Shown: positions 1 through 64,000 of the stretch, piece after piece | Layout: each line of letters begins with the position of its first letter | Position numbering within the stretch: the first letter of the stretch is position 1 | Assembly (NCBI RefSeq): GCF_001426185.1 | Contig: NZ_LMRP01000002.1 | Span: 62,157-126,156 of the forward strand | Reading direction: 5' to 3' | DNA: 64,000 bases | Source: Rhodococcus sp. Leaf247 | GTDB lineage: Bacteria; Actinomycetota; Actinomycetes; Mycobacteriales; Mycobacteriaceae | Notes under the pieces: generated by a model | What the model was told of the DNA's origin: nothing | Databases searched by the model: none | The model's input: the letters and a program-made list of their open reading frames with translations, nothing else | Program-made: the position numbers and the translations under genes

Positions 1-335
1 ACGTCACCGGTGTAGTTCTTGACGATGTGGAGAACTCCACCACCCGCATTCACGGCCGCCGTCGCAGCACGGATCTGCAGAGCGTTGGGCGAGGTGAAGA
101 TCAGCCCCGGGCAGGCGCCGGCCAGCATCCCCTCTCCGACGAATCCGGCATGCAAGGGTTCGTGTCCGGAACCGCCCCCGGAGATCAACGCCACCTGACC
201 GTGCGGGGTCGGTGTATGCCGTACGAAGAAACCGGGATTCGGCACCCACCTCAGGTCCGCGGCGCGTGCCGCTGCGGCGCGAGCGGCGTCCGCGACGAAG
301 CTTCGCGGGGAATCCATGATCTTCTTCGTGGTCAT
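1..335 (-). CDS. dhaK: Dihydroxyacetone kinase DhaK subunit, N-terminal part (cut by window edge)
   Basis: DhaK binds dihydroxyacetone covalently through a histidine and passes it for phosphorylation by DhaL with ATP or a PTS donor. About 111 codons are visible. The sequence contains [10 protein letters not shown] (residues about 51-60), a following HAGFVGEGM stretch and IVKNYTGD near the edge, all characteristic of the DhaK N-terminal domain; the histidine that carries substrate lies beyond the edge. The ATG at 335 gives [10 protein letters not shown], matching the usual DhaK start; an in-frame ATG at 317 is a less likely alternative. A dhaL partner would be expected to the left, outside the window. 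The gene is divergent from the S51 peptidase-like gene at 384. Confidence 0.88.
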
Positions 336-383
336 GTTTTCCACACTAGGGCCGCCGGTACAGCAGGGGTACCGTCTCGAAAG

Positions 384-1019
384 ATGCGACTGTTCCTCGC
401 CTCGTACCGCTTCGGTGCCCACCGCGACCGGTTCCTGTCCCTCACCGACGGACCCGGGCGCATCGCCGTGATCGCCAATGCCGCGGATTCCTGGCCGGCT
501 GCTGCGCGAGCGTCGGCAGTGACCAGTGAGTTCACACTGCTACGGTCGGCCGGGTTCCTCCCGGTCGAGGTCGACCTCCGGGAGCTCGAGCCCAGCACGT
601 GCGGAGAGGTTCTCGAAGCCTTCCCGGCAGTGTGGGTTCGGGGAGGGAACACGTTCGTCCTGCGTCGGCGGATGGCGTCGTCCGGCGCCGACGAGGCGCT
701 GGTTCGACTTCTCGAGCGGGACGCCCTCGTGTACGGCGGCTACAGCGCGGGCGCGTGTGTGATGGGCCCGACCCTGCGTGGTGTCGAGTACGCGGATCCT
801 CCGGAGGAGGTTCGGCCGACCACGGGCGAGGACGTGCTGTGGGACGGCCTCGGCGTCATCGAGGAGATCCTGGTTCCGCACTGGGAGTCGGATGCGCTCG
901 ACCCCGACGGCGCAGCCGGGGCCATGGCCGCGGCATGTCGGGCGGCGGGTCGGACAGTCCGCACCCTCACCGACGATCAGGTCTACGTCACGGACGGCGA
1001 CATCACCGAGGTGGTGTGA
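384..1019 (+). CDS. Peptidase S51 (peptidase E-like / class I glutamine amidotransferase fold) protein
   Basis: A 211-residue protein of the peptidase E (S51) superfamily, cytosolic enzymes that cleave Asp-X dipeptides or related substrates, or cyanophycinase-like paralogues. The nucleophile elbow GGYSAGA places the likely catalytic serine at residue 121. VRGGNTF at 86-91 is the conserved glycine loop, and LVPHWESD at 164-170 supplies the candidate histidine (H166). The ATG at 384 is chosen because the family N-terminus [11 protein letters not shown] begins there; the reading frame continues upstream but that part is antisense to dhaK. It ends one base before the convergent unknown gene. Exact substrate is not evident. 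Confidence 0.82.
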
Positions 1020-1415
1020 TCACCCGCTGTGGGCGATCGGCATGGAGGGAAGGCCGGAGGCCGGCCCGGAGAACTGGAAAGGCGCCAGACGGTCCATCGA
1101 CGCCCACGCGAGGCGACAGCGTCGAACGGTCATCTCGTCGGCGTCGCGAAGCAGCGCATCGAGGAGCAGCGACGGGTTCTCCGTCCACGCGCGGGCGACG
1201 GCATCCATCTCCGGATCGGTGAAGAGGCCGGATCGCCGGAGGGCGGCGATCCATTCGACGACCTCACCGCGGTGGAGCGATTCGAGAGTGTCGTAGTCGA
1301 CTCCGCCGGCGACGAAATCGTAGGAGAACAGCGCCGCCGCGCAGTCGAACGGTGTGTTCTTCGTGACCGACTTCGACGTCGTCGATGCAGGCTTCGAGCT
1401 GTGTGACAGTGCCAT
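1020..1415 (-). CDS. Unknown protein, 131 aa
   Basis: I do not recognise this family. The protein starts with a Ser/Thr/Lys-rich stretch of about 20 residues and continues with a compact acidic, probably helical region (FDCAAALFSYDFVAGGVDYD, then EVVEWIAALRRSG and ENPSLLLDALLRDADEM), with no transmembrane segment or signal peptide. The start is supported by AAGGAGG about 7 nt before the ATG at 1415. It is convergent with and directly abuts the S51 gene (stop codons adjacent), which argues it is a real, closely packed gene. The 276 nt between it and the rightward oxidase at 1692 hold no gene I can support. Confidence 0.6.
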   Translation of the reverse strand: MALSHSSKPASTTSKSVTKNTPFDCAAALFSYDFVAGGVDYDTLESLHRGEVVEWIAALRRSGLFTDPEMDAVARAWTENPSLLLDALLRDADEMTVRRCRLAWASMDRLAPFQFSGPASGLPSMPIAHSG

Positions 1416-1691
1416 GAGTGCCTCCTTCTCGCCCCCTCGGTGCCGGCCGAACTGTCGATCACCGTTCTGCGGACGCTAATCCTCCGAAGTCCCCTTGTGA
1501 CCACCCATCGGGGCACGATCTGATAACAGAGTGACTCATGTGACTGATGGGAATAGCGTCGTAACGGTCCCGTCCCGGCATCACCGCCGTGGATCCGGTT
1601 CTGCACCAACAACTTCAAGTGATCCCGGACTGCTCGTCGACGACGTCGGAGTAGCGTCGATCGAAGGTGCACCGACGCACGGCCGGAAGAG

Positions 1692-3065
1692 GTGGAGACC
1701 ATCGACGATCTCGTGAGTTCCCTGGTGGATGCGGTGGGAGCGTCCGCCGTCGTCACGGACCCCGACATCATGGCCGGATATCGCCAGGACTGGGCGCGCG
1801 ACCCCGATGCCGGGACGCCTCTGGCAGTCGTGCGCGCCACCAGCACCGCCGACGTCCGCGCCGTCATGCTGTGGGCGACCGAGCACTCGGTTCCCGTCGT
1901 CCCTCGCGGCGCGGGGTCGGGCCTGTCCGGAGGTGCGACGGCGGTCGACGGCGGCATCGTGCTGAGCACCGAGGCGATGCGCGACATCACCGTCGACGCG
2001 GTGACCCGCACGGCGGTCGTCCAGCCGGGGCTGCTGAACGCCGAAGTCAAGGCTGCCGCCGCCGAACACGGCCTGTGGTACCCACCCGACCCGTCGTCGT
2101 TCGAGATGTGTTCGATCGGCGGCAACGCCGCCACGAACGCCGGTGGCCTCTGCTGTGTGAAGTACGGCGTGACCACCGACTACATCCTCGGACTCGAAGT
2201 GGTGCTGGCCGACGGCACCGTCGTGAACCTGGGGGGCCCGAGGCTCAAGGATTCCGCGGGGCTGTCGTTGACCAAACTGTTCGTCGGCAGCGAGGGCGTC
2301 CTGGGAGTCATCACCGAGGTCACACTGCGGCTCATCCCCGCTCAACCACCTGCCAGCACCGTCGTCGCCACGTTCACGGAGCTGTCCGACGCCACCGATG
2401 CCATCCTGACCATCACGCGATCGCTGCGTCCGGCGATGCTCGAGTTCATGGACTCCACCGCGATCAACGCCGTCGAGGACGCGATGAAGATGGGTCTGGA
2501 CCGCTCGGCCGCCGCCATGCTCATCGCGCGGTCGGACTCCCCCGGCGCCCACCGCACCGAGGAAACCGAAGTGATGGCCGACGCGTGCACAGCGGCCGGG
2601 GCGGCCGAAGTGTTCGTCACCTACGATCCCGACGAGGGCGAAGCCTTCGCTGCCGCACGACGTTTCGCCATTCCCGCCGTGGAGCGCACCGGGTCGCTGC
2701 TCCTCGAGGACGTCGGGGTACCGCTTCCGGCTCTCGCGGACCTCGTCGAAGGAATCGCGAAGATCTCCGACGCGAGAGAGGTCGTGGTCGCCGTCATCGC
2801 GCACGCCGGCGACGGGAACACGCACCCTCTCATCGTGTTCGATCCGGACGACGCGGACATGGAGGGACGGGCTCATCTCGCATTCGGCGAGATCATGACT
2901 CTCGCGATCTCGTTGGGCGGCACCATCACCGGCGAGCACGGTGTGGGCAGGCTGAAGAAGGCATGGTTGCCCGCCCAGGTGGGCGAGGACGTCATGGACC
3001 TGACCCGCAGGATCAAGCACGCGCTCGACCCTGCGGGGATCCTGAACCCGGGGGCCGTCCTCTAG
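1692..3065 (+). CDS. FAD-linked oxidase, GlcD / D-lactate dehydrogenase type
   Basis: A 457-residue VAO-family flavoprotein expected to oxidise a 2-hydroxyacid such as glycolate or D-lactate. The FAD-binding domain is clear: VPRGAGSGLSGGA (about 77-89) contacts the cofactor pyrophosphate, followed by VQPGL, YPPDPSS and IGGNAATNAGG. The C-terminal part has HAGDGN and GEHGVGRLKK, the conserved substrate-domain signatures of GlcD-like enzymes. The start is a GTG at 1692 with a purine-rich ribosome site (GGAAGAGG) just upstream. No GlcE/GlcF partners are adjacent, so it probably acts as a single-subunit dehydrogenase. Its end overlaps the convergent aminotransferase by 4 nt. Substrate cannot be fixed from sequence. 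Confidence 0.85.
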   Translation: METIDDLVSSLVDAVGASAVVTDPDIMAGYRQDWARDPDAGTPLAVVRATSTADVRAVMLWATEHSVPVVPRGAGSGLSGGATAVDGGIVLSTEAMRDITVDAVTRTAVVQPGLLNAEVKAAAAEHGLWYPPDPSSFEMCSIGGNAATNAGGLCCVKYGVTTDYILGLEVVLADGTVVNLGGPRLKDSAGLSLTKLFVGSEGVLGVITEVTLRLIPAQPPASTVVATFTELSDATDAILTITRSLRPAMLEFMDSTAINAVEDAMKMGLDRSAAAMLIARSDSPGAHRTEETEVMADACTAAGAAEVFVTYDPDEGEAFAAARRFAIPAVERTGSLLLEDVGVPLPALADLVEGIAKISDAREVVVAVIAHAGDGNTHPLIVFDPDDADMEGRAHLAFGEIMTLAISLGGTITGEHGVGRLKKAWLPAQVGEDVMDLTRRIKHALDPAGILNPGAVL

Positions 3066-4372
3066 CCGCCCACGTACGCGTCGGCGACGTCGAGCACGTC
3101 GTCGAGGATGTCCAACCCGCGGCGGATGTCCTCCTCGGTGGTGATGAGCGGTGGGGCGATCTGCAGGCGGTTGCCTGCCGCGAAGGGCCACAGTCCGCGA
3201 GATTTAGCTGCCGCGACGACGTCGGCCATGGGAGCCGCGTCGGCGCCGGACGCATTGAACGGGATCAGCGGTTCGCGGGTGGACGGGTTCTTCACCAGTT
3301 CGACGGCCCAGAAGTAGCCCATCCCGCGTACCTCTCCGACGCTGGGATGCTTCTCCCCCAGCTTCGTCAGTCCAGGACCGAGCACGTTCTCACCGACGGC
3401 GCGGACATGTTCCAGGATGTCGTCACGCTCGAACACCTCGATCGACGCGATACCCGCGGCGCACGCCAGCACGTGTCCGCTGTAGGTCAGACCTCCCGGG
3501 TACGGCAGATGGTCGTAGCGCTGAGCGATCTCCTCGGAGATGATCACGCCGCCCAGCGGCACGTATCCCGAGTTGACGCCTTTGGCGAACGTGATCAGAT
3601 CGGGTTCGACGCCCCACGCCTGGCATGCGAACCAGTGCCCGGTGCGGCCGAAGCCCACCATGACCTCGTCCGCGATGTAGACGATGCCGTAGCGGGTGCA
3701 CAGCTCGCGCACCCCTGCGAGGTAGCCGGGCGGCGGGACGAGTACCCCGTTGGTTCCGACCACGGATTCCAGGATCAGTCCGGCGATGTTCTGTGCGCCC
3801 TCGAGCTGGATGACCATCTCGAGGTGGGCCAGTGCCGACGCGGTCTCCTCCTCGGGACTCGCCGAATTCCACGGTGAGCGATAGGCGTACGGACCGAAGA
3901 AGCGGACGACATCGACGTTCGTCGGCTCGGTTCCCCACCGGCGCGGCTCCCCGGTCAGGCCGATCGCGACACCCGTGCCGCCGTGATACGACCGGTATGC
4001 GGCCAACATCTTGGTCCGCCCGGTGTGTTGACGCGCGAAACGCACGGCGTGCTCGACGGCCTCCGCACCGCCCGTCGTGAAGAAGACCCGGTTCAGATCC
4101 CCCGGAGCGCGCTCGGCGATGAGCCGCGCGAGTTCGCTGCGCTTGTCGTTGGCGACGGTCGGCGAGATCGTGGTCAACACCTGCGCCTGGGCGACGATCG
4201 CGGCCACGACGTCCGGGTGCTGGTGGCCGATGTTGACGTTGACCAGCTGCGAGGAGAAGTCCAGGTATCGCGTGCCCTTGTCGTCCCAGAAGTACGACCC
4301 CGACGCACCCGCGATCGTGATCGGATTCAACTCCGCCTGAGCGGACCACGAGTAGAAGACATGGTCGGTCAT
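3062..4372 (-). CDS. Class III PLP-dependent aminotransferase (omega-amino acid:pyruvate type)
   Basis: A 436-residue fold-type I aminotransferase. TFAKGVNSG contains the PLP Schiff-base lysine (K264); IADEVMVGFGRTG (233-245) has the Asp that hydrogen-bonds the pyridine nitrogen; FFTTGGAEAVEHA binds the phosphate. The family covers beta-alanine:pyruvate, taurine:pyruvate and GABA transaminases. As last gene of an operon with a dihydropyrimidinase and a beta-ureidopropionase-like enzyme, it plausibly removes the amino group from beta-alanine or beta-aminoisobutyrate, giving a semialdehyde. It starts 12 nt after the LLM gene stop. The ATG at 4372 is preceded by GGAGGTA. The substrate is inferred from context only. 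Confidence 0.85.
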   Translation of the reverse strand: MTDHVFYSWSAQAELNPITIAGASGSYFWDDKGTRYLDFSSQLVNVNIGHQHPDVVAAIVAQAQVLTTISPTVANDKRSELARLIAERAPGDLNRVFFTTGGAEAVEHAVRFARQHTGRTKMLAAYRSYHGGTGVAIGLTGEPRRWGTEPTNVDVVRFFGPYAYRSPWNSASPEEETASALAHLEMVIQLEGAQNIAGLILESVVGTNGVLVPPPGYLAGVRELCTRYGIVYIADEVMVGFGRTGHWFACQAWGVEPDLITFAKGVNSGYVPLGGVIISEEIAQRYDHLPYPGGLTYSGHVLACAAGIASIEVFERDDILEHVRAVGENVLGPGLTKLGEKHPSVGEVRGMGYFWAVELVKNPSTREPLIPFNASGADAAPMADVVAAAKSRGLWPFAAGNRLQIAPPLITTEEDIRRGLDILDDVLDVADAYVGG

Positions 4373-4384
4373 GTACTACCTCCG

Positions 4385-5428
4385 TTATCGAGCGACTCCG
4401 GATTCCGTCGCCACCACTGACGTCATCATGGCAGGCAGCACCGACTCGCCGTAGGCATCCAGCGTCGCGGTCTTCGCATCGTGTTGGAGGTAGACCGCGA
4501 ACTGGTCCACACCGAGCGACTCGAGCTGCCGTAGGCGTTCGACATGCTGCTCGGGCGAGCCCAGGATGCAGAAGCGGTCGACGATCTCGTCGGGCACGAA
4601 GTTCGCATGCGTGTTCCCGGCGCGGCCGTGCTGGTTGTAGTCGTACCCGTGACGGCCGGCGATGTAGTCCGTCAGTGCCGCAGGCACTCCCGACGTCGCC
4701 CCGTACCGCGTCACGATGTCGGCCACGTGGTTTCCCACCATGCCGCCGAACCACCGGCACTGCTCGCGGGCGTGAGCTGCCGCGTCGACGGACCCGTCCG
4801 TGACGTAGGCAGGGGCGGCCACGCAGATGGTCACGGCATCGGGGTCGCGCCCCGCCCTCTCGGCGGCGTCGCGCACGGTGGCCACCGTCCATTCGACGAT
4901 GTCGGGGTCGGCGAGCTGGAGAATGAACCCGTCGGCGACCTGTCCCGTCAGTTCCAGTGCGCGAGGACCGTATCCGGCGACCCACACCTCCAGTTCGGAC
5001 TGCGCTGCCCACGGGAATCGGACGGTGGTGTCGCCGACGTGGGCGGAACGCCCGTTCCCCAGTTCGCGGATGATCTCCACCGACTCGGCGAGCCGCGCGA
5101 TGGTGGTGGGCTTCCCACCCAGAGTGCGCACCGCGGAGTCACCTCGGCCGATCCCGCACACGGTGCGGTTGCCGTACATCTCGTTGAGTGTGGCGAACGT
5201 CGACGCCGTCACCGTGACGTCCCGCGTCGACGGGTTGGTCACCATCGGCCCGACGACCACCTTGCGGGTGCTTGCGAGAATCTGACTGTGGATGACGTAG
5301 GGCTCCTGCCACAGCAGGTGCGAATCGAAGGTCCACACGTGTGAGAAGCCGTGCGTCTCGGCGATGCGAGCGAGTTCGACCACCCGCGAACTGGGTGGAG
5401 TGCATTGCAGCACTACTCCGAAGTCCAT
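4385..5428 (-). CDS. LLM-class flavin/F420-dependent oxidoreductase of the pyrimidine/hydantoin operon
   Basis: A 347-residue luciferase-like (TIM barrel) oxidoreductase. Family hallmarks seen are the N-terminal MDFGVVLQ strand, VVGPMVTNPSTRD, TVCGIGRGDSA and WVAGYGPRALELTGQVADGFILQ, with ILGSPEQHVERLRQLESLGVDQFAVYL near the C-terminus. It resembles the subgroup classed as F420-dependent (TIGR03842-like), which I recall being found beside dihydropyrimidinases. It lies 3 nt after hydA, so the two are almost certainly co-translated. In this operon it occupies the place where a dihydropyrimidine dehydrogenase or a downstream semialdehyde oxidoreductase would be expected. The cofactor (F420 versus FMN) and the reaction are not determined by the sequence. 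Confidence 0.82.
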   Translation of the reverse strand: MDFGVVLQCTPPSSRVVELARIAETHGFSHVWTFDSHLLWQEPYVIHSQILASTRKVVVGPMVTNPSTRDVTVTASTFATLNEMYGNRTVCGIGRGDSAVRTLGGKPTTIARLAESVEIIRELGNGRSAHVGDTTVRFPWAAQSELEVWVAGYGPRALELTGQVADGFILQLADPDIVEWTVATVRDAAERAGRDPDAVTICVAAPAYVTDGSVDAAAHAREQCRWFGGMVGNHVADIVTRYGATSGVPAALTDYIAGRHGYDYNQHGRAGNTHANFVPDEIVDRFCILGSPEQHVERLRQLESLGVDQFAVYLQHDAKTATLDAYGESVLPAMMTSVVATESGVAR

Positions 5429-5431
5429 CCC

Positions 5432-6850
5432 TCACACCAGATTCTGGGACAGGTCGCGGCGAACGAAACGGCCGTGCCCGGCGCGGCCAAGGTACTCGCC
5501 GCGGTCGACGACGACGGTTCCACGGGAGATCACCGTGTCGACATGGCCGTCCACGGTCATGCCCTCGTAGGCGGAATAGTCCATTCTCATGTGGTGCGTC
5601 TCGACTCCGATGGTGGTGCGGCCGTTCGGGTCGTAGACCACCAGATCCGCGTCGGCACCCGGCGACACGATGCCCTTGCGCGGGTACATCCCGAACATGC
5701 GTGCCGGCGTCGTGCAGCACACCTCGACCCACTTCTCGAGCGTGATCTTCCCCGACACCACACCCTGGTACATCAGGTCCATCCGATGCTCGACCGACCC
5801 GATGCCGTTGGGGATCCTGGAGAAGTCGCCGATACCCATCTCCTTCTGATCCTTCATGCAGAAGGGACAGTGATCGGTGCCGACCGTCGAGACGTCCCCT
5901 GTACGGAGGTACCGCCACAGCTCGTCCTGGTGCCCCTCGGCACGGGACCGGAGCGGTGTCGAGCACACCCACTTCGCGCCCTCGAAGCCCGGCGCACCGA
6001 GTTGCTCCTCGAGCGAGAGGTACAGATACTGCGGACACGTCTCGGCGAAGACGTTCTGCCCCTTGCCTCGTGCCGTCGCGATCTGCTCGAGTGCCTGTTT
6101 CGCCGACACGTGCACCACGTAGAGCGGTGCTCCCGTCACGTCGGCCAGCATGATCGCGCGATGCGTCGCTTCTTCCTCGAGCTGCCACGGCCTGGACGTG
6201 CCGTGGAAGTACGGCGCCGTGTCACCGCGTGCGATCGACTGCTCGACCAGGACGTCGATGGCGATGCCGTTCTCCGCGTGCATCATCAGCAGCGCGCCGG
6301 TCTCGGCGGCAGTCTGCATCGCCCGCAGGATCTTCCCGTCGTCCGAGTAGAAGACGCCGGGATAGGCCATGAAAAGTTTGAAGCTGGTGACTCCTTCGGA
6401 GACCAACTCGCTCATGGCCTTCAACGAGTCGCTGTCGACGTCTCCGATGATCTGGTGGAATCCGTAATCGATGGCGCACGAACCGGCGGCCTTCTCGTGC
6501 CACGTAGCGAGGGTGTCCTGGACACGCATCCCGGGGTTCTGGATGGCGAAGTCGACGATGGTGGTGGTTCCGCCCCACGCGGCAGCGCGCGTCCCCGTCT
6601 CGAACGAGTCGGAGGCGAAGGTGCCTCCGAACGGCATCTCCATGTGGGTGTGGCCATCGACCCCTCCGGGGATCACGTACTTCCCGGTCGCGTCGACGAC
6701 GACGTCGCTCGACGATGCGAGGTCGGCGCCCAGCAGTGCCGAACCCGGTTGCAGCACAGCGACGATCGTCTCACCGTCGATCAGGACGTCCAGCGGCTGT
6801 GACCCCGTCGGCGAGACGACGATGCCCCCGTGGACGAAGGTCGTCGTCAC
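5432..6850 (-). CDS. hydA: Dihydropyrimidinase / D-hydantoinase
   Basis: A 472-residue binuclear-zinc cyclic amidohydrolase that opens dihydrouracil, dihydrothymine or 5-substituted hydantoins to N-carbamoyl amino acids. Metal ligands are visible: VDGHTHMEM (H67, H69), the carbamylated lysine in TSFKLFMAYPG (K158), MMHAENG (H191), VVHVSAKQ (H247) and GTDHCPF (D326). Length is typical. The start is a GTG at 6850 whose GTGA overlaps the stop of the upstream nitrilase-family gene, so translation is coupled. With the amidase upstream and the aminotransferase downstream it forms the core of a reductive pyrimidine-type pathway. Dihydropyrimidine and hydantoin specificity cannot be separated by eye. 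Confidence 0.92.
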   Translation of the reverse strand: MTTTFVHGGIVVSPTGSQPLDVLIDGETIVAVLQPGSALLGADLASSSDVVVDATGKYVIPGGVDGHTHMEMPFGGTFASDSFETGTRAAAWGGTTTIVDFAIQNPGMRVQDTLATWHEKAAGSCAIDYGFHQIIGDVDSDSLKAMSELVSEGVTSFKLFMAYPGVFYSDDGKILRAMQTAAETGALLMMHAENGIAIDVLVEQSIARGDTAPYFHGTSRPWQLEEEATHRAIMLADVTGAPLYVVHVSAKQALEQIATARGKGQNVFAETCPQYLYLSLEEQLGAPGFEGAKWVCSTPLRSRAEGHQDELWRYLRTGDVSTVGTDHCPFCMKDQKEMGIGDFSRIPNGIGSVEHRMDLMYQGVVSGKITLEKWVEVCCTTPARMFGMYPRKGIVSPGADADLVVYDPNGRTTIGVETHHMRMDYSAYEGMTVDGHVDTVISRGTVVVDRGEYLGRAGHGRFVRRDLSQNLV

Positions 6851-7683
6851 GGTGTCACCAGGGGACCGTAGGCGTCGGGTCTGCGATCGCGATAGAAGGC
6901 CCACCGATCGCGGACCGTCTTGATGAGCGACAGGTCCAGATCGCGGACGATCAACTCGGCCGCACTGTCCGACGCGACCTCGCCGACGAACTTTCCCTCG
7001 GGATCGACGAAATAGCTCGTGCCGTAGAAGTCGTTGTCTCCCAACTCCTCGACTCCCACCCGGTTGATCGCGCCGATGTAGTACTCGTTGGCCACGGCCG
7101 ACGCCGGTTGCTCGAGCTTCCACAGGTAGTTCGACAGCCCTCGCGAGGTGGCGGACGGATTGAACACGATCTCCGCCCCGGCCAGTCCCAGTGCGCGCCA
7201 TCCCTCCGGGAAATGGCGGTCGTAACAGATGTAGACCCCCACCTTGCCGACGGCGGTGTCGAACACGGGCCAGCCCAGATTGCCCGGGCGGAAGTAGAAC
7301 TTCTCCCAGAAGCCGTTCAGATTCGGAATGTGGTGCTTGCGGTACTTGCCCAGGTACGTGCCGTCCGCATCGACCACCGCCGCCGTGTTGTACAGGACGC
7401 CGGGCTGCTCCTGCTCGTACACCGGCAGCACCATGACCATGCCGAGTTCCTTCGCCAGGGCCTGGAAGCGCTCGACCGTGGGCCCGGGAACGGACTCGGC
7501 GTAGTCGTAGAACGACGCGTCCTGCACCTGGCAGAAGTAAGGACCATAGAAGAGTTCTTGGAAACAGAGAACTTTCGCACCCTGCTCGGCTGCCTGGCGG
7601 GCGTAGACCTCGTGGGCCTGGATCATCGATTCCTTGTCGCCGGTCCAGGTGGTCTGGACCAGGGCAGCGCGCACGATCGTCAT
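6847..7683 (-). CDS. Nitrilase-superfamily amidohydrolase, probable beta-ureidopropionase
   Basis: A 278-residue C-N hydrolase with the full catalytic triad: Glu in FQELFYGPYF (E43), Lys in GKYRKHHIP (K116) and Cys in YICYDRHFPEGWR (C153). The CYDRHFPE context is typical of N-carbamoyl-beta-alanine / N-carbamoyl-D-amino acid amidohydrolases, which release ammonia, CO2 and the free amino acid. The ATG at 7683 is preferred over upstream in-frame codons because GGAGGTG lies 7 nt upstream and MTIVRAALVQ is the family start. It is first in the operon nitrilase-hydA-LLM-aminotransferase and overlaps hydA by 4 nt. The 73-nt gap before it contains a 10-bp palindrome (CCACCGGTGG, 7743-7752) of unknown meaning. 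Confidence 0.88.
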   Translation of the reverse strand: MTIVRAALVQTTWTGDKESMIQAHEVYARQAAEQGAKVLCFQELFYGPYFCQVQDASFYDYAESVPGPTVERFQALAKELGMVMVLPVYEQEQPGVLYNTAAVVDADGTYLGKYRKHHIPNLNGFWEKFYFRPGNLGWPVFDTAVGKVGVYICYDRHFPEGWRALGLAGAEIVFNPSATSRGLSNYLWKLEQPASAVANEYYIGAINRVGVEELGDNDFYGTSYFVDPEGKFVGEVASDSAAELIVRDLDLSLIKTVRDRWAFYRDRRPDAYGPLVTP

Positions 7684-7756
7684 GAATGGCACCTCCGCAT
7701 CGGCATTCTTTCGGTGATCCTGCACCCGATCCGCCGGGTAGTCCACCGGTGGGACC

Positions 7757-8731
7757 TCAGCCGTTCGTCACCTCGGGAGGCAGGGAGTCGAGCATGTCCA
7801 CCGACGAGCCGTTCCAGCGATAACGGACCAGCGCCGGTCCGCCGGACACCTCCGCGGTCGCTTCTCCGTCCCGGAGCCATCGGTACGACACCGTCACCGT
7901 GTCGTCCAGCTGCGCATACGGGTCGATGTCGGTGAACGCGTACGGACGGGCGGTAGCCGTTCCCAGATACACGCCGTCGTGGAAGAACAGGACCGTCGTG
8001 GGGCTGGAGCCGGTCGCACCGTCGGGCACGGCCAGCGCCCACGCCAGCACACTGCAGGCATCGCCCTGACCGGCGCGCGTCCACCCGCTGCCGGAGAACG
8101 TCGGCAGCGAGGCGATCGCCGCGTCGATCACGTCGTCGTCCAGGCACGGATCCGCAGGGGTCTGCCTGTTGCCGTCCACCACCTCCTGCGGCAGGTCGTC
8201 CAGCATGACCACGGACGATCCGTTCCAGGTGTAGCGGACGAGGCCTGGTCCGCCGGACTGCTCCGCGGTGGACTCTCCCTCCCGGAGCCACCCGTACGAC
8301 ACCGTGACCGTGTCGTCGGTCTGCGAGTCGATGTCGGTGAACGAGTACGGCAACGCGGTGGCGGTCCCGAGATAGGTGTCGTCGTGGAAGAACAACACTG
8401 TCCACGGACTCGACCCGGTGCCCCCGTCGAGCGCCGCGAGCGCCCACGAGAGCGTCGCGCAAGGATCGCCCTGGCGCACGAGGCGCCAACCACTGCCGAA
8501 GAACTGGGGCAGCGAATCGATGCCCGCCACCACGACGGAATCCTCCACACACGCGGTCGACGGTTCCGGGGCGGCCGTCGACGCGGATTCCGAACCCGGT
8601 GTCGGAACCACCGCGGACGAGGACGTGGTGTTCGGCGAAGGAGGTGGTGCCGCGGAGCCCTGTACCGAGTCGGAGCACCCGCTCGCGAACAGCGCGGTGA
8701 CGGCCAGGGTCGCGAGGAGTGTTCGTCTCAT
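7757..8731 (-). CDS. LppP/LprE-type lipoprotein with two tandem domain copies
   Basis: A 324-residue exported lipoprotein. Residues 1-19 form a signal peptide ending in a lipobox (FASGC, C19), followed by a Ser/Pro/Thr-rich linker to about 60. Two homologous domains follow, about 61-191 and 195-324. Each contains a Cys near its start, GSGW, GQGD.C or RQGDPC, TVLFFHD..YLGTAT..PY.FTDID, DDTVTVSY.WLR.GE and LVRY.WNGSSV.ML. Single-domain LppP/LprE proteins of unknown function are common in mycolate-bearing actinobacteria; two copies in one chain is unusual. An 8-bp inverted repeat sits directly upstream of the ATG and no clear ribosome site is seen. It could be co-transcribed with the amidase operon downstream. 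Confidence 0.78.
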   Translation of the reverse strand: MRRTLLATLAVTALFASGCSDSVQGSAAPPPSPNTTSSSAVVPTPGSESASTAAPEPSTACVEDSVVVAGIDSLPQFFGSGWRLVRQGDPCATLSWALAALDGGTGSSPWTVLFFHDDTYLGTATALPYSFTDIDSQTDDTVTVSYGWLREGESTAEQSGGPGLVRYTWNGSSVVMLDDLPQEVVDGNRQTPADPCLDDDVIDAAIASLPTFSGSGWTRAGQGDACSVLAWALAVPDGATGSSPTTVLFFHDGVYLGTATARPYAFTDIDPYAQLDDTVTVSYRWLRDGEATAEVSGGPALVRYRWNGSSVDMLDSLPPEVTNG

Positions 8732-8761
8732 GATCGGTCCATCCGAGTGAACAGACCGATC
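8732..8761. promoter_or_regulatory. 8-bp perfect inverted repeat abutting the lipoprotein start codon
   Basis: GATCGGTC (8732-8739) and GACCGATC (8754-8761) are exact inverted copies separated by 14 nt. The left copy touches the ATG of the leftward lipoprotein gene. The arrangement suits either a repressor operator over the promoter/ribosome site or a 5'-UTR hairpin. No regulator gene is adjacent. Confidence 0.45.
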
Positions 8762-8842
8762 GTTACGTCACCGGCGGATTCGTCACCGTTCCGTGACCCG
8801 AATGAATAGGAAACATCATTGTTGCAGAAAGGGTGACCATAT

Positions 8843-8861
8843 CTAGGTCAGCCTGACCTTG
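8843..8861. promoter_or_regulatory. DtxR/IdeR-type iron box candidate
   Basis: CTAGGTCAGCCTGACCTTG matches 14 of 19 positions of the IdeR/DtxR consensus TTAGGTTAGSCTAACCTAA and contains a perfect 7-1-7 inverted repeat (AGGTCAG C CTGACCT). Its centre is 47 nt before the ATG of the DUF1540 gene, which itself looks leaderless, so the site would lie just upstream of the promoter. IdeR can repress or activate depending on position. The assignment is by consensus similarity only. Confidence 0.5.
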
Positions 8862-8885
8862 CTGGTGGGAACGCTTTTTCAGTAT

Positions 8886-8891
8886 TACCGT
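8886..8891 (+). promoter_or_regulatory. Candidate -10 box TACCGT of the DUF1540 gene
   Basis: The TANNNT hexamer is followed by exactly 7 nt and then the ATG at 8899, the usual geometry of actinobacterial leaderless transcripts. No Shine-Dalgarno sequence is seen before the ATG, which agrees. Confidence 0.45.
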
Positions 8892-8898
8892 CATTGTC

Positions 8899-9198
8899 AT
8901 GACTTCCCTCGAAATGCCCCGCGTCAGTGATTGCAGTGTCAGCGCCTGTTCGTACAACCACGACGGATGCCACGCCTTCGCCATCAATGTCGGAGGCTCG
9001 AACGGAACGGCCGATTGCGGCACGTTCATTCCGCTGAGCACCAAGGGCGGTCTCGAGACCGTCTCCACTCAGGTCGGTGCGTGCCAGCGCGTCGACTGCT
9101 CGTTCAACGACAACCTCGAGTGCAGCGCGGCAGCGGTCCGCATCGGCGCCGGCGAGTCGTCGGACACCGCGAACTGCCTCACCTACAGCAAGGCCTGA
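8899..9198 (+). CDS. Cysteine-rich DUF1540 protein (two repeats)
   Basis: A 99-residue soluble protein with two DUF1540-like repeats. Each has the pattern C....C.[YF]N.[DN]..C.A..I.[VI]G followed by a Cys about 12-15 residues later: first repeat about 12-40 (SDCSVSACSYNHDGC), second about 62-93 (GACQRVDCSFNDNLEC). The regularly spaced cysteines (eight in all) suggest metal binding, but the family has no assigned function that I know. The gene is preceded by an iron-box-like palindrome and a leaderless-type -10 box, so iron-dependent control is plausible. It ends 6 nt before the convergent carboxylesterase. Confidence 0.82.
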   Translation: MTSLEMPRVSDCSVSACSYNHDGCHAFAINVGGSNGTADCGTFIPLSTKGGLETVSTQVGACQRVDCSFNDNLECSAAAVRIGAGESSDTANCLTYSKA

Positions 9199-9204
9199 TC
9201 GACC

Positions 9205-10752
9205 TCAGCTGAAACCGAGGACCTTCTCGCCCCAGATCTCCCGCAGTTCTGCATCGGGGTCCTCCACCAGGGTGTCCCTCGCGTCGATCACCAGGGTGCG
9301 ACGTCGTTCGTCGTAGGGCGCCCAGTGCTTCGAGCCGTCCAGTGCAGCAGGTACCCCGTGCCACGCGAACGCCACCCAGCGTCGCTGAATCCGCCGGGAT
9401 ACCTGCTGCGCGGCCTTGCGCCCTCCGAGCCAGAACGTGGGATCGCGGTCGAAGGTGCCGAAGTTGCCGAACACGTACGGCAACTCGGTGGCGTGACCCG
9501 CACCGATCCGGGCCGCGCGCAGTACCGGAGTGGCGTGGTCGAACCGGTAGACGAAAGTCGGTGACGTGCGGCAGTGCGCCTCGGCGATCCACAGGCTCGG
9601 CATGCGGAAACCCGCGTCTCGCGACAACGCCAGTGCCCCCGCACTCTTCGGGAGATCCGGGTACGCCGCCAGGATCTCGGCGATCCGGGCGGGCGAGAGG
9701 TCCGGATGATCCACCGCGATCGCCTCGAACATGGTGCTGACGGTGTCGGACGTGACCGGCATCAGCGGCGACTTCATCATCCGGAACACCGACGCCTCGT
9801 CGTGGTTCGATCCGATGATCAACGGGATGTCGTGCGCGTACCCCTTCTGGAATGCCGCGACCGGGTAGCGAGGCACCACGTCACCGTCGACGACCGGTGC
9901 GAAACCCAGTGTGCCCGGTACTTTCTCGGGCACCTCGTACACCAGCTTCTCGGCAGCGTCGACCAGTCGCTGGACCGGCAAGGCCCGCAACTCCCCTGCC
10001 CTCTCCGGCGTCAGGTCCACCAGTTCGAGGAAGCGCTCCGCGGCGACGCGTGCTCGCTCGGGTCCGTAGACCGACGTGGCCGGGGCACTCTGCGCGATGG
10101 CCTTGTGGAAGAGGCCCTTCGCTGCGGGAGATGTCATGAGCGTCGTCACCGACGCGCCACCCGACGACTCCCCGAACACCGTGACGTTCGAGGAGTCCCC
10201 ACCGAATGCGTCGATGTTCTCGCGCACCCACGTCAACGCGAAGATCTGGTCGCGCAGACCGATATTGGTCTCGAAGATGTCGTCGTCGGTGCCGAACGAC
10301 GACAGATCCAGCCACCCCAATGCCCCGACGCGGTAGTTCACGGTCACCACGACGACTTCACCGAGGTGAGAGAGGTTGCGGCCGTTGTAGATCCGCTGCG
10401 CCGAGGAACCCAGGACGTACGCCCCGCCGTGGAGCCACACCATGACCGGGCGGCGCACCCCGTCGGGCGTGGGAGCCCAGACGTTGAGCGTCAGACAGTC
10501 CTCGTCGATGGGGATGGACGGATCCATCGGCACCGGACCGTCGCGCCCCTGGGGCGCCATCGCCCCGAAACTCGCTCCGTCGAGAATCCCGGTCCACGGC
10601 TCGGGCGGTCGCGGCGCGCGGAATCGGAGCGGGCCGACGGGCGGAGCCGCGTAGGGAATGCCCTTCCAACTGACGACGTCACCGCGGCCGTGACCACGCA
10701 CGTCACCGTCCCTCGTCGTGATCACGAGGCTGGTCCGGGCTGCGTCAGGCAC
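9205..10752 (-). CDS. Type B carboxylesterase / para-nitrobenzyl esterase family
   Basis: A 515-residue alpha/beta-hydrolase of the carboxylesterase type B family, hydrolysing carboxylic esters in the cytosol. GIPYAAPPVGPLRF, EDCLTLNVW and VWLHGGAYVLGS (oxyanion hole) are intact. The nucleophile is S196 in VFGESSGGAS, and the catalytic histidine is probably in GHATELPYVFG near residue 420. Length is normal. The start is GTG at 10752. No operon partner is evident: the next leftward gene, an SRPBCC protein, ends 24 nt upstream and could be co-transcribed. Natural substrate unknown. Confidence 0.9.
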   Translation of the reverse strand: MPDAARTSLVITTRDGDVRGHGRGDVVSWKGIPYAAPPVGPLRFRAPRPPEPWTGILDGASFGAMAPQGRDGPVPMDPSIPIDEDCLTLNVWAPTPDGVRRPVMVWLHGGAYVLGSSAQRIYNGRNLSHLGEVVVVTVNYRVGALGWLDLSSFGTDDDIFETNIGLRDQIFALTWVRENIDAFGGDSSNVTVFGESSGGASVTTLMTSPAAKGLFHKAIAQSAPATSVYGPERARVAAERFLELVDLTPERAGELRALPVQRLVDAAEKLVYEVPEKVPGTLGFAPVVDGDVVPRYPVAAFQKGYAHDIPLIIGSNHDEASVFRMMKSPLMPVTSDTVSTMFEAIAVDHPDLSPARIAEILAAYPDLPKSAGALALSRDAGFRMPSLWIAEAHCRTSPTFVYRFDHATPVLRAARIGAGHATELPYVFGNFGTFDRDPTFWLGGRKAAQQVSRRIQRRWVAFAWHGVPAALDGSKHWAPYDERRRTLVIDARDTLVEDPDAELREIWGEKVLGFS

Positions 10753-10776
10753 GTCGCCGACGCTACCCGTCGCGAC

Positions 10777-11241
10777 CTACGCCGAGACGAGTCGGCCGAG
10801 GGCGAAGAGGGCCGCCGGCGAGTACGCGAGAACGATCGGCGCCAGACCGTCCACGACCAACCAGGTCTGCGAGCCGGTCCGAGCCTCGTCGACGCCGTGC
10901 TCCAGGGTCAGTCCGGCGCTCCGGGCGCCTATCCATGCCCGCCAGGACCAGACCCGAGCGGACTCGTCCACGGACAAGACCTCGAACGACACCCGAATTC
11001 CCAGCGGTCCACGCACGGTGCCCGTCGTCCCTGCTGCGAGACGAGGAGTAGACGCGTCGACACCGAGTATCTGCGGCGCCCACGTCGGCCACAGCGAGAT
11101 GTCCATGTACCGCTCCCACGCGACGGCCACCGACGCGTCACCACGCCGCCGCAGAGTCTTCTTCATGCGCACGGGATTCACCACGGGACCCGGGGTCAAA
11201 CCGACGACGGTCGAACGCCCGGGTTCAGTTCCGCTGCGCAA
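10777..11241 (-). CDS. SRPBCC (START/polyketide cyclase-like) family protein
   Basis: A protein of up to 154 residues with a probable helix-grip fold: after MKKTLRRRGDASVAVAWERYMDI.. come WPTWAPQILGVD, AGTTGTVRGPLGIRVSFEVLSVDE and WSWRAWIG....LTLEHGVDE, an arrangement typical of SRPBCC lipid- or hydrophobic-ligand-binding proteins. The start is uncertain: a TTG at 11241 gives the longest form, while the ATG at 11166 begins at the first conserved strand. It lies directly upstream of the carboxylesterase on the same strand. No specific ligand can be proposed. Confidence 0.62.
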   Translation of the reverse strand: MRSGTEPGRSTVVGLTPGPVVNPVRMKKTLRRRGDASVAVAWERYMDISLWPTWAPQILGVDASTPRLAAGTTGTVRGPLGIRVSFEVLSVDESARVWSWRAWIGARSAGLTLEHGVDEARTGSQTWLVVDGLAPIVLAYSPAALFALGRLVSA

Positions 11242-11328
11242 TGGCCGGGCGTAGTGTCCGAAACTGACTTCACTATCTTCGCCATCGACCGTCAGTGGCC
11301 GGTGGCCGACATGTAGGCGGCGACAAGG

Positions 11329-12726
11329 ATGACCACTCAGGCGTCAGCCAATCACACGGCAAAAGTCATCGGCGTGACCATCGCGGCGGCGGTCGGCGGC
11401 TTTCTCTTCGGTTTCGACAGTTCCGTCATCAACGGCGCCGTGGACTCGATCCAGGGCAAGTTCGCTCTCGGCGAGTTCCTCACCGGTTTCACCGTTGCCA
11501 TCGCTCTTCTCGGATGCGCCGCGGGCGCCTGGTTCGCCGGCGGCCTGGCCGACAGGTGGGGCCGCAAGAAGGTGATGCTGCTGGGCTCGGCCCTCTTCAT
11601 CATCTCCTCGGTCGGATCGGGTCTGGCGTTCAGCGTCCCCGACCTCATGCTGTGGCGCGTTCTCGGCGGACTCGGCATCGGCATCGCGTCGGTGATCGCT
11701 CCGGCGTACATCGCGGAGATCTCCCCGGCACGCATGCGAGGCAGCCTCGCATCGCTCCAGCAGCTGGCGATCACCATCGGTATCTTCGCGGCTCTGCTGT
11801 CCGACGCCGTGTTGGCGGACCGCGCCGACGGAGCGTCGAACGATCTGTGGCTGGGCCTCGAGGCATGGCGGTGGATGTTCATCGTCGGTGTCATCCCCGC
11901 CGTCGTGTACGGCGTTCTCGCCCTGCTCATTCCGGAATCTCCCCGGTACCTCGTCGGAAAGCATCTGGACGAGGAAGCTGCCGAGATCCTCGCCAACATC
12001 ACCGGTGAGAAGCACCCGAACGAACGTATCCACGAGATCCGTCTGACCCTGCGCAAGGAGCAGAAGTCCTCGTTCGCCGACATCCGCGGGCCGCGGTTCG
12101 GTCTTCAGCCGCTGGTCTGGGTCGGCATCATCATGGCGGTGCTGCAGCAGTTCGTCGGCATCAACGCGATCTTCTACTACTCCACCACGCTGTGGAAGTC
12201 GGTCGGCTTCAGCGAGAGCCAGTCGTTCACGACCTCCGTCATCACGTCGATCATCAACGTGGCCATGACGTTCGTCGCCATCCTCTTCGTCGACCGGGTC
12301 GGTCGACGAAACCTGTTGATGGCAGGTTCCATCGGTATGTTCGTCGGCCTGCTCATGGCTGCCGTCGCGTTCTCCCAGCAGATCGGAAGCGGCGACGACG
12401 TCTCGCTTCCCGACCCCTGGGGCGTGGTCGCCCTGATCGGTGCGAACCTGTTCGTCATCTTCTTCGCGTCGACCTGGGGCCCGATCATGTGGGTCCTGCT
12501 CGGCGAGATGTTCCCGAACCGGATGCGCGCCATGGCACTCGGTATCGGTACGGCCGCCAACTGGGTGGCCAACTTCGTGATCTCCCTGACCTTCCCGTCC
12601 CTGACCGAGATGGTGGGACTGTCCATCGTCTACGGCGGGTTCGCGGCCTTCGCCGCCGTCTCGTTCTTCTTCGTCAAGGCGAAGATCCCGGAGACGAAGG
12701 GCATGGAGCTCGAAGACATGAAGTAG
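11329..12726 (+). CDS. Sugar porter family MFS transporter
   Basis: A 465-residue, 12-helix major facilitator of the sugar porter family (XylE/GalP/GLUT-like), importing a monosaccharide with protons. Signatures seen: GGFLFGFDSSVINGA in helix 1, GGLADRWGRKK between helices 2 and 3, RVLGGLGIGIAS, PESPRYLVGK after helix 6, QQFVGINAIFYYS in helix 7, VDRVGRR between helices 8 and 9 and a terminal PETKG. Length is typical. A hairpin at 12745-12780 closes the unit. No sugar catabolic genes are adjacent, so the sugar is not predictable. Confidence 0.9.
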   Translation: MTTQASANHTAKVIGVTIAAAVGGFLFGFDSSVINGAVDSIQGKFALGEFLTGFTVAIALLGCAAGAWFAGGLADRWGRKKVMLLGSALFIISSVGSGLAFSVPDLMLWRVLGGLGIGIASVIAPAYIAEISPARMRGSLASLQQLAITIGIFAALLSDAVLADRADGASNDLWLGLEAWRWMFIVGVIPAVVYGVLALLIPESPRYLVGKHLDEEAAEILANITGEKHPNERIHEIRLTLRKEQKSSFADIRGPRFGLQPLVWVGIIMAVLQQFVGINAIFYYSTTLWKSVGFSESQSFTTSVITSIINVAMTFVAILFVDRVGRRNLLMAGSIGMFVGLLMAAVAFSQQIGSGDDVSLPDPWGVVALIGANLFVIFFASTWGPIMWVLLGEMFPNRMRAMALGIGTAANWVANFVISLTFPSLTEMVGLSIVYGGFAAFAAVSFFFVKAKIPETKGMELEDMK

Positions 12727-12744
12727 TCCCTCCCGCTCACCACT

Positions 12745-12780
12745 ACCGGCCTCCCTTTGCTCATCCGAGGGGAGGCCGGT
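12745..12780 (+). terminator. Stem-loop after the sugar porter gene
   Basis: ACCGGCCTCCC (12745-12755) pairs perfectly with GGGAGGCCGGT (12770-12780) around a 14-nt loop, 19 nt after the transporter stop. No strong T-run follows, as is common for actinobacterial intrinsic terminators. It separates the transporter from the TPP riboswitch. Confidence 0.7.
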
Positions 12781-12798
12781 GTTATGGTCGGCGAGTTC

Positions 12799-12877
12799 TG
12801 ACACGGGGTGCTTCGCGTAGCGAGGCTGAGATGACACCCGAGAACCTGATGCAGGTAATTCTGACGAAGGGATGTCA
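12799..12877 (+). ncRNA. TPP riboswitch (THI element)
   Basis: All conserved blocks of the thiamine pyrophosphate aptamer are present: ACGGGGTGC, GGCTGAGATGACACCC, GAACCTGATGCAGGTAAT and ACGAAGGGA, closed by TGACA...TGTCA as the P1 stem. The 3' strand carries AAGGGA (12867-12872), 10 nt before the tenA ATG at 12883. The likely mechanism is therefore direct hiding of the ribosome site on TPP binding (translational control). It would repress tenA and the coupled ABC importer when thiamine is plentiful. Confidence 0.95.
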
Positions 12878-12882
12878 CGGCC

Positions 12883-13623
12883 ATGACGCCGTACGACCAT
12901 GCGGTCGACGCTGCCTCCACCGCGGATGCAGCCGACCACGCACGCTTCACCGACCACCTCTGGGACCGCACCGCCGGGCTCCGCGCCCGCATCGACGACC
13001 TGGAGTTCCTGACCCGACTCGGTGACGGCACGCTGCCGGTTGCCTCGTTCCGGACGTACATCGAGCAGGACGGCCTGTACCTCGAGGGGTACGCCAAGGC
13101 GTTGGCCATCCTGTCCTCCCGCGCGGTGGACCCCGAGGCGGGCGCTTTCTGGGCGACGTCCGCGGCGACCGCGGCGGTCGTCGAGAAGTCGCTGCACACC
13201 AGCCTTCTTGCCGACGACGCCCTGGGCGGCGCCTCGGACGTTCCCGTCGAGCACAGTCAGGCCTGCCTGGGATACGTCTCGTTCCTGACGGCCACCGCCG
13301 CGACGGACACGTACGCCGTCGGCGCGGCGGCCGCGCTGCCGTGCTTCTGGATCTACGCCGAGGTGGGCCGCGGACTGGCGGCATCGGCGCGCGCCGTACT
13401 CGATGCCGATCCCGGTCATCCCTACGCCCGGTGGGTGACTACCTACGACGCCGAGGACTTCCAGACGTCCGCCGCCCGCGCCCGCGAACTCGTCGACGAG
13501 GCAGCAGCGGTCGCCGGGGATGCGGAACGACAGCGGATGACCACGGCGTTCACGATCGCGATGCGCTACGAACTGCTGTTCTGGGACACGGCCCTGAACA
13601 CGACACCCTGGCCCGCCGCGTGA
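12883..13623 (+). CDS. tenA: TenA-family aminopyrimidine aminohydrolase (thiaminase II)
   Basis: A 246-residue all-helical TenA enzyme. TenA hydrolyses aminopyrimidines such as formylaminopyrimidine-derived 4-amino-5-aminomethyl-2-methylpyrimidine to HMP for thiamine salvage. Key residues by comparison with the Bacillus enzyme: Asp in YIEQDGLYL (D63), the catalytic Cys in LPCFWIYAEVG (C154) and a Glu in RYELLFWDTA near the C-terminus. It stands directly behind a TPP riboswitch and overlaps the ABC substrate-binding gene by GTGA, indicating a riboswitch-controlled salvage operon with its own importer. Confidence 0.93.
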   Translation: MTPYDHAVDAASTADAADHARFTDHLWDRTAGLRARIDDLEFLTRLGDGTLPVASFRTYIEQDGLYLEGYAKALAILSSRAVDPEAGAFWATSAATAAVVEKSLHTSLLADDALGGASDVPVEHSQACLGYVSFLTATAATDTYAVGAAAALPCFWIYAEVGRGLAASARAVLDADPGHPYARWVTTYDAEDFQTSAARARELVDEAAAVAGDAERQRMTTAFTIAMRYELLFWDTALNTTPWPAA

Positions 13624-14630
13624 GGCGCCTCGCGGCTCTCGTCGCCGCCGTCGTCGCCGCCGGGTCGCTCACCGCGTGCGCGTCCTCGGGCGCGTCGGAT
13701 GCGAACACCATTCGCTTCGCGCTCGACTGGACCCCCAATACCAACCACACGGGCCTGTTCGTCGCCGAGCAGGAGGGGTACTTCGCCGACGCGGGCCTGA
13801 ACGTGGAGATCCTGCCGTACAACTCGACGTCGCCGGACACGCTGATCGACTCGGGCAACGCAGAATTCGGGATCAGCTTCCAGAGCTCCGCGACGTACGC
13901 TCGCGCCGCCGGGGCGAAGGTCACCTCCGTCATGGCGCCGTTGCAGCACTGGGCCACCGGGATCGGAGTCCGCGCCGACCGGCCCGACATCGGCAGCCCG
14001 CGGGACCTGGACGGTCGGACCTACGCCGGATTCGGCGACGCCGGCGAGAGCGCCTCGCTCGAGCAGGTCATCCGGAACGACGGTGGCACCGGAAAATTCG
14101 AGACGGTCGTGCTCGGAACGTCCGCCTACGAGGCCGTCTACTCCGGCACCGCCGACTTCACCGTGTCCTACTTCGCGTGGGAGGGTCTCGAAGCAGAACA
14201 CGCCGGCACCCCCATGAAGTACTTCGACTACACCGACTACGGATTCCCCGACTCCTACGCCATCGTCGTCGACGGCGGTGACGACTGGATGGCCGAGCAC
14301 CCCGACGAGGCACGGAAGTTCGTGCAGGCACTGCAGAAGGGCTACCAGAAAGCTGCCGACGATCCCGATGCCGGCGCACGCGATCTGATCGCGGCGAATC
14401 CGGGAGCGTTCACCGACGAGGACCTGGTGTACGAGAGCCAGAAGATGTTGGCGGACAAGTACATGCTGGACGAGAACGGGCGCGTCGGAACCCAGACGCT
14501 CGAGCGCTGGACGGGTTACTCCAAGTTCCTCTTCGACGCCGGAGTCCTGGCGGGCCCGGACGGGTCGCCCGTGACCAGCGAACCGGACTGGTCGACGTAT
14601 TTCACGAACGAGTATCTCGATCAGGGCTGA
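13620..14630 (+). CDS. ABC importer substrate-binding lipoprotein, NMT1/THI5-like (ThiY type)
   Basis: A 336-residue exported lipoprotein: signal helix and lipobox LTAC (C20), then an NMT1/THI5-like fold (IRFALDWTPNTNHTGLFVAEQEGYF, ILPYNSTSP, FGISFQ). The opening LDWTPNTNHTG is typical of ThiY-like proteins that bind formylaminopyrimidine or related thiamine-pyrimidine fragments. GTG start at 13620 overlaps the tenA stop by 4 nt. With the permease and ATPase downstream and the TPP riboswitch upstream, uptake of a thiamine-pyrimidine precursor is the best-supported role; the exact ligand is inferred. Confidence 0.88.
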   Translation: MRRLAALVAAVVAAGSLTACASSGASDANTIRFALDWTPNTNHTGLFVAEQEGYFADAGLNVEILPYNSTSPDTLIDSGNAEFGISFQSSATYARAAGAKVTSVMAPLQHWATGIGVRADRPDIGSPRDLDGRTYAGFGDAGESASLEQVIRNDGGTGKFETVVLGTSAYEAVYSGTADFTVSYFAWEGLEAEHAGTPMKYFDYTDYGFPDSYAIVVDGGDDWMAEHPDEARKFVQALQKGYQKAADDPDAGARDLIAANPGAFTDEDLVYESQKMLADKYMLDENGRVGTQTLERWTGYSKFLFDAGVLAGPDGSPVTSEPDWSTYFTNEYLDQG

Positions 14631-14640
14631 CCGAGCGGCC

Positions 14641-15414
14641 ATGACGTCCGAGCGATTCCGGCGGTTCGGTCCGGCGCTGCTGCTCGCGGGCGGACTCGTC
14701 GCGTTCTGGCAGGTGTACGTCGTCGTGAGCGGCATCTCCCCGCGGGTCCTGCCGTCACCGTCGCGCGTGGTGTCGCAAGGCTGGGCGAACCGCGACGTCA
14801 TCGCCGGTCATGCCGCGTCGACGATCCAGGTCACGCTTCTGGGTTTCGCCGTGTCGCTGGCGGTGTCCTGGGTCATCGCGACGTGTGTCGACTTCTCCCC
14901 CTGGCTGCGGCGTGCGCTCGTGCCGCTCCTGGTCGTCTCGCAGACCCTTCCCGTCATCGCTATCGCACCGCTGATGATCATCTGGTTCGGATTCGGGATA
15001 GCGCCCAAGCTCCTCGTCATCGCGCTGGTGACGTTCTTCCCGATGACTCTGGGTCTGATCGAAGGGTTCGCCTCGGCGGACAAGGAATCCGATGCGCTGC
15101 TGCGCAGCATGGGCGCCTCCCGTCGCCAACAGTTCCGCTACGTCCGCGTACCGTCCGCACTGCCCCGGTTCTTCACGGCTCTGCGTATCGGCATCACGTA
15201 CGCCGTGGTCGGTGCGGTGTTCTCCGAATACGTCGGAGCCACATCGGGTCTGGGGATCTACATGGCCCAGCAGAAGAACTCCTTCCGGACCGACCTGGTA
15301 CTCGCCGCGGTTCTGGTGACGGCGGTCTGCAGCATCGTCCTGTTCCTGCTGACCTACGTCGCGGAGCGCCTCGTCGCTCCGTGGGCACTGACGGCGAAGG
15401 CGGTCGATCGATGA
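14641..15414 (+). CDS. ABC importer permease (ThiX type)
   Basis: A 257-residue inner-membrane permease with about six predicted helices of the BPD_transp_1 (SsuC/TauC/ThiX) type. The ATPase-coupling EAA loop is seen around ADKESDALLRSMGASRRQQFRYVRVPSALP. Adjacent PVIAIAPLMIIWFGFG is typical of this subfamily. It starts 10 nt after the binding-protein gene and its TGA overlaps the ATG of the ATPase. It should form the membrane channel of the thiamine-pyrimidine importer of the TPP-regulated operon. Confidence 0.88.
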   Translation: MTSERFRRFGPALLLAGGLVAFWQVYVVVSGISPRVLPSPSRVVSQGWANRDVIAGHAASTIQVTLLGFAVSLAVSWVIATCVDFSPWLRRALVPLLVVSQTLPVIAIAPLMIIWFGFGIAPKLLVIALVTFFPMTLGLIEGFASADKESDALLRSMGASRRQQFRYVRVPSALPRFFTALRIGITYAVVGAVFSEYVGATSGLGIYMAQQKNSFRTDLVLAAVLVTAVCSIVLFLLTYVAERLVAPWALTAKAVDR

Positions 15415-16166
15415 CGACACCGGTGGTCGATCTGCGCTCGGTGATCAAGTCCTACCCGGGCACTCCGGTACTCGACGGGATCGACCTGGCGGTGGACGAA
15501 GGACAGTTCGTCTCCGTCATCGGTCCCAGCGGCTGCGGCAAGAGCACACTGTTCGCACTGTTGGCCGGACTCGAACCAGCCGACAGCGGAACCGTTCTCA
15601 CACCGCGGTGCGCCTACATGCCACAGAAGGACCTGCTGTTCCCGTGGCGGTCGATCCTGGGCAACACGACACTCGGCCTCGAAGTCCAGGGTGTCTCCCG
15701 TTCGGACGCCGAGGCTCGCGCGCGAGCCCTGTTCCCGGTGTTCGGTCTCGACGGCGTCGAGGATTCCTCTCCTGCAGCACTGTCCGGCGGCATGCGCCAA
15801 CGCGCAGCCCTCCTGCGCACGGTCGTGCAGGATCGCGACGTCCTCCTGCTGGACGAGCCGTTCGGCGCACTCGACTCCCTGACCCGGACCTCGATGCAGG
15901 ACTGGCTGCAGGAGGTGTGGCAGCAGTACCGGTGGACGGTCCTGATGATCACCCACGACATCCGCGAAGCCGTTCTGCTGTCCGATCGCGTCGTCGTGCT
16001 CTCCCCTCGGCCCGCCCGGGTGGTCGCCGACCTGACCATCGACCTCCCCCGGCCACGTCCGGTCGAGACGACGACCACGCCGGAATTCGCGGCCTACGAG
16101 CGCCGGCTGCTGGAGGCCCTGCACCTCGGTCGATCGAGCGACACACGCCGCCGCGGGACGCGGTAA
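15411..16166 (+). CDS. ABC importer ATPase (ThiZ type)
   Basis: A 251-residue ABC ATPase of the SsuB/TauB/ThiZ group. Walker A GPSGCGKST, Q-loop around YMPQKDLLFPW, signature LSGGMRQR, Walker B VLLLDEPFGALD and H-loop MITHDIREA are all intact, so the subunit should be active. ATG at 15411 overlaps the permease stop (ATGA). It is the last gene of the riboswitch-tenA-importer operon; its stop codon coincides with a TAACTT hexamer that may drive the next gene. Confidence 0.9.
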   Translation: MTTPVVDLRSVIKSYPGTPVLDGIDLAVDEGQFVSVIGPSGCGKSTLFALLAGLEPADSGTVLTPRCAYMPQKDLLFPWRSILGNTTLGLEVQGVSRSDAEARARALFPVFGLDGVEDSSPAALSGGMRQRAALLRTVVQDRDVLLLDEPFGALDSLTRTSMQDWLQEVWQQYRWTVLMITHDIREAVLLSDRVVVLSPRPARVVADLTIDLPRPRPVETTTTPEFAAYERRLLEALHLGRSSDTRRRGTR

Positions 16167-16169
16167 CTT
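16164..16169 (+). promoter_or_regulatory. Candidate -10 box TAACTT (leaderless GNAT gene)
   Basis: TANNNT hexamer exactly 7 nt before the ATG at 16177, overlapping the stop codon of the ABC ATPase. No Shine-Dalgarno sequence is visible before the ATG, so a leaderless transcript is likely. Confidence 0.45.
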
Positions 16170-16176
16170 CGATGTC

Positions 16177-16473
16177 ATGGCTTCGGACAAGGACACCCCG
16201 CGCGTCGAGCATCATCCCGAGCGACAGCGCTTCGAGATTCTGATCGGCGACGAGGTCGCCGGATTCGCCGAGTACCGCCAGAGCTCACCGACCGTCCGGG
16301 ACTTCGACCACACGGTCACGGACCCGAAGTTCCGTGGTCGGGGGCTCGCCGCGATCCTGGTCGGACATGCCCTGGACGACACGCGTGCCGCCGGGTCGAC
16401 GGTCGTCGCGTCGTGCTCGTACGTGCATCACTTCATCGAGACGCACGAGCAGTACGCGGACCTCGTCACCTAG
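16177..16473 (+). CDS. Small GNAT-fold N-acetyltransferase (YjdJ-like)
   Basis: A 98-residue minimal GNAT protein. The acetyl-CoA-binding loop is FRGRGLAAILVGHALDDTRAAG (about 49-70), preceded by DFDHTVTDPKF, and the C-terminal half has the S.C.YVHHFIETHEQYADLV pattern seen in the short YjdJ/COG2388 group. Members are small cytosolic proteins whose substrates are mostly unknown. It begins 11 nt after the ABC operon but appears to have its own leaderless promoter. Confidence 0.82.
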   Translation: MASDKDTPRVEHHPERQRFEILIGDEVAGFAEYRQSSPTVRDFDHTVTDPKFRGRGLAAILVGHALDDTRAAGSTVVASCSYVHHFIETHEQYADLVT

Positions 16474-16501
16474 TCCGCGCAAACGTGTCGGTGGGGCGGG
16501 T

Positions 16502-16507
16502 TAGCGT
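16502..16507 (+). promoter_or_regulatory. Candidate -10 box TAGCGT (leaderless gene at 16515)
   Basis: TANNNT hexamer 7 nt before the ATG at 16515, with no ribosome site in between. Confidence 0.42.
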
Positions 16508-16514
16508 CGGCGAC

Positions 16515-17834
16515 ATGGACAGAGTGGACAGTGTGGACGCGACGACCGGCAATGCGTGGGCAGATTTCCGCGCGATGCTCGCCGATCATCTCGACGCGAT
16601 GCCGGCGGATGACTCGTTGATCGTGTCGTGCCCGCCCACGGCAGCGGAGCCGGTGTCACCGTGCATCCAGTTCTACGGCTGGGACGACGACACCCTGCGG
16701 TGCGAGGTGCTGTCCGACGAGTTCCTGGCTCCCCGTCGCGCCTGGACCGAGGCCGGTCGTGATCTGTTGATCGGCGCCGGTTTCGTCGAGCCTGCGCGGG
16801 CGGGGACCGACAGTCCGGACGCGGCGGACGAGGACGTGCCGGTCAACTGGTTCCTCGACCGGTCGCGTCGGTATGCGGACCTGTTCGCGGACGTCGCGGT
16901 CCGCATTCTTCACGAGGTGTGGGGTGTGCCGCACCCCGCGTTCGTGCACGTCGGCGGGGATTCTGCGGGCCCGTTGCTCGCCCTGCCCGAGGTGCCGGCC
17001 CCTGCCCGCCCGTTCGACACCTTCCGCGCGGTCCGCACCGCGGACGCATCCGAGCGTCGGGTCCTGGTGGAGCAGACACTCCGCCACCTGTTGGGCTTCG
17101 TCCCCGAACCCGACGAGGACGGCGACTACCCGTTCCGGCTGGGCCCGGCCTGGCTCTACCTGTGCCTGTCCCCGGGAGCACCGTTCGTGCAGATCCTCGC
17201 CCCTCTGGCAGCGGGCGTGACGGATGCGGCGCGGGCTCACGTCGTCGTCAACGACGCCAACCGCCGGTGGCCGCACATCAAGGTGCTTCTGGACGAAGAC
17301 CGTGTGCTGGCCACGATCGACGTCTCGGTCGTCCCGTTCGTTCCTCAGCAGGTCGTGGACATGTTGGCCGTCATGGAGAAATTCATGGTCGACGCGGCCG
17401 GTGATCTGGTGGCCGGTCTGGGCGCCCGGCCGTACCTGGACGCCTTCGGTGAGCCGACGGAACGCGACACCGCCGTCGTACCGGAGGGGTTGCGCGCCAT
17501 CGTCGAATCGGTGTGGGAGTCGGGGCCGGACCTTTCCTGCGAGGCGGTACTCGAGATGTGCGGGCACGACAGGGCGATCGTCGTGCATTACCTCGACATC
17601 GCTCGTGGGCGGGAATCGGCGGCTCTGGAGCGGACTCTCGACGACGAGGATCCCCGTACCGCCGCTTCTGCCGGGCTCGACGCCCGGGTCTGGCGCACCG
17701 CGTCCGCCCTCCTCACCGCCGCTCATCGCCGGCTGGCTGCGGACCTCCACGACCCGTCTCGGTCGACGGGGTCGCAGTTGGACCTGTTCGGGACGGACAT
17801 GGCCGGCGGCACCGGTGACAGTCTGTTCGACTGA
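16515..17834 (+). CDS. YbjN-like (type III secretion chaperone-fold) protein, function unknown
   Basis: A 439-residue soluble protein annotated in relatives as T3SS-chaperone-like/YbjN. The central part (about 170-320) has PFRLGPAWLYLCLSPGAPFVQILAPL followed by VNDANRRWPHIKVLLDEDRVLATIDVSVVPFVPQQV, the strand-helix pattern of YbjN domains. The flanks are acidic and carry no signal peptide or membrane helix. The ATG at 16515 is chosen for its leaderless -10 geometry and because upstream in-frame sequence overlaps the GNAT gene. Function unknown; the domain call rests on overall pattern, so moderate confidence. Confidence 0.6.
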   Translation: MDRVDSVDATTGNAWADFRAMLADHLDAMPADDSLIVSCPPTAAEPVSPCIQFYGWDDDTLRCEVLSDEFLAPRRAWTEAGRDLLIGAGFVEPARAGTDSPDAADEDVPVNWFLDRSRRYADLFADVAVRILHEVWGVPHPAFVHVGGDSAGPLLALPEVPAPARPFDTFRAVRTADASERRVLVEQTLRHLLGFVPEPDEDGDYPFRLGPAWLYLCLSPGAPFVQILAPLAAGVTDAARAHVVVNDANRRWPHIKVLLDEDRVLATIDVSVVPFVPQQVVDMLAVMEKFMVDAAGDLVAGLGARPYLDAFGEPTERDTAVVPEGLRAIVESVWESGPDLSCEAVLEMCGHDRAIVVHYLDIARGRESAALERTLDDEDPRTAASAGLDARVWRTASALLTAAHRRLAADLHDPSRSTGSQLDLFGTDMAGGTGDSLFD

Positions 17835-17844
17835 GCGCACCCGA

Positions 17845-17850
17845 TAGCCT
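17845..17850 (+). promoter_or_regulatory. Candidate -10 box TAGCCT (leaderless gene at 17857)
   Basis: TANNNT hexamer 6 nt before the GTG at 17857; no ribosome site is seen. Confidence 0.42.
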
Positions 17851-17856
17851 TCGACT

Positions 17857-19002
17857 GTGGTGGTTCTCCCGCGTTACGGCGTCGACAGCCTGTCCGAACT
17901 CCTCCCGTCCGTGCTGGGAGCGCTCGGTGTCCCGAAGGCACGGGACACGATCGGCCTGGACCTCTCCGGCGCGCAGCGGGTGTGTGTCCTGCTCGTCGAC
18001 GGACTCGGTGCGCATCAGCTGTCCGGGCACGCCGCGGCGGCGCCCGTTCTGTCGTCGCTCCCGGCACGGTCGATGACCGCGACGTTTCCGTCCACGACGT
18101 CGACCAGCCTGGCGTCGCTGGGCACCGGCCGCGCACCGGGCGAGCACGGACTGGTCGGATATCTGACGGCCGTCCCCGGTTTCGACCGCCCGATGAACCC
18201 GTTGCACTGGCGCTTGCACGGACAGGGGCCGAAGGTCGACCTGGTGTCCGCCTTGCCACCCGAGGACTTCCAGCCACACCCCACGGTCTTCGAACGCGCC
18301 GCGGAGGACGGGATCGCAGTCACGCGTGTCGCCCCGTCGTATCAGCGTGAATCCGGTCTGACGCGCGCAGTTCTGCGAGGTGGTGACTTCGCGTCCTCGG
18401 TATCGGCAGGCGACCTCGTCGCGCAGACCTCGCAGGCACTTCGCCGCGGCACCCGCTCGCTCGTGTACTCCTACTGGTCGGAACTCGATCTCACCGGTCA
18501 CGTCCGCGGTCCGGATTCCGCAGCGTGGAGGTTCGAGCTGTCCCAGGTCGATTCGATCGTCGCCGGCATTCTCGGCGAGCTGCCTCCCGAGTCGGCTCTG
18601 ATCGTGACCGCGGATCACGGCATGGTCCAGGTCGGATCCACGGTCGATGTGGACGCGTCGCCGACGCTGTCCGCGGACGTCCGGATGATCGCCGGTGAAC
18701 CGCGGGCTCGCCACGTGTTCGCCACCCCCGGAGCCGCCGATGCCGTGCGCGACGCGTGGCGCGAGACCCTCGGGCCCGAGTACCTCGTCGTCGAGCGCGA
18801 CGACGCCGTCGCCCGCGGATGGTTCGGGCCCACGGTCGGGCCGGACGTGTCGTCGTGCATCGGCGACGTCGTCGCCCTCGCGCTCGGCGACGGCGCCCTC
18901 GTGCGACGCGGCGCCGAGCCCAACCAGTCGACTCTGCTCGGTCATCACGGATCGTTGACCGACGTGGAGATGGCGATTCCGCTCCTCGTCGCACGGAGCT
19001 GA
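17857..19002 (+). CDS. Alkaline phosphatase-superfamily nucleotide pyrophosphatase / phosphodiesterase
   Basis: A 381-residue protein of the type I phosphodiesterase/nucleotide pyrophosphatase group. Metal-site motifs are LLVDGLG (near 46), the nucleophile threonine in TFPSTTSTSLASLGTG, ELDLTGHVRGPDS with Asp and His ligands, VTADHGM (about 250) and a final LLGHHGSLT. No signal peptide or membrane anchor is seen, which suggests a cytosolic enzyme cleaving phosphodiester or pyrophosphate bonds; the substrate is not known. GTG start at 17857 follows a leaderless-type -10. It is followed 62 nt later by the SsuD-like gene. Confidence 0.82.
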   Translation: MVVLPRYGVDSLSELLPSVLGALGVPKARDTIGLDLSGAQRVCVLLVDGLGAHQLSGHAAAAPVLSSLPARSMTATFPSTTSTSLASLGTGRAPGEHGLVGYLTAVPGFDRPMNPLHWRLHGQGPKVDLVSALPPEDFQPHPTVFERAAEDGIAVTRVAPSYQRESGLTRAVLRGGDFASSVSAGDLVAQTSQALRRGTRSLVYSYWSELDLTGHVRGPDSAAWRFELSQVDSIVAGILGELPPESALIVTADHGMVQVGSTVDVDASPTLSADVRMIAGEPRARHVFATPGAADAVRDAWRETLGPEYLVVERDDAVARGWFGPTVGPDVSSCIGDVVALALGDGALVRRGAEPNQSTLLGHHGSLTDVEMAIPLLVARS

Positions 19003-19051
19003 CGTTCCGATCGCAGCGATTCCAACCCTGGTCGACGCCGGGACACCGTCC

Positions 19052-19057
19052 TAGCCT
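19052..19057 (+). promoter_or_regulatory. Candidate -10 box TAGCCT (leaderless ssuD-like gene)
   Basis: TANNNT hexamer 7 nt before the GTG at 19065; no ribosome site is seen. Confidence 0.42.
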
Positions 19058-19064
19058 GGCGCGA

Positions 19065-20276
19065 GTGACTACCGACAAGAACGACTCGACCGACACGGCG
19101 TCTCACCTTGCGCTGCACTGGTTCCTTCCGACCTACGGCGACAGTCGCTCGATCGTCGGAGGTGGGCACGGAACCCGTGTCGGTACCGCGGGTGGTGACC
19201 GCCGCGCCAGCATCGGGTACCTGTCGTCCATCGGACGGGCCGCCGAGGAGTTCGGCTTCACCGGTGCTCTCACTCCCGCCGGCGCCTGGTGCGAAGACGC
19301 GTGGCTGACGACGGCCATGCTGGCACGGGAGACCGAGAAGCTCGCCTTCCTCATCGCGTTCCGGCCCGGTCTGATCAGTCCCACTCTCGCCGCGCAGATG
19401 TCCGCGACGTTCAGCAACCATGCACCGGGCCGACTGCTGCTCAACGTCGTCACCGGCGGAGAGGCCCACGAACAACGCCAGTACGGCGACCATCTTTCCA
19501 AGGACGAACGCTACGAGCGCACCGACGAGTTCCTCTCGATCGTGCGCGGCCTGTGGCGCGGGGAGTCGGTCACGCACGCGGGCAAACACATTCAGGTGGA
19601 GGACGCATCCCTGCCGTTCCTGCCCGATCCCACTCCCCCGCTGTACTTCGGCGGATCGTCACCCGCAGCAGGGCCGGTGGCGGCCGACCATTCCGACGTC
19701 TATCTCACCTGGGGTGAGCCGACGGCAGCCGTCGCGACGAAGATCGACTGGATCCGCGGCCTCGCCGCCGAGCGTGGACGGACCGTGAGGTTCGGCATCC
19801 GGTTGCACGTCATCACGCGGGACACATCCGAGGAGGCATGGCGCCAGGCAGGTGCTCTGGTCGAGGCACTGGGTGAGGACGCGGTGGCCACGGCCCAGTC
19901 CAATCTCGCGCGCAGTGAATCGGTGGGCCAACGGGCGATGCTCGCCCTGCACGAGGAGAGTCGTCGGTCCGGATCGTGGAAGGACCCGCGGGCACTCGAG
20001 ATCGCACCGAACCTGTGGGCGGGTGTCGGCCTGGTCCGCGGCGGAGCCGGCACCGCGTTGGTCGGGAGCCACACCGAGGTCGCCGACCGCATCGCCGAGT
20101 ACGCCGCCATCGGCATCGACGAGTTCGTCTTCTCCGGATACCCGCACCTCGAGGAGCTGTACTGGTTCGGCGAAGGAGTCATCCCGCAGCTTCGACGTCG
20201 CGGCCTCTTCACCGCCGGCCAGGCCGCCCGCGCGGCGGGACACACACCGTTCCTGCCTGCCTCGAGTCCCCGGTGA
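19065..20276 (+). CDS. ssuD: LLM-class FMNH2-dependent alkanesulfonate monooxygenase-like enzyme
   Basis: A 403-residue luciferase-like monooxygenase close to SsuD, which cleaves alkanesulfonates to sulfite and aldehydes using reduced FMN. Seen: LHWFLPTYGDSRSIVGG at the N-terminus, LAFLIAFRPGLISPTLAAQM, RLLLNVVTGG, DERYERTDEF and LYFGGSSPAAG, all conserved in the SsuD/SfnG group. The GTG start follows a leaderless-type -10. Its stop overlaps the start of the SfnB-like gene (GTGA), giving a two-gene sulfur-scavenging unit. The flavin reductase partner is not in the window. SsuD and related dimethylsulfone monooxygenases cannot be fully separated by eye. Confidence 0.82.
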   Translation: MTTDKNDSTDTASHLALHWFLPTYGDSRSIVGGGHGTRVGTAGGDRRASIGYLSSIGRAAEEFGFTGALTPAGAWCEDAWLTTAMLARETEKLAFLIAFRPGLISPTLAAQMSATFSNHAPGRLLLNVVTGGEAHEQRQYGDHLSKDERYERTDEFLSIVRGLWRGESVTHAGKHIQVEDASLPFLPDPTPPLYFGGSSPAAGPVAADHSDVYLTWGEPTAAVATKIDWIRGLAAERGRTVRFGIRLHVITRDTSEEAWRQAGALVEALGEDAVATAQSNLARSESVGQRAMLALHEESRRSGSWKDPRALEIAPNLWAGVGLVRGGAGTALVGSHTEVADRIAEYAAIGIDEFVFSGYPHLEELYWFGEGVIPQLRRRGLFTAGQAARAAGHTPFLPASSPR

Positions 20277-21475
20277 CCGTTCCACCGCTTCTCGACGACG
20301 CAGCCGCACTCGCCGTGGCGACCGCACTGGGCGTCAAGATCGCGCCGTCCGCCGACGAGCGTGACAGGGATCGCCGCCTTCCCGGGCCGGAGCTCGACCT
20401 GCTGTCCGCGTCGGGGCTGCTGGGCATCACCGTTCCCCGCGAGTTCGGCGGCGCACCCGTGTCGATGCGGACGCTGGCGTCGGTGTTCATGGCGCTGGCC
20501 CGCGGTGATGCCAGCATCGCGCAGATCCCACAGAGTCACATGACCTTCCTCGAGGCGCTGAGACTGCAGGGATCGAAGGACCAGCAGCGGAGGTTCTTCG
20601 CGGAAGCTCTGGCGGGCAAACGATTCGCCAACGCGCAGAGCGAACGAGGGACACCGTCGATCGCGATCGACTGGACCACCTTCGAGCCTGCGCCGGACGG
20701 CACTCACGTGGCCAACGGTCGCAAGTTCTACTCGACGGGGGCCCTGTTCGCACAGTGGCTGGTCGTCCGCGGGGTCGTCGGCGATGCGGCCGACCCGCAG
20801 TCCCAGCACCGAAAGGTGTTGGCGTACATCCCCGCCGACACACCCGGAGTGCGTATCGACGACGACTGGGACGGACTCGGCCAACGCACGACATCGAGCG
20901 GAACCGTCACTCTGACCGATGTCGTCGTGCCGAACGGCGCCGTGGTTCCGTACTCGGCGATCTTCGACACCAGCACCACCTACGGCGCCAGGGCCCAGCT
21001 CCTGCACGCCGCCATCGATGCGGGAATCGCTCGCGCCGCTGTCGACACGGCGCGCGACGTCGTCGTTCTGGCGCGGCCCGCGGTCGATGCCGGTGTCGAC
21101 TCAGCGGGTCGGGATCCGTTGCTGATCCAGCAGTTCGGCGACATCGAGATCGCGGTGCGCAGCGCCGAAGCCTTGGTGCGCGAGGCCGGAAGCGCCATCG
21201 ACGACGCCGAACACACCCTCACCGCGGACACCGCGGCGGCAGCATCCGTCGCGACCGCCGCGGCGAAGGTGTCGTCCACCCGCGCCGCTCTCGACGCCAC
21301 CGCGGCAGTGTTCGATGCAGGCGGGACACGCAGCGCCGCAGCGTCATCGAGACTGGATCGACTCTGGCGCGACGCTCGGACCCACACCTTGCACGATCCG
21401 GTGCGGTGGAAGACGCAGCACGTCGGCCGCTACGCGCTCACCGGCGCTCATCCACCTCGGCACGGCCTGGTCTGA
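20273..21475 (+). CDS. Acyl-CoA dehydrogenase-fold monooxygenase (SfnB/DszC-like)
   Basis: A 400-residue protein with the acyl-CoA dehydrogenase fold but of the sulfur-acquisition SfnB/DszC group: LGITVPREFGG, GDASIAQIPQSHM, ANAQSERGT, NGRKFYSTGALFAQWL and DDWDGLGQRTTSSGTVTLTDVVVP are typical of flavin-dependent members that hydroxylate or desulfurise substrates. It overlaps the SsuD-like gene by 4 nt, indicating co-translation and a joint organosulfur role. The C-terminus overlaps the convergent DUF2071 gene by 38 nt. Substrate not known. Confidence 0.82.
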   Translation: MTVPPLLDDAAALAVATALGVKIAPSADERDRDRRLPGPELDLLSASGLLGITVPREFGGAPVSMRTLASVFMALARGDASIAQIPQSHMTFLEALRLQGSKDQQRRFFAEALAGKRFANAQSERGTPSIAIDWTTFEPAPDGTHVANGRKFYSTGALFAQWLVVRGVVGDAADPQSQHRKVLAYIPADTPGVRIDDDWDGLGQRTTSSGTVTLTDVVVPNGAVVPYSAIFDTSTTYGARAQLLHAAIDAGIARAAVDTARDVVVLARPAVDAGVDSAGRDPLLIQQFGDIEIAVRSAEALVREAGSAIDDAEHTLTADTAAAASVATAAAKVSSTRAALDATAAVFDAGGTRSAAASSRLDRLWRDARTHTLHDPVRWKTQHVGRYALTGAHPPRHGLV

Positions 21476-22232
21476 CCGGGGTCGCGAGGTACGGCCGTCC
21501 GAACTGGGTACGGACACCGTCGGAGTAGAGCATCGAATCGGGTGGCCGAGTCGCGAGCGCACCCAGACCGGCGGCGGCGATCAGATCGTCGTCGCACCGC
21601 ACCAGGGACGCGTCGCGAAGAGGCCACCGTCGGTGGGTATTGGGAACGAAGACGGGTCGCCCGGCGACGGATGTGTGCATTCCCCAGCGGGCGGTCAGGA
21701 AGACGGACAGCGGATCGTCGGACATGTCGCGCGTTCCCGGAGCCACGACGAAGTCGGTGGTGGCGTTGCGATGCGGCGGCGCGAGACGTCGGCAGCGATA
21801 CCCCACCGTGCGCTCGGGATCGTCGACGCCGCTGTCGAGGATGTCGATGTGCGACCACCGGTAGCGCACTCCGGCCGCGTTGGTGGCGAGGACGACGGCC
21901 GCGCGCGTGGCGTCCAGTGACCGGAAGACCACCCCTCGCCGACCGTCGCCGTCGCGGCTGTACAGGCGGACGTTGATCTCCCCGAACGTGCCGAGGTGCG
22001 GAACCGGCCGACCGTACCCGAGACCGGCACCGACCATTTCGAAACCGATCAGCCCCACGTAGGTGAATCCGTCATGGTTGTCCGGTGCGATGCCGCGCGG
22101 CAGCAACGGCGCCACGATGTGCGGCTCGACGCGCCAGTGCAGGAACACCAGCCGCTCCCACCGTTGATCCATGACCACCGGTCGCGGAAGGACAGGAGGT
22201 CGCGGCCAGAGGTCGACGCTCCGATCAGCCAC
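21438..22232 (-). CDS. DUF2071 (YqjF family) protein
   Basis: A 264-residue soluble protein of the DUF2071/YqjF family. Characteristic elements are MDQRWERLVFLHWRVEP near the N-terminus, LPRGIAPDNHDGFTYVGLIGFEM, FGEINVRLYSRDG, GVVFRSLDA and FLTARWGMH. The family has no firmly assigned function. GTG start at 22232 overlaps the end of the 41-residue MFS small-subunit gene by 8 nt, so it is the third gene of an MFS-small subunit-DUF2071 operon. Its 3' end runs 38 nt into the convergent SfnB-like gene. Confidence 0.82.
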   Translation of the reverse strand: MADRSVDLWPRPPVLPRPVVMDQRWERLVFLHWRVEPHIVAPLLPRGIAPDNHDGFTYVGLIGFEMVGAGLGYGRPVPHLGTFGEINVRLYSRDGDGRRGVVFRSLDATRAAVVLATNAAGVRYRWSHIDILDSGVDDPERTVGYRCRRLAPPHRNATTDFVVAPGTRDMSDDPLSVFLTARWGMHTSVAGRPVFVPNTHRRWPLRDASLVRCDDDLIAAAGLGALATRPPDSMLYSDGVRTQFGRPYLATPVRPGRAEVDERR

Positions 22233-22350
22233 CGAACAGATTCTTGGCCTTGAGGATCAGCTCGTACACGCCCCAGACGAACGGCACACCGACCCACAGC
22301 CACGACACCGCTACGACGGGTACACGTGCACCCTGCTTCGCTTCGCTCAT
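22225..22350 (-). CDS. MFS transporter small subunit, 41-aa single-helix protein
   Basis: A tiny membrane protein: a short charged N-terminus (MSEAKQGARVP), one hydrophobic helix VVAVSWLWVGVPFVWGVYEL and a basic tail ending ILKAKNLFGG. Its ATG at 22350 overlaps the stop of the OFA-type MFS gene (ATGA), so the two are translated together and probably assemble. Such short partners are known downstream of oxalate/formate antiporter-like carriers in actinobacteria and are annotated as MFS small subunits. It is easily missed because of its size. Confidence 0.82.
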   Translation of the reverse strand: MSEAKQGARVPVVAVSWLWVGVPFVWGVYELILKAKNLFGG

Positions 22351-23738
22351 ACCTTCGCCTCTTTCGTGTCCGCCGACTCTCCGTCGGTCGCGGCCGATCC
22401 CGGGTCCTGTGCTGCCGGATCCGGCTCCGAGTACTTCGGATCGACAGGCTTGATCAGTTCGTTCGCGACGAATCCGATGGCAAGCAACACGATCATGACG
22501 ACGAAGGCGGGGACGTACCGCCCGGTGCTGCCCTCGTCCCCCATGTCCGCGATCGCGTTGACGATCAGTGGCCCCAGCACACCGGCCACGGACCATGCCG
22601 TCAGCAGTCGCCCGTGGATCGCACCCACCTGGTAGGTGCCGAACAGGTCGCGCAGGTACGCAGGAGCCGTGGCGAAGCCGGCGCCGTAGAAGGACAGGAT
22701 GACCATCGCGCTGACGAGGAAGAGCACCTTGTTCGTGTTCGTGAACAGGGAGATGTAAAGGTAGAGAAGTGCACCGACGCCGAGGTACAGGCGGTAGATG
22801 TTCTTCCGTCCGACGAGGTCCGAGACCGACGACCACACGAAACGACCGAGCATGTTGGTGAGCGAGAGGAACGCCACGAAACCTGCCGCGGCGGTCACCA
22901 CGGACTCCGGTGAGGTGGGGTCGGGGAAGAAGTCGGTGTAGATGCCGGCAGCCCGCTCGAGGATGCCGATGCCGGCGGTGACGTTGAAGCACAGCACCAC
23001 CCACAGCAACCAGAACTGCGGGGTCTTGACCGCGCTGGCCGCGGACACGCGGGCCGTGTGCTCACCTGCCGGAGTCTGCGGGGGTGTCCAGCCCGCCGGT
23101 GTCCAGTCGTCGGCCGGGACGCGGATCAGCACGACGCCGAGCGCCATGAAGACGGCATAGCCGAGACCGAGGGTGAGGAACGTCGTGGCGATCGAGGAGT
23201 CGGTGTTACCGCCGTAGGCGGACAGGAGCTTGGTGGTCAGCGGTGACGCAACGAGTGCTCCACCACCGAATCCCATGATGGCGATACCCGTCGCCATGCC
23301 CGGGCGGTCCGGGAACCACTTGATCAGCGTGGACACCGGGGAGATGTAGCCGATGCCGAGACCGATGCCGCCGACCAGTCCGTAGCCGACGATGACGAGC
23401 CAGAACCAGCCGAGACTCATGCCGAGCGCGGAGATGAGCAACCCGGAGCTGAAGAAGATCAGCGACATCGTCATGGCCCATCGCGGGCCGTGTTCCTCCA
23501 CCTTCGTGCCGAGCACGGCGGCAGAGAGGCCCAGCATCACGATGGCCAACTGGAACGGGAGGGCGGTGACGGTCCCGCTCAGCCCCATCGCGGTGTCGGA
23601 GGAGATCGCGGCCTTGAACACGCTCCACGCGTAGGCCTGGCCTATCGCCAGGTGGATCGCGAGCGCCGCCGGCGGGACGAGCCAGCGGCTCCATCCCGGT
23701 GGCGCGACGATGCGGGCACGTTCGAGTACTGCTGGCAT
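22347..23738 (-). CDS. OFA (oxalate/formate antiporter-like) MFS transporter
   Basis: A 463-residue 12-helix carrier of the OFA family, which exchanges or imports small carboxylates. Seen: AIHLAIGQAYAWSVF in helix 1, LGTKVEEHGPRWAM, GGIGLGIGYISPVSTLIKWFPDRPGMATG (classic OFA helix 4-5 loop), GRFVWSSVSDLVGRKN and an acidic cytosolic tail of about 25 residues. The ATG at 23738 has GGAAGGA 7 nt upstream. It overlaps the 41-residue partner gene. Substrate (oxalate, formate, pyruvate or other) is not evident because no matching metabolic gene is adjacent. Confidence 0.87.
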   Translation of the reverse strand: MPAVLERARIVAPPGWSRWLVPPAALAIHLAIGQAYAWSVFKAAISSDTAMGLSGTVTALPFQLAIVMLGLSAAVLGTKVEEHGPRWAMTMSLIFFSSGLLISALGMSLGWFWLVIVGYGLVGGIGLGIGYISPVSTLIKWFPDRPGMATGIAIMGFGGGALVASPLTTKLLSAYGGNTDSSIATTFLTLGLGYAVFMALGVVLIRVPADDWTPAGWTPPQTPAGEHTARVSAASAVKTPQFWLLWVVLCFNVTAGIGILERAAGIYTDFFPDPTSPESVVTAAAGFVAFLSLTNMLGRFVWSSVSDLVGRKNIYRLYLGVGALLYLYISLFTNTNKVLFLVSAMVILSFYGAGFATAPAYLRDLFGTYQVGAIHGRLLTAWSVAGVLGPLIVNAIADMGDEGSTGRYVPAFVVMIVLLAIGFVANELIKPVDPKYSEPDPAAQDPGSAATDGESADTKEAKV

Positions 23739-23843
23739 GGAGTAGTCCTTCCGGCACGGATCACGCGCTCGGGCGACGACCGCGTACTACGAGGAATGGA
23801 CCGATGGGACTCGATCCAAACAAGCGCGGCGCCGGGTACGGAC

Positions 23844-24938
23844 TCAGAGTGTGTCGCGGGAGATCTGATCGGAGACCGAATGGGTGTTGTCGGCCGAGAT
23901 CTCGCGGGTACCGGACCGCGAGATCAGGTCGTCTATCCGGTGGTCCAGACCCACTGCCCTCTGCATCGCGTCCAAACTCCGGTGCTCGACTTCCGCGACC
24001 GAGATTTCGTCGACCACGCGCGACAGCGCCGCGACCCGCTCGATGACCTGGTCCCAGACCGGGATCAGATCGGCGCGGCGGGTGAGCACTTCCCGACGTC
24101 CCTCGTCGTCCACGGTGTCACCCTGCGCGTCGAACGCCTCGGTCAACTCGGCATCGAGCTGGGCGAGCGCGACCACGTCCACCGCGATCTGTACCAGCTC
24201 CAGGCCCGGGTCCAACTGCGCGCGGGCCACCGCGAAGAGGTCCGACCGCCAGATGCGGGACGAGATGATGCGGTCGTGGTAGCGACCTGCCAGGAACAGG
24301 ATCGTGTCGTAGCGGTCGGCGAACCGGTCGGCGTCCGCCCCGGCGAGAGTGCGCACGACCTCCGCGCCGCGAGCGTTCACCGCATCGAGTCGTTCCGCTG
24401 CGACGCCGCCCAGGATCTCTCGGGCCCGCGCCAGTGGTCCGGGGCCCACTCCGAGCGGTGTCGGCGTGTCCGTCAGTGCCTCGAAGAGTGCGGTCCTCTG
24501 ATCGACGTCGAGATGAATGCCCTCACGACGCTCGCGTCGGATGGCTCTGACTCCCGACGCGTACTGCGCCGAGTTCATGACGAAGCGGGTGCGCAGCGAC
24601 CCCAGTCGCCGTTCGAGCAGGACACGCCGCTGCAGCAGGGCGAGCTTCGTCGGCCCGGTGCGCAGGCCACTCAGCCTGTCGTCGATCCATCGGAGTTCCT
24701 CGGCGATCAGGCGCAGCACGCCGAAACCGCCGAGCGCGGGGAATGTCCGACCCGCGCGCAGGCGCGCGAGCGCGGTCTCACGAGTGGTCTCGTCCAGACG
24801 GCCGATGGCGATGAGTACCGCAGCCCTGTCCGACAGCGGCTCGGGTCGGTCGGTGGACCGCTCCACCCGTGTCGACTCCGTGATGGTCCGCACCGTGTCC
24901 GCTCGGCGTGCACGCTCGTCCGTGGGGTCGCTCGTCAT
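23844..24938 (-). CDS. Unknown soluble protein, 364 aa
   Basis: I do not recognise a family. The sequence is rich in Arg, Asp and Ala, with long amphipathic helices (for example DRAAVLIAIGRLDETTRETALARLRAG and LLQRRVLLERRLGSLRTRF) and no membrane segment or signal peptide, suggesting a helical, perhaps coiled-coil, cytosolic protein. The ATG at 24938 is chosen over upstream codons because AAGGAGGTG lies 6-7 nt upstream. It is divergent from malQ, with 76 nt between them, and separated by 105 nt from the MFS operon downstream. No functional clue from neighbours. Confidence 0.62.
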   Translation of the reverse strand: MTSDPTDERARRADTVRTITESTRVERSTDRPEPLSDRAAVLIAIGRLDETTRETALARLRAGRTFPALGGFGVLRLIAEELRWIDDRLSGLRTGPTKLALLQRRVLLERRLGSLRTRFVMNSAQYASGVRAIRRERREGIHLDVDQRTALFEALTDTPTPLGVGPGPLARAREILGGVAAERLDAVNARGAEVVRTLAGADADRFADRYDTILFLAGRYHDRIISSRIWRSDLFAVARAQLDPGLELVQIAVDVVALAQLDAELTEAFDAQGDTVDDEGRREVLTRRADLIPVWDQVIERVAALSRVVDEISVAEVEHRSLDAMQRAVGLDHRIDDLISRSGTREISADNTHSVSDQISRDTL

Positions 24939-25002
24939 GTCCGACACCTCCTTGCCCTCCACTGTCCCAGACACAGGAGGGAAAGCGAGTACGTCCGGCC
25001 CC

Positions 25003-25008
25003 TAGAAT
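25003..25008 (+). promoter_or_regulatory. Candidate -10 box TAGAAT (leaderless malQ)
   Basis: TANNNT hexamer 6 nt before the GTG at 25015, with no separate 5'-UTR apparent. A 13-nt stretch GCGAGTACGTCCG (24985-24997) just upstream matches one arm of the palindromes at 54.6 and 55.4 kb. Confidence 0.45.
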
Positions 25009-25014
25009 CGAGGA

Positions 25015-27126
25015 GTGACGAACATCGAACGACTACGCCACCTCGCCGGACTGCACGGCGTCGCCACGTCGTACGAGGGCTGGGACAAAGCCCGTCGTGA
25101 CGTGCACGAATCCACGCTGCGGTCCGTGCTCGGCGCTCTCGACGTCAGCACCGACAGCGACGACGACATCGAACTGGCGATCTCCGCGCATGCTGATGCT
25201 CCGTGGCGCCGCACCCTGCCGCCCGTCGTGGTGGTGACGTCGGACGTCACGAGCGCGGACGAGTCGTCGCGCGTCCGAGTCCACGTACCGCACGGAACGG
25301 CCGTCACCGTGACCGTGGAGGTCGAGGACGGAACCACGCGCGACGCCGAGCAGATGGATGTGTGGGTCGATCCTCGGGAGGTCGACGGTGCGCTGGTCGG
25401 GAGAGCGACGTTCGCGGTCCCCGAGGGGCTTCCCCTCGGATGGCACACCCTGCGCGCTCGCGGCGACGAAGGCCTCGACGAGTCGTGCACCCTGGTCGTG
25501 ACGCCGGCCCGTCTGTCCACCACCCGGGCCCTGTCCGACCGTCAGCGGTGGGGCGTACTGGCGCAGCTGTACTCCATCAGGTCGGCGCAGTCGTGGGGAA
25601 TCGGCGACTTCGCCGACCTCGCCGACATGGCGTCGATCCTCGGCGCGGATCACGGCGCCGACTACGTGTTGGTCAATCCCCTCCACGCAGCCGCGCCGCG
25701 GCCCCCGATCGAAGCATCGCCGTACCTGCCGACGACGCGACGGTTCTTCAATCCGCTGTACATCAGGATCGAGAACATCCGCGAGACAGCGATGCTCCCG
25801 CGTGACAAGTACGCACGGATCCGCGACACCGCGCGTCGACTGCATCGCGCGAACTCCCGCACCGACGACCTGGACCGTGACAAGTCGTTCCGCGCGAAAC
25901 TGCGCGCGCTCGAAGCGATCTTCCTCGTTCCGCGGAGCGCCTCGCGCCAGGCTGCCTTCGACGAGTTCCGGGAAGCCGAAGGGATCGGCCTGCGGAACTT
26001 CGCCACCTGGTGCGCACTGACCGAGAAGCTGTCGCCCGGTGACCCTCGCTGGCAGGACAAGGCGGTCGGCCCCGGAACGCCGTGGGTGCGGCGTCAGCAG
26101 GAGAAGCTGGCGCACCGCATCGAGTTCTTCTCCTGGCTGCAGTGGATCTGCGACGAGCAACTGGCCGAGGCGCAGGCCACCGCGCACCGAGCCGGCATGG
26201 AGATCGGCGTCGTCCACGATCTGGCTGTGGGAGTTCAGCTTTCGGGTGCGGACGCCTGGTCGCTGGGTTCGGCGCTGGCCGACGGGGTCACGGTGGGCGC
26301 GCCACCGGACGACTTCAATCAGCAGGGCCAGCAGTGGAATCAGCCTCCGTGGCGCCCGGATCGCTTGGCGGAGTTGGGGTATGCGCCCTACCGGGACATG
26401 CTCCGCACCGTGCTCAAGCACGCAGGCGGACTGCGGGTCGACCACATTCTGGGTCTGTTCCGCCTCTGGTGGATCCCCACCGACGCCGACAGCCCCGCCG
26501 ACGGCACATACGTCACCTACGACCACGAGGCGCTGATCGGCATTCTCGCTCTCGAGGCGGAACTGGCCGGGGCAGTGGTGATCGGCGAAGACCTCGGAGT
26601 CTTCGAGCCCGTCGTCCAGGACTACCTCGCCGAGCGCGGCGTCCTCGGGACGTCCATCCTGTGGTTCGAACGGGACGAGGACGGTCCCATCGCCCCCGAG
26701 AAGTATCGCGAGTTGTGCCTGAGTTCGGTGACGACTCACGACCTCCCGCCCACGGCCGGCTACCTGGCGGGCGAGCACATCGATCTGCGCTCGCGACTCG
26801 GATTGCTCGAGCGGGATGTGGAGGACGAGCGCGAGCAGGACGAGGCTCAGCGCGAGGAGGTGCTGGATCTTGCGCGTGAACGCGGACTGTTGGCGGACGA
26901 CGCCGACACGGGCGAAACGGTGTCTGCGCTGTACCGGCTGATCCAACGCAGCCCGTCGCTGCTCATCGGAGTCGCGCTGGTCGACATGGTGGGCGAGCAC
27001 CGGATCCAGAACCAGCCGGGGACCGACGAGACCCAGTACGAGAACTGGCGGATCCCCCTCGCGGACGGCGCGGGACGCGCCGTCCGCGTGGAGGATCTGC
27101 GACGCGCAGACCCTCTCGTGGAGTAG
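25015..27126 (+). CDS. malQ: 4-alpha-glucanotransferase (amylomaltase)
   Basis: A 703-residue GH77 enzyme that transfers maltooligosaccharyl units during maltodextrin and glycogen metabolism. The first 150 or so residues form the extra N-terminal beta-rich domain found in actinobacterial and enterobacterial MalQ. Then: SWGIGDFADLADMA, HDLAVGVQLSGADAW, GGLRVDHILGLFRLWW (nucleophile Asp), VVIGEDLGVFEP (acid/base Glu) and TTHDLPPTAGYL (third carboxylate). Length is typical of this long form. GTG start at 25015 follows a leaderless-type -10. It ends 4 nt before the convergent flavoprotein; a hairpin inside that neighbour may end its transcript. Confidence 0.95.
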   Translation: MTNIERLRHLAGLHGVATSYEGWDKARRDVHESTLRSVLGALDVSTDSDDDIELAISAHADAPWRRTLPPVVVVTSDVTSADESSRVRVHVPHGTAVTVTVEVEDGTTRDAEQMDVWVDPREVDGALVGRATFAVPEGLPLGWHTLRARGDEGLDESCTLVVTPARLSTTRALSDRQRWGVLAQLYSIRSAQSWGIGDFADLADMASILGADHGADYVLVNPLHAAAPRPPIEASPYLPTTRRFFNPLYIRIENIRETAMLPRDKYARIRDTARRLHRANSRTDDLDRDKSFRAKLRALEAIFLVPRSASRQAAFDEFREAEGIGLRNFATWCALTEKLSPGDPRWQDKAVGPGTPWVRRQQEKLAHRIEFFSWLQWICDEQLAEAQATAHRAGMEIGVVHDLAVGVQLSGADAWSLGSALADGVTVGAPPDDFNQQGQQWNQPPWRPDRLAELGYAPYRDMLRTVLKHAGGLRVDHILGLFRLWWIPTDADSPADGTYVTYDHEALIGILALEAELAGAVVIGEDLGVFEPVVQDYLAERGVLGTSILWFERDEDGPIAPEKYRELCLSSVTTHDLPPTAGYLAGEHIDLRSRLGLLERDVEDEREQDEAQREEVLDLARERGLLADDADTGETVSALYRLIQRSPSLLIGVALVDMVGEHRIQNQPGTDETQYENWRIPLADGAGRAVRVEDLRRADPLVE

Positions 27127-27130
27127 AGAG

Positions 27131-28318
27131 TCAGATCGTGCCGAGCAACGACGCCGACTCGCGGGCGTCGTTGCTTGCCAACAACTCCCGAGCTGTGTCG
27201 AGCCCCTCCCACACGTTCCACATCAGCACTCCGCGCACGATCTTGTCGTCGTCGAGGTAGTAGACGACGCCTTCCTTGCCGGGCGTCTTCCAGTCCTCGA
27301 CCATCGTGAGGTCGGCGCTCATGGTTCCCACGGCCTGGTAGCCGTTGTCGAACACGTCCGAGTAGAAGTACGGCGTGTAGGTGTACGGCTCGGTCGATCC
27401 CGCCATGATCTTGCCGACGGTCTGTCCCATGCTGTTCGCGTTGTCCACGTGCTCGATACGGCGGCGCCCGAGGATCGCGTCCGGGTAGCTGGCCACGTCG
27501 CCGGCGGCGTAGATGTCCGGGTCCGCGGTCCGCAGGAACTCGTCGACGACGATGCCGTTGTCGACGGACAGGCCTGCATCCTCGGCCAACGTCGTGTTCG
27601 GGGCGACACCGAGGCCGAAGACCACCGCATCGGCGTCGATCGTGGAGCCGTCGCTCAGAGTCAGGGAGACCGAGTCACCCTGTCGGCGCCCCGAGTCCAC
27701 CTTCACGCCGGTCTTGACGGTGACACCGTGATCCTCGAAATCCTTCTGGAAGGCCTGCGCGAGATCCGCGGGGAACATGTGTCCCCCGACGACGTCGTCG
27801 CTGCTGACGAAGGTCACGGTCGCGTCGTTCTGGACCAGCGCTGCCGCCAGTTCGGTACCGATGTATCCGCCGCCGACCACGACGACATGGGTGCCGGACG
27901 TCGCCAGTGCGCGCAGTCGCCGGTAGTCCTCGAAGGTGCGGAAGTAGATCACGCGGTCCGACGGCTCGAGATCGAGCTGCCGAGGCGATGCCCCCGTGGC
28001 GAGCAGGAGCGTCGCATAGCGGTAGGTATCCCCCGAGTCGGTGGTCACCGTGTGGGCGTCGCGGTCGATCGCCGTGACCGTCGTCGACAGAATCAGCGTC
28101 GCACCGGTGTCGGCGGTTCCCAGCGGCACCTCGTCCCGGCCGAAGTCGGAGTCGGTCCACAACTTCTTGCTCAACGCCGGCCGTGTGTACGGACCGTCCG
28201 CGTCGGAACCGATGATGGCGATGCTGCCGTTCGAGTCGAGTTCCCTGATGCCTCTGGCCGCGTTGTCCGCCACCATTCCGCCGCCGACGATGACGTAGTC
28301 GTAACTGCTCTCGGACAC
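27131..28318 (-). CDS. FAD-dependent ferredoxin/rubredoxin reductase-like oxidoreductase
   Basis: A 395-residue two-dinucleotide-domain flavoprotein of the ferredoxin-NAD(+) reductase/AIF-like family. The N-terminal FAD motif is VIVGGGMVADNAARGI, the NAD(P) motif VVVGGGYIGTELAAAL lies mid-chain, and AAGDVASYP is the second FAD signature; ATGASPRQL and RPALSKKLW are also typical. The GTG at 28318 is chosen because a purine-rich site (GAGGGG) precedes it; the frame extends further but without support. It normally transfers electrons from NAD(P)H to a ferredoxin or rubredoxin, yet no partner gene is adjacent. It is divergent from a DrrAB-type exporter. Confidence 0.87.
   Translation of the reverse strand: MSESSYDYVIVGGGMVADNAARGIRELDSNGSIAIIGSDADGPYTRPALSKKLWTDSDFGRDEVPLGTADTGATLILSTTVTAIDRDAHTVTTDSGDTYRYATLLLATGASPRQLDLEPSDRVIYFRTFEDYRRLRALATSGTHVVVVGGGYIGTELAAALVQNDATVTFVSSDDVVGGHMFPADLAQAFQKDFEDHGVTVKTGVKVDSGRRQGDSVSLTLSDGSTIDADAVVFGLGVAPNTTLAEDAGLSVDNGIVVDEFLRTADPDIYAAGDVASYPDAILGRRRIEHVDNANSMGQTVGKIMAGSTEPYTYTPYFYSDVFDNGYQAVGTMSADLTMVEDWKTPGKEGVVYYLDDDKIVRGVLMWNVWEGLDTARELLASNDARESASLLGTI
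27144..27175. terminator. Hairpin inside the 3' coding end of the flavoprotein gene
   Basis: AGCAACGACGCC (27144-27155) and GGCGTCGTTGCT (27164-27175) form a perfect 12-bp stem with an 8-nt loop. It lies within the last codons of the leftward oxidoreductase and 18 nt beyond the rightward malQ stop. It could serve as a bidirectional terminator for this convergent pair, although no T-run follows on either side. Confidence 0.5.
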
Positions 28319-28532
28319 GTGGTACCCCTCTTCTGTTCTGGCTTCGGTGCGCACGAGGCCGAGATGGGCCGTGCGTCGCCTGAACTGCGGATAGCCGAAC
28401 GCTCTCTCGGGGAAACGTGCCGTGGTGGGGGCCACGTCCGGTGTCGGTACCCCGTGCTGTGATGAGTTTCCGCGCTGGGCCGAGTCCTCACCTCGAACGC
28501 TCACCGCGTCGTTCGTCCGGAAGGGATCTCAC

Positions 28533-29534
28533 ATGGCTGCACGTGGACCGGGAGGCCCCGCCATCACGGCGGTTGGTCTGACGAAGCGCTACGGGAATGT
28601 CGACGCGCTCGACGGCCTCGACCTCGAAGTACCGGAGGGCACCGTGATGGCCCTGCTGGGCCCCAACGGTGCCGGCAAGACCACCACCATCCGCGTGCTG
28701 ACCACGTTGCTCCGGGCGGATTCGGGCACCGCACACGTCGCGGGGCTCGACGTCGTCGCCGATGCCGCGGAGCTCCGCTCACGCATCGGGGTGTCCGGGC
28801 AGTACTCGGCGGTGGACGAGTACCTGACGGGCTTCGAGAACCTCGACATGGTGGGCCGGCTGTACCACCTGGGCAAGAAGCGCAGTCGTGACCGCGCCCG
28901 CGAACTGCTCGAACGCTTCGATCTGGTCGACGCGGCGGACCGGCCGGTCAAGGGATATTCGGGCGGTATGCGACGCAGGCTCGACCTGGCGGGTGCGCTG
29001 GTCGCCGACCCGCCCGTTCTGTTCCTGGACGAGCCCACGACGGGGCTCGATCCACGTGCGCGGCTCGAACTCTGGTCGGTCATCGAGGAACTGGTCGAGG
29101 GCGGGACCACGTTGCTGCTCACCACCCAGTACCTGGAAGAAGCCGATCAGCTGGCCGATCAGATCGCCGTCATCGACCGCGGGCGCGTGATCGAACGCGG
29201 CACCGCCGACGAACTGAAGTCCCGAGTCGGAGGCTCGCGGCTCGACTTCGTCCTGGCCGACGAGGCAGACCTCTCGACCGCCGCGTCGGTGATGGAGCGG
29301 TTCGCCCCCGGCCAGGTCACACAGGACGCCGCGTCCCGGCACCTGACCGTCGGCGCCGAGGACGGCACGACGACGTTCGTCGACGCTCTGGTGCTTCTCC
29401 GTGAGAACGGGGTCACTCCCGTGGACGCGTCGCTGGGCAAGCCCAGCCTGGACGACGTGTTCCTTTCTCTCACCGGACACGACTCGAGCCGACCCGACAC
29501 CACCAGCCCCGCGACGACGAAGGAGTCGAGATGA
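28533..29534 (+). CDS. ABC exporter ATPase, daunorubicin resistance DrrA-like
   Basis: A 333-residue ATPase. Walker A GPNGAGKTTT, Q-loop around VSGQYSAVDEYLTG, signature YSGGMRRRLDLA, Walker [13 protein letters not shown] and H-loop LLTTQYLEEADQLAD are intact. The last 100 residues form the DrrA-type C-terminal regulatory domain. The ATG at 28533 is preceded by GGAAGGGAT. It overlaps the permease gene by ATGA. By family it exports a hydrophobic drug or lipid, the two genes forming one complex. No biosynthetic cluster is adjacent, so a general efflux role is likely. Confidence 0.9.
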   Translation: MAARGPGGPAITAVGLTKRYGNVDALDGLDLEVPEGTVMALLGPNGAGKTTTIRVLTTLLRADSGTAHVAGLDVVADAAELRSRIGVSGQYSAVDEYLTGFENLDMVGRLYHLGKKRSRDRARELLERFDLVDAADRPVKGYSGGMRRRLDLAGALVADPPVLFLDEPTTGLDPRARLELWSVIEELVEGGTTLLLTTQYLEEADQLADQIAVIDRGRVIERGTADELKSRVGGSRLDFVLADEADLSTAASVMERFAPGQVTQDAASRHLTVGAEDGTTTFVDALVLLRENGVTPVDASLGKPSLDDVFLSLTGHDSSRPDTTSPATTKESR

Positions 29535-30337
29535 CCAGCTCCGCAGCAGTGGCACTCAGCGACGGAGCCACCATCGCGAGGCGAAACCTGATCAAGATCA
29601 AGCGGGTACCGGACCTCATCGTGTTCACGCTGCTGTCGCCGATCATGTTCGTCCTGGTCTTCGCCTACATCTTCGGATCGGCCATCGAGATTCCCGGCAT
29701 GTCGTACCGCGAGTTCCTCATCGCCGGCATTTTCGCGCAGACGGTGATCTTCGGGTCCACGTGGACGGGACTCGGGCTCGCCGAGGACATGCAGAAGGGC
29801 ATCATCGACCGGTTCCGCTCGTTGCCGATGGCACCGTCCGCAGTCCTGGTAGGGCGGACCAGCAGCGACATCATCATCAACGTCATCAGCCTGGTGGTGA
29901 TGTCTCTGACGGGCCTTCTCGTCGGATGGCGTATCCGGTCGTCGTTCTGGGAGGCAGTCGGCGGTTTCGCCTTGCTCCTGCTCTTCGCCTACGCGCTGTC
30001 GTGGGTGATGGCGGTGATCGGTTTGTGGATCCGGACACCGGAGGTATTCAACAACGCCAGCTTCATCGTCATCTTCCCGCTGACCTTCATCGCGAACACG
30101 TTCGTGCAGAGTCAGGACCTGCCGGGCATTCTGCAACCGATCGCGGAATGGAATCCTGTCTCTGCCATCACCCAGGCCAGCCGCGTGCTGTTCGGGAACA
30201 CGAATCCGACCATGCCGCCTCCCGATGCGTGGCCGCTCCAGCATCCGGTTCTGGCCACTCTGGGCTGGTCGATCCTGATTCTGGTCATCTTCGTGCCCTT
30301 CGCGATCAACCGGTACAAGAATGCTGTCAGCCGCTGA
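29531..30337 (+). CDS. ABC-2 type exporter permease, DrrB-like
   Basis: A 268-residue membrane protein with about six predicted helices of the ABC-2 permease family. The N-terminal RRNLIKIKRVPDLIVFTLLSPIMFVLVFAYIFG and the conserved middle section ending FPLTFIANTFVQSQDLPGILQPIAEWNPVSAITQASR match the DrrB group. Start overlaps the ATPase stop (ATGA), so it is the dedicated partner. It is followed by 62 nt and then the DUF2079 gene, which appears to have its own promoter. Confidence 0.9.
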   Translation: MTSSAAVALSDGATIARRNLIKIKRVPDLIVFTLLSPIMFVLVFAYIFGSAIEIPGMSYREFLIAGIFAQTVIFGSTWTGLGLAEDMQKGIIDRFRSLPMAPSAVLVGRTSSDIIINVISLVVMSLTGLLVGWRIRSSFWEAVGGFALLLLFAYALSWVMAVIGLWIRTPEVFNNASFIVIFPLTFIANTFVQSQDLPGILQPIAEWNPVSAITQASRVLFGNTNPTMPPPDAWPLQHPVLATLGWSILILVIFVPFAINRYKNAVSR

Positions 30338-30387
30338 TCCAGCATCGGCTACTGCAATCACGGCCCGATAACCGCGCAGTCGTGTAA

Positions 30388-30393
30388 TACCTT
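30388..30393 (+). promoter_or_regulatory. Candidate -10 box TACCTT (leaderless DUF2079 gene)
   Basis: TANNNT hexamer 6 nt before the GTG at 30400; an overlapping TAATAC is an alternative. No ribosome site is seen. Confidence 0.4.
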
Positions 30394-30399
30394 TGATTC

Positions 30400-31866
30400 G
30401 TGACGGCTACATCTTCTTCCAGTGTCGTGGCCGCGGAATCGTCCGCGGCCGCGTCTCGTCGTCGCCCGTCCGTCCGCACCGCGGCAGCCCGCGTACGCCG
30501 CGCAGACGTCGCGATCCCGGCCGTCGCCTTCCTGCTACTCGCCCCGCTGTACTCCGCGTTGTCCGTCGTCGGCCAGCATCAACTCCGCACGTCGGGCTTC
30601 GACCTGGGGATCTTCGTCCAACAGATCGCGTCGTACTCTCGGCTCGAGGCGCCGACGTCGGACCTCCTCGGCACGGGCTACAACACGCTCGGCGACCACT
30701 TCTCACCGATCACCGTGCTGTTGGCACCGTTCTACCGCCTCGTCCCCAGCCCCGAGACGCTGCTCGTGGCCCAGGGAATTCTCTTCGCGCTCGGCGTCGT
30801 GCCTCTCACTCGCTGGGCTCTGCGCAGCCTCGGGAGAACCGCCGCCGTCGTCGTCGCGCTGGGGTACGGGTTGTCCTGGGGACTGCAGTCGGCCCTCAAT
30901 TTCGATTTCCACGAGATCGCGTTCGGCGTGCCACTCATGGCTTTCGCGATGGCCGCCCTGGGCGAAGGTCGATGGCGCACGGCGCTGGCGTGGACGCTGC
31001 CCCTCGTCTTCGTCAAGGAGGACATGGGCCTGACCGTCATCGTCATCGGCGCACTCGTGGCGTGGTGGACGACCGGTCGAACCCGCGTCCTAGGGCTTGC
31101 AACGGCGGCGTGGGGTGCAGCGTGGACCGTTCTGGCCGTCGGAGTCATCATTCCGATGCTGAGCGCGGACGACGAGTACGGCCAGGGTTCCAAACTCCCA
31201 CCTCTCGGCGAAGGCATCGCCGATACGACGCACGGCCTGGTCAGCGGTGATTCCCGCGCTGCCACGGTGTTGCTGCTCCTCGCGATCACCGGGTTCGCTG
31301 CGCTGCGATCACCGCTCACACTCGTCGCCGTTCCGACGGTCGCGTGGCGGTTCCTCAGCGACAACACCAACTTCTGGAAGCCGATCTTCCACTACAACGC
31401 CCTCTTGATGCCCATCCTCTTCGCCGCACTGATCGACGCGCTGGTGCGAGGCCGGCGGGACATGCATCTGTCGAAGCGAGCCGAGCGCGTCGTGTTGGCG
31501 ACCGTCGCCCTGGTCGCCGTGGTCGCGCTACCGTTCCAACCACTCGCGAGACTCGCCAACTCCGACGGCTGGCGGGTCGACCCCCAGGTCGTCACCATGC
31601 AGTCGATCTCGGAGCAGATTCCGCCCGGCGACCGTGTGGCGGCCTCGAACAACCTGGTCCCTCAGCTGGTGTCGGATCACCCCGTCACCGTGTTCCCCCA
31701 GCGAGCCACCGACTCCACGGTGCCCGACTGGATCGTCGTCAACATGGGTCGACCCCCCGGCTGGCCGAAGGATCGCGCCGGGGACAACACGGCCATCAGT
31801 GCCGCGCTCGCCGACGGCTACCGCGTGGTGTCGGACGTGAACGGCATCCTGCTCCTGCGTCGATGA
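30400..31866 (+). CDS. DUF2079 integral membrane protein
   Basis: A 488-residue polytopic membrane protein. After a Ser/Ala/Arg-rich cytosolic start come about ten predicted helices. TSGFDLGIFVQQI, GDHFSPITVLLAPFYRLVPSPETLLV and FDFHEIAFGVPLMAFAM are DUF2079 hallmarks; the family resembles lipid-linked glycosyltransferases of the GT-C type with an Asp in the first outer loop, though no reaction is established. The final 90 residues form a soluble domain with SEQIPPGDRVAASNNLVPQLVSDHPVTVFP. It is convergent with the secreted Pro-rich gene (4 nt between stops). Confidence 0.82.
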   Translation: MTATSSSSVVAAESSAAASRRRPSVRTAAARVRRADVAIPAVAFLLLAPLYSALSVVGQHQLRTSGFDLGIFVQQIASYSRLEAPTSDLLGTGYNTLGDHFSPITVLLAPFYRLVPSPETLLVAQGILFALGVVPLTRWALRSLGRTAAVVVALGYGLSWGLQSALNFDFHEIAFGVPLMAFAMAALGEGRWRTALAWTLPLVFVKEDMGLTVIVIGALVAWWTTGRTRVLGLATAAWGAAWTVLAVGVIIPMLSADDEYGQGSKLPPLGEGIADTTHGLVSGDSRAATVLLLLAITGFAALRSPLTLVAVPTVAWRFLSDNTNFWKPIFHYNALLMPILFAALIDALVRGRRDMHLSKRAERVVLATVALVAVVALPFQPLARLANSDGWRVDPQVVTMQSISEQIPPGDRVAASNNLVPQLVSDHPVTVFPQRATDSTVPDWIVVNMGRPPGWPKDRAGDNTAISAALADGYRVVSDVNGILLLRR

Positions 31867-31870
31867 CGCG

Positions 31871-32818
31871 CTAGCGACCCGGCACAGGGTTCGTCCAGCC
31901 GGGATTCGTCCGGTCGGAATTCGGCGAGCTGCTGCGGTCGGACGACGGGTGCACCGACTGCGCGCTGGTGTCCGCCGTCGACGGGGGCGGCGACGGGTTG
32001 CTCATCGTTGCCGCGCGACCCGCGTCCTGCGGCACGGTGTCCGTGTCGTCGTCACCGGGCGGCGGTGACGGAGGATCTACGGGATCACGGTCGGGGTCCG
32101 GCCCGGAATGGGGCGTCGGCCCGCCGGAATGCACCTGAGGCGTGGGCGGAAGTGGGGCCGGGCCCGGTCCGGGAGCCGGCTCGGGCCGGTCCGGCTCGCG
32201 ACGGCGCTCGGGTGCCACCGCTGCCGGCAGCGTCTCCGGCGCGGGCTCGGGCACCACGACGGGTTCGTCCTCTGCGGGGACCACCGGCGCGGGAGCGGCC
32301 GGGGCGGCATCGGTCGGCGGGGCAGCCGTCGGCGGGGCAGCGGTCGGCGGTGCAGCGTCGAGGGGCGGCGCGGGGGCTACTGCCGCCGGGGGCGGGGTGA
32401 TGCCGGGGATCTCGAACGGCAGCGGCGGCAACTGCCAGACGAAGGGGGCGGGCGCCGTGCCGTTCTGAACTGCGGCAGCCTGCTCCTCCCGTCGCTCCTG
32501 ACGGGCGTCGGCGTCCCTCTTCTCCTGCGCCTCGGCCTCCGCGGCGGCCTCGTCCGCTGCCTTCTGCTCCTTCTCGCGCGCTGCGTCCTCCGCGGCAAGT
32601 TCCTTCGCCGACAGATCCTCCCGGCGACGCTTTTCCGCCAACTTCTCCGCCGACGTCATCGACGCATCGGGCGAGGTCGAGGTCGGCGCGGCAGACGCCG
32701 TGGGCGCGAGCGTGACCGACGCGCACGTCAGCAGGCCCCACGTCCCGACCACCATCGCGCCCGCCATCAGTCCTGGCACGACACCCGGTCGACGTGTGGT
32801 GGGAAGGCGGTGCGTCAT
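31871..32818 (-). CDS. Secreted Ala/Pro-rich low-complexity protein
   Basis: A 315-residue protein with a Sec-type signal peptide (basic start, hydrophobic core, predicted cleavage after APTASA near residue 43). Next is a highly charged helical Glu/Lys/Ala segment (about 55-120), then a long Pro/Ala-rich disordered region including a short tandem repeat of TAAPP units, then a Ser/Pro/Asp-rich tail. Composition suggests a cell-wall-spanning or surface-exposed protein; no enzymatic domain is seen. The ATG at 32818 is chosen since the signal peptide starts there. It lies 49 nt downstream of the MinD-like membrane protein gene on the same strand, suggesting a two-gene envelope unit. Confidence 0.68.
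   Translation of the reverse strand: MTHRLPTTRRPGVVPGLMAGAMVVGTWGLLTCASVTLAPTASAAPTSTSPDASMTSAEKLAEKRRREDLSAKELAAEDAAREKEQKAADEAAAEAEAQEKRDADARQERREEQAAAVQNGTAPAPFVWQLPPLPFEIPGITPPPAAVAPAPPLDAAPPTAAPPTAAPPTDAAPAAPAPVVPAEDEPVVVPEPAPETLPAAVAPERRREPDRPEPAPGPGPAPLPPTPQVHSGGPTPHSGPDPDRDPVDPPSPPPGDDDTDTVPQDAGRAATMSNPSPPPSTADTSAQSVHPSSDRSSSPNSDRTNPGWTNPVPGR
32313..32357. repeat. Three 15-bp tandem repeats in coding sequence
   Basis: Three consecutive copies of GTCGGCGGGGCAGCC with one or two changes. On the coding strand they encode TAAPP-type pentapeptides in the Pro-rich region of the secreted protein. Likely to vary in copy number between strains. Confidence 0.7.
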
Positions 32819-32867
32819 GACTGTGGTCTCTTTCGACGAGAGGCTCGGATGAATGGTGAACGGGCAG

Positions 32868-34328
32868 TCACGAGGGAGGACACACGCCCGTGCAGTCGAT
32901 CTTGCGCACGATCTCGAACCCGTCGACACCGTCCCTGACGGTGAACTGCTGGTCGTACCGGAAGTCGCGCCCGTCGGGAAGCGTCAGGGTCAGCACGGCA
33001 TCGAACACCGAGGCATTCGCCGTCGCCGTGATGTCGATGCGGTGACGAATCGCCGGGTCGACGGCGTCGATGGAGCGCTGCAGGTCGGCGACGGCCGACG
33101 CGTCCCCACCGGTCTCGGACAGATCCCACAACGCCGCGGCGGCCGTGGCATCTCGGTCGCGGTAGTACAGATCGTCGTAATGGGTGATCACCGCGGGTCC
33201 GCTGGCCCGTGTCGGGTCCACTGCCGGAGCGGCAGGTGTCGACACCGACTGCGATGTGGTGGCGGCAACCGGGTCGGCCTGCCGCAGCATCACCGTCGCA
33301 GCGAGACCTCCGACCACGGTCAGTGCTACCAGCGCTGCGAGAACGGGAAGTCGGCCCGACCGTCGCCGGCGGACGGTGTCGGACGAGCGTGCCCGCAACG
33401 TCGCCGTGGTGACGTCGAACGACGACGACGGTGCCGCGACATTCGACAGGGTGTCACCGGACCGGTCGATATCGTGATCCTCGCGCCGAACGGGTCCCCG
33501 CGGACGGGTGACGACAGCGGCGACGTGCGACCACGCGCGGCGGACGTCGGCATCGGTCTCGCGGCGATCCGGCGAGGCAACCGGAGGCACGTCGAGCACG
33601 GTCCGGACTCCGGCTTCTCCGAGTGTCCGGCGGATGTCGGTGGATCCGGGACTCGACATCGACTGTGTCGCATCATATTTGACGACGACAACGCGCTCGG
33701 TCCAGTGAGCGTGTCCGGATTCCCTCAGCTCGTCGAGGACGGTGACCACTCTCTCGGCGGCATCCTCGGCGTGGGGCATCGGGAAGACGACGACGTCGGC
33801 CCCGTCGAGGAGGCGCAGGAACGACGGCTGGCCATGGCGGGCGTGAACGACGACGGTCTGACGATGGTGCGTCAGCACGGTGAGGACATCTTCGATCTCG
33901 AGGTCGCCCAGCGGGGGTGCGTCGGCGGACAGGACCTCGTGCCCGCGCGCGCCGTGGTCGAGATAGAGGGACAGCGCGCGGGGGTCGCATTCGGGCGACA
34001 GGAGATCGTCGGCGTCCGCGGCGATGCGGCGAGCGGGTGAGTCTGACTGCTGCTCACCGGCGAGATCCCACGCGACGACACCACCGGGGCGATGCTCACC
34101 GACAGCGGCGGCCAACTCGCGAAGCGTGTCGACGCTCCAGTTTCTGTGCAGACCCAATTCGGCGACCACGATGCGATGCCGAACCGGGAGAGCGCCCGCG
34201 AGGATCCTCGAGTCGTTCCGATCGATGCCCGAATCGGCAGAACCGGACGGACTGGCCAGCGAGGCGAATCTGCGCATGCGATCGTGCCCGGCGCCGCGAG
34301 GAGACTCCCTGTCGAGGAATGTCGCCAT
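32868..34328 (-). CDS. Degenerate MinD/ParA-like protein with one membrane helix and an outer domain
   Basis: A 486-residue protein with three parts. Residues about 50-275 resemble a MinD/ParA-type NTPase (HRIVVAELGLHRNWSV, VVAWDLAGE, TVVVHARHG, GADVVVFPMPH, RVVVVKYDA), but the KGGVGKT phosphate loop is missing, replaced by LGLHRNWSV. A basic linker (RRRRSGR) leads to a single transmembrane helix at about 327-348. Residues 349-486 form an outer domain with DDLYYRDRDATAAAALWDLS and DGVDGFEIVRKIDCTGVC. The ATG at 34328 has no clear ribosome site, so the start may be further in (ATG at 34277). The likely role is a structural or scaffold protein; its partner may be the secreted Pro-rich protein encoded next. 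Confidence 0.6.
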   Translation of the reverse strand: MATFLDRESPRGAGHDRMRRFASLASPSGSADSGIDRNDSRILAGALPVRHRIVVAELGLHRNWSVDTLRELAAAVGEHRPGGVVAWDLAGEQQSDSPARRIAADADDLLSPECDPRALSLYLDHGARGHEVLSADAPPLGDLEIEDVLTVLTHHRQTVVVHARHGQPSFLRLLDGADVVVFPMPHAEDAAERVVTVLDELRESGHAHWTERVVVVKYDATQSMSSPGSTDIRRTLGEAGVRTVLDVPPVASPDRRETDADVRRAWSHVAAVVTRPRGPVRREDHDIDRSGDTLSNVAAPSSSFDVTTATLRARSSDTVRRRRSGRLPVLAALVALTVVGGLAATVMLRQADPVAATTSQSVSTPAAPAVDPTRASGPAVITHYDDLYYRDRDATAAAALWDLSETGGDASAVADLQRSIDAVDPAIRHRIDITATANASVFDAVLTLTLPDGRDFRYDQQFTVRDGVDGFEIVRKIDCTGVCPPS

Positions 34329-34456
34329 CAGAAGCCGGACGCCGACGCCTGCGGGCCGAGCGCGGAAACGTTCGATCGACCGTGAATATGCGCCATCCTT
34401 CGAACCCCCGTCCCGTTCCCACCCCTGTAACGGTCTCCCCGACCGCAGTCGTGGAG

Positions 34457-34462
34457 AATATA
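34457..34462 (-). promoter_or_regulatory. Candidate -10 box TATATT upstream of the MinD-like gene
   Basis: One of the few AT-rich hexamers in the 168-nt gap after recD, on the leftward strand about 128 nt before the proposed start. A matching -35 is not convincing. Confidence 0.28.
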
Positions 34463-34496
34463 GCGCACGCGCACGACGTGTGGGCCGGCTCGCGAT

Positions 34497-36386
34497 CTAC
34501 GAACGAGCGGCGAGTGTGGGCGCGTCTCCGAACGGAACGGATGGTTCTCTGCGCAGGCCGCTCGCGCGGAGCACCCGGCGACGAACTCCGGCTCGAACCG
34601 CGGCCTCGCTCCCGATGATGCGCACCGTCGACCGGGACCGCGTGATCGCCGTGTACAGCAGCTCTCGGGTGAGCAGGGACGACATCTCGTCGGGGATGAT
34701 CACCGACACGGTGTCGTACTGACTTCCCTGGCTCCGGTGAATGGTCATCGCGTAGACGGTCTGGGCCGCGGACAGCCGACTCGGGTGCACCAGGAACGGA
34801 TCCGAGCCGCGAGCGAAGGCCGCGACGATGCCGCCCTTGCCGTCGTCGACGACAACTCCCGTGTCTCCGTTGTAGATCCGGTTGTCGTGGTCGTTGACCG
34901 TCACCAGCAGTGGCTGACCGCGGTACCACTGCGAGGCGTCGAGAAACGTTCCGCTGTCGGCTCCGACTCGATCCATCGCCCAGCGAGCCCAGTGGTCCAC
35001 ACCGAACGGACCCTCCCTGTGCGCGCACAGAAGTCGGTGTCCCTCCATGGCCGCCAAGGCGCCGCCGGCATCGCCCCTGCGGGCCGCGTCGGTGACCTCC
35101 CGCGCGGTGCTCACCACGTCGTGCTCCAGGCCGCCCAGCTCGGATGCGGGCCCGAAGACGACAGCAGGGTCGCCGCGCTCCAGCAACCGCATCACCTCGT
35201 CCTCGTTCCCGTCGCGCACCGCGACCGCGAGGTCGGCGATGGCCCCACCGAATCGGCGACCACGGCTCAACCGCACGATGCCGCCGGCCAGACGCCGAAT
35301 CTCCCTCTCGGACAATGCACGTTCCAGCGAATCCGCCGCGGCCGGCACCGAGTCGATGTCCGACCCGACCAGATCCGACACCACAGCGGACACGGTTCCC
35401 GACACGGGCCGCGCCACGAGGTCGGCGAGCACGGCTCCCGCGTCGACCGACGTCAACTGATCCGGATCTCCGACGAGAATGACGCGGGTGTCGGCGCGTA
35501 CCGCTTCGAGGAGTCGACTCATCAACGTCGACGACACCATCGACGTCTCGTCGATCACGACGACGTCGTACGGCAGCCGGTTGTACGCGTCGTAGCGGAA
35601 GCGGCTGCGGCTTCCGGGTTGCCATCCGAGCAGACGATGCAGCGTCATGGCGGTCGTCGTCCCGTCGAGTCCGAGCTCGATGGATTGTTCCGACACCGAT
35701 TCCTGCAGACGAGCCGCGGCCTTGCCGGTAGGTGCCGCCAGCCCGATGCGCACTCCCGGACCGTGCAGGGATGTCAGCAACGCCAGGATGCGAGCGACGG
35801 TGTGGGTCTTCCCGGTCCCGGGGCCACCCGCGATGACCGTCGTCCACCCTGTCGCGGCCAGTGCGGCGGCGATGCGTTGGCGGTCCGGTGCCGTCGCGTC
35901 GGGAAAGTAGCGGTGCAGCGCCGTCCGCACGGCATCGACGTCGACCGTCGGCGCCGACATCGAACGTTCGGCGAGGACGTCGCGAATCATCTTCTCCTGC
36001 AGGAAGTAACGCTGGAGGTAGAGCAACGGCCCTTCCGCGGTATCGATCAGGATCACGGGACGCAGCGGTCCGGTGCTGCCACCGACCACGAGCGGACTGA
36101 CCCGCAGAGCCGCGACCACGGCCGCATCGTCCGGCCACGGCAGCGCCTCGACATCGACGCCGTCGTTCACGGTCACGTCGCGCAGTCGGTTCAGGTCCAG
36201 ACACACCGATCCCGCGCGCACCGCTCGCACGACGAGTGCGACCGCGAACAGCACCAGTTCGTCGGGCTCGTCGCCCAGGATTCCCAGGCGCACGGCCACG
36301 TGGACGTCCGCCGCCGTGAAGGCTCCCGCGTCGTTGAAATCGCGCAGGATCCCCCTGCCTCGCTGCGCGATGCCGCCGGCCGTCAT
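34497..36386 (-). CDS. recD: Exodeoxyribonuclease V alpha subunit
   Basis: A 629-residue SF1B 5'-3' helicase, the RecD subunit of RecBCD. Walker A VIAGGPGTGKTHTVARI (about 180-196), IGLAAPTGKAAARLQES, TLHRLLGW, VVIDETSMVSSTLM (motif II), ILVGDPDQLTSVDAGAVLADL, TVNDHDNRIYNGDTGVV and the final TIHRSQGSQYDTV and LLYTAITRS motifs are all intact. The N-terminal 150 residues match the RecD accessory domain. ATG at 36386 overlaps the recB stop (ATGA). Last gene of the recC-recB-recD operon. Confidence 0.95.
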   Translation of the reverse strand: MTAGGIAQRGRGILRDFNDAGAFTAADVHVAVRLGILGDEPDELVLFAVALVVRAVRAGSVCLDLNRLRDVTVNDGVDVEALPWPDDAAVVAALRVSPLVVGGSTGPLRPVILIDTAEGPLLYLQRYFLQEKMIRDVLAERSMSAPTVDVDAVRTALHRYFPDATAPDRQRIAAALAATGWTTVIAGGPGTGKTHTVARILALLTSLHGPGVRIGLAAPTGKAAARLQESVSEQSIELGLDGTTTAMTLHRLLGWQPGSRSRFRYDAYNRLPYDVVVIDETSMVSSTLMSRLLEAVRADTRVILVGDPDQLTSVDAGAVLADLVARPVSGTVSAVVSDLVGSDIDSVPAAADSLERALSEREIRRLAGGIVRLSRGRRFGGAIADLAVAVRDGNEDEVMRLLERGDPAVVFGPASELGGLEHDVVSTAREVTDAARRGDAGGALAAMEGHRLLCAHREGPFGVDHWARWAMDRVGADSGTFLDASQWYRGQPLLVTVNDHDNRIYNGDTGVVVDDGKGGIVAAFARGSDPFLVHPSRLSAAQTVYAMTIHRSQGSQYDTVSVIIPDEMSSLLTRELLYTAITRSRSTVRIIGSEAAVRAGVRRRVLRASGLRREPSVPFGDAPTLAARS

Positions 36387-39300
36387 GACGACACCCCGGC
36401 CAGCAGGTCGGATGTCTCGGCCACCAAGTCGGCCGAGGGATGCCATTCGAAGACGCCCCGCCCCGGCGGGGTGTCGGGTCCGATCATCGCGCGCACGAAG
36501 TGGTACTGCACACCGCCGAGATGGGTACGCGGATCGTAATCGGGCATCCGCCATCGCAGATATCGATGTACCGCAACCGAATACAGCAACGCCTGCAAGG
36601 GATAGTGGGACTCCATCATCTCGGCCGCCATGGCGGGAACAGTGAAATCGTCGACGGTGAGGTCGCCGCTCTTGATGCGGTTCGTCTTGTAGTCCACGAC
36701 GACGAACCGGGGGTGCGCACCGTCCTGCACCCTCAACACCGTGTCGATGCTCCCGGTGAGGTAGCCGCGAAGCCGGCGGTCGTCCAGTCGCCGCATCCGC
36801 TGTGGGTAGGGCGCGAGGACATGGTCGGGTTCGAGGTGGCGAGCCAACAGGTCGGCGATCGAGTGGACGGTCACGACGGCGGACGCGGGGGCGTCCCCAC
36901 CGGTCAGGGGCAGTTCGAAGTCCATCTCGGCGAGCCGGTCGGCGGGCGTGAAGTCCGCCAGTGTCCCGAAGCCGAGAGGGGTCCGCAGAACGGAGGTCAG
37001 GGCCGTGGCCAGATGAGCAGGGTCGAGGTCGGCCCCGTGTGCGTCCGCCGCCTCGAGGCATCGACGAAGCACCTCCTCGTCGAGGTCGGGTGCCGCCGTG
37101 TCGACGTACTCGAGGATCTCGTGGACGAGTGTTCCGAATGCCGCGCCGGCCGGGAGACCGTTCATCGGCGACGGAAGTCCGGTGGACTCGGCGGTGGCGA
37201 ACGGATCGTCGGTCGGCTCGTCACCGATGGTGATCTCGTCCGACTCCGCCGCCTCCGCGGCCTGCTCGTGCGCACCGGCCGTCAACGCGGAATACGACGT
37301 GCGTCGCCACGATGTATCCAGAACCCGGTCGTAGGACGCCGCCGCGAGCGGTTCGCTCTCGCGCGCGAGTACGCGCGCCGGACGCTCGATCACAGGTACG
37401 CCGACCACCTGCTCGACCACGATCGACGAGCCCGCGCGGGTCTGCAGAGCGATCAGCGTCGCCGCGTCGTCGACCAGTTTCACTTTCGGCTCGGGCTCCG
37501 AGACGCCGGGCGCGCGGCCCAGCAGCAGGCGGTGCAGCGGAGACGTCTCGGTGGTGGCAGTCGGCGCCCACCACAGCACGATGCGCGACTTGGCACGAGT
37601 GAGCGCCACGTACAGCAGTCGTAGCTCCTCGCCGTCGGCCTCTTTGTCGTGCACCTGCTTCCGTGCGTGATAGCCGGGATGTTTCACCCCGCCGACATCG
37701 AGAATGCGACGGCCGTTCTCATGGAACAGCAGGGACGACGGCGTGAACGTCCCGAAGGGGCTCCAGGAGTACGGGATGTAGACGACCGGAAACTCGAGTC
37801 CTTTCATGGCGTGGACTGTCGCAATCTGGACGGCCTCGGCATCACTGTCCAACCGGCGGCTGCGGTCGGGAACGGAACCGCTCGACGGTTCCCGCACACG
37901 ATCGCCCAGCCACCTGGCCAGCGACGCCACACCACGCCCGTCCTCGAGCGACTGCCGCTGCAGGAGTTGAGCGATGTGGCGGAGGTCCGTCAGGTCACGC
38001 TCCCCCGTCTCGGTGGCCAACAGACGCTGCTGCAGACCCATGGTCGACGTGAGGTTCTCGACCATCGCCGCGAACCCGGCACGGGCGGCGAGTCCACTCC
38101 ATTCACGGAACCGCGCACTCAACTCGGCCGTCGCGGAGTCGCCGCGGTCGTCCAGGTGCTGCGCCGTCCACCCCACCAGAGGGGACAGGGCGGCGCGCCG
38201 CACGACGTCGGCGCGATGCGGCTGCTCGAGCGCCTGCACGACGCGGAGCCAGTGTCCCGCGGCATCGGTCTCGAACACGGACGAGCCACTGGAGAGGACC
38301 GAGGGAACACCCGCTCTATCGAGCGCGGAGCGCACCATGTCCGCCTGGCGTCCTGTCCGCACCAGCACGGCGATGTCTCCGGGTGCGATCGGGCGGATGC
38401 CGTCGCCGTCGTCGAACGTCGTCCCGCCGTCGAGAAACTCGATGATGTCGCGCGCCACGTCGTCCGCGATCCGGACACGGACCTTGTCCGTTGCGGGCAA
38501 CCCCCTCCCGTTGAGAGGACCCGATCCGGAGCGCCCGAACACTCTGAGCCGCAAAGGAACCAGTGGACCGTCGGGACCGGTGAGCCGGCGCTCCGAGTGC
38601 GAGGCAGTAACCGGCGAGACGACGATGTCGGGATGACCGAGCGCAGCACCGCCGTACAGATGGGCGAGTGAGTCGATCAGCGCGGCGTCGCTCCGCCAGT
38701 TGGTGGACAAGGCCATGTGCCTGTCGGCGACCGCGACGGCATCGAGGTAGCTGAGCACCTCGGCCCCTCGGAACGCATAGATGGCCTGCTTCGGGTCGCC
38801 CACCAGGATCAGGGCTCCGTGACCGTGGAACGCGCGCTGCAGGATCGTCCACTGCAGCGGATCGGTGTCCTGGAACTCGTCGACGAGGACGACACTGAAC
38901 TTCTCCCGCACGCGCGCGCACGCAGCGTCCCCGTGGATCGGGTCCGTGAGGACGTCGTGCAGCAGGACGAGAAGGTCGTCGAAGTCGCGCACACCCAGGC
39001 GACGCTTGCGGCGCTCGACCTCGGTCCGGGCCGCGCCGGCGAGACGGACGCGTTGGCCGCCGACGGTGTCCGCCGGAGCGTCGGGACTCAGTTCGGCACG
39101 GCGATCTCGCACGGCGTCCCGCGCGATCGATCTCGCGTCGGCGAGTGTCATCGGGGGTGACCCGTGCTCCCTGCTGTAGCGGCTGAGATAGACATCGTCG
39201 GCAACGTCGACGACCACGTCGTCCACCGATTCGACGAACGTCGCAGTCGGCTCACGCTCACCGGCGATTCCCAGCCCGTCCAGCATGCGCTGGCAGAAGC

Positions 39301-39670
39301 TGTGCGTCGTGGCGATGGTTCCGGCATCGAACTCCGACAGCGCGGTGAGCAGGCGTCGACGGCGTTCCTCCACCACGACGTCGTCGGCATCGGCGAGATA
39401 GGCCACCAGTTCGTCCCGATCACCGCGTGCCGACGCCGGATCGGCCAACGACGCGGCAAGTCCGGTGAAGCGGTCGCGGGTGCGCTCGCGCAGCTCGCGG
39501 GTGGCGCCTCTGCTGAAGGTCACCAGAAGCACTCCTGCAATATCGGTGATGCCCTCGGCCACGTAGCGTGCGGCGAGTCCGACTATCGCATAGGTCTTTC
39601 CGGTTCCCGCGCTCGCTTCGAGCACCGTCGTGCCGAGCGGAAGGGGGCCGGTGAGGTCGAAGGAACTCAT
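36383..39670 (-). CDS. recB: Exodeoxyribonuclease V beta subunit
   Basis: A 1095-residue UvrD-type 3'-5' helicase with C-terminal nuclease. Walker A LEASAGTGKTYAI (about 18-30), TTHSFCQRML, FDDLLVLLHDVL, VVLVDEFQDTDPLQW (Walker B), LVGDPKQAIYAFRGA, VQIATVHAMKGLEFPVVY and LLYVALTRAKSR are the helicase motifs. The nuclease site is GSIDTVLRV....FVVVDYKTNRI. The ATG at 39670 overlaps the recC stop, and MSSFDLTGPLPLGTTVLEASAGTGKT is the usual RecB beginning; in-frame upstream codons fall inside recC. With recC and recD it forms the DNA break-processing complex. Confidence 0.95.
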   Translation of the reverse strand: MSSFDLTGPLPLGTTVLEASAGTGKTYAIVGLAARYVAEGITDIAGVLLVTFSRGATRELRERTRDRFTGLAASLADPASARGDRDELVAYLADADDVVVEERRRRLLTALSEFDAGTIATTHSFCQRMLDGLGIAGEREPTATFVESVDDVVVDVADDVYLSRYSREHGSPPMTLADARSIARDAVRDRRAELSPDAPADTVGGQRVRLAGAARTEVERRKRRLGVRDFDDLLVLLHDVLTDPIHGDAACARVREKFSVVLVDEFQDTDPLQWTILQRAFHGHGALILVGDPKQAIYAFRGAEVLSYLDAVAVADRHMALSTNWRSDAALIDSLAHLYGGAALGHPDIVVSPVTASHSERRLTGPDGPLVPLRLRVFGRSGSGPLNGRGLPATDKVRVRIADDVARDIIEFLDGGTTFDDGDGIRPIAPGDIAVLVRTGRQADMVRSALDRAGVPSVLSSGSSVFETDAAGHWLRVVQALEQPHRADVVRRAALSPLVGWTAQHLDDRGDSATAELSARFREWSGLAARAGFAAMVENLTSTMGLQQRLLATETGERDLTDLRHIAQLLQRQSLEDGRGVASLARWLGDRVREPSSGSVPDRSRRLDSDAEAVQIATVHAMKGLEFPVVYIPYSWSPFGTFTPSSLLFHENGRRILDVGGVKHPGYHARKQVHDKEADGEELRLLYVALTRAKSRIVLWWAPTATTETSPLHRLLLGRAPGVSEPEPKVKLVDDAATLIALQTRAGSSIVVEQVVGVPVIERPARVLARESEPLAAASYDRVLDTSWRRTSYSALTAGAHEQAAEAAESDEITIGDEPTDDPFATAESTGLPSPMNGLPAGAAFGTLVHEILEYVDTAAPDLDEEVLRRCLEAADAHGADLDPAHLATALTSVLRTPLGFGTLADFTPADRLAEMDFELPLTGGDAPASAVVTVHSIADLLARHLEPDHVLAPYPQRMRRLDDRRLRGYLTGSIDTVLRVQDGAHPRFVVVDYKTNRIKSGDLTVDDFTVPAMAAEMMESHYPLQALLYSVAVHRYLRWRMPDYDPRTHLGGVQYHFVRAMIGPDTPPGRGVFEWHPSADLVAETSDLLAGVSS

Positions 39671-42600
39671 GACACCTTCTCGTGGTTCAGGAGCGGAGAC
39701 CAGAGACGGCGTGCCAGCACACCGAACCGCGTGGTGTCGGGCGACCACGTCGCTTCCTCGTCGGTGGGTCTCGCTGCCGACAGGACCGAGAAGTCCACCC
39801 CGGCGCCGTGCACCAGCACGATCCCCGCATCGGTCACGTCGCCGAACTTGCCCGAGAATTCGTAGCGGGCGGCATCCAGCGCCATCTCCTCGCTGACACC
39901 TCGCGCAGCCTTGTTCGCGTACGCCTCACCGGCTTTGAGCGCGGCGGGCAGCGGTTCGCGCAGTCCACGTTCACGAAGGTCCACCAGGTCGGCGAGGACG
40001 CGCCGAGGGTCGTCGGGCGCATGCAGGAGCGAGCGTGCCACCGGGCGAGACGACCTGCCTCGCGCCGTCGTGATCGCCGTCCAGTCCGAGACCTGATGGG
40101 GCGGCGACTGCGCCGTGACCGCGAGCAGGTGCACCCATGCCTCGAGGCGACGCTTCGGAGCCATCCGTGAATAGCTCGTGCGGGCGATGGTGGTGCCGTG
40201 AACGCCCGGCACGGTGCCCGTCAACCGTCGGCCGTCGCCGAGGTCCACCACGATGTCGACGGATTCGGGTGGCCCGGTGTGCACGTCGGCGGCCGCGGTC
40301 GCGATGGGAACCACGGCCTCCTCGATCGCTGTCAGCAGGCGGACTCCCTGCTCGAACGGGGGCAGCGTGCCGCGTCGCCACTCCGCCGCCTTGAAGTCGG
40401 CGATGTCGACACCCTTCAGGAGTGCCGTCAGCATCCGCTCGCCGATGTTCCACGTCGTCAAGGCATCCGGATCGACAGCGAGCGCGTCCTCGACATCGTC
40501 GTTCGACTCCGACAGTCCAATAATCAGGCGCTGCCGCAGGAACGCGGTGACCGGGCTCTGCGCGAAGGAGACCAGCTGCGCGAGATCGATGTCGGACGAG
40601 GGCCTCGCCGGCAGTGGCCGGTCGAGAAAACCGACACGCTCGTGCGGTGCTCGCGTGGCCGCGACGGCGCCGGCCAGTGCCGCGGTGTCGAACCCGAAGG
40701 GATTGCGCCCGTCGAACAGCGAGGAATCGAACGGCTGCAACGGATGCCGAGTCACCGGGTCGACACCGGCTGTGACAGCGACGACGTCGATGAGCTCCGC
40801 CAGCGGAATGGCCGGCGGCTCGTGCGCTCCGGTCACCGGGTCGGCGCCCGTATGGAAGAGCACCAGTGTGTCGCCCGCCGACATGACCGCGTCGAGAAGA
40901 AGTTGACGGTCCTCGCTGCGGACGTCCCGCTCACCGATCAGCGGATCGCGGCCCAACGCATCGTCTCCGTCGAGGTGACCGGCGCGGGGAAATACCTCGT
41001 CGTCCAGCCCGAGCAGCACCACGACCCGGTGGGGCACGGACCTCATGGGGACCATCGTGCACACGGTCAGCTCGCCGGTGCGAAAGTTCGACCGGGTGGG
41101 CCTGCCGGCGAGCCTGTCCCGCAGCATGGCGCGGACATCGGCGATCACGAGCGGTACGTCGTCGCCGTCCTGGAATGCGGACGACAACTCTCTCGATGCG
41201 TCGACTCGCTGCCAGGAGTCGGCCGGGTGGACATCGGTGAGCAGGTCGACGACGGACAGCAACCGCTCGCGCCACACGCGTCCGGGATGCTCCCCCTTCA
41301 TCTCGTGCAGAACCTTCGACACCCGGTCGACGAGTTCCGCATAGCGGCCCACCAGGTCGATGTCGTTGCCGTCGACGTCGTCCACGGGGAGGGCCAGACC
41401 CAACCAGTCCCCGGTGGTCTCGTCCGCAGCCACGCCCAGCAGCAACCGATCCATCGCGAACTTGAAAGTGTTCTGAGGAAAGTCACGGAGCCCGAACGCG
41501 GTGCGCTGCAGTGTGTCGATTCCCCACCGCGCACCCGACACCCGCGTCCATTCCCGTAGCCGCTCGAGGTCTTCGTCGGCGAAGCGGAAGCAGGTCCGAA
41601 CTGCTTCTGTCGCAGCCAGATCGAGCATCTGCGTGGCGGTCACTCGGCCGCCGGCCATGTCGATCGTCGCGGCGACGACATCGAGAACCGGATTGGTGCG
41701 GCGCAGCCCCCGATCGGCGAGCCGAACGCGGAGGCCGTGGGCCGGGTGGACCGGCCCGTCCTCCGTGGTGCCCGTATTGCCGAACGCTGCTCGCACCAGC
41801 GGTGCGAACGTCTCGACATCCGGGCACATGATCAGAACGTCCCGCGGCTCCAGCGTCGGGTCGTCCTGGAAGAGGTGCAGGAGGGTGTCCCGGAGTACGT
41901 CGACCTGACGCGCGGGCCCGTGGCAGGCGTGGATCCGGATGCTGCCGTCCATGCCGGGGACGGCCCGTGCTGCGGGTGCACGATCGGCGACGATGTCCCG
42001 CTGGAGGCGGCCGAGCACGGTGTCGGGCAGGTCCGCTGCAGGAAGGTGGTGGTCGGAATCCGCCAGCGGTACGAGGAGCGGCTGCAGTTCGCGGACGTCC
42101 CGCGCGAGGCTGACCAGGAGCGGATGCCCCGTCGTGATCGGAATCCGGCTGTCCGACCGGCGCGCGTTCCGCGGGGTATCGGCCGGTGCGGCACCGGACC
42201 ACAGGGCCGGACTGGGGTGCGGAAGCCACAGGTGGACGTCGCGCCGAACCGCGACCGCGCGAAGAACGAGCCGTTGCATCGTAGACAGTCGCGTAGCGCC
42301 GAACAGTGACAGACGGGACGGCAGGCCTATCTCGTCGGGTCGCTCGGCGAGTGCGTCGCACACCTCGTCCAGACGCTCGGCCGGGCTCGGAACGGCGACG
42401 ACATCGCGGATCTGCCGCCACAGTCGGGCCTGCCATACGAGGTCGGGAGCAAGCGGAGCGCCGGCGCCGTCGGTGTCCCGGCCGTTCGCCCAGTCGAGGA
42501 TCATCTGCGGGCGTTGCGCCTGATAGGAGCGGAACAGCGACGAGACGTGCGACGCCGTCGACCAGCGCCGGCCGCGGCGGTGATCGTCCGGCGCTGCACC

Positions 42601-42972
42601 GACGCCGCCGATGCTGTTCGCGAGCACCGCACACCACGGCTCGCCGATGCATGCGTCGATGACGCGCAGCGTCGTCCACAGCAACGGACCGGCGGCCCAG
42701 GGGTCGGAGTCGACACTCACTCCGGACATCACGCTCACGGCGTCCTCGACCAGCGCCGACGGTGACGGGAAACTGATATTGGCCGCGATCCCGTCCGATC
42801 CGGACTGCGTTCCCAGAGCTCCGGAGAGGCTCTGCTGCAACCACCGCTCGACACCCTTGGCAGGGACGGACACCACCTCGGGAGTGAACGGGTCGGCGAG
42901 CGGCTCGCGCAGCAGGTCCGCCAATCCGGCCGCCAATGTGCTCGCGCGTTCGGCGCGGTGAAGCACGAGCAC
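39667..42972 (-). CDS. recC: Exodeoxyribonuclease V gamma subunit
   Basis: An 1101-residue RecC, the inactive-helicase subunit that scans for recombination hot spots. LVLHRAERASTLAAGLADLL and VVSVPAKGVERWLQQSLS at the N-terminus, LWLPHPSP, RDVLIMCPDVETFAPLV, RVRLADRGLR and VVVLLGLDDEVFPRAGH are typical. I choose the GTG at 42972 because GGGGAG lies 6 nt upstream and the product then begins like other RecC proteins. A longer form from GTG 43059 would run over the promoter region of aspA. First gene of recC-recB-recD, with 4-nt overlap to recB. Confidence 0.92.
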   Translation of the reverse strand: MLVLHRAERASTLAAGLADLLREPLADPFTPEVVSVPAKGVERWLQQSLSGALGTQSGSDGIAANISFPSPSALVEDAVSVMSGVSVDSDPWAAGPLLWTTLRVIDACIGEPWCAVLANSIGGVGAAPDDHRRGRRWSTASHVSSLFRSYQAQRPQMILDWANGRDTDGAGAPLAPDLVWQARLWRQIRDVVAVPSPAERLDEVCDALAERPDEIGLPSRLSLFGATRLSTMQRLVLRAVAVRRDVHLWLPHPSPALWSGAAPADTPRNARRSDSRIPITTGHPLLVSLARDVRELQPLLVPLADSDHHLPAADLPDTVLGRLQRDIVADRAPAARAVPGMDGSIRIHACHGPARQVDVLRDTLLHLFQDDPTLEPRDVLIMCPDVETFAPLVRAAFGNTGTTEDGPVHPAHGLRVRLADRGLRRTNPVLDVVAATIDMAGGRVTATQMLDLAATEAVRTCFRFADEDLERLREWTRVSGARWGIDTLQRTAFGLRDFPQNTFKFAMDRLLLGVAADETTGDWLGLALPVDDVDGNDIDLVGRYAELVDRVSKVLHEMKGEHPGRVWRERLLSVVDLLTDVHPADSWQRVDASRELSSAFQDGDDVPLVIADVRAMLRDRLAGRPTRSNFRTGELTVCTMVPMRSVPHRVVVLLGLDDEVFPRAGHLDGDDALGRDPLIGERDVRSEDRQLLLDAVMSAGDTLVLFHTGADPVTGAHEPPAIPLAELIDVVAVTAGVDPVTRHPLQPFDSSLFDGRNPFGFDTAALAGAVAATRAPHERVGFLDRPLPARPSSDIDLAQLVSFAQSPVTAFLRQRLIIGLSESNDDVEDALAVDPDALTTWNIGERMLTALLKGVDIADFKAAEWRRGTLPPFEQGVRLLTAIEEAVVPIATAAADVHTGPPESVDIVVDLGDGRRLTGTVPGVHGTTIARTSYSRMAPKRRLEAWVHLLAVTAQSPPHQVSDWTAITTARGRSSRPVARSLLHAPDDPRRVLADLVDLRERGLREPLPAALKAGEAYANKAARGVSEEMALDAARYEFSGKFGDVTDAGIVLVHGAGVDFSVLSAARPTDEEATWSPDTTRFGVLARRLWSPLLNHEKVS

Positions 42973-43033
42973 GTCGATCTCCCCTCGGGTCGGTTCCGGA
43001 CCGACCGTAACGCGTGCCTCCGACACCCGACCG

Positions 43034-43062
43034 TTGACAACCGGTGTGCCGTGGTTCACACT
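43034..43062 (+). promoter_or_regulatory. Candidate sigma-A promoter of the aspA operon
   Basis: TTGACA (43034-43039) followed after a 17-nt spacer by CACACT (43057-43062). The -35 is perfect, the -10 weak. It lies in the gap between recC and aspA only if the shorter RecC start is right. Confidence 0.45.
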
Positions 43063-43065
43063 TCA

Positions 43066-43086
43066 CCTGTCAGACAGCCTGACAGG
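43066..43086. promoter_or_regulatory. 8-bp perfect inverted repeat upstream of aspA
   Basis: CCTGTCAG (43066-43073) and CTGACAGG (43079-43086) separated by 5 nt, placed just after the candidate -10 and before the ribosome site GAAGGAG. The position fits a repressor operator controlling the aspartate/asparagine operon. Confidence 0.5.
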
Positions 43087-43103
43087 AACCGAAGGAGATC
43101 ACC

Positions 43104-44501
<1,398 letters not shown>

Positions 44502-44508
44502 GGACACC

Positions 44509-45975
44509 ATGACGATTCCCACCACCGAGCACCAGGGCGCCGACGAGGCCCTCCACGCCGCCGAGAACGACGGCTATCACAAGGGTTTGAAAACGCGGCA
44601 GGTCCAGATGATCGCCATCGGCGGCGCGATCGGAACCGGCCTCTTCATGGGTGCCGGTGGGCGGCTCGCGCAAGCCGGCCCGGCACTCGTCATCGCCTAC
44701 GCGGTCTGCGGGTTCTTCGCATTTCTCATTCTGCGCGCGCTGGGCGAACTGGTTCTGCATCGTCCGACATCCGGGTCGTTCGTCTCCTACGCCCGTGAAT
44801 TCTTCGGTGAGAAGGCAGCATTCGTCTCCGGATGGCTCTACTGGCTGAACTGGTCGATGACCGCAGTCGTCGACGTGACCGCCGTGGCGCTGTACATGAA
44901 CTTCTTCGGGCGGTACTGGGATCCGATCGCCTCGGTCCCGCAGTGGGTCTTCGCGCTCGCCGCACTGGTGCTGGTTCTGTCCCTGAACCTGGTGTCGGTG
45001 AAAGTGTTCGGGGAACTCGAATTCTGGTTCGCCTTGATCAAGGTCGTCGCCCTGGTCGCATTCCTGTGCATCGGGCTCTTCCTCCTCGTGAAGGGGACAC
45101 CGAACCAGGAGCAGGGATTGTCGATGATCGCCGACAACGGCGGTCTGATTCCCAACGGTCTGCTGCCCGCCGTCGTCATCATCCAGGGCGTCGTCTTCGC
45201 CTACGCCTCTATCGAGCTGGTCGGCACCGCCGCGGGCGAGACGCCGAACCCCGAGAAGGTCATCCCGAAGGCGATCAACACCGTCATCATTCGTATCGCC
45301 GTCTTCTACGTCGGGTCGGTGCTCCTGTTGTCGCTGCTTCTTCCCTACTCCGCCTACCGGGCCGGTGAGAGCCCGTTCGTCACGTTCTTCGGATCGATCG
45401 GAGTCGAGGGTGCCGACACGGCCATGAATCTCATCGTTCTCACCGCGGCCCTGTCGTCTCTCAATGCCGGTCTGTATTCGACCGGACGCATTCTGCGGTC
45501 CATGGCCGCTGCCGGAAGCGCGCCGCGCTTCGCGATGAAGATGAGCAAGGCCGGCGTGCCCTACGGCGGGATCCTGCTGACGGCAGCGGTTACTCTGCTC
45601 GGAGTGGTGCTCAACGCCGTCGTTCCGGAGCAAGCTTTCGAGATCGTGCTGAATCTCGCGGCACTCGGCATCGTCAGCGCGTGGGCCATGATCGTGCTGT
45701 GCCAGCTCAAGCTCTGGCACCTGTCGAAGGAGGGCGTGGTGGCGCGGCCGTCCTTCCGGTTGTTCGGCGCCCCGTACACCGGCATCGCCACCCTGGTCTT
45801 CCTGGTGGTCGTCCTGATCCTGATGGGCTTCGACTACCCGATCGGCACCTGGACGCTGGCCTCCCTTTTGGTGATCGTTCCCGCGCTGGCCATCGGCTGG
45901 CGCGCGGCGCGCCCGGGCATCGAGCGTCTCGCCCGCGAGCGTGCTCGTGCGGGAGGGGGAACGGTCGCCCGATGA
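44509..45975 (+). CDS. ansP: Amino acid permease, probable L-asparagine permease
   Basis: A 488-residue 12-helix amino acid/polyamine/cation transporter of the AAT family. [25 protein letters not shown] in helix 1, [44 protein letters not shown] and [26 protein letters not shown] are family signatures; the W-N-W and DVTA pattern is close to asparagine permeases. ATG at 44509 lies 7 nt after the aspA stop; its stop overlaps the asparaginase start (ATGA). Placement between aspA and ansA supports asparagine (or aspartate) uptake. Confidence 0.87.
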
Positions 45976-46922
45976 GCTCACCCGCACTGCCGACGGTCGT
46001 CGTCCTGACCACCGGCGGAACCATCGCCAGCCGCGTCGGCCCCGACGGTGTCAGCACAACGGGCCGTCACGCCCACGACGTCCTTGTGGATGCCGGACTC
46101 CGCGTCGGCGTCCGGGTCCGAGTCACCGACGTCCTGTGCGTCGACAGTGCCGCGATGTCGCTCCTCGACATGGACACCGTCCGCGGCGCCGTCACCGATG
46201 CGCTGCGTGACGACGCGGTGAGCGGTGTCGTCGTCCTGCACGGCACCGACTCCCTCGAGGAGACGGCGATGCTGATCGATCTCTCCCACACCGACGTTCG
46301 CCCCGTCGTGTTGACCGGCGCTCAGCGCACCGCGGATCACGTCGAGAGTGACGGCCCGCGCAACATCGAGTCAGCGCTCCGGGTGGCCGCCGATCCCGAG
46401 CGACGAGGGCACGGTGTGCTCGTCGCCTTCGGTCCGCACGTGCTGCGCGCCCGCGGGGTACGCAAGTCGCACACGACCGCACTCGACGCCTACTCCGGCA
46501 CGCCGGCGGTCGACCCGGTTCCGCGGGAGACGCTGCCGGACAGTCCGATCGACGGGATCCGGGTCGACGTGGTCGCGCTCTACCCGGGTGTCGACGGACT
46601 CGTCATCGACGCACTGCGATCCGCGCGCACCGACGGGATCGTCCTGCAGGCGATGGGCGCGGGCAACGCGAACGCCGCGGTCGTCGACGCGGTGCGCCGA
46701 TGCACCGACGCCGGCGTCCCGGTGATGCTGTCGACGCGGGTGCCGTCCGGCGGCGTCCTCACGACCTACGGCGGCGGCGGCGGGGGCGCCGACCTGGTGC
46801 GTGCCGGTGCGGTGTCCGCGGGCGACCTCAGTCCCGCCCAGGCACGAATCCTGCTGTGCGCGTTGCTGAGCAACCGCCTACCCGTCACAGCGGACCTGGC
46901 ATCGATCAGTACTGCTCGGTGA
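45972..46922 (+). CDS. ansA: L-asparaginase, type I/II family
   Basis: A 316-residue asparaginase hydrolysing asparagine to aspartate and ammonia. Catalytic elements are present: [10 protein letters not shown] (T17), [11 protein letters not shown] (T92-D93), LTGAQR and [16 protein letters not shown] with the conserved lysine. No signal peptide is seen, so the enzyme is cytosolic. It overlaps the permease gene by 4 nt and the convergent XRE-cupin gene by 17 nt. With ansP and aspA it completes import of asparagine and conversion to fumarate. Confidence 0.92.
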
Positions 46923-47460
46923 CCATCACCGCAGTCGTCCCGTTCTCGAGCGCCTCGAACACGTGGGGCACGTCGCCGGGGTACGACAGGTAGTCCCCCG
47001 GTCCCAGTTCCTCGGTCGCGTCCACCGGCCCGCACACCGCCCGGCCGGACGAGACCACCACGTGTTCGATCACCCCGTGCATGTGCGGATCGGACAGCCG
47101 CGGCGTCCCCACCTCGGCCGTGAGCAGGTACAGGTCGCGGCGTGCGGTCGGTGGGCAGGACGACAGCAGTGTCGCGGTGTAGTCGGACGACTCCGCCGCG
47201 ATCGACGGACCCTCACCGCGTCGCACCAAGCGGACTTCCTGCCGCGGCGGTTCCACCAGGCGCGCGAAGGGCACGTTCAAGGTCACGCTCAGCGCCCACA
47301 GTGTTTCGACGCTGGGATTTCCCGTTCCCGACTCGAGCTGAGAGAGGGTCGACTTCGCGATACCCGCGCGTCGGGCCACCTCGGCGAGAGACAGTCCCGT
47401 TCGTCGACGCTCCCGCACGAGGGACGCGGCGATCGCGGCGATGGGTGCGCTGTCGGACAT
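46906..47460 (-). CDS. XRE-family regulator with C-terminal cupin domain
   Basis: A 184-residue repressor-type protein. Residues about 8-62 form an XRE helix-turn-helix (LVRERRRTGLSLAEVARRAGIAKSTLSQLESGTGNPSVETLWALS), and 100-182 form a cupin ligand-binding domain (HMHGVIEHVVVSSGRAVCGP, LGPGDYLSYPGDVPHVFEAL). Such HTH-cupin proteins often sense amino acids or related metabolites. It is divergent from azlCD with an 18-bp palindrome in the gap, so it most likely controls azlCD and itself. Its 3' end overlaps ansA by 17 nt, but control of the aspA operon is less likely. Confidence 0.9.
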   Translation of the reverse strand: MSDSAPIAAIAASLVRERRRTGLSLAEVARRAGIAKSTLSQLESGTGNPSVETLWALSVTLNVPFARLVEPPRQEVRLVRRGEGPSIAAESSDYTATLLSSCPPTARRDLYLLTAEVGTPRLSDPHMHGVIEHVVVSSGRAVCGPVDATEELGPGDYLSYPGDVPHVFEALENGTTAVMVTEQY

Positions 47461-47498
47461 GACTGCATGATGCCACAGTGTTCGTCACACACTGCGCT

Positions 47499-47516
47499 CG
47501 TTCGTCTTGACGAACG
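47499..47516. promoter_or_regulatory. 18-bp palindrome, candidate operator between XRE-cupin gene and azlC
   Basis: CGTTCGTC-TT-GACGAACG is a perfect 8-2-8 inverted repeat, 18 nt before the azlC ATG. A third half-site GTTCGTCA occurs at 47480-47487, on the regulator side. The layout fits an operator bound by the adjacent XRE-cupin protein. Confidence 0.6.
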
Positions 47517-47534
47517 GCCCCGCGACCGTTCACC

Positions 47535-48257
47535 ATGAGCACCATGCGTTCGATATGGCGAACACCTCTGTGGCTCACGCTCCGGGACGATCCCGACGTG
47601 GCGGTGCGGGACATCGCCGTGGTGTGCCTGGCCGACGCCCTGGTCGGTGCCTCGCTCGGGGCGATCGCCGTCGCGTCCGACCTGCCGTGGTGGCTCCCTT
47701 GCCTGCTGTCGATCGCGGTGTTCGCCGGAGCCTCACAGTTCGTCTTCGTCGGAGTACTGACCAGCGGGGGCAGCGTTCTGGCCGCAGTGTCGAGCGCACT
47801 CCTCATCAACGGCAGACTGCTTCCGCTCAGCTTCTCGGTGGCACCGCTGCTCGGTGACCGACCTGCCGCACGATTGCTCGGTGCCCATCTGGTCACCGAC
47901 GAGTCGGTCGCCTTCTCGATGGCCTCGACCACCAGTCGGGGCAGGACCCTCTCGTTCTGGTTCTGCGGCGCGTTCCTCTTCGTCGCATGGAATCTGGGCG
48001 TACTGGCCGGCGTGGGCCTCGGCGCCGGTGTGGAGAGCGCGGAGTCACTCGGACTCGACGCCGCCTTTCCTGCCATCCTCCTCGCCCTCGTGATGCCCTC
48101 CCTGCGCGATCGGGTGACGCGCATCGCCGCGGGCGTCGGCGCCGCCGTCGCCGTCGCCGCGGGCGTCGTGGTGCCCGCCGGTGTCTCCGTGGTGCTCGCC
48201 CTGATCGCCGTCATGCCGTTCGTGCTCAGATTCGGGCGCAGAAACGACGCCTCGTGA
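47535..48257 (+). CDS. azlC: AzlC-family branched-chain amino acid exporter subunit
   Basis: A 240-residue membrane protein of the AzlC family, the large subunit of a two-component exporter for branched-chain or other hydrophobic amino acids. About five to six helices are seen; GASLGAIAVASDLPWWLPCLLSIAVFAGASQFVFVGVLTSGG is the family core, followed by NGRLLPLSFSVAPLL and a VTDESVAFSM motif. The start overlaps the azlD gene at the 3' end (GTGA). It is divergent from the XRE-cupin regulator, which probably controls it. Confidence 0.88.
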   Translation: MSTMRSIWRTPLWLTLRDDPDVAVRDIAVVCLADALVGASLGAIAVASDLPWWLPCLLSIAVFAGASQFVFVGVLTSGGSVLAAVSSALLINGRLLPLSFSVAPLLGDRPAARLLGAHLVTDESVAFSMASTTSRGRTLSFWFCGAFLFVAWNLGVLAGVGLGAGVESAESLGLDAAFPAILLALVMPSLRDRVTRIAAGVGAAVAVAAGVVVPAGVSVVLALIAVMPFVLRFGRRNDAS

Positions 48258-48565
48258 GCACCGGGGCCATTCTCGCGGGCGTTGCCGCACTCGCCGTCGG
48301 AACGTTCGCGCTGCGCCTGATCGGAATCGCGCTACGCGGACGGCGTGAGCTGTCCGCGTCGGCCGAGAAGTCGATGACCACCGCGGTCGCCGTCGTCTTC
48401 GTCGCCCTCGTCGCCACCTCGACGTTCCCCCGCGACGCGGGCCTCGCACTACCCGTGGGCGTCCTCGTGGCCGCGTTCCTCGCCTGGCGCAGAGCACCTT
48501 TCGTGCTCGTGGTCGTCGCTGCAGCGGCAGTCACCGCGGGTCTGCGATGGCTCGGCGTCAGCTGA
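48254..48565 (+). CDS. azlD: AzlD-family exporter small subunit
   Basis: A 103-residue, four-helix membrane protein of the AzlD family, obligate partner of AzlC. It has the typical LRLIGIALRGRRELSASAEKSMTTAVAVVFVALVA segment and a basic loop WRRAP before the last helix. GTG at 48254 overlaps the azlC stop by 4 nt, so both subunits are co-translated. The gene ends 14 nt before the leaderless-type promoter of the leader peptide, so the next unit is transcribed separately. Confidence 0.85.
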   Translation: MSTGAILAGVAALAVGTFALRLIGIALRGRRELSASAEKSMTTAVAVVFVALVATSTFPRDAGLALPVGVLVAAFLAWRRAPFVLVVVAAAAVTAGLRWLGVS

Positions 48566-48579
48566 CCCGGGCACGGGCG

Positions 48580-48585
48580 TAGCAT
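48580..48585 (+). promoter_or_regulatory. Candidate -10 box TAGCAT for the leaderless leader peptide
   Basis: TANNNT hexamer followed by exactly 7 nt and the GTG at 48593, so transcription probably begins at the leader-peptide start codon itself. Confidence 0.55.
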
Positions 48586-48592
48586 CGTCCGA

Positions 48593-48661
48593 GTGCCTCT
48601 GCTCCTGACATCGCGTCGCTACGTCGACCTTCGCCTGCAGGCCAGCGCCATCTGTCGATAG
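48593..48661 (+). CDS. 22-aa leader peptide (RRYVDLRLQASAICR type) upstream of a DAACS symporter
   Basis: A 22-codon reading frame, GTG start and TAG stop, giving MPLLLTSRRYVDLRLQASAI followed by C-R. It matches the actinobacterial putative leader peptides of the form RR.HVDL.R.ASA.CR, which I recall lying upstream of sulfur-assimilation genes and thought to act as cysteine-responsive attenuators. A leaderless-type -10 box precedes it and the symporter ATG follows 91 nt after the stop. A 6-bp stem (48705-48726, CGGCCG arms) lies in the spacer. The Cys-Arg codons just before the stop are the likely sensing site. Too short for routine gene calling. Confidence 0.75.
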   Translation: MPLLLTSRRYVDLRLQASAICR

Positions 48662-48752
48662 ACCGTGTTCCTCCCCGGTCTCTTCGTCCACCGCGCACCC
48701 TTTTCGGCCGTTGTCGTCCTCGGCCGCCCCAGCATTCTCGGAAGGCTCCACC

Positions 48753-50114
48753 ATGTCCGCGCCCAGCGCTGCCCCCACCCGTCGACTGCCGCACTGGCTC
48801 ACGTCGTTCGGGCCTCAGATCGTCGCCGGGTTGATCCTCGGCGTCGTCATCGGCCTCATCGCTCGATCCATGCCCGACGCCGCCGACGGTAATCCCAACT
48901 GGCTCGTCGAAACCGTCTCGACCATCGGATCGAGCTACGTCAAACTGCTCACCGTCGCCGTGGTTCCCCTCGTGTTCACGGCCATCGTCAGCTCCATCGC
49001 CAATCTGCGCGCCGTGACCAACGCGGCTCGCCTGGCAGGCCAGACCCTGCTGTGGTTCGCCATCACCGCGTTCATCGCCGTGATCGTCGGCATCATCATC
49101 GGTCTTGTCGCGCAACCGGGTTCGCGGACCGGGGTATCTGCGGCATTGGAGGAGGCACCGTCGAGCACGGGTTCGTGGTGGTCGTTCCTCACCGGCCTCG
49201 TCCCGAACAATTTCCTGGCACTGGGCGCCCGGACCAGCGAGACCGAGGGCGCACTGAGCACCACACTGAACTTCAACATCCTGCAGCTGCTGGTCGTCGC
49301 GGCGGCCATCGGCATCGCCGCGTTGAAGGTCGGCAAGGCTGCCGAGCCGTTCCTGACCTTCAACGCCTCGCTGCTCGCGATCGTGCAGAAGGTGCTGTGG
49401 TGGATCATCCGGTTGGCCCCGATCGGTACGGCGGCGCTGATCGCCAACGCCGTCGCCACGTACGGCTGGGACGCGATCGGTTCGCTGGGCGTGTTCACGG
49501 TGTCGGTGTACGTCGGACTGGCAAGCGTGTTCTTCGTCGTCTACCCGATCATCGTTCGGGCGCACGGTCTCTCGATCCGCAACTTCTACTCCGGCGTGTG
49601 GCCCGCAACGCAGCTCGGCTTCGTCTCCCGCTCGTCCATCGGCACTCTGCCGCTGACCCAGCGCGTCACCGAGCGCAATCTCGGTGTGCCCCGCGAGTAC
49701 GCATCGTTCGCGGTGCCTCTGGGCGCCACCACCAAGATGGACGGCTGCGCCGCCATCTATCCCGCGATCGCCGCGATCTTCGTCGCGCAGTTCTACGGCG
49801 TGAACCTGACGCTCACCGACTACCTGCTGATCGTGGTCGTGTCCGTCGTCGGCTCCGCCGCGACGGCCGGAACCACCGGTGCCACCGTCATGCTCACCCT
49901 GACGCTGTCGACTCTGGGGCTGCCTCTCGCCGGCGTCGGCCTGCTGCTCGCCGTCGAGCCGATCGTCGACATGGGCCGCACCGCCGTCAACGTCACCGGC
50001 CAGGCGTTGATCCCGACCATCGTCGCCAAGCGCGAGGGCATCCTGGACCAGGAGCGATTCGACGCCCCGCGCAACGGCGACCCGTTCGTCGACGACGTGG
50101 AGCTCGCGCGCTAA
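48753..50114 (+). CDS. DAACS-family dicarboxylate/amino acid:cation symporter
   Basis: A 453-residue glutamate-transporter-homologue fold (DAACS), importing glutamate, C4-dicarboxylates or cystine with cations. Signatures are VKLLTVAVVPLVFTAIVSSI, SRSSIGTLPLT (HP1-like serine hairpin), LGATTKMDGCAAIYPAIAAIF and VVGSAATAGTTGATVM (HP2), and EPIVDMGRTAVNVTGQ in helix 8. The ATG at 48753 is preceded by GGAAGG; upstream in-frame codons run into the leader region. The family includes the cystine carrier TcyP. The leader peptide upstream suggests sulfur or cysteine control, hence possibly cystine uptake; that is inference. Stop overlaps the convergent 50111 gene. Confidence 0.87.
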   Translation: MSAPSAAPTRRLPHWLTSFGPQIVAGLILGVVIGLIARSMPDAADGNPNWLVETVSTIGSSYVKLLTVAVVPLVFTAIVSSIANLRAVTNAARLAGQTLLWFAITAFIAVIVGIIIGLVAQPGSRTGVSAALEEAPSSTGSWWSFLTGLVPNNFLALGARTSETEGALSTTLNFNILQLLVVAAAIGIAALKVGKAAEPFLTFNASLLAIVQKVLWWIIRLAPIGTAALIANAVATYGWDAIGSLGVFTVSVYVGLASVFFVVYPIIVRAHGLSIRNFYSGVWPATQLGFVSRSSIGTLPLTQRVTERNLGVPREYASFAVPLGATTKMDGCAAIYPAIAAIFVAQFYGVNLTLTDYLLIVVVSVVGSAATAGTTGATVMLTLTLSTLGLPLAGVGLLLAVEPIVDMGRTAVNVTGQALIPTIVAKREGILDQERFDAPRNGDPFVDDVELAR

Positions 50115-50560
50115 CTCACGAACAGCGGGCCGCGCACGAAGCCCACGATCAACACCAGTAGTCCGCCGATCTCGGTGGCCGCGAGCGCATACATGAACGC
50201 GTGCGTTCCCGGCACCGGGCGGACGAACTGGTTGTCGGTGTCGCGCAAGAGGCCGTGCACGACATAGCTGACGATCGCGGCGACGAAGAAGAACACGACG
50301 GCTCCCGACGCCACCATGTTGACCCACGTCGGCCACGCGCTGAAGTGCACCAACGGCACCATCACCAGGGTCGCGAACGAGTACATCAGCGCAGCGCGGT
50401 GAGCGATGTCGACGTACGGATGCGCCTGCCCGTTCTCGGACGTCGCCATCTGGCGGAACTTCCAGACGCCGAGGACCAACGCGGCCAGCAGGATCAGTGC
50501 CGACACCAGGATCAGCAGCGTCGTGTCCCAGTCGACCACGCGGTACGTACGGAGCGTCAC
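50111..50560 (-). CDS. Unknown four-helix membrane protein, 149 aa
   Basis: A small polytopic membrane protein I cannot assign. Four hydrophobic segments are seen: LLILVSALILLAALVLGVW, a second around ALMYSFATLVMVPLVHFSAW, MVASGAVVFFFVAAIVSYVV and ALAATEIGGLLVLIVGFV. HAHPYVDIAHR and FRQM-type charged loops separate them. GTG start at 50560; its stop codon overlaps that of the convergent DAACS gene. It is divergent from the alarmone synthetase-like gene with only 36 nt between starts. Confidence 0.62.
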   Translation of the reverse strand: MTLRTYRVVDWDTTLLILVSALILLAALVLGVWKFRQMATSENGQAHPYVDIAHRAALMYSFATLVMVPLVHFSAWPTWVNMVASGAVVFFFVAAIVSYVVHGLLRDTDNQFVRPVPGTHAFMYALAATEIGGLLVLIVGFVRGPLFVS

Positions 50561-50583
50561 GCAAGCATTCGATCATGGTGAGG

Positions 50584-50589
50584 CAGAAT
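50584..50589 (+). promoter_or_regulatory. Candidate -10-like CAGAAT (leaderless gene at 50597)
   Basis: CAGAAT, one base from TANNNT, ends 7 nt before the ATG at 50597; no ribosome site lies between. Confidence 0.35.
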
Positions 50590-50596
50590 CCCCACC

Positions 50597-51616
50597 ATGC
50601 GCAGCACGACATCCATGCACAGCTCCGTCGAGGAGTACCGCGCGCGGTGGGACCACTTCGTCGCGGCCACGGCTGCCCTGTCGTCGGCGGTGGAGAAGTT
50701 CGTGTCCGACGCCGACATCGATGTCGATGCCGTGGAAGCCCGGACCAAGTCGGTCGAGTCCGCTGCCGGAAAGTTCGCGCGGTTGCGTCCCGACGGTTCG
50801 CTCGAGTTCACCGATCCGCTGGTCGAGGTCACCGACCTCGTCGGGATCCGTGTCATCACGTACCTGACCTCGGACATCGACAGGGTGGTCGACGCGATCT
50901 CGGACAAGTTCGTGCTGCTCAAGACCATCGACAAGTCGTCCCTGGCGCAGGAGTCGGGGGTGTTCGGCTACGCGGGAAAGCATCTGATCATGAGCGCCGA
51001 CGGCGACCATGTTCCGGCCGGGTGCGAAGCCTTCGTGGGGCTCGGCTTCGAGGTACAGATCCGCACGGTGCTGCAGCACGCGTGGGCCGAGATCGAGCAC
51101 GACATCCGGTTCAAGAACTCACGCACGCAGGGCTCGCCCACGATCGATCGCGCGTTCACCCTCGCTGCCGGCCTCATCGAATTGGCGGATGCGCAGTTCG
51201 AACTGGCCGATCGTCATCACACCGAGAAGATCGCCGAGTTGCGTGCGGCCGATGCTGCACGCGGTATGGATCTCGAACTGACGGCCGAGCAACTCCGGTC
51301 GGTCGTCACCGACCTGCTTCCCGACTACACCCCCAGTAAGAGCGGACACTACGAGTGGTTGCTGACGCTGGTGAACGCCAACGGCATCACCACGGGTGCG
51401 GAACTCGAGGAGGCGCTGAACCCGTCTCGCGTCGAGTACGTCACGGCCGCCATGGACTACCAGTACCGACCGGGCCAGGTACGCATGGTCGACGATCTTC
51501 TGCTCGACCGTTTCGGAGAGGCACATATCGCTCGGACGTCGTCGCTCACCACCGAGCGTGACCGCCCGGGCAAACTGCGGTACCGCTTGAGCAAGCTGCA
51601 GGCCCAGTCCGGCTGA
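50597..51616 (+). CDS. RelA/SpoT-domain (small alarmone synthetase-like) protein
   Basis: A 339-residue protein with a RelA/SpoT nucleotidyltransferase domain at about 30-195. FEVQIRTVLQHAWAEIEHDIRFK is the diagnostic motif (E-x-Q-I-R-T plus AWAEIEHD), preceded by DLVGIRVITYL. No HD hydrolase, TGS or ACT domain is present, so it is a synthetase-only type making (p)ppGpp or a related pyrophosphorylated product. About 130 C-terminal residues form an additional helical region of unknown role. Its start is divergent from the 50560 membrane protein, with a -10-like CAGAAT 7 nt upstream. Whether it makes alarmones or is a toxin-type member is not clear. Confidence 0.82.
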   Translation: MRSTTSMHSSVEEYRARWDHFVAATAALSSAVEKFVSDADIDVDAVEARTKSVESAAGKFARLRPDGSLEFTDPLVEVTDLVGIRVITYLTSDIDRVVDAISDKFVLLKTIDKSSLAQESGVFGYAGKHLIMSADGDHVPAGCEAFVGLGFEVQIRTVLQHAWAEIEHDIRFKNSRTQGSPTIDRAFTLAAGLIELADAQFELADRHHTEKIAELRAADAARGMDLELTAEQLRSVVTDLLPDYTPSKSGHYEWLLTLVNANGITTGAELEEALNPSRVEYVTAAMDYQYRPGQVRMVDDLLLDRFGEAHIARTSSLTTERDRPGKLRYRLSKLQAQSG

Positions 51617-51648
51617 CGCGTGTCGCATCGCTCTGGTATCTCTACTGC

Positions 51649-53922
51649 GTGACGACGCCACCGAACGACGCTCTGTCCACCATCACCGTGCGCGGCGCTC
51701 GGGAGAACAATCTGCGCGACGTCGACATCGACCTTCCCAAGCGGCAGCTCATCGTCTTCGCCGGGGTCTCGGGGTCCGGCAAGAGTTCGCTGGTCTTCGA
51801 CACCATCGCCGCCGAAGCGCAGCGGCAGATCAATTCGACGTTCAGCGCGTTCGCCCAGACGTTCCTTCCGTCCTACGGGCGACCCGACGCGGACCTCATC
51901 GCCAATCTGTCGGCCGTCATCATCGTCGACCAGAAGCGCCTCTTCGGCAGCCCGCGCTCGACCGTCGGGACGATCACGGACATCGGCGACTGGCTGCGCA
52001 TGCTGTGGTCGCGTGGAGTGACCCCGTCCATCGGCTACGCGAACGCGTTCTCCTTCAACGACCCGGCGGGTATGTGCCCGGAGTGCGAGGGACTCGGTGA
52101 GGCGAAGGTCGTCGATCTCGACGAACTGGTGGACCAGTCGAAGTCGTTGCGAGAGGGACCGATCAAGCATCCCGACTTCCTTCCGGGTAAGTGGCCGTAT
52201 CGCCTCTACGCCGATTCGGGCCTGTTCGACCTCGACGTCCCGATCGAACAGTTCTCGCCGCGCGAGCGTCACCTGTTCTTCGATGCGGCTCCCGGCGAGG
52301 TCGAGATGAACAATCCCGATGCCGTCTTCAAGACGTACGAGGGGCTGCTCTCGCGGTTCCGACGCAGCTACCTCTCCAAGGATGCCGACGCCCTGAAAGG
52401 GAAGTCGAAGGAAGCGTACGACCGCATCGTCACACGCGGAGTGTGCCCGTCCTGCAACGGTACTCGACTCAACGAGGTCGTCCACAACGCGAAGCTCGAA
52501 GGCATCTCGATCCCCGACGCATTCGCCATGCAGGTGTCGGACCTCGCGGACGTCATGGACGGCTGGACTCTGGGGGACCTCGACGGCCCACGCCGGGAAG
52601 TGGTGACCCAGCTGCGTCGCCTCGTCGATCTGGGCCTGGGGTACCTGAGCCTCGACCGGGCGACTTCGACGCTGTCGGGCGGCGAGTCGCAACGCATCAA
52701 GATGGTGCGCCACCTCGGCGCGACTCTCAACGACATGCTCTACGTCTTCGACGAACCCACCACCGGTCTGCATCCGCGCGACGTCCACCGCCTGAACGAG
52801 ATGCTGATCGCACTGCGGGACAAAGGCAATACCGTGCTGGTGGTCGAACACGACTCGGAAGTGATGGCCATCGCCGACCGTATCGTCGAGATCGGCCCGG
52901 GCGCCGGTAAGCACGGCGGCACCGTCATCTTCGAGGGCACCTACGACCAACTCCGCGAGGCCGACACCCGCACCGGACGGGCGCTGCGGCGGGACGGCCG
53001 CAGCCTCCACTCGCCGCGGACGCCGTCGGGATGGATCACGATCTCGAACGCCGACAGCCACAACCTGAAGAACGTCTCGGTCGACATTCCGCTCGGTGTG
53101 CTCGTCGCGATCACCGGGGTTGCCGGATCCGGCAAGTCCAGCTTGATCCACGGGCACCTCCGAAATGCCCGCGCCGACGCCGTCGTCATCGACCAAGCAC
53201 CGATCCGCGGATCGAGGCGGTCGTCTCCCGCTACCTATACCGGCCTGCTCGACCCCATCCGCGCGCACTTCGCCAAGAAGACCGGGCAGCCCGCCGCGTT
53301 GTTCTCCCCCAACTCCGACGGCGCGTGCCCCGACTGTCAGGGCACCGGGATGATCTTCACCGATCTCGGCTTCACCGATCCGGTGTCCAGCACGTGCGAG
53401 ACCTGTCAGGGACGACGCTTCCGAAGCGGGGCCATCAAGCACACCGTCGACGGGGTGTCCATCGCGGACGTGTTCGACATGTCCGTCGACGAGGCTCAGG
53501 AGTTCTTCACGGTCAAGAAGGTGCGCGACGTACTGCGCCGGTGCAGTGATGTCGGTCTCGGTTACCTGTCCCTCGGCCAGAATCTGACGTCGCTCTCCGG
53601 CGGAGAACGTCAGCGGCTGAAGCTGGCCTCGGAACTGGTGGGCAATTCGCCCGTCCTCGTGCTGGACGAACCGACGACCGGACTGCACTCCTCGGACGTG
53701 GACAACCTGGTAGGACTGCTGTCCGGCATGGTCGACGAAGGTCGCTCCGTCATCGTGATCGAACACAACATGGATGTCGTGGCGGCCGCCGACTGGGTGA
53801 TCGACCTGGGACCGGACGGTGGTCACGACGGCGGCGAGGTGGTCTTCACGGGCACGGTGAACGACCTTGCGGAGACCGATACCCACACCGGAACCTACCT
53901 CGCACGAGCTCTGCAAACCTAA
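51649..53922 (+). CDS. UvrA-family ABC ATPase paralogue (short form)
   Basis: A 757-residue UvrA-like protein, about 200 residues shorter than canonical UvrA. Both ATPase halves are complete: Walker [11 protein letters not shown] and [11 protein letters not shown], signatures LSGGESQR and LSGGERQRL, Walker [14 protein letters not shown] and [12 protein letters not shown]. Zinc modules CPECEGLG...CPSCNGTR and CPDCQGTGM...CETCQGRR are present. The region between Walker A and the first zinc module is too short for a full UvrB-binding domain, matching UvrA2/drug-resistance paralogues that bind DNA or protect against intercalators. GTG start 51649, after a TATCTC hexamer. The main uvrA is expected elsewhere. 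Confidence 0.87.
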
Positions 53923-53930
53923 AGGGACGG

Positions 53931-53936
53931 TAAAGT
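53931..53936 (+). promoter_or_regulatory. Candidate -10 box TAAAGT (leaderless DedA gene)
   Basis: TANNNT hexamer 6 nt before the ATG at 53943; no ribosome site is seen. Confidence 0.42.
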
Positions 53937-53942
53937 GACGCC

Positions 53943-54596
53943 ATGAGCGACATCGTCACTGCCGCCCCTGCCACGGAACTCGGCGGACTCGCCGGATGGG
54001 CCGTCGGCCTGATGGAGAGCATCGGCGGTCCGGGTGCCGGTCTCGCGGTCGCCGCTGAGAACTTCTTCCCACCGCTACCCAGTGAGATCATCCTGCCGCT
54101 CGCGGGCTTCACCGCGTCGCAAGGCGGGTTCAGTCTGTTCAGCGCGCTGTTCTGGACGACAGCGGGCTCGGTGATCGGCGCGATGGTGCTGTACTGGCTC
54201 GGGCTGAAACTGGGGCGCGATCGGATGTACGCGGCCGTGAACCGCATTCCCTTCGTCGACACCGACGACCTGGGCAAGGCGGAGCAATGGTTCGAGCGTC
54301 ACGGACGCTCGGCGGTGTTCTTCGGTCGCATGATCCCGGTCGTCAGATCCGGCATCTCTGTTCCGGCCGGCATCTCGCGGATGCCCGTGGCGCAGTTCCT
54401 GCTCTACACGACCCTGGGCAGCCTGCTCTGGAACTCGATCTTCGTGCTCGCCGGCTACTACCTCGGCGAGAACTGGCACTACGTGGAGCAGTACGCGTCG
54501 GTGTTCCAGTACATCGTCATCGGCATCGTCGTCGTACTGCTCGCGGTCTTCGTGACCAAGCGAGTGCGTCGACGACGGTCGTCCGACGTCAGCTAG
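53943..54596 (+). CDS. DedA-family membrane protein
   Basis: A 217-residue member of the DedA/VTT family, membrane proteins linked to undecaprenyl phosphate or phospholipid flipping. AENFFPPLPSEIILPLAGF, GSVIGAMVLYWLGLKLGRDR, WFERHGRSAVFFGRMIPVVRSGISVPAGISRMP are the family core, with the conserved Glu and Arg pairs. Four to five helices and a basic C-terminal tail. The leaderless-type -10 overlaps the end of the UvrA paralogue. A palindromic repeat follows 14 nt after the stop. Confidence 0.87.
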   Translation: MSDIVTAAPATELGGLAGWAVGLMESIGGPGAGLAVAAENFFPPLPSEIILPLAGFTASQGGFSLFSALFWTTAGSVIGAMVLYWLGLKLGRDRMYAAVNRIPFVDTDDLGKAEQWFERHGRSAVFFGRMIPVVRSGISVPAGISRMPVAQFLLYTTLGSLLWNSIFVLAGYYLGENWHYVEQYASVFQYIVIGIVVVLLAVFVTKRVRRRRSSDVS

Positions 54597-54609
54597 GCCC
54601 CTACCCCCG

Positions 54610-54673
54610 CCGCGAGTACGTCCATACCGTCGCTGTACGGCCCGTGCCGACGACACTATCGACGTACTCGCGG
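54610..54673. repeat. Palindromic repeat element, copy A
   Basis: CCGCGAGTACGTC (54610-54622) and GACGTACTCGCGG (54661-54673) form a perfect 13-bp inverted repeat around a 38-nt loop. The right arm and adjoining CGACGACACTAT share a 22-nt stretch with copy B at 55392-55465. It sits between the convergent ends of the DedA gene and the 68-residue gene, where a terminator is expected. Confidence 0.65.
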
Positions 54674-54687
54674 GGTGGGGAACGGTC

Positions 54688-54894
54688 CTACTGCGCGAGA
54701 GTCGCGGTTGCCTGCGCCCACAGGAAGTACTTGTTGGTGCCCAGATCGCGCACCGTGGTGATGTTGAAGGCTGCCTTCAGCTTCTCCGCATCACCGTCGC
54801 TGACGCCCTTCAGGGCCGCGACCGGCGCGTCGGCCAGTTCCTCGATCGACTTGTCCGCGTATGCCTTGTCGAACTTGTCGGCGATGCCTGCCAT
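54688..54894 (-). CDS. Small helix-hairpin-helix-like protein, 68 aa
   Basis: A 68-residue acidic helical protein: KSIEELADAPVAALKGVSDGDAEKLKAAFNITTVRDLGTNKYFLWAQ contains a probable helix-hairpin-helix (GVSDGDAEKL) as found in nucleic-acid-binding or protein-interaction modules. GAGGAGG lies 7 nt before the ATG at 54894, supporting a real gene. No known function. It is flanked by palindromic repeat A downstream and followed leftward by no partner; the SRPBCC gene ends 90 nt upstream on the same strand. Confidence 0.68.
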   Translation of the reverse strand: MAGIADKFDKAYADKSIEELADAPVAALKGVSDGDAEKLKAAFNITTVRDLGTNKYFLWAQATATLAQ

Positions 54895-54984
54895 GACGTC
54901 CTCCTCGTGTCGGCGCGCACCCTGCGCACCGCGGTCGACACTACGACGATCGACCGGCCCCGACCTGAGAGTGCGCTGACAGAC

Positions 54985-55368
54985 TCAGCCCAGCAGCGCT
55001 GTTACCGACGCGAGGTCGGCAGCGACGGCGGTGCAGTCCCGCTCGAACTCCTCGTCCGTCATCCCGAGTTGCCGGACGGTGAAGACCACCTCGGCGCCAT
55101 CGGGGTGGGCCAGGACGCGCAGCGGGTTGTTCACGACGGTGCCGTCGGGCAGCGTCACGTCGTGGTCCAACACCCCGAGAGCGTTGCGCGGGACGAACCG
55201 CACCCGGACCGTGCCCATCGGTGACTCGGCCAGGAGGTCGTCACCGTCGCGAGTGAAGCCCGATGCGAGACCGGCGGCCCAGGCGGTGAGGTTGTCGACG
55301 TCGGCCAGATAGTCGTACACGGCCTCGGGCGGCGCGGGTATCACTGCACTCACGTGTCGACTGATCAT
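54985..55368 (-). CDS. SRPBCC-family protein, 127 aa
   Basis: A 127-residue helix-grip protein: ISRHVSAVIPAPPEAVYDYLADVDNLTAWAAGL opens the fold, followed by MGTVRVRFVPRNALGVLDHDVTLPDG and FTVRQLGMTDEEFERDCTAVAADLASVTALL, the terminal helix. Members bind hydrophobic ligands in the cytosol; the ligand is unknown. The ATG at 55368 is chosen because a TACGCT hexamer lies 6 nt upstream, a leaderless-type arrangement. It lies between two palindromic repeats together with the HhH gene. Confidence 0.78.
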   Translation of the reverse strand: MISRHVSAVIPAPPEAVYDYLADVDNLTAWAAGLASGFTRDGDDLLAESPMGTVRVRFVPRNALGVLDHDVTLPDGTVVNNPLRVLAHPDGAEVVFTVRQLGMTDEEFERDCTAVAADLASVTALLG

Positions 55369-55374
55369 CGTAGG

Positions 55375-55380
55375 AGCGTA
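55375..55380 (-). promoter_or_regulatory. Candidate -10 box TACGCT (leaderless SRPBCC gene)
   Basis: On the leftward strand, TANNNT 6 nt before the ATG at 55368. Confidence 0.42.
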
Positions 55381-55391
55381 GCCACGCAGCA

Positions 55392-55465
55392 AGCTCTTCG
55401 CGAGTACGTCCGAAGTGTCGTGATCAGCGGCGATCCCACGACACTATGGGCGTACTCGCGGAGCT
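55392..55465. repeat. Palindromic repeat element, copy B
   Basis: Arms 55392-55422 and 55437-55465 form a nearly perfect stem of about 29 bp around a 14-nt loop, ending in GTGTCGTG/CACGACAC. The core CGCGAGTACG.C..AGTGTCGT is shared with copy A. It lies 10 nt after the OsmC stop and 24 nt before the SRPBCC start. It could end the OsmC transcript, but the sequence conservation with copy A points to a dispersed repeat family. Confidence 0.7.
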
Positions 55466-55475
55466 CGAGAGCCCG

Positions 55476-55949
55476 TCACGTCAGGTCGGCGCGCGTCCAG
55501 GTGTTCACGAAGCCCGTTCCGCTGCGCACGAAGAGCTGGGTGACGGGGCACCGACGCTCGACCTCGGACACGAAGTGGTCGAAGGCATCGCCGGTGGCGT
55601 CGGTCTCGACGGTGGCCTCGACGGTGACGGTGTCGAAATTGGCGTTGCCGTCGACGCCCTTCACCAGCACGGCGGTGTCCAGGTCACCCTGGATTCGGAA
55701 CGTGAACTTGCCCAGCGTGATGCCGAGGTCCTTCGCGACGAGGTTCGCGGTGACCTGGTTGCACGACGTCAGCGAGCCCAGCGCGAAGAACAGCGGGCTC
55801 GGGGCCTCGTCCTTACCGCCGAACGCGGGGTAGGCGTCGGTGTCGAACTCGTGGCCGGCGTCGCCCTGCACGACGAGGTGCTGGGCGACGCCGGTTCCCG
55901 ACGCCTCGACGACGAACGGGACGACCGATGTGCGGATGGTGGAAGTCAT
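55476..55949 (-). CDS. OsmC/Ohr-family protein
   Basis: A 157-residue OsmC-fold protein. FGGKDEAPSPLFFALGSLTSCNQVTANLVAKDLGI contains the first conserved Cys (in TSCNQV), and EVERRCPVTQLF the second, so the peroxidatic/resolving pair for organic hydroperoxide reduction is present. It is the YhfA/OsmC-like subgroup by length. The ATG at 55949 gives the family start MTSTIRTSVV. Copy B of the palindromic repeat follows its stop. The role would be cytosolic peroxide defence; the precise substrate is unknown. Confidence 0.88.
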   Translation of the reverse strand: MTSTIRTSVVPFVVEASGTGVAQHLVVQGDAGHEFDTDAYPAFGGKDEAPSPLFFALGSLTSCNQVTANLVAKDLGITLGKFTFRIQGDLDTAVLVKGVDGNANFDTVTVEATVETDATGDAFDHFVSEVERRCPVTQLFVRSGTGFVNTWTRADLT

Positions 55950-56142
55950 GGTGTCGACGTTCGCGCACACCGAACGCGATGCACAGGATTGCGATCAGCG
56001 TGATTCTCGGCCCATCCGCTTACCCCCACCGCACCGATCCGTCCAGAGCGACGGAACCGGGTACTCCGTTTCGGCACTGCGCGGCTCCGCCCGGAACCCG
56101 GCAGACTGAGACGACACCGCCACCTGGACAGGAGCCACTACC

Positions 56143-57504
56143 GTGCCCTCATTCGATCGCGACGTCGCCATCGTCGGAGCGGGCCCCTCGGGCCTCGCCG
56201 CTGCCACTGCACTGCGCAAGGCGGGACTGAGCGTCGCCGTCCTCGAGGCACGGGACCGCGTCGGCGGACGCACCTGGACCAAGGACATCGACGGAGCGAT
56301 CCTCGAACTCGGTGGCCAGTGGGTCTCCCCCGATCAGACCGCGCTGATCGGGCTGCTCGACGAGCTGGGACTCGAGACGTTCGACCGTTACCGCGAGGGA
56401 CAGTCGGTCTACGTCGATCCGGCAGGCACCGCCACGCGCTACACCGGCGAGAACTTCCCCGTCGCCGAGTCGACGGTGAAGGAGATCGACCGCCTCATCG
56501 AGATGCTCGACAAACTCGCTGCGGAGATCGGTCCCGAGGAGCCGTGGGCGCACCCGCTGGCCCGCGAGCTCGACATCGTCTCGTTCGAGGGCTGGCTCGC
56601 GCAGCAGTCGGACGATGCCGAGGCCACGGCCAACATCGGCATGTTCATCGCCGGCGGCATGCTGACCAAGCCCGCCCACGCGTTCTCCGCGCTGCAGGCG
56701 ATCCTCATGGCCGCGTCCGCCGGCTCGTTCACCAATCTGGTCGACGACGGCTTCATCCTCGACAAGCGCGTCGTCCGAGGCATGCAGCAGGTGTCGGTCA
56801 GCATGGCCGAACGCCTCGGCGAGGACGTGCACCTGAACGCTCCGGTCCGCACCGTCCGATGGTCCGAGGACGGTGTGACCGTGCTTGCCGACGGCGATCT
56901 CGAGGTGACGGCGCGGAAGGTGATCATCGCCGTTCCGCCGAACCTCTACACCCGCATCTCGTACGACCCGCCCCTCCCCCGCCGCCAGCATCAGATGCAT
57001 CAGCACCAGTCGCTCGGCCTCGTCATCAAGGTGCACGCGGTGTACGATACTCCGTTCTGGCGCGAGGAAGGGTTGTCGGGCACCGGTTTCGGCGCGAACC
57101 AGATCGCCCAGGAGGTGTACGACAACACCAACCACGAGGACTCACGCGGCACGCTCGTCGCCTTCGTCTCCGACGAGAAGGCCGACGCGATGTTCGAGCT
57201 GAGCGCCGAGGACCGCAAGCGCACCATCCTCGAGTCCATCGCGACCTACCTCGGACCGAAGGCACTCGAGCCCGTCGTCTACTACGAGTCCGACTGGGGC
57301 ACCGAGGAATGGACCCGCGGTGCCTATGCCGCGAGCTTCGACCTCGGCGGCCTGCACCGCTACGGTCGCGACGCCCGTACGTCCGTCGGTCCGATCCACT
57401 TCTCGTGCTCCGACATCGCCGCCGAGGGTTACCAGCACGTCGACGGCGCCGTGCGCATGGGTCACCGCACCGCCGAGGTCATCTCGGGGCTGCTGGAGCG
57501 CTGA
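56143..57504 (+). CDS. puo: Putrescine oxidase (FAD-dependent amine oxidase)
   Basis: A 453-residue flavin monoamine oxidase that oxidises putrescine to 4-aminobutanal, ammonia and peroxide. The FAD motif VAIVGAGPSGLAAATALRKAGL begins near residue 8, followed by VLEARDRVGGRTWT, GGQWVSPDQTALI and a C-terminal SCSDIAAEGYQHVDGAVRMG. The whole sequence reads like the rhodococcal Puo enzymes, including AGGMLTKPAHAFSALQA and HQMHQHQSLGLVIKVHAVY. GTG start at 56143 has CAGGAG upstream. It is convergent with the PucR-type regulator and heads the putrescine-to-succinate gene set. Confidence 0.93.
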   Translation: MPSFDRDVAIVGAGPSGLAAATALRKAGLSVAVLEARDRVGGRTWTKDIDGAILELGGQWVSPDQTALIGLLDELGLETFDRYREGQSVYVDPAGTATRYTGENFPVAESTVKEIDRLIEMLDKLAAEIGPEEPWAHPLARELDIVSFEGWLAQQSDDAEATANIGMFIAGGMLTKPAHAFSALQAILMAASAGSFTNLVDDGFILDKRVVRGMQQVSVSMAERLGEDVHLNAPVRTVRWSEDGVTVLADGDLEVTARKVIIAVPPNLYTRISYDPPLPRRQHQMHQHQSLGLVIKVHAVYDTPFWREEGLSGTGFGANQIAQEVYDNTNHEDSRGTLVAFVSDEKADAMFELSAEDRKRTILESIATYLGPKALEPVVYYESDWGTEEWTRGAYAASFDLGGLHRYGRDARTSVGPIHFSCSDIAAEGYQHVDGAVRMGHRTAEVISGLLER

Positions 57505-57505
57505 G

Positions 57506-59026
57506 TCAGGTCCCGCGTGCGATGAGGGCGAGCAACAGCTCGGCACGCACGCGGGCATCGTCCAGATCGACCCCGATGGTGGATTCGATACGAGCGATCC
57601 TGCTGCGCAACGTATGTCGGTGAACACCCAGCGTCGAGGCCGCCGACTCCCAGTGCCCGTTCGCGTCGAGAAACGCGCGTAGCGACGCCACCAGATCGGT
57701 CCCGTTGGCGGTGTCGTACTTCTCGAGCGGGGACACGGTGGCCTCGCCGACGGTAGCCAGCGCTTCTCGCGTCGACGCGTGCGCGAGAAGCACTCCGCCG
57801 ACCAGGGAGCCGAACTCGACGGGATCCGCACCTGCGGACGCGGACGACGCCGCGAGTCGAGATTCCTGCACCGCCTGCTCGAGACTCTCCACCGGGTGCG
57901 GCGCGCTCATTCCAACGCGGAGCCTCCTGCGTTCCGACACGTCCAGCGACGCCAGCGTGGACTGCACGAAAGTCTTGTCGTCCGATCCGCGCACCACGAG
58001 GGTGACGCGGGTCTTCCAGCGCTGACCGAACACCTGGCGCCCCGCCTCGGTGGAGCGCGCGGACATGGCCGCCAGGACCCGTTCGGCTCGGGTGACGGTA
58101 TCGGCGTTCACGGTGACCGCTCGTACCGTTCCGTCGCCGCCCGCAGCCGACTCGATCTGCGACCACACCGGCGCCAGTCCGTCGAGATCCGACAGAACCA
58201 GGCTCAGCGCCACCGAATTGAGCTTGTCCTGCGCGGACTGCACCCGTGCCGGCTTCTCGAAATCGAGAGCCAGCAGCGATGCCGCGTGCCCCACCAGGAT
58301 GTGATCGACGTTCCCCAGTACGGGGCCCACCACGGCGACGTGACCGTGGGTGGCGGAGCCGATCGCGATGCGCTGCACACTGATCGACACGCCTGCCTTC
58401 GTCATGGCGACCCTGCTGGCCACCGAACCCTTCTCCTCGGTCAGCGCGCGGATGTCGTCGAGTACGCCGATACCGCTCCCGCGAGGGTGATGCTCGAGCA
58501 CTCTCCCCATGTCGTCGAGAAGCACCACGGCGGACGATGTCGCCGACGCCAATTCGCGGACGATCGCGGCCGCTCCTCCCGCCACCACCGCTCGGGTCAT
58601 CCGCGGCTGAGCACGCGACGCGCGAACCACAGCGTCGTACTGCTGCTCGGCGAGGCGGTTCATCACCAGTTTGACCACCGCGGCGAACGGCGTCGGCAAC
58701 GGAACCTCGAGAATCGGCAGACCGAGGCTGTCGGCGGCCTCGACCAGATCGGACGGCACCTCCGAGAACGAGAGTCCCGTGCCGAAACCCACCGCCGCGA
58801 CACCGGCGTCGTTCAATGCTTCGAGATATGCCACACGCTCCGGCGTGGTCAGCGGCAGCCGGAGCCCCGTCGTCAACAACAGCTCGCCGCCGGACAACCA
58901 TCGGAACGGGTCGGACAACTCGGTCGTGTGCGCGAAGGACACCTCACGATCGAGGCCGCTCGCGCCTGCGCGCAGCTCCATCGCGAGCGCTTTCTGCGCC
59001 AGCACCCAGCGGACAGACACCGTCAT
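57506..59026 (-). CDS. PucR-family transcriptional regulator
   Basis: A 506-residue regulator. The first 130 residues form the PucR domain (TVSVRWVLAQKALAMEL, TTELSDPFRWLSGGELLLTTGLRL, AVGFGTGLSFSEVP), the middle a GGDEF-like CdaR domain, and the C-terminus a PucR helix-turn-helix (FLDANGHWESAASTLGVHRHTLRSRIARIESTIGVDLDD). The ATG at 59026 is the family start. It lies between puo and the aldehyde dehydrogenase-gabT-gabD operon, divergent from the latter, so it most likely activates putrescine or GABA catabolism. Confidence 0.9.
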   Translation of the reverse strand: MTVSVRWVLAQKALAMELRAGASGLDREVSFAHTTELSDPFRWLSGGELLLTTGLRLPLTTPERVAYLEALNDAGVAAVGFGTGLSFSEVPSDLVEAADSLGLPILEVPLPTPFAAVVKLVMNRLAEQQYDAVVRASRAQPRMTRAVVAGGAAAIVRELASATSSAVVLLDDMGRVLEHHPRGSGIGVLDDIRALTEEKGSVASRVAMTKAGVSISVQRIAIGSATHGHVAVVGPVLGNVDHILVGHAASLLALDFEKPARVQSAQDKLNSVALSLVLSDLDGLAPVWSQIESAAGGDGTVRAVTVNADTVTRAERVLAAMSARSTEAGRQVFGQRWKTRVTLVVRGSDDKTFVQSTLASLDVSERRRLRVGMSAPHPVESLEQAVQESRLAASSASAGADPVEFGSLVGGVLLAHASTREALATVGEATVSPLEKYDTANGTDLVASLRAFLDANGHWESAASTLGVHRHTLRSRIARIESTIGVDLDDARVRAELLLALIARGT

Positions 59027-59194
59027 GATCCGACCCGCCTTCCTCCGCCCGTGAATCACAGCGAACACCAGGTAGGCCGCAATGGACAAGTCGGAGTGCC
59101 CACGCCCCCGGGAATCATCGTTTTGTCCGCTGCCCCCGCGCGCCGTCGAGCGCACACTGATCGAACCACCAGCGCCCACAACCGAGAGGGACCG

Positions 59195-60625
59195 ATGTCG
59201 CACGACGTGCTTCGGAACTACATCGACGGCCAGTTCGTCGTCAGCTCGTCCACAGAGACCCTGGACCTGATCAGTCCGGTCACCGAGGAGGTCGTGGGCG
59301 TCTCCCCCATCTCTACCGAGGCCGACGTGAACGACGCCGTGGCCGCCGCCGAGCGCGCCTTCGCGAGCTGGGGCAAGACGACCCCGAAGACCCGTCAGAC
59401 GGCACTGCTGAAGCTCGCCGATGCGCTCGAGGCACACTCCGACGAGCTGGTCGAGGCGCAGAGCCGCAACACCGGTCAGCTGAAGCAGGTCATCGCGGAC
59501 GAGGAGGTGACGGTCGGCGCGGACCAGCTGCGCTTCTTCGCCGGTGCCGCCCGCATGCTCGAGGGCAAGTCCGCCGGTGAGTACATGGAGGGCTTCACCT
59601 CGTACGTCCGCCGCGAGCCCATCGGCGTCGTCGGGCAGGTGACCCCGTGGAACTACCCGCTGATGATGGCGATCTGGAAGATCGGCCCGGCTCTGGCCGC
59701 CGGCAACACGATCGTCCTCAAGCCGAGCGACACGACGCCGGAGAGCACGCTGGTACTCGCGAAATTGTCGAAGGGCATTCTTCCGGACGGTGTCCTGAAC
59801 GTGGTCCTCGGCAACGGTGCTACCGGCGCCACCCTCGTCGAGCACCCCGCCCTCGGACTCGTGTCCATCACCGGGTCCGTGCGAGCGGGAATCGAGGTGG
59901 CCGTGGCTGCCGCCCGTCAGCTCAAGCGAGCCCATCTCGAACTCGGTGGGAAAGCTCCGGCCATCGTCTTCGGAGACGTCGACATCGACAAGACGGCCGG
60001 CGGTATCGCCGAAGCAGCGTTCTTCAACGCCGGCCAGGACTGCACCGCCGCGACGCGTGTGCTGGTGCACGAGTCGATCCACGACAAGCTCGTCGACGCT
60101 CTCGCCGAGAAGGCACGCGAGCTGACTCCGGGCAGCCCTGACGACGCCGACGCGTTCTACGGCCCGCTGAACAACGTCCGCCACTTCGAGTCCGTGACGA
60201 CGAAGATCGCGAACCTGCCGGCCCACGCCTCGATCGTGACCGGCGGCAACCGAGTCGGAGACACCGGTTTCTACCTCGAACCCACGATCGTCACCGGAGT
60301 CGAGCAGAAGGACGACATCGTCCAGGAGGAGACGTTCGGTCCGGTTCTCACGGTGCAGTCGTTCACCGACGAGGCGGATGCGATCACCAAGGCCAACGAC
60401 GTGCGCTTCGGACTGGCGTCCAGCCTGTGGACCAACGACCACGGCATCACCCAACGGGTCAGCGCTGCACTGGACTTCGGCGCAGTCTGGATCAACTGCC
60501 ACATCCCGCTCGTGGCGGAGATGCCGCACGGCGGCTTCAAGTACTCCGGCTACGGCAAGGACCTCTCGGCATACGGAGTCGAGGACTACACGCGACTCAA
60601 GCACGTCATGAGCTCCCACGACTGA
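59195..60625 (+). CDS. Aldehyde dehydrogenase, probable 4-aminobutanal (gamma-aminobutyraldehyde) dehydrogenase
   Basis: A 476-residue NAD(P)-dependent aldehyde dehydrogenase. PWNYPLMMAIWKIGPALAAG, ITGSVRAG, the base ELGGKAP (E249) and the nucleophile NAGQDCTAATR (C283) are intact; the Gln-Asp before the Cys and PLIM-type context match PatD/Prr-like aminobutyraldehyde dehydrogenases. The ATG at 59195 has GAGAGGGACCG upstream. Coupled by position to puo, gabT and gabD, it should turn the putrescine-oxidase product into GABA. 28 nt separate it from gabT. Confidence 0.87.
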   Translation: MSHDVLRNYIDGQFVVSSSTETLDLISPVTEEVVGVSPISTEADVNDAVAAAERAFASWGKTTPKTRQTALLKLADALEAHSDELVEAQSRNTGQLKQVIADEEVTVGADQLRFFAGAARMLEGKSAGEYMEGFTSYVRREPIGVVGQVTPWNYPLMMAIWKIGPALAAGNTIVLKPSDTTPESTLVLAKLSKGILPDGVLNVVLGNGATGATLVEHPALGLVSITGSVRAGIEVAVAAARQLKRAHLELGGKAPAIVFGDVDIDKTAGGIAEAAFFNAGQDCTAATRVLVHESIHDKLVDALAEKARELTPGSPDDADAFYGPLNNVRHFESVTTKIANLPAHASIVTGGNRVGDTGFYLEPTIVTGVEQKDDIVQEETFGPVLTVQSFTDEADAITKANDVRFGLASSLWTNDHGITQRVSAALDFGAVWINCHIPLVAEMPHGGFKYSGYGKDLSAYGVEDYTRLKHVMSSHD

Positions 60626-60653
60626 CATTCACTGCTCTCCGAAGGACTTCACC

Positions 60654-61997
60654 ATGGACATCACCTACCGCCTTCCTCAGAAGCGCGCCCTTCTCACCGA
60701 ACTTCCCGGACCGCGCTCGCAGGAACTGACAGCCCGTCGCCGTGCCACCGTCGCCGCCGGCGTCGGTTCCAGCGTCCCCGTCTACGCAGCCGATGCCGAC
60801 GGCGGCGTGATCGTCGACGTCGACGGCAACTCGATGATCGACCTCGGAGCCGGCATCGCCGTCACCAGCGTCGGCGCCTCCGATCCCGCTGTCGCGGAGG
60901 CCGTCCGGGAGCAGGTCGGTCACTTCACGCACACCTGCTTCATGGTCACGCCCTACGAGGGATACATCGCGGTGGCCGAGCAACTGGCCGCCCTGACGCC
61001 CGGTGATCACGAGAAGCGCAGCGTCCTGTTCAATTCCGGCGCGGAAGCCGTCGAGAACGCGATCAAGGTCGCGCGATTGGCGACCGGCCGCGACGCCGTC
61101 GTCGCGTTCGACCACGCCTATCACGGCCGTACCAACCTGACGATGGCGCTGACGGCGAAGACCATGCCGTACAAGACGAATTTCGGGCCGTTCGCACCGG
61201 AGATCTACCGGATGCCGATGTCGTACCCCTACCGCGATCAGGCCGGCCTGACGGGTGAGCAGGCCGCGCTGGCGTCGATCGACCGCATGGAGAAGCAGAT
61301 CGGCGCCGACTCGTTGGCCGCCATCATCATCGAGCCCATCCAGGGCGAGGGTGGCTTCATCGTTCCCGCACCCGGCTTCCTGCCGACGCTCCAGGCCTGG
61401 GCGCGGGAGAACGGCGTCGTCTTCATCGCCGACGAGGTACAGACCGGGTTCTGTCGAACAGGGTCGTGGTTCGCCAGCGACGACGAGGGCATCGTCCCCG
61501 ACATCATCACGATGGCGAAGGGCATGGCCGGGGGAATGCCGTTGTCGGCCATCACCGGCCGCGCGGATCTCCTCGATCTCGTCCATGCAGGCGGGCTCGG
61601 CGGAACGTACGGCGGCAACCCGGTGGCCTGCGCGGCTGCCCTCGCCGCCATCGAGACCATGAAGTCGCTCGACCTGTCCGGGCGCGCTCGGCACATCGAA
61701 TCGGTCGCGATGCCGCGTCTGCGTGCCCTCGCGGAACAGACCTCCGTGATCGGCGACGTGCGTGGGCGCGGCGCCATGCTGGCCATCGAGCTGGTGGTTC
61801 CGGGGACCGATACACCGGACCCCGCCATCACCAAAGCCATTGCGGCGCATGCACTGGCGGAGGGTGTCGTACTCCTGACATGCGGCACGTACGGCAACGT
61901 CATCCGGCTGTTGCCCCCGCTGGTCATCGGCGACGACCTTCTCGACGACGCGCTGACTGTCCTCGAGACCGTCGTCCGGAACCTGGCAGCACAGTGA
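60654..61997 (+). CDS. gabT: 4-aminobutyrate aminotransferase
   Basis: A 447-residue class III aminotransferase converting GABA plus 2-oxoglutarate to succinate semialdehyde and glutamate. FNSGAEAVENAIKVAR binds the phosphate, DHAYHGRT, IIIEPIQGEGGF, FIADEVQTGFCRTG and the PLP lysine in TMAKGMAGGMP (K289) are present; the IQGEGGF and ADEVQTGFCRTG stretch is typical of GabT. It overlaps gabD by GTGA at 61994. Second gene of the aldehyde dehydrogenase-gabT-gabD-usp operon. Confidence 0.93.
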   Translation: MDITYRLPQKRALLTELPGPRSQELTARRRATVAAGVGSSVPVYAADADGGVIVDVDGNSMIDLGAGIAVTSVGASDPAVAEAVREQVGHFTHTCFMVTPYEGYIAVAEQLAALTPGDHEKRSVLFNSGAEAVENAIKVARLATGRDAVVAFDHAYHGRTNLTMALTAKTMPYKTNFGPFAPEIYRMPMSYPYRDQAGLTGEQAALASIDRMEKQIGADSLAAIIIEPIQGEGGFIVPAPGFLPTLQAWARENGVVFIADEVQTGFCRTGSWFASDDEGIVPDIITMAKGMAGGMPLSAITGRADLLDLVHAGGLGGTYGGNPVACAAALAAIETMKSLDLSGRARHIESVAMPRLRALAEQTSVIGDVRGRGAMLAIELVVPGTDTPDPAITKAIAAHALAEGVVLLTCGTYGNVIRLLPPLVIGDDLLDDALTVLETVVRNLAAQ

Positions 61998-63448
61998 CCG
62001 ACAGGGCTGCATTACTCGCGAGCATCCCCACCGGTCTGTGGATCGACGGTGCCTTCGTCGACGCCGCCGACGGCGGCACATTCGCCGTGCACGATCCCGC
62101 GACCGGTGACGTCCTCGCTCACGTCGCCGACGCCGGCGAGAAGGATGCGCTGCGCGCCCTCGACAGTGCAGCTGCGGCGCAGGACGACTGGGCGGCGACC
62201 GCGCCCCGGACACGGTCGCTGATCCTGCGCACGGCGTGGGAGAAGGTGATCGAGCGGACCGAGGATCTCGCGCTGCTCATGACACTGGAGATGGGCAAGG
62301 CGCTCCCCGAAAGTCGGGGAGAGGTGACGTACGGCGCCGAATTCCTCCGCTGGTTCAGCGAGGAGGCAGTACGGATCCAGGGCCGTTACACGCAGTCCCC
62401 GTCGGGCGCCGGTCGCATCCTGGTGACCAAGGTCCCCGTCGGCCCCGTTCTGGCGATCACCCCGTGGAACTTCCCGCTGGCCATGGGAACCCGCAAGATC
62501 GGTCCGGCGCTCGCCGCGGGCTGCACCGTCCTCGTCAAGCCCGCCGAGGACACCCCGCTGACCATGCTGCTGCTCGCACAGATCATGTCCGAGGCCGGGG
62601 TGCCGCCAGGGGTTCTGTCGGTGCTGCCCGCCTCGAACGCAGCGGGAGTGACCGAACCGCTCCTTGCCGACGACCGTCTGCGCAAGGTCACCTTCACCGG
62701 GTCCACCCGCGTCGGCAAGATCCTGATCGAGCAGTCGGCGAGAAACGTGCTGCGTACGTCGATGGAACTCGGTGGTAACGCACCGTTCGTAGTCTTCGAC
62801 GATGCCGACATCGATGCCGCCGTCGACGGTGCGATGGCCGCGAAGATGCGGAACGGCGGCGAAGCCTGCACGGCCGCGAACCGCATCATCGTCGCCAACA
62901 GCGTCCGTGAGGAATTCACGGTGAAACTCACCGAACGCATCGCCGCATTGACGGTCGGTCCGGGCTCCGAGGACGGCACGAACGTCGGCCCCCTGGTCAA
63001 CGAGAAGCAGCGTCGCAACGTCGAGTCGCTCGTGGACGACGCCGTCGCCGCCGGTGCCCGTGTGCGGACGGGAGGCAGCGTCGTGGACGGGCCCGGGTGG
63101 TTCTATCGCCCCACCGTCCTCGACGAGGTGCCGGCCCACTCGCGCATCGTCCGCGAGGAGATCTTCGGTCCGGTCGCCGCCATCACCGGGTTCGACGACG
63201 AGCAGGACGGTATCGACGCCGCGAACGACACGGAGTACGGCTTGGCCGCGTACATCTACACCCGCGATCTCGATCGGGCACTCCGGGTCTCGGACAAGAT
63301 CGCCTCCGGCATGGTCGGCGTCAATCGCGGCGTCGTGTCCGACGTCGCCGCACCGTTCGGTGGTGTCAAGCAGTCCGGCCTGGGCAGCGAAGGCGGCACC
63401 GAGGGCATCGACGAGTACCTCGACACCAAGTACGTCGCGTTCCAGTAA
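61994..63448 (+). CDS. gabD: Succinate-semialdehyde dehydrogenase
   Basis: A 484-residue NAD(P)-dependent aldehyde dehydrogenase finishing GABA breakdown to succinate. ITPWNFPLAMGTRKIGPALAAGCTVLVKPAEDTPLT, FTGSTRVGK, ELGGNAPF (E258) and GGEACTAANR (C292) are intact and the last is typical of GabD. GTG start at 61994 overlaps gabT by 4 nt. Downstream, 28 nt lead to a universal stress protein gene. The pathway puo, aldehyde dehydrogenase, gabT, gabD thus delivers putrescine carbon to the TCA cycle. Confidence 0.93.
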   Translation: MTDRAALLASIPTGLWIDGAFVDAADGGTFAVHDPATGDVLAHVADAGEKDALRALDSAAAAQDDWAATAPRTRSLILRTAWEKVIERTEDLALLMTLEMGKALPESRGEVTYGAEFLRWFSEEAVRIQGRYTQSPSGAGRILVTKVPVGPVLAITPWNFPLAMGTRKIGPALAAGCTVLVKPAEDTPLTMLLLAQIMSEAGVPPGVLSVLPASNAAGVTEPLLADDRLRKVTFTGSTRVGKILIEQSARNVLRTSMELGGNAPFVVFDDADIDAAVDGAMAAKMRNGGEACTAANRIIVANSVREEFTVKLTERIAALTVGPGSEDGTNVGPLVNEKQRRNVESLVDDAVAAGARVRTGGSVVDGPGWFYRPTVLDEVPAHSRIVREEIFGPVAAITGFDDEQDGIDAANDTEYGLAAYIYTRDLDRALRVSDKIASGMVGVNRGVVSDVAAPFGGVKQSGLGSEGGTEGIDEYLDTKYVAFQ

Positions 63449-63476
63449 TTCCGCCCGACACCCAGGGAGCTCTCCA

Positions 63477-64000
63477 ATGCGGTTGATCGTCGGTTATCTC
63501 GCCACCCCCAGCGGGGAGGACGGGCTCGTGCTCGGTGGGCAGCTCGCTCGCAGTCTCGATGCGACGCTGGACATCTGCATGGTGCTGCCTCCGGACCGGG
63601 CCGTCCCCGCCGAGGCACACTTCGAGGATCTGCTGGCCGCGAAGGGCCGCAAATGGTTGGCGGAGGCCGCAGCAACGGTGCCGAGTGACATCAGGACCGA
63701 GGTGCACCTGAGTTTCTCGGAGTCCTTCTCGGCCGGACTGCTCGACGAGGCTGCCCGCCTCGACGCCGATGCCATCGTGGTCGGCGGCGCCAAGGACGGG
63801 TTGCTCGGGCGACACTCGCTGGGAAGCGTGTCGACGGAACTGCTGCACTCGGCCCCGATTCCGCTGGCGCTCGCGCCCTTCGGATATCGCAAGTCCGAGG
63901 CCGAGCGTATCCGCGAAGTGACTGCCGCCCTGGGCACTCGACAGGGTGCAGATCTAGTGCTGCGGACTGCAGTTCGCTCGTGCGAGCGAATGCACACGTC
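63477..64000 (+). CDS. Universal stress protein family, first domain and part of a second (cut by window edge)
   Basis: About 174 codons are visible: LIVGYLATPSGEDGLVLGGQLARSLDATLDI opens the UspA fold, and LDADAIVVGGAKDGLLGRHSLGSVSTELLHSAPIPLALAP is the ATP-binding C-terminal motif (G-2x-G-9x-G[ST]). The chain continues into KSEAERIREVTAALGTRQGADLVLRTA, which begins a second UspA domain, truncated by the edge, so a tandem two-domain type is likely. GGGAG precedes the ATG at 63477. It lies 28 nt after gabD and may be co-transcribed with the GABA operon. Confidence 0.87.
   Translation, partial: MRLIVGYLATPSGEDGLVLGGQLARSLDATLDICMVLPPDRAVPAEAHFEDLLAAKGRKWLAEAAATVPSDIRTEVHLSFSESFSAGLLDEAARLDADAIVVGGAKDGLLGRHSLGSVSTELLHSAPIPLALAPFGYRKSEAERIREVTAALGTRQGADLVLRTAVRSCERMHT

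Follow-up and report, generated by a model that had tools for sequence, protein, structure and literature searches.

In the 64,000-nucleotide stretch of Rhodococcus sp. Leaf247 DNA analyzed here (the window), a short reading frame of 22 codons with a GTG start and a TAG stop (48593..48661, plus strand; VPLLLTSRRYVDLRLQASAICR) lies upstream of a gene encoding a DAACS symporter of 453 amino acids (48753..50114, plus strand, ATG at 48753). We propose as a probable explanation that this frame is a leaderless cysteine leader peptide which controls the symporter gene by cysteine supply through an attenuator, possibly Rho-dependent, and that the symporter is an importer of the cystine type. Sequence comparison supports the leader itself, its leaderless start, the selection on its peptide, its lasting link to the symporter gene and its fixed UGU codon; cysteine as the signal, the direction of control, the part of Rho and the substrate are what we infer.

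Results

The leader reading frame and its start

The original prediction had placed a GTG...TAG leader frame, with a TAGCAT hexamer exactly 7 nt upstream, before a gene of the DAACS family. Translation confirmed the 22-codon frame, the hexamer was found at 48580..48585 (plus strand), 7 nt 5' of the GTG, as a putative -10 hexamer of the form TANNNT, and the downstream product matched PF00375 (SDF) with 340.7 bits, above the gathering score of 27.9 (E 1.5e-101). The peptide ends in Cys-Arg-stop, and its single Cys codon, TGT (UGU in the RNA; 48653..48655, plus strand), is the proposed regulatory codon, at position 11 when the V of 'VD' is counted as 1. The 91-nt spacer that follows the leader (48662..48752, plus strand) is C-rich and G-poor, a candidate Rho-loading (rut-like) stretch, and it includes the Shine-Dalgarno sequence of the symporter gene, GGAAGG (48740..48745, plus strand), whose AAGG was invariant in an alignment of 16 loci. 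Genes for AzlC- and AzlD-like proteins lie directly 5' of the locus.

When distinct Rhodococcus-type loci were scanned for TANNNT at 5-9 nt before the leader GTG, the hexamer was present 6-8 nt before it in 38 of 38, and at 7 nt in 35. Because this position is kept in all 38 orthologs, the leader start looks leaderless, with the transcript apparently starting at the GTG itself. Thus, the comparison supports the leaderless architecture that had been suggested from the window alone.

Conservation and spread of the leader

A close ortholog of the symporter was found in 28 of 37 same-genus genomes (own genome included) and was missing from nine, and every one of the 28 orthologs has the leader upstream. 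Together with ten further distinct named Rhodococcus/Prescottella loci that also have it, the leader is present at 38 of 38 Rhodococcus-type orthologs. The leaders of four Rhodococcus-type loci (L051, L054, L056 and L062) have VDN instead of VDL and are missed by the VDL pattern; among 13 pattern-negative loci whose upstream frames were read individually, a leader was present in four (VDN type) and in none of the other nine, the remaining leader-negative loci being judged by a pattern that leaders of other shape could escape. Across 29 distinct leader core sequences pN/pS was 0.24, which indicates that the peptide sequence is kept by selection. Conservation among relatives, one of the tests on which the original prediction had staked the leader, was borne out.

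To follow the leader further, we surveyed 122 distinct DAACS loci, of which 57 have the leader and 65 have no detected leader; as the loci were drawn from the best 80 of 585 named relatives plus a phylum sample in which 21 of 396 genomes matched, the share of 57/122 is not a frequency. Six named loci judged to be duplicates were removed before this count, one locus with 211 nt of upstream DNA and no motif (L132) was excluded from it, and two loci with short upstream DNA (43 and 371 nt) were scored negative. Beyond the 38 Rhodococcus-type loci, positives came from genus g27 (9 of 9 matched genomes), genus g15 (2 of 2), families f3, f14, f16 and f19 (one each), Cellulosimicrobium (two), Nakamurella (one) and Jiangella (one). 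Since the f-numbered families may overlap the named ones, we give the number of lineages as about ten, or about nine beyond the Rhodococcus type. This spread supports the proposal that leader and DAACS gene have remained linked over a long time. Nearly every other named Micrococcales locus (in Arthrobacter, Microbacterium, Cryobacterium, Leucobacter, Rothia and further genera) lacks a detected leader, as do the Tsukamurella, f17, f20 and f22 loci. The 65 loci with no detected leader indicate that a DAACS gene does not need one. Orthologous symporters with no detected leader are mostly from Micrococcales (L065-L106 and similar), where leader control would have been lost, or else it was gained in the other lineages.

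In control searches, the motif pattern was absent from 78 antisense-upstream and 78 downstream stretches of related loci, and it occurred in 1 of 228 window chunks (560 nt, both strands); the leader itself fits the pattern and may be this one match. None of eight DAACS paralogs has a leader in the 620 nt searched upstream, part of which is coding in at least two of them, where the match starts about 53 residues inside the protein. Inspection of seven loci by eye (no family searches) showed that the flanking genes vary, which makes the leader the only constant neighbour seen.

Resemblance to a family of cysteine leaders

The window peptide matched the NCBIfam model NF042934 ('putative leader peptide') with E 3e-5 and 23.5 bits, 3.5 bits below the cut-off of 27. 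The match is full-length, residues 3-21 covering positions 1-19 of 19, and 5 of 10 counterpart leaders of orthologous symporters exceed the cut-off, the best with 38.5 bits. With NF042933 (Ms5788A) the peptide scored 15.4 bits, below the cut-off of 45, and for NF042936 there was no listed match. Its one Cys leaves no run of contiguous Cys codons; the g27 counterparts (nine loci) carry three to five Cys. When the whole genome was scanned loosely with NF042934 (E up to 10), five places scored above 20 bits and the next score was down at 14 bits; one of the five is over the cut-off, and the window leader is the fifth, at 20.8 bits. The NF042934 match and the counterparts above its cut-off support the kinship with the actinobacterial Cys-leader group that had been named in the original prediction. 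From these comparisons, the frame is most likely a regulatory leader of the actinobacterial Cys-leader kind, the same type of switch as already known. Some large genomes (G083, G183, G232 and others) contain between five and ten leaders that match NF042934.

The four other strong leaders of this genome lie before a NirA/sulfite-reductase-like gene, an amino-acid ABC permease gene, a DUF4395 gene and an ORF of 146 amino acids. The leader of the permease gene (RRLHVDLCRVSTCVCTRCF; L033, contig C1, ~648 kb) precedes a product whose best NCBIfam match is cystine permease (130.6 bits, below the cut-off of 300). The 146-amino-acid ORF (L035, C1, ~1.69 Mb) lies beside a gene for a SufS-like cysteine desulfurase and had no Pfam or NCBIfam match; it is possibly an unknown sulfur gene. 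DUF4395 adjoining cysA2 is what we take to be the setting of Ms5788A.

The fixed Cys codon

All 57 DAACS leaders, found with a pattern that let residue 11 vary, have Cys at this residue, exactly ten residues on from the V, and its codon is TGT in 56 of them, the exception being a TGC in L030. Other Cys codons in the same leader stretches are TGC 19 times and TGT 10 times. UGU is rare in the surroundings: the Cys codons of the window genes are TGT 22 and TGC 103, and the ORFs of seven flanking loci have TGT in 19 of 207. With one leader taken per lineage, TGT stands at position 11 in 9 of 10 (simple binomial 4e-9, which presumes independence and lineages of our own choosing).

We also read NF042934 leaders at large. 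At E <= 1e-4, a threshold that the window's own leader would fail, such leaders were found in 53 of 78 genomes of a class sample and 3 of 41 of a phylum sample. Among 34 loci read from these samples, 30 leaders matched a pattern demanding Cys at position 11, and all 30 have TGT there, kinship being uncorrected in this count; in the same 30 leaders the Cys at position 4 is TGC 19 times and TGT once. A looser pattern matched 30 of the 34 loci; 27 of these have Cys at position 11, always as TGT, and the other three are presumably misread. The nucleotide next after the position-11 UGU is always a pyrimidine in the 30 leaders that matched among the 34 family loci (L163-L196). Two of the four other leaders of the own genome have TGT at position 11 and two break the rule, the DUF4395 leader with TGC and the NirA-like leader with no Cys there. 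By this comparison, NF042934 leaders seem to follow a rule of UGU at position 11 almost throughout the family. In a consensus fold of 16 loci, the UGU is paired with an upstream GCA in a weak predicted hairpin, so that RNA pairing may be what preserves the codon.

The spacer and its RNA

A scan of 48500-48800 for intrinsic terminators and sigma-70 consensus sequences found none, and the sole Rfam match in 48200-48900, to a miRNA model (E 0.41, 19 bits, gathering score 69), was rejected. With its last 14 nt omitted, the window spacer is 0.45 C and 0.21 G. For 20 upstream regions of the window, C minus G had a mean of -0.025 (sd 0.076), and none of the 20 reaches the 0.24 of the spacer. Leader spacers longer than 50 nt (51 of 63 rows, the six duplicates being still among the 63) average C 0.43 and G 0.22, compared with C 0.30 and G 0.28 upstream of 64 leader-less symporters, which are mostly from other genera. 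The spacers behind the four other leaders of this genome are likewise C-rich, one of them being only 26 nt long, and in 30 family rows, three of them probably misread frames, C minus G had a mean of 0.14 over 80 nt after the stop.

The consensus fold of the 16 loci contains 14 pairs, all within the leader or just past its stop, three of them with double changes (covariation term -0.4), and shows no shared structure in the spacer. Taken singly, sequences do fold, the window locus for example with -50 kcal/mol. In the comparative alignment that had been proposed as a check, the leader is kept, but the spacer has no conserved structure, its AAGG being invariant. These data are most simply read as a held ribosome hiding a stretch where Rho loads, which would place Rho slightly ahead of control at the ribosome-binding site, a C-rich spacer alone being no proof of Rho action.

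The symporter

The symporter, a candidate cystine/cysteine-type importer, is 32% identical to TcyP, 30% to GltP, 26% to DctA and 25% to SstT of E. coli. In a tree it stands apart from GltP and DctA (97/98); the TcyP and SstT branches are very long, and TcyP was left unplaced because of this. Among the four E. coli references, only TcyP shares with the symporter a one-residue insertion after the (D/N)G of TM7. Where GltP, DctA, SstT and the solved relatives compared carry Asn in the NxDG/NxAG motif, the symporter carries Lys and TcyP carries Gln. The NMDG of TM7 in solved DAACS relatives is thus KMDG plus one inserted residue here, a possible change of coupling ion. E. coli TcyP is annotated as a cystine/sulfocysteine symporter, and cystine is our best guess for the substrate carried here, one that we hold to be somewhat more likely than not.

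Discussion

In the mechanism that we propose, transcription would begin at the GTG and a 70S ribosome would translate the leader without delay. Under a shortage of charged Cys-tRNA, this ribosome would slow at the UGU near the end of the peptide, perhaps with help from the conserved RR.VDL portion of the growing chain. While held there, it would cover the start of the C-rich spacer, so that transcription would run on into the symporter gene. With ample cysteine, the ribosome would get to the stop two codons on and depart, leaving the C-rich RNA open to Rho, and Rho on the freed spacer would end the transcript early, before the symporter gene. The symporter, once made, would most likely import cystine or a related sulfur amino acid. 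A point against this explanation is that a single Cys codon close to the stop offers a starvation sensor little signal.

A wider proposal, which we put forward tentatively and hold to be somewhat doubtful, is that the actinobacterial Cys leaders share one reading head. The RR..VDL part would set a single Cys codon at position 11, in nearly every case the rarer and wobble-read UGU, as the stall site, peptide and codon would act together, the held ribosome would guard a C-rich Rho-loading spacer, and the actinobacterial cystine symporter would be the DAACS clade that many of these leaders precede. With the nascent peptide and the codon acting together, one codon would suffice where textbook attenuators use runs.

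The same signal could throw a different switch, in which the ribosome, by stalling at the Cys codon, prevents leader RNA from pairing with the ribosome-binding site of the symporter gene. For the cysteine genes of M. smegmatis, control is described as translation attenuation in the consulted part of PMC13236596, and a few of 38 modelled loci do have predicted pairing between the Shine-Dalgarno sequence and the leader (0.95 in L007 and 0.64 in L005) or gain accessibility upon a modelled stall (0.23 to 0.31 in L028 and L029). Over all 38 loci, however, a modelled stall at the Cys codon left the mean Shine-Dalgarno accessibility at 0.306, compared with 0.317 when free, mean pairing with the leader was 0.10, and in the consensus fold of 16 loci pairing goes no farther than the region just past the leader stop. 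Switching between leader and Shine-Dalgarno sequence is thus unsupported on average, and we consider translational attenuation unlikely here. The original claim that the Cys codon exerts control by ribosome stalling stands in part: the fixed register and the fixed UGU mark a natural regulatory codon, but mean folding gives no leader/ribosome-binding-site switch, and no terminator-like site was found. That the frame has no regulatory role at all, being a chance or decaying small frame or a trans-acting small protein, would agree with a score below the NF042934 cut-off, yet is hardly credible given its conservation in 38 of 38 orthologs, its pN/pS, its fixed place before the gene, the fixed register and codon and control rates near zero; a trans-acting protein, moreover, would not need one synonymous Cys codon.

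Another way to divide signal from substrate is that cysteine is what the leader senses and an acidic amino acid, such as aspartate, glutamate or cysteine sulfinate, is what the symporter takes up, with the tie to cysteine running through precursor demand or thiol balance. The symporter retains the Asp/Arg/Thr/Asn pattern of acidic amino-acid carriers, its relatives of known structure are mostly aspartate/glutamate transporters, and the best solved ones are aspartate transporters; nevertheless, its Asp-Met-Gly-Arg-Thr...Asn pattern is common to TcyP and an archaeal transporter of known structure, and TcyP has the cystine/sulfocysteine annotation. In the window, genes for aspartate ammonia-lyase, an L-asparagine-permease-like protein and asparaginase lie in a row at 43104-46922, and aspartate ammonia-lyase and permease genes also adjoin the symporter in one other genome (G004, L155). 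They are absent from the other six of the seven loci inspected, where the neighbours differ, and a functional tie to the aspartate/asparagine genes is weakened by this. The other Cys leaders of the own genome, furthermore, are largely at sulfur-related genes. An acidic substrate therefore seems to us improbable, and we prefer the reading of the symporter as an importer of the cystine type.

Several known systems resemble the one proposed. As described in the consulted part of PMC4633059, Ms5788A and Ms4527A (NF042933 and NF042936) are Cys-rich leaders before cysA2 and nirA in mycobacteria. The window leader resembles them in its RR.VDL-type core, in a Cys near the stop and in being the first and probably leaderless ORF before the gene, and its own genome has leaders before NirA-like and DUF4395 genes; it differs in lying far below the NF042933 cut-off, in having one Cys and no Cys run and in having a DAACS target. 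NF042934, annotated as cis_reg_atten, is matched over all 19 positions, and half of the ten counterparts exceed its cut-off, whereas the model name gives no target or mechanism and the window copy falls short of it. The leaders of the cys operon and cbs (Seliverstov et al. 2005, PMC1262725) likewise have Cys codons by the stop and no terminator hairpin, and Rho was proposed for them, in the portion of that paper drawn on here; unlike the window leader, they have runs of Cys codons, and their targets are cys or cbs genes, not transporters. The authors suggest Rho for the cys-operon leaders and call their own prediction rather weak. According to the part of PMC9031893 consulted, leaderless ORFs of M. 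smegmatis have cysteine codons by which the genes after them are regulated, and parts of PMC8079986 and PMC9094748 were further literature drawn on.

For the symporter, E. coli TcyP (YdjN) offers a parallel. In the account of PMC4383340, as far as consulted, E. coli runs DAACS and ABC cystine importers side by side; this genome similarly has Cys leaders before a DAACS gene and a cystine-permease-like gene. TcyP differs in that the control proposed is by CysB at the promoter (same source), in its identity of only about a third to the symporter and in that the tree does not join them. For the switch, the proposed logic is that of TnaC of the E. coli tna operon, in which the ribosome halts as it finishes a short leader and so masks a stretch where Rho would load. 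TnaC responds to free tryptophan by means of an arrest peptide; the window leader, by contrast, is presumed to sense Cys-tRNA, and its Rho part is proposed. The tna operon is named as a Rho parallel in the part of PMC1262725 consulted.

The type of switch is known, and the link to a DAACS transporter and the fixed rare Cys codon look new. Among the matches listed in a search of titles and abstract openings, with few subscription journals in its scope, none dealt with a Cys leader in front of a DAACS gene, and the position-11 UGU rule is absent from the consulted parts of the Cys-leader accounts cited here. A UGU at a fixed distance from a peptide motif could bear on what such leaders read, be it the number of Cys codons, the nascent peptide or the two together. 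The locus also raises the question of Rho instead of hairpins as the switch where intrinsic terminators are few, as is stated for mycobacteria in the portion of PMC1262725 consulted. If our explanation is true, it would provide a substrate hypothesis for a symporter clade that has no stated substrate in the sources consulted, and cysteine-responsive leader control, known for sulfur genes, would in many actinobacteria also reach a secondary transporter.
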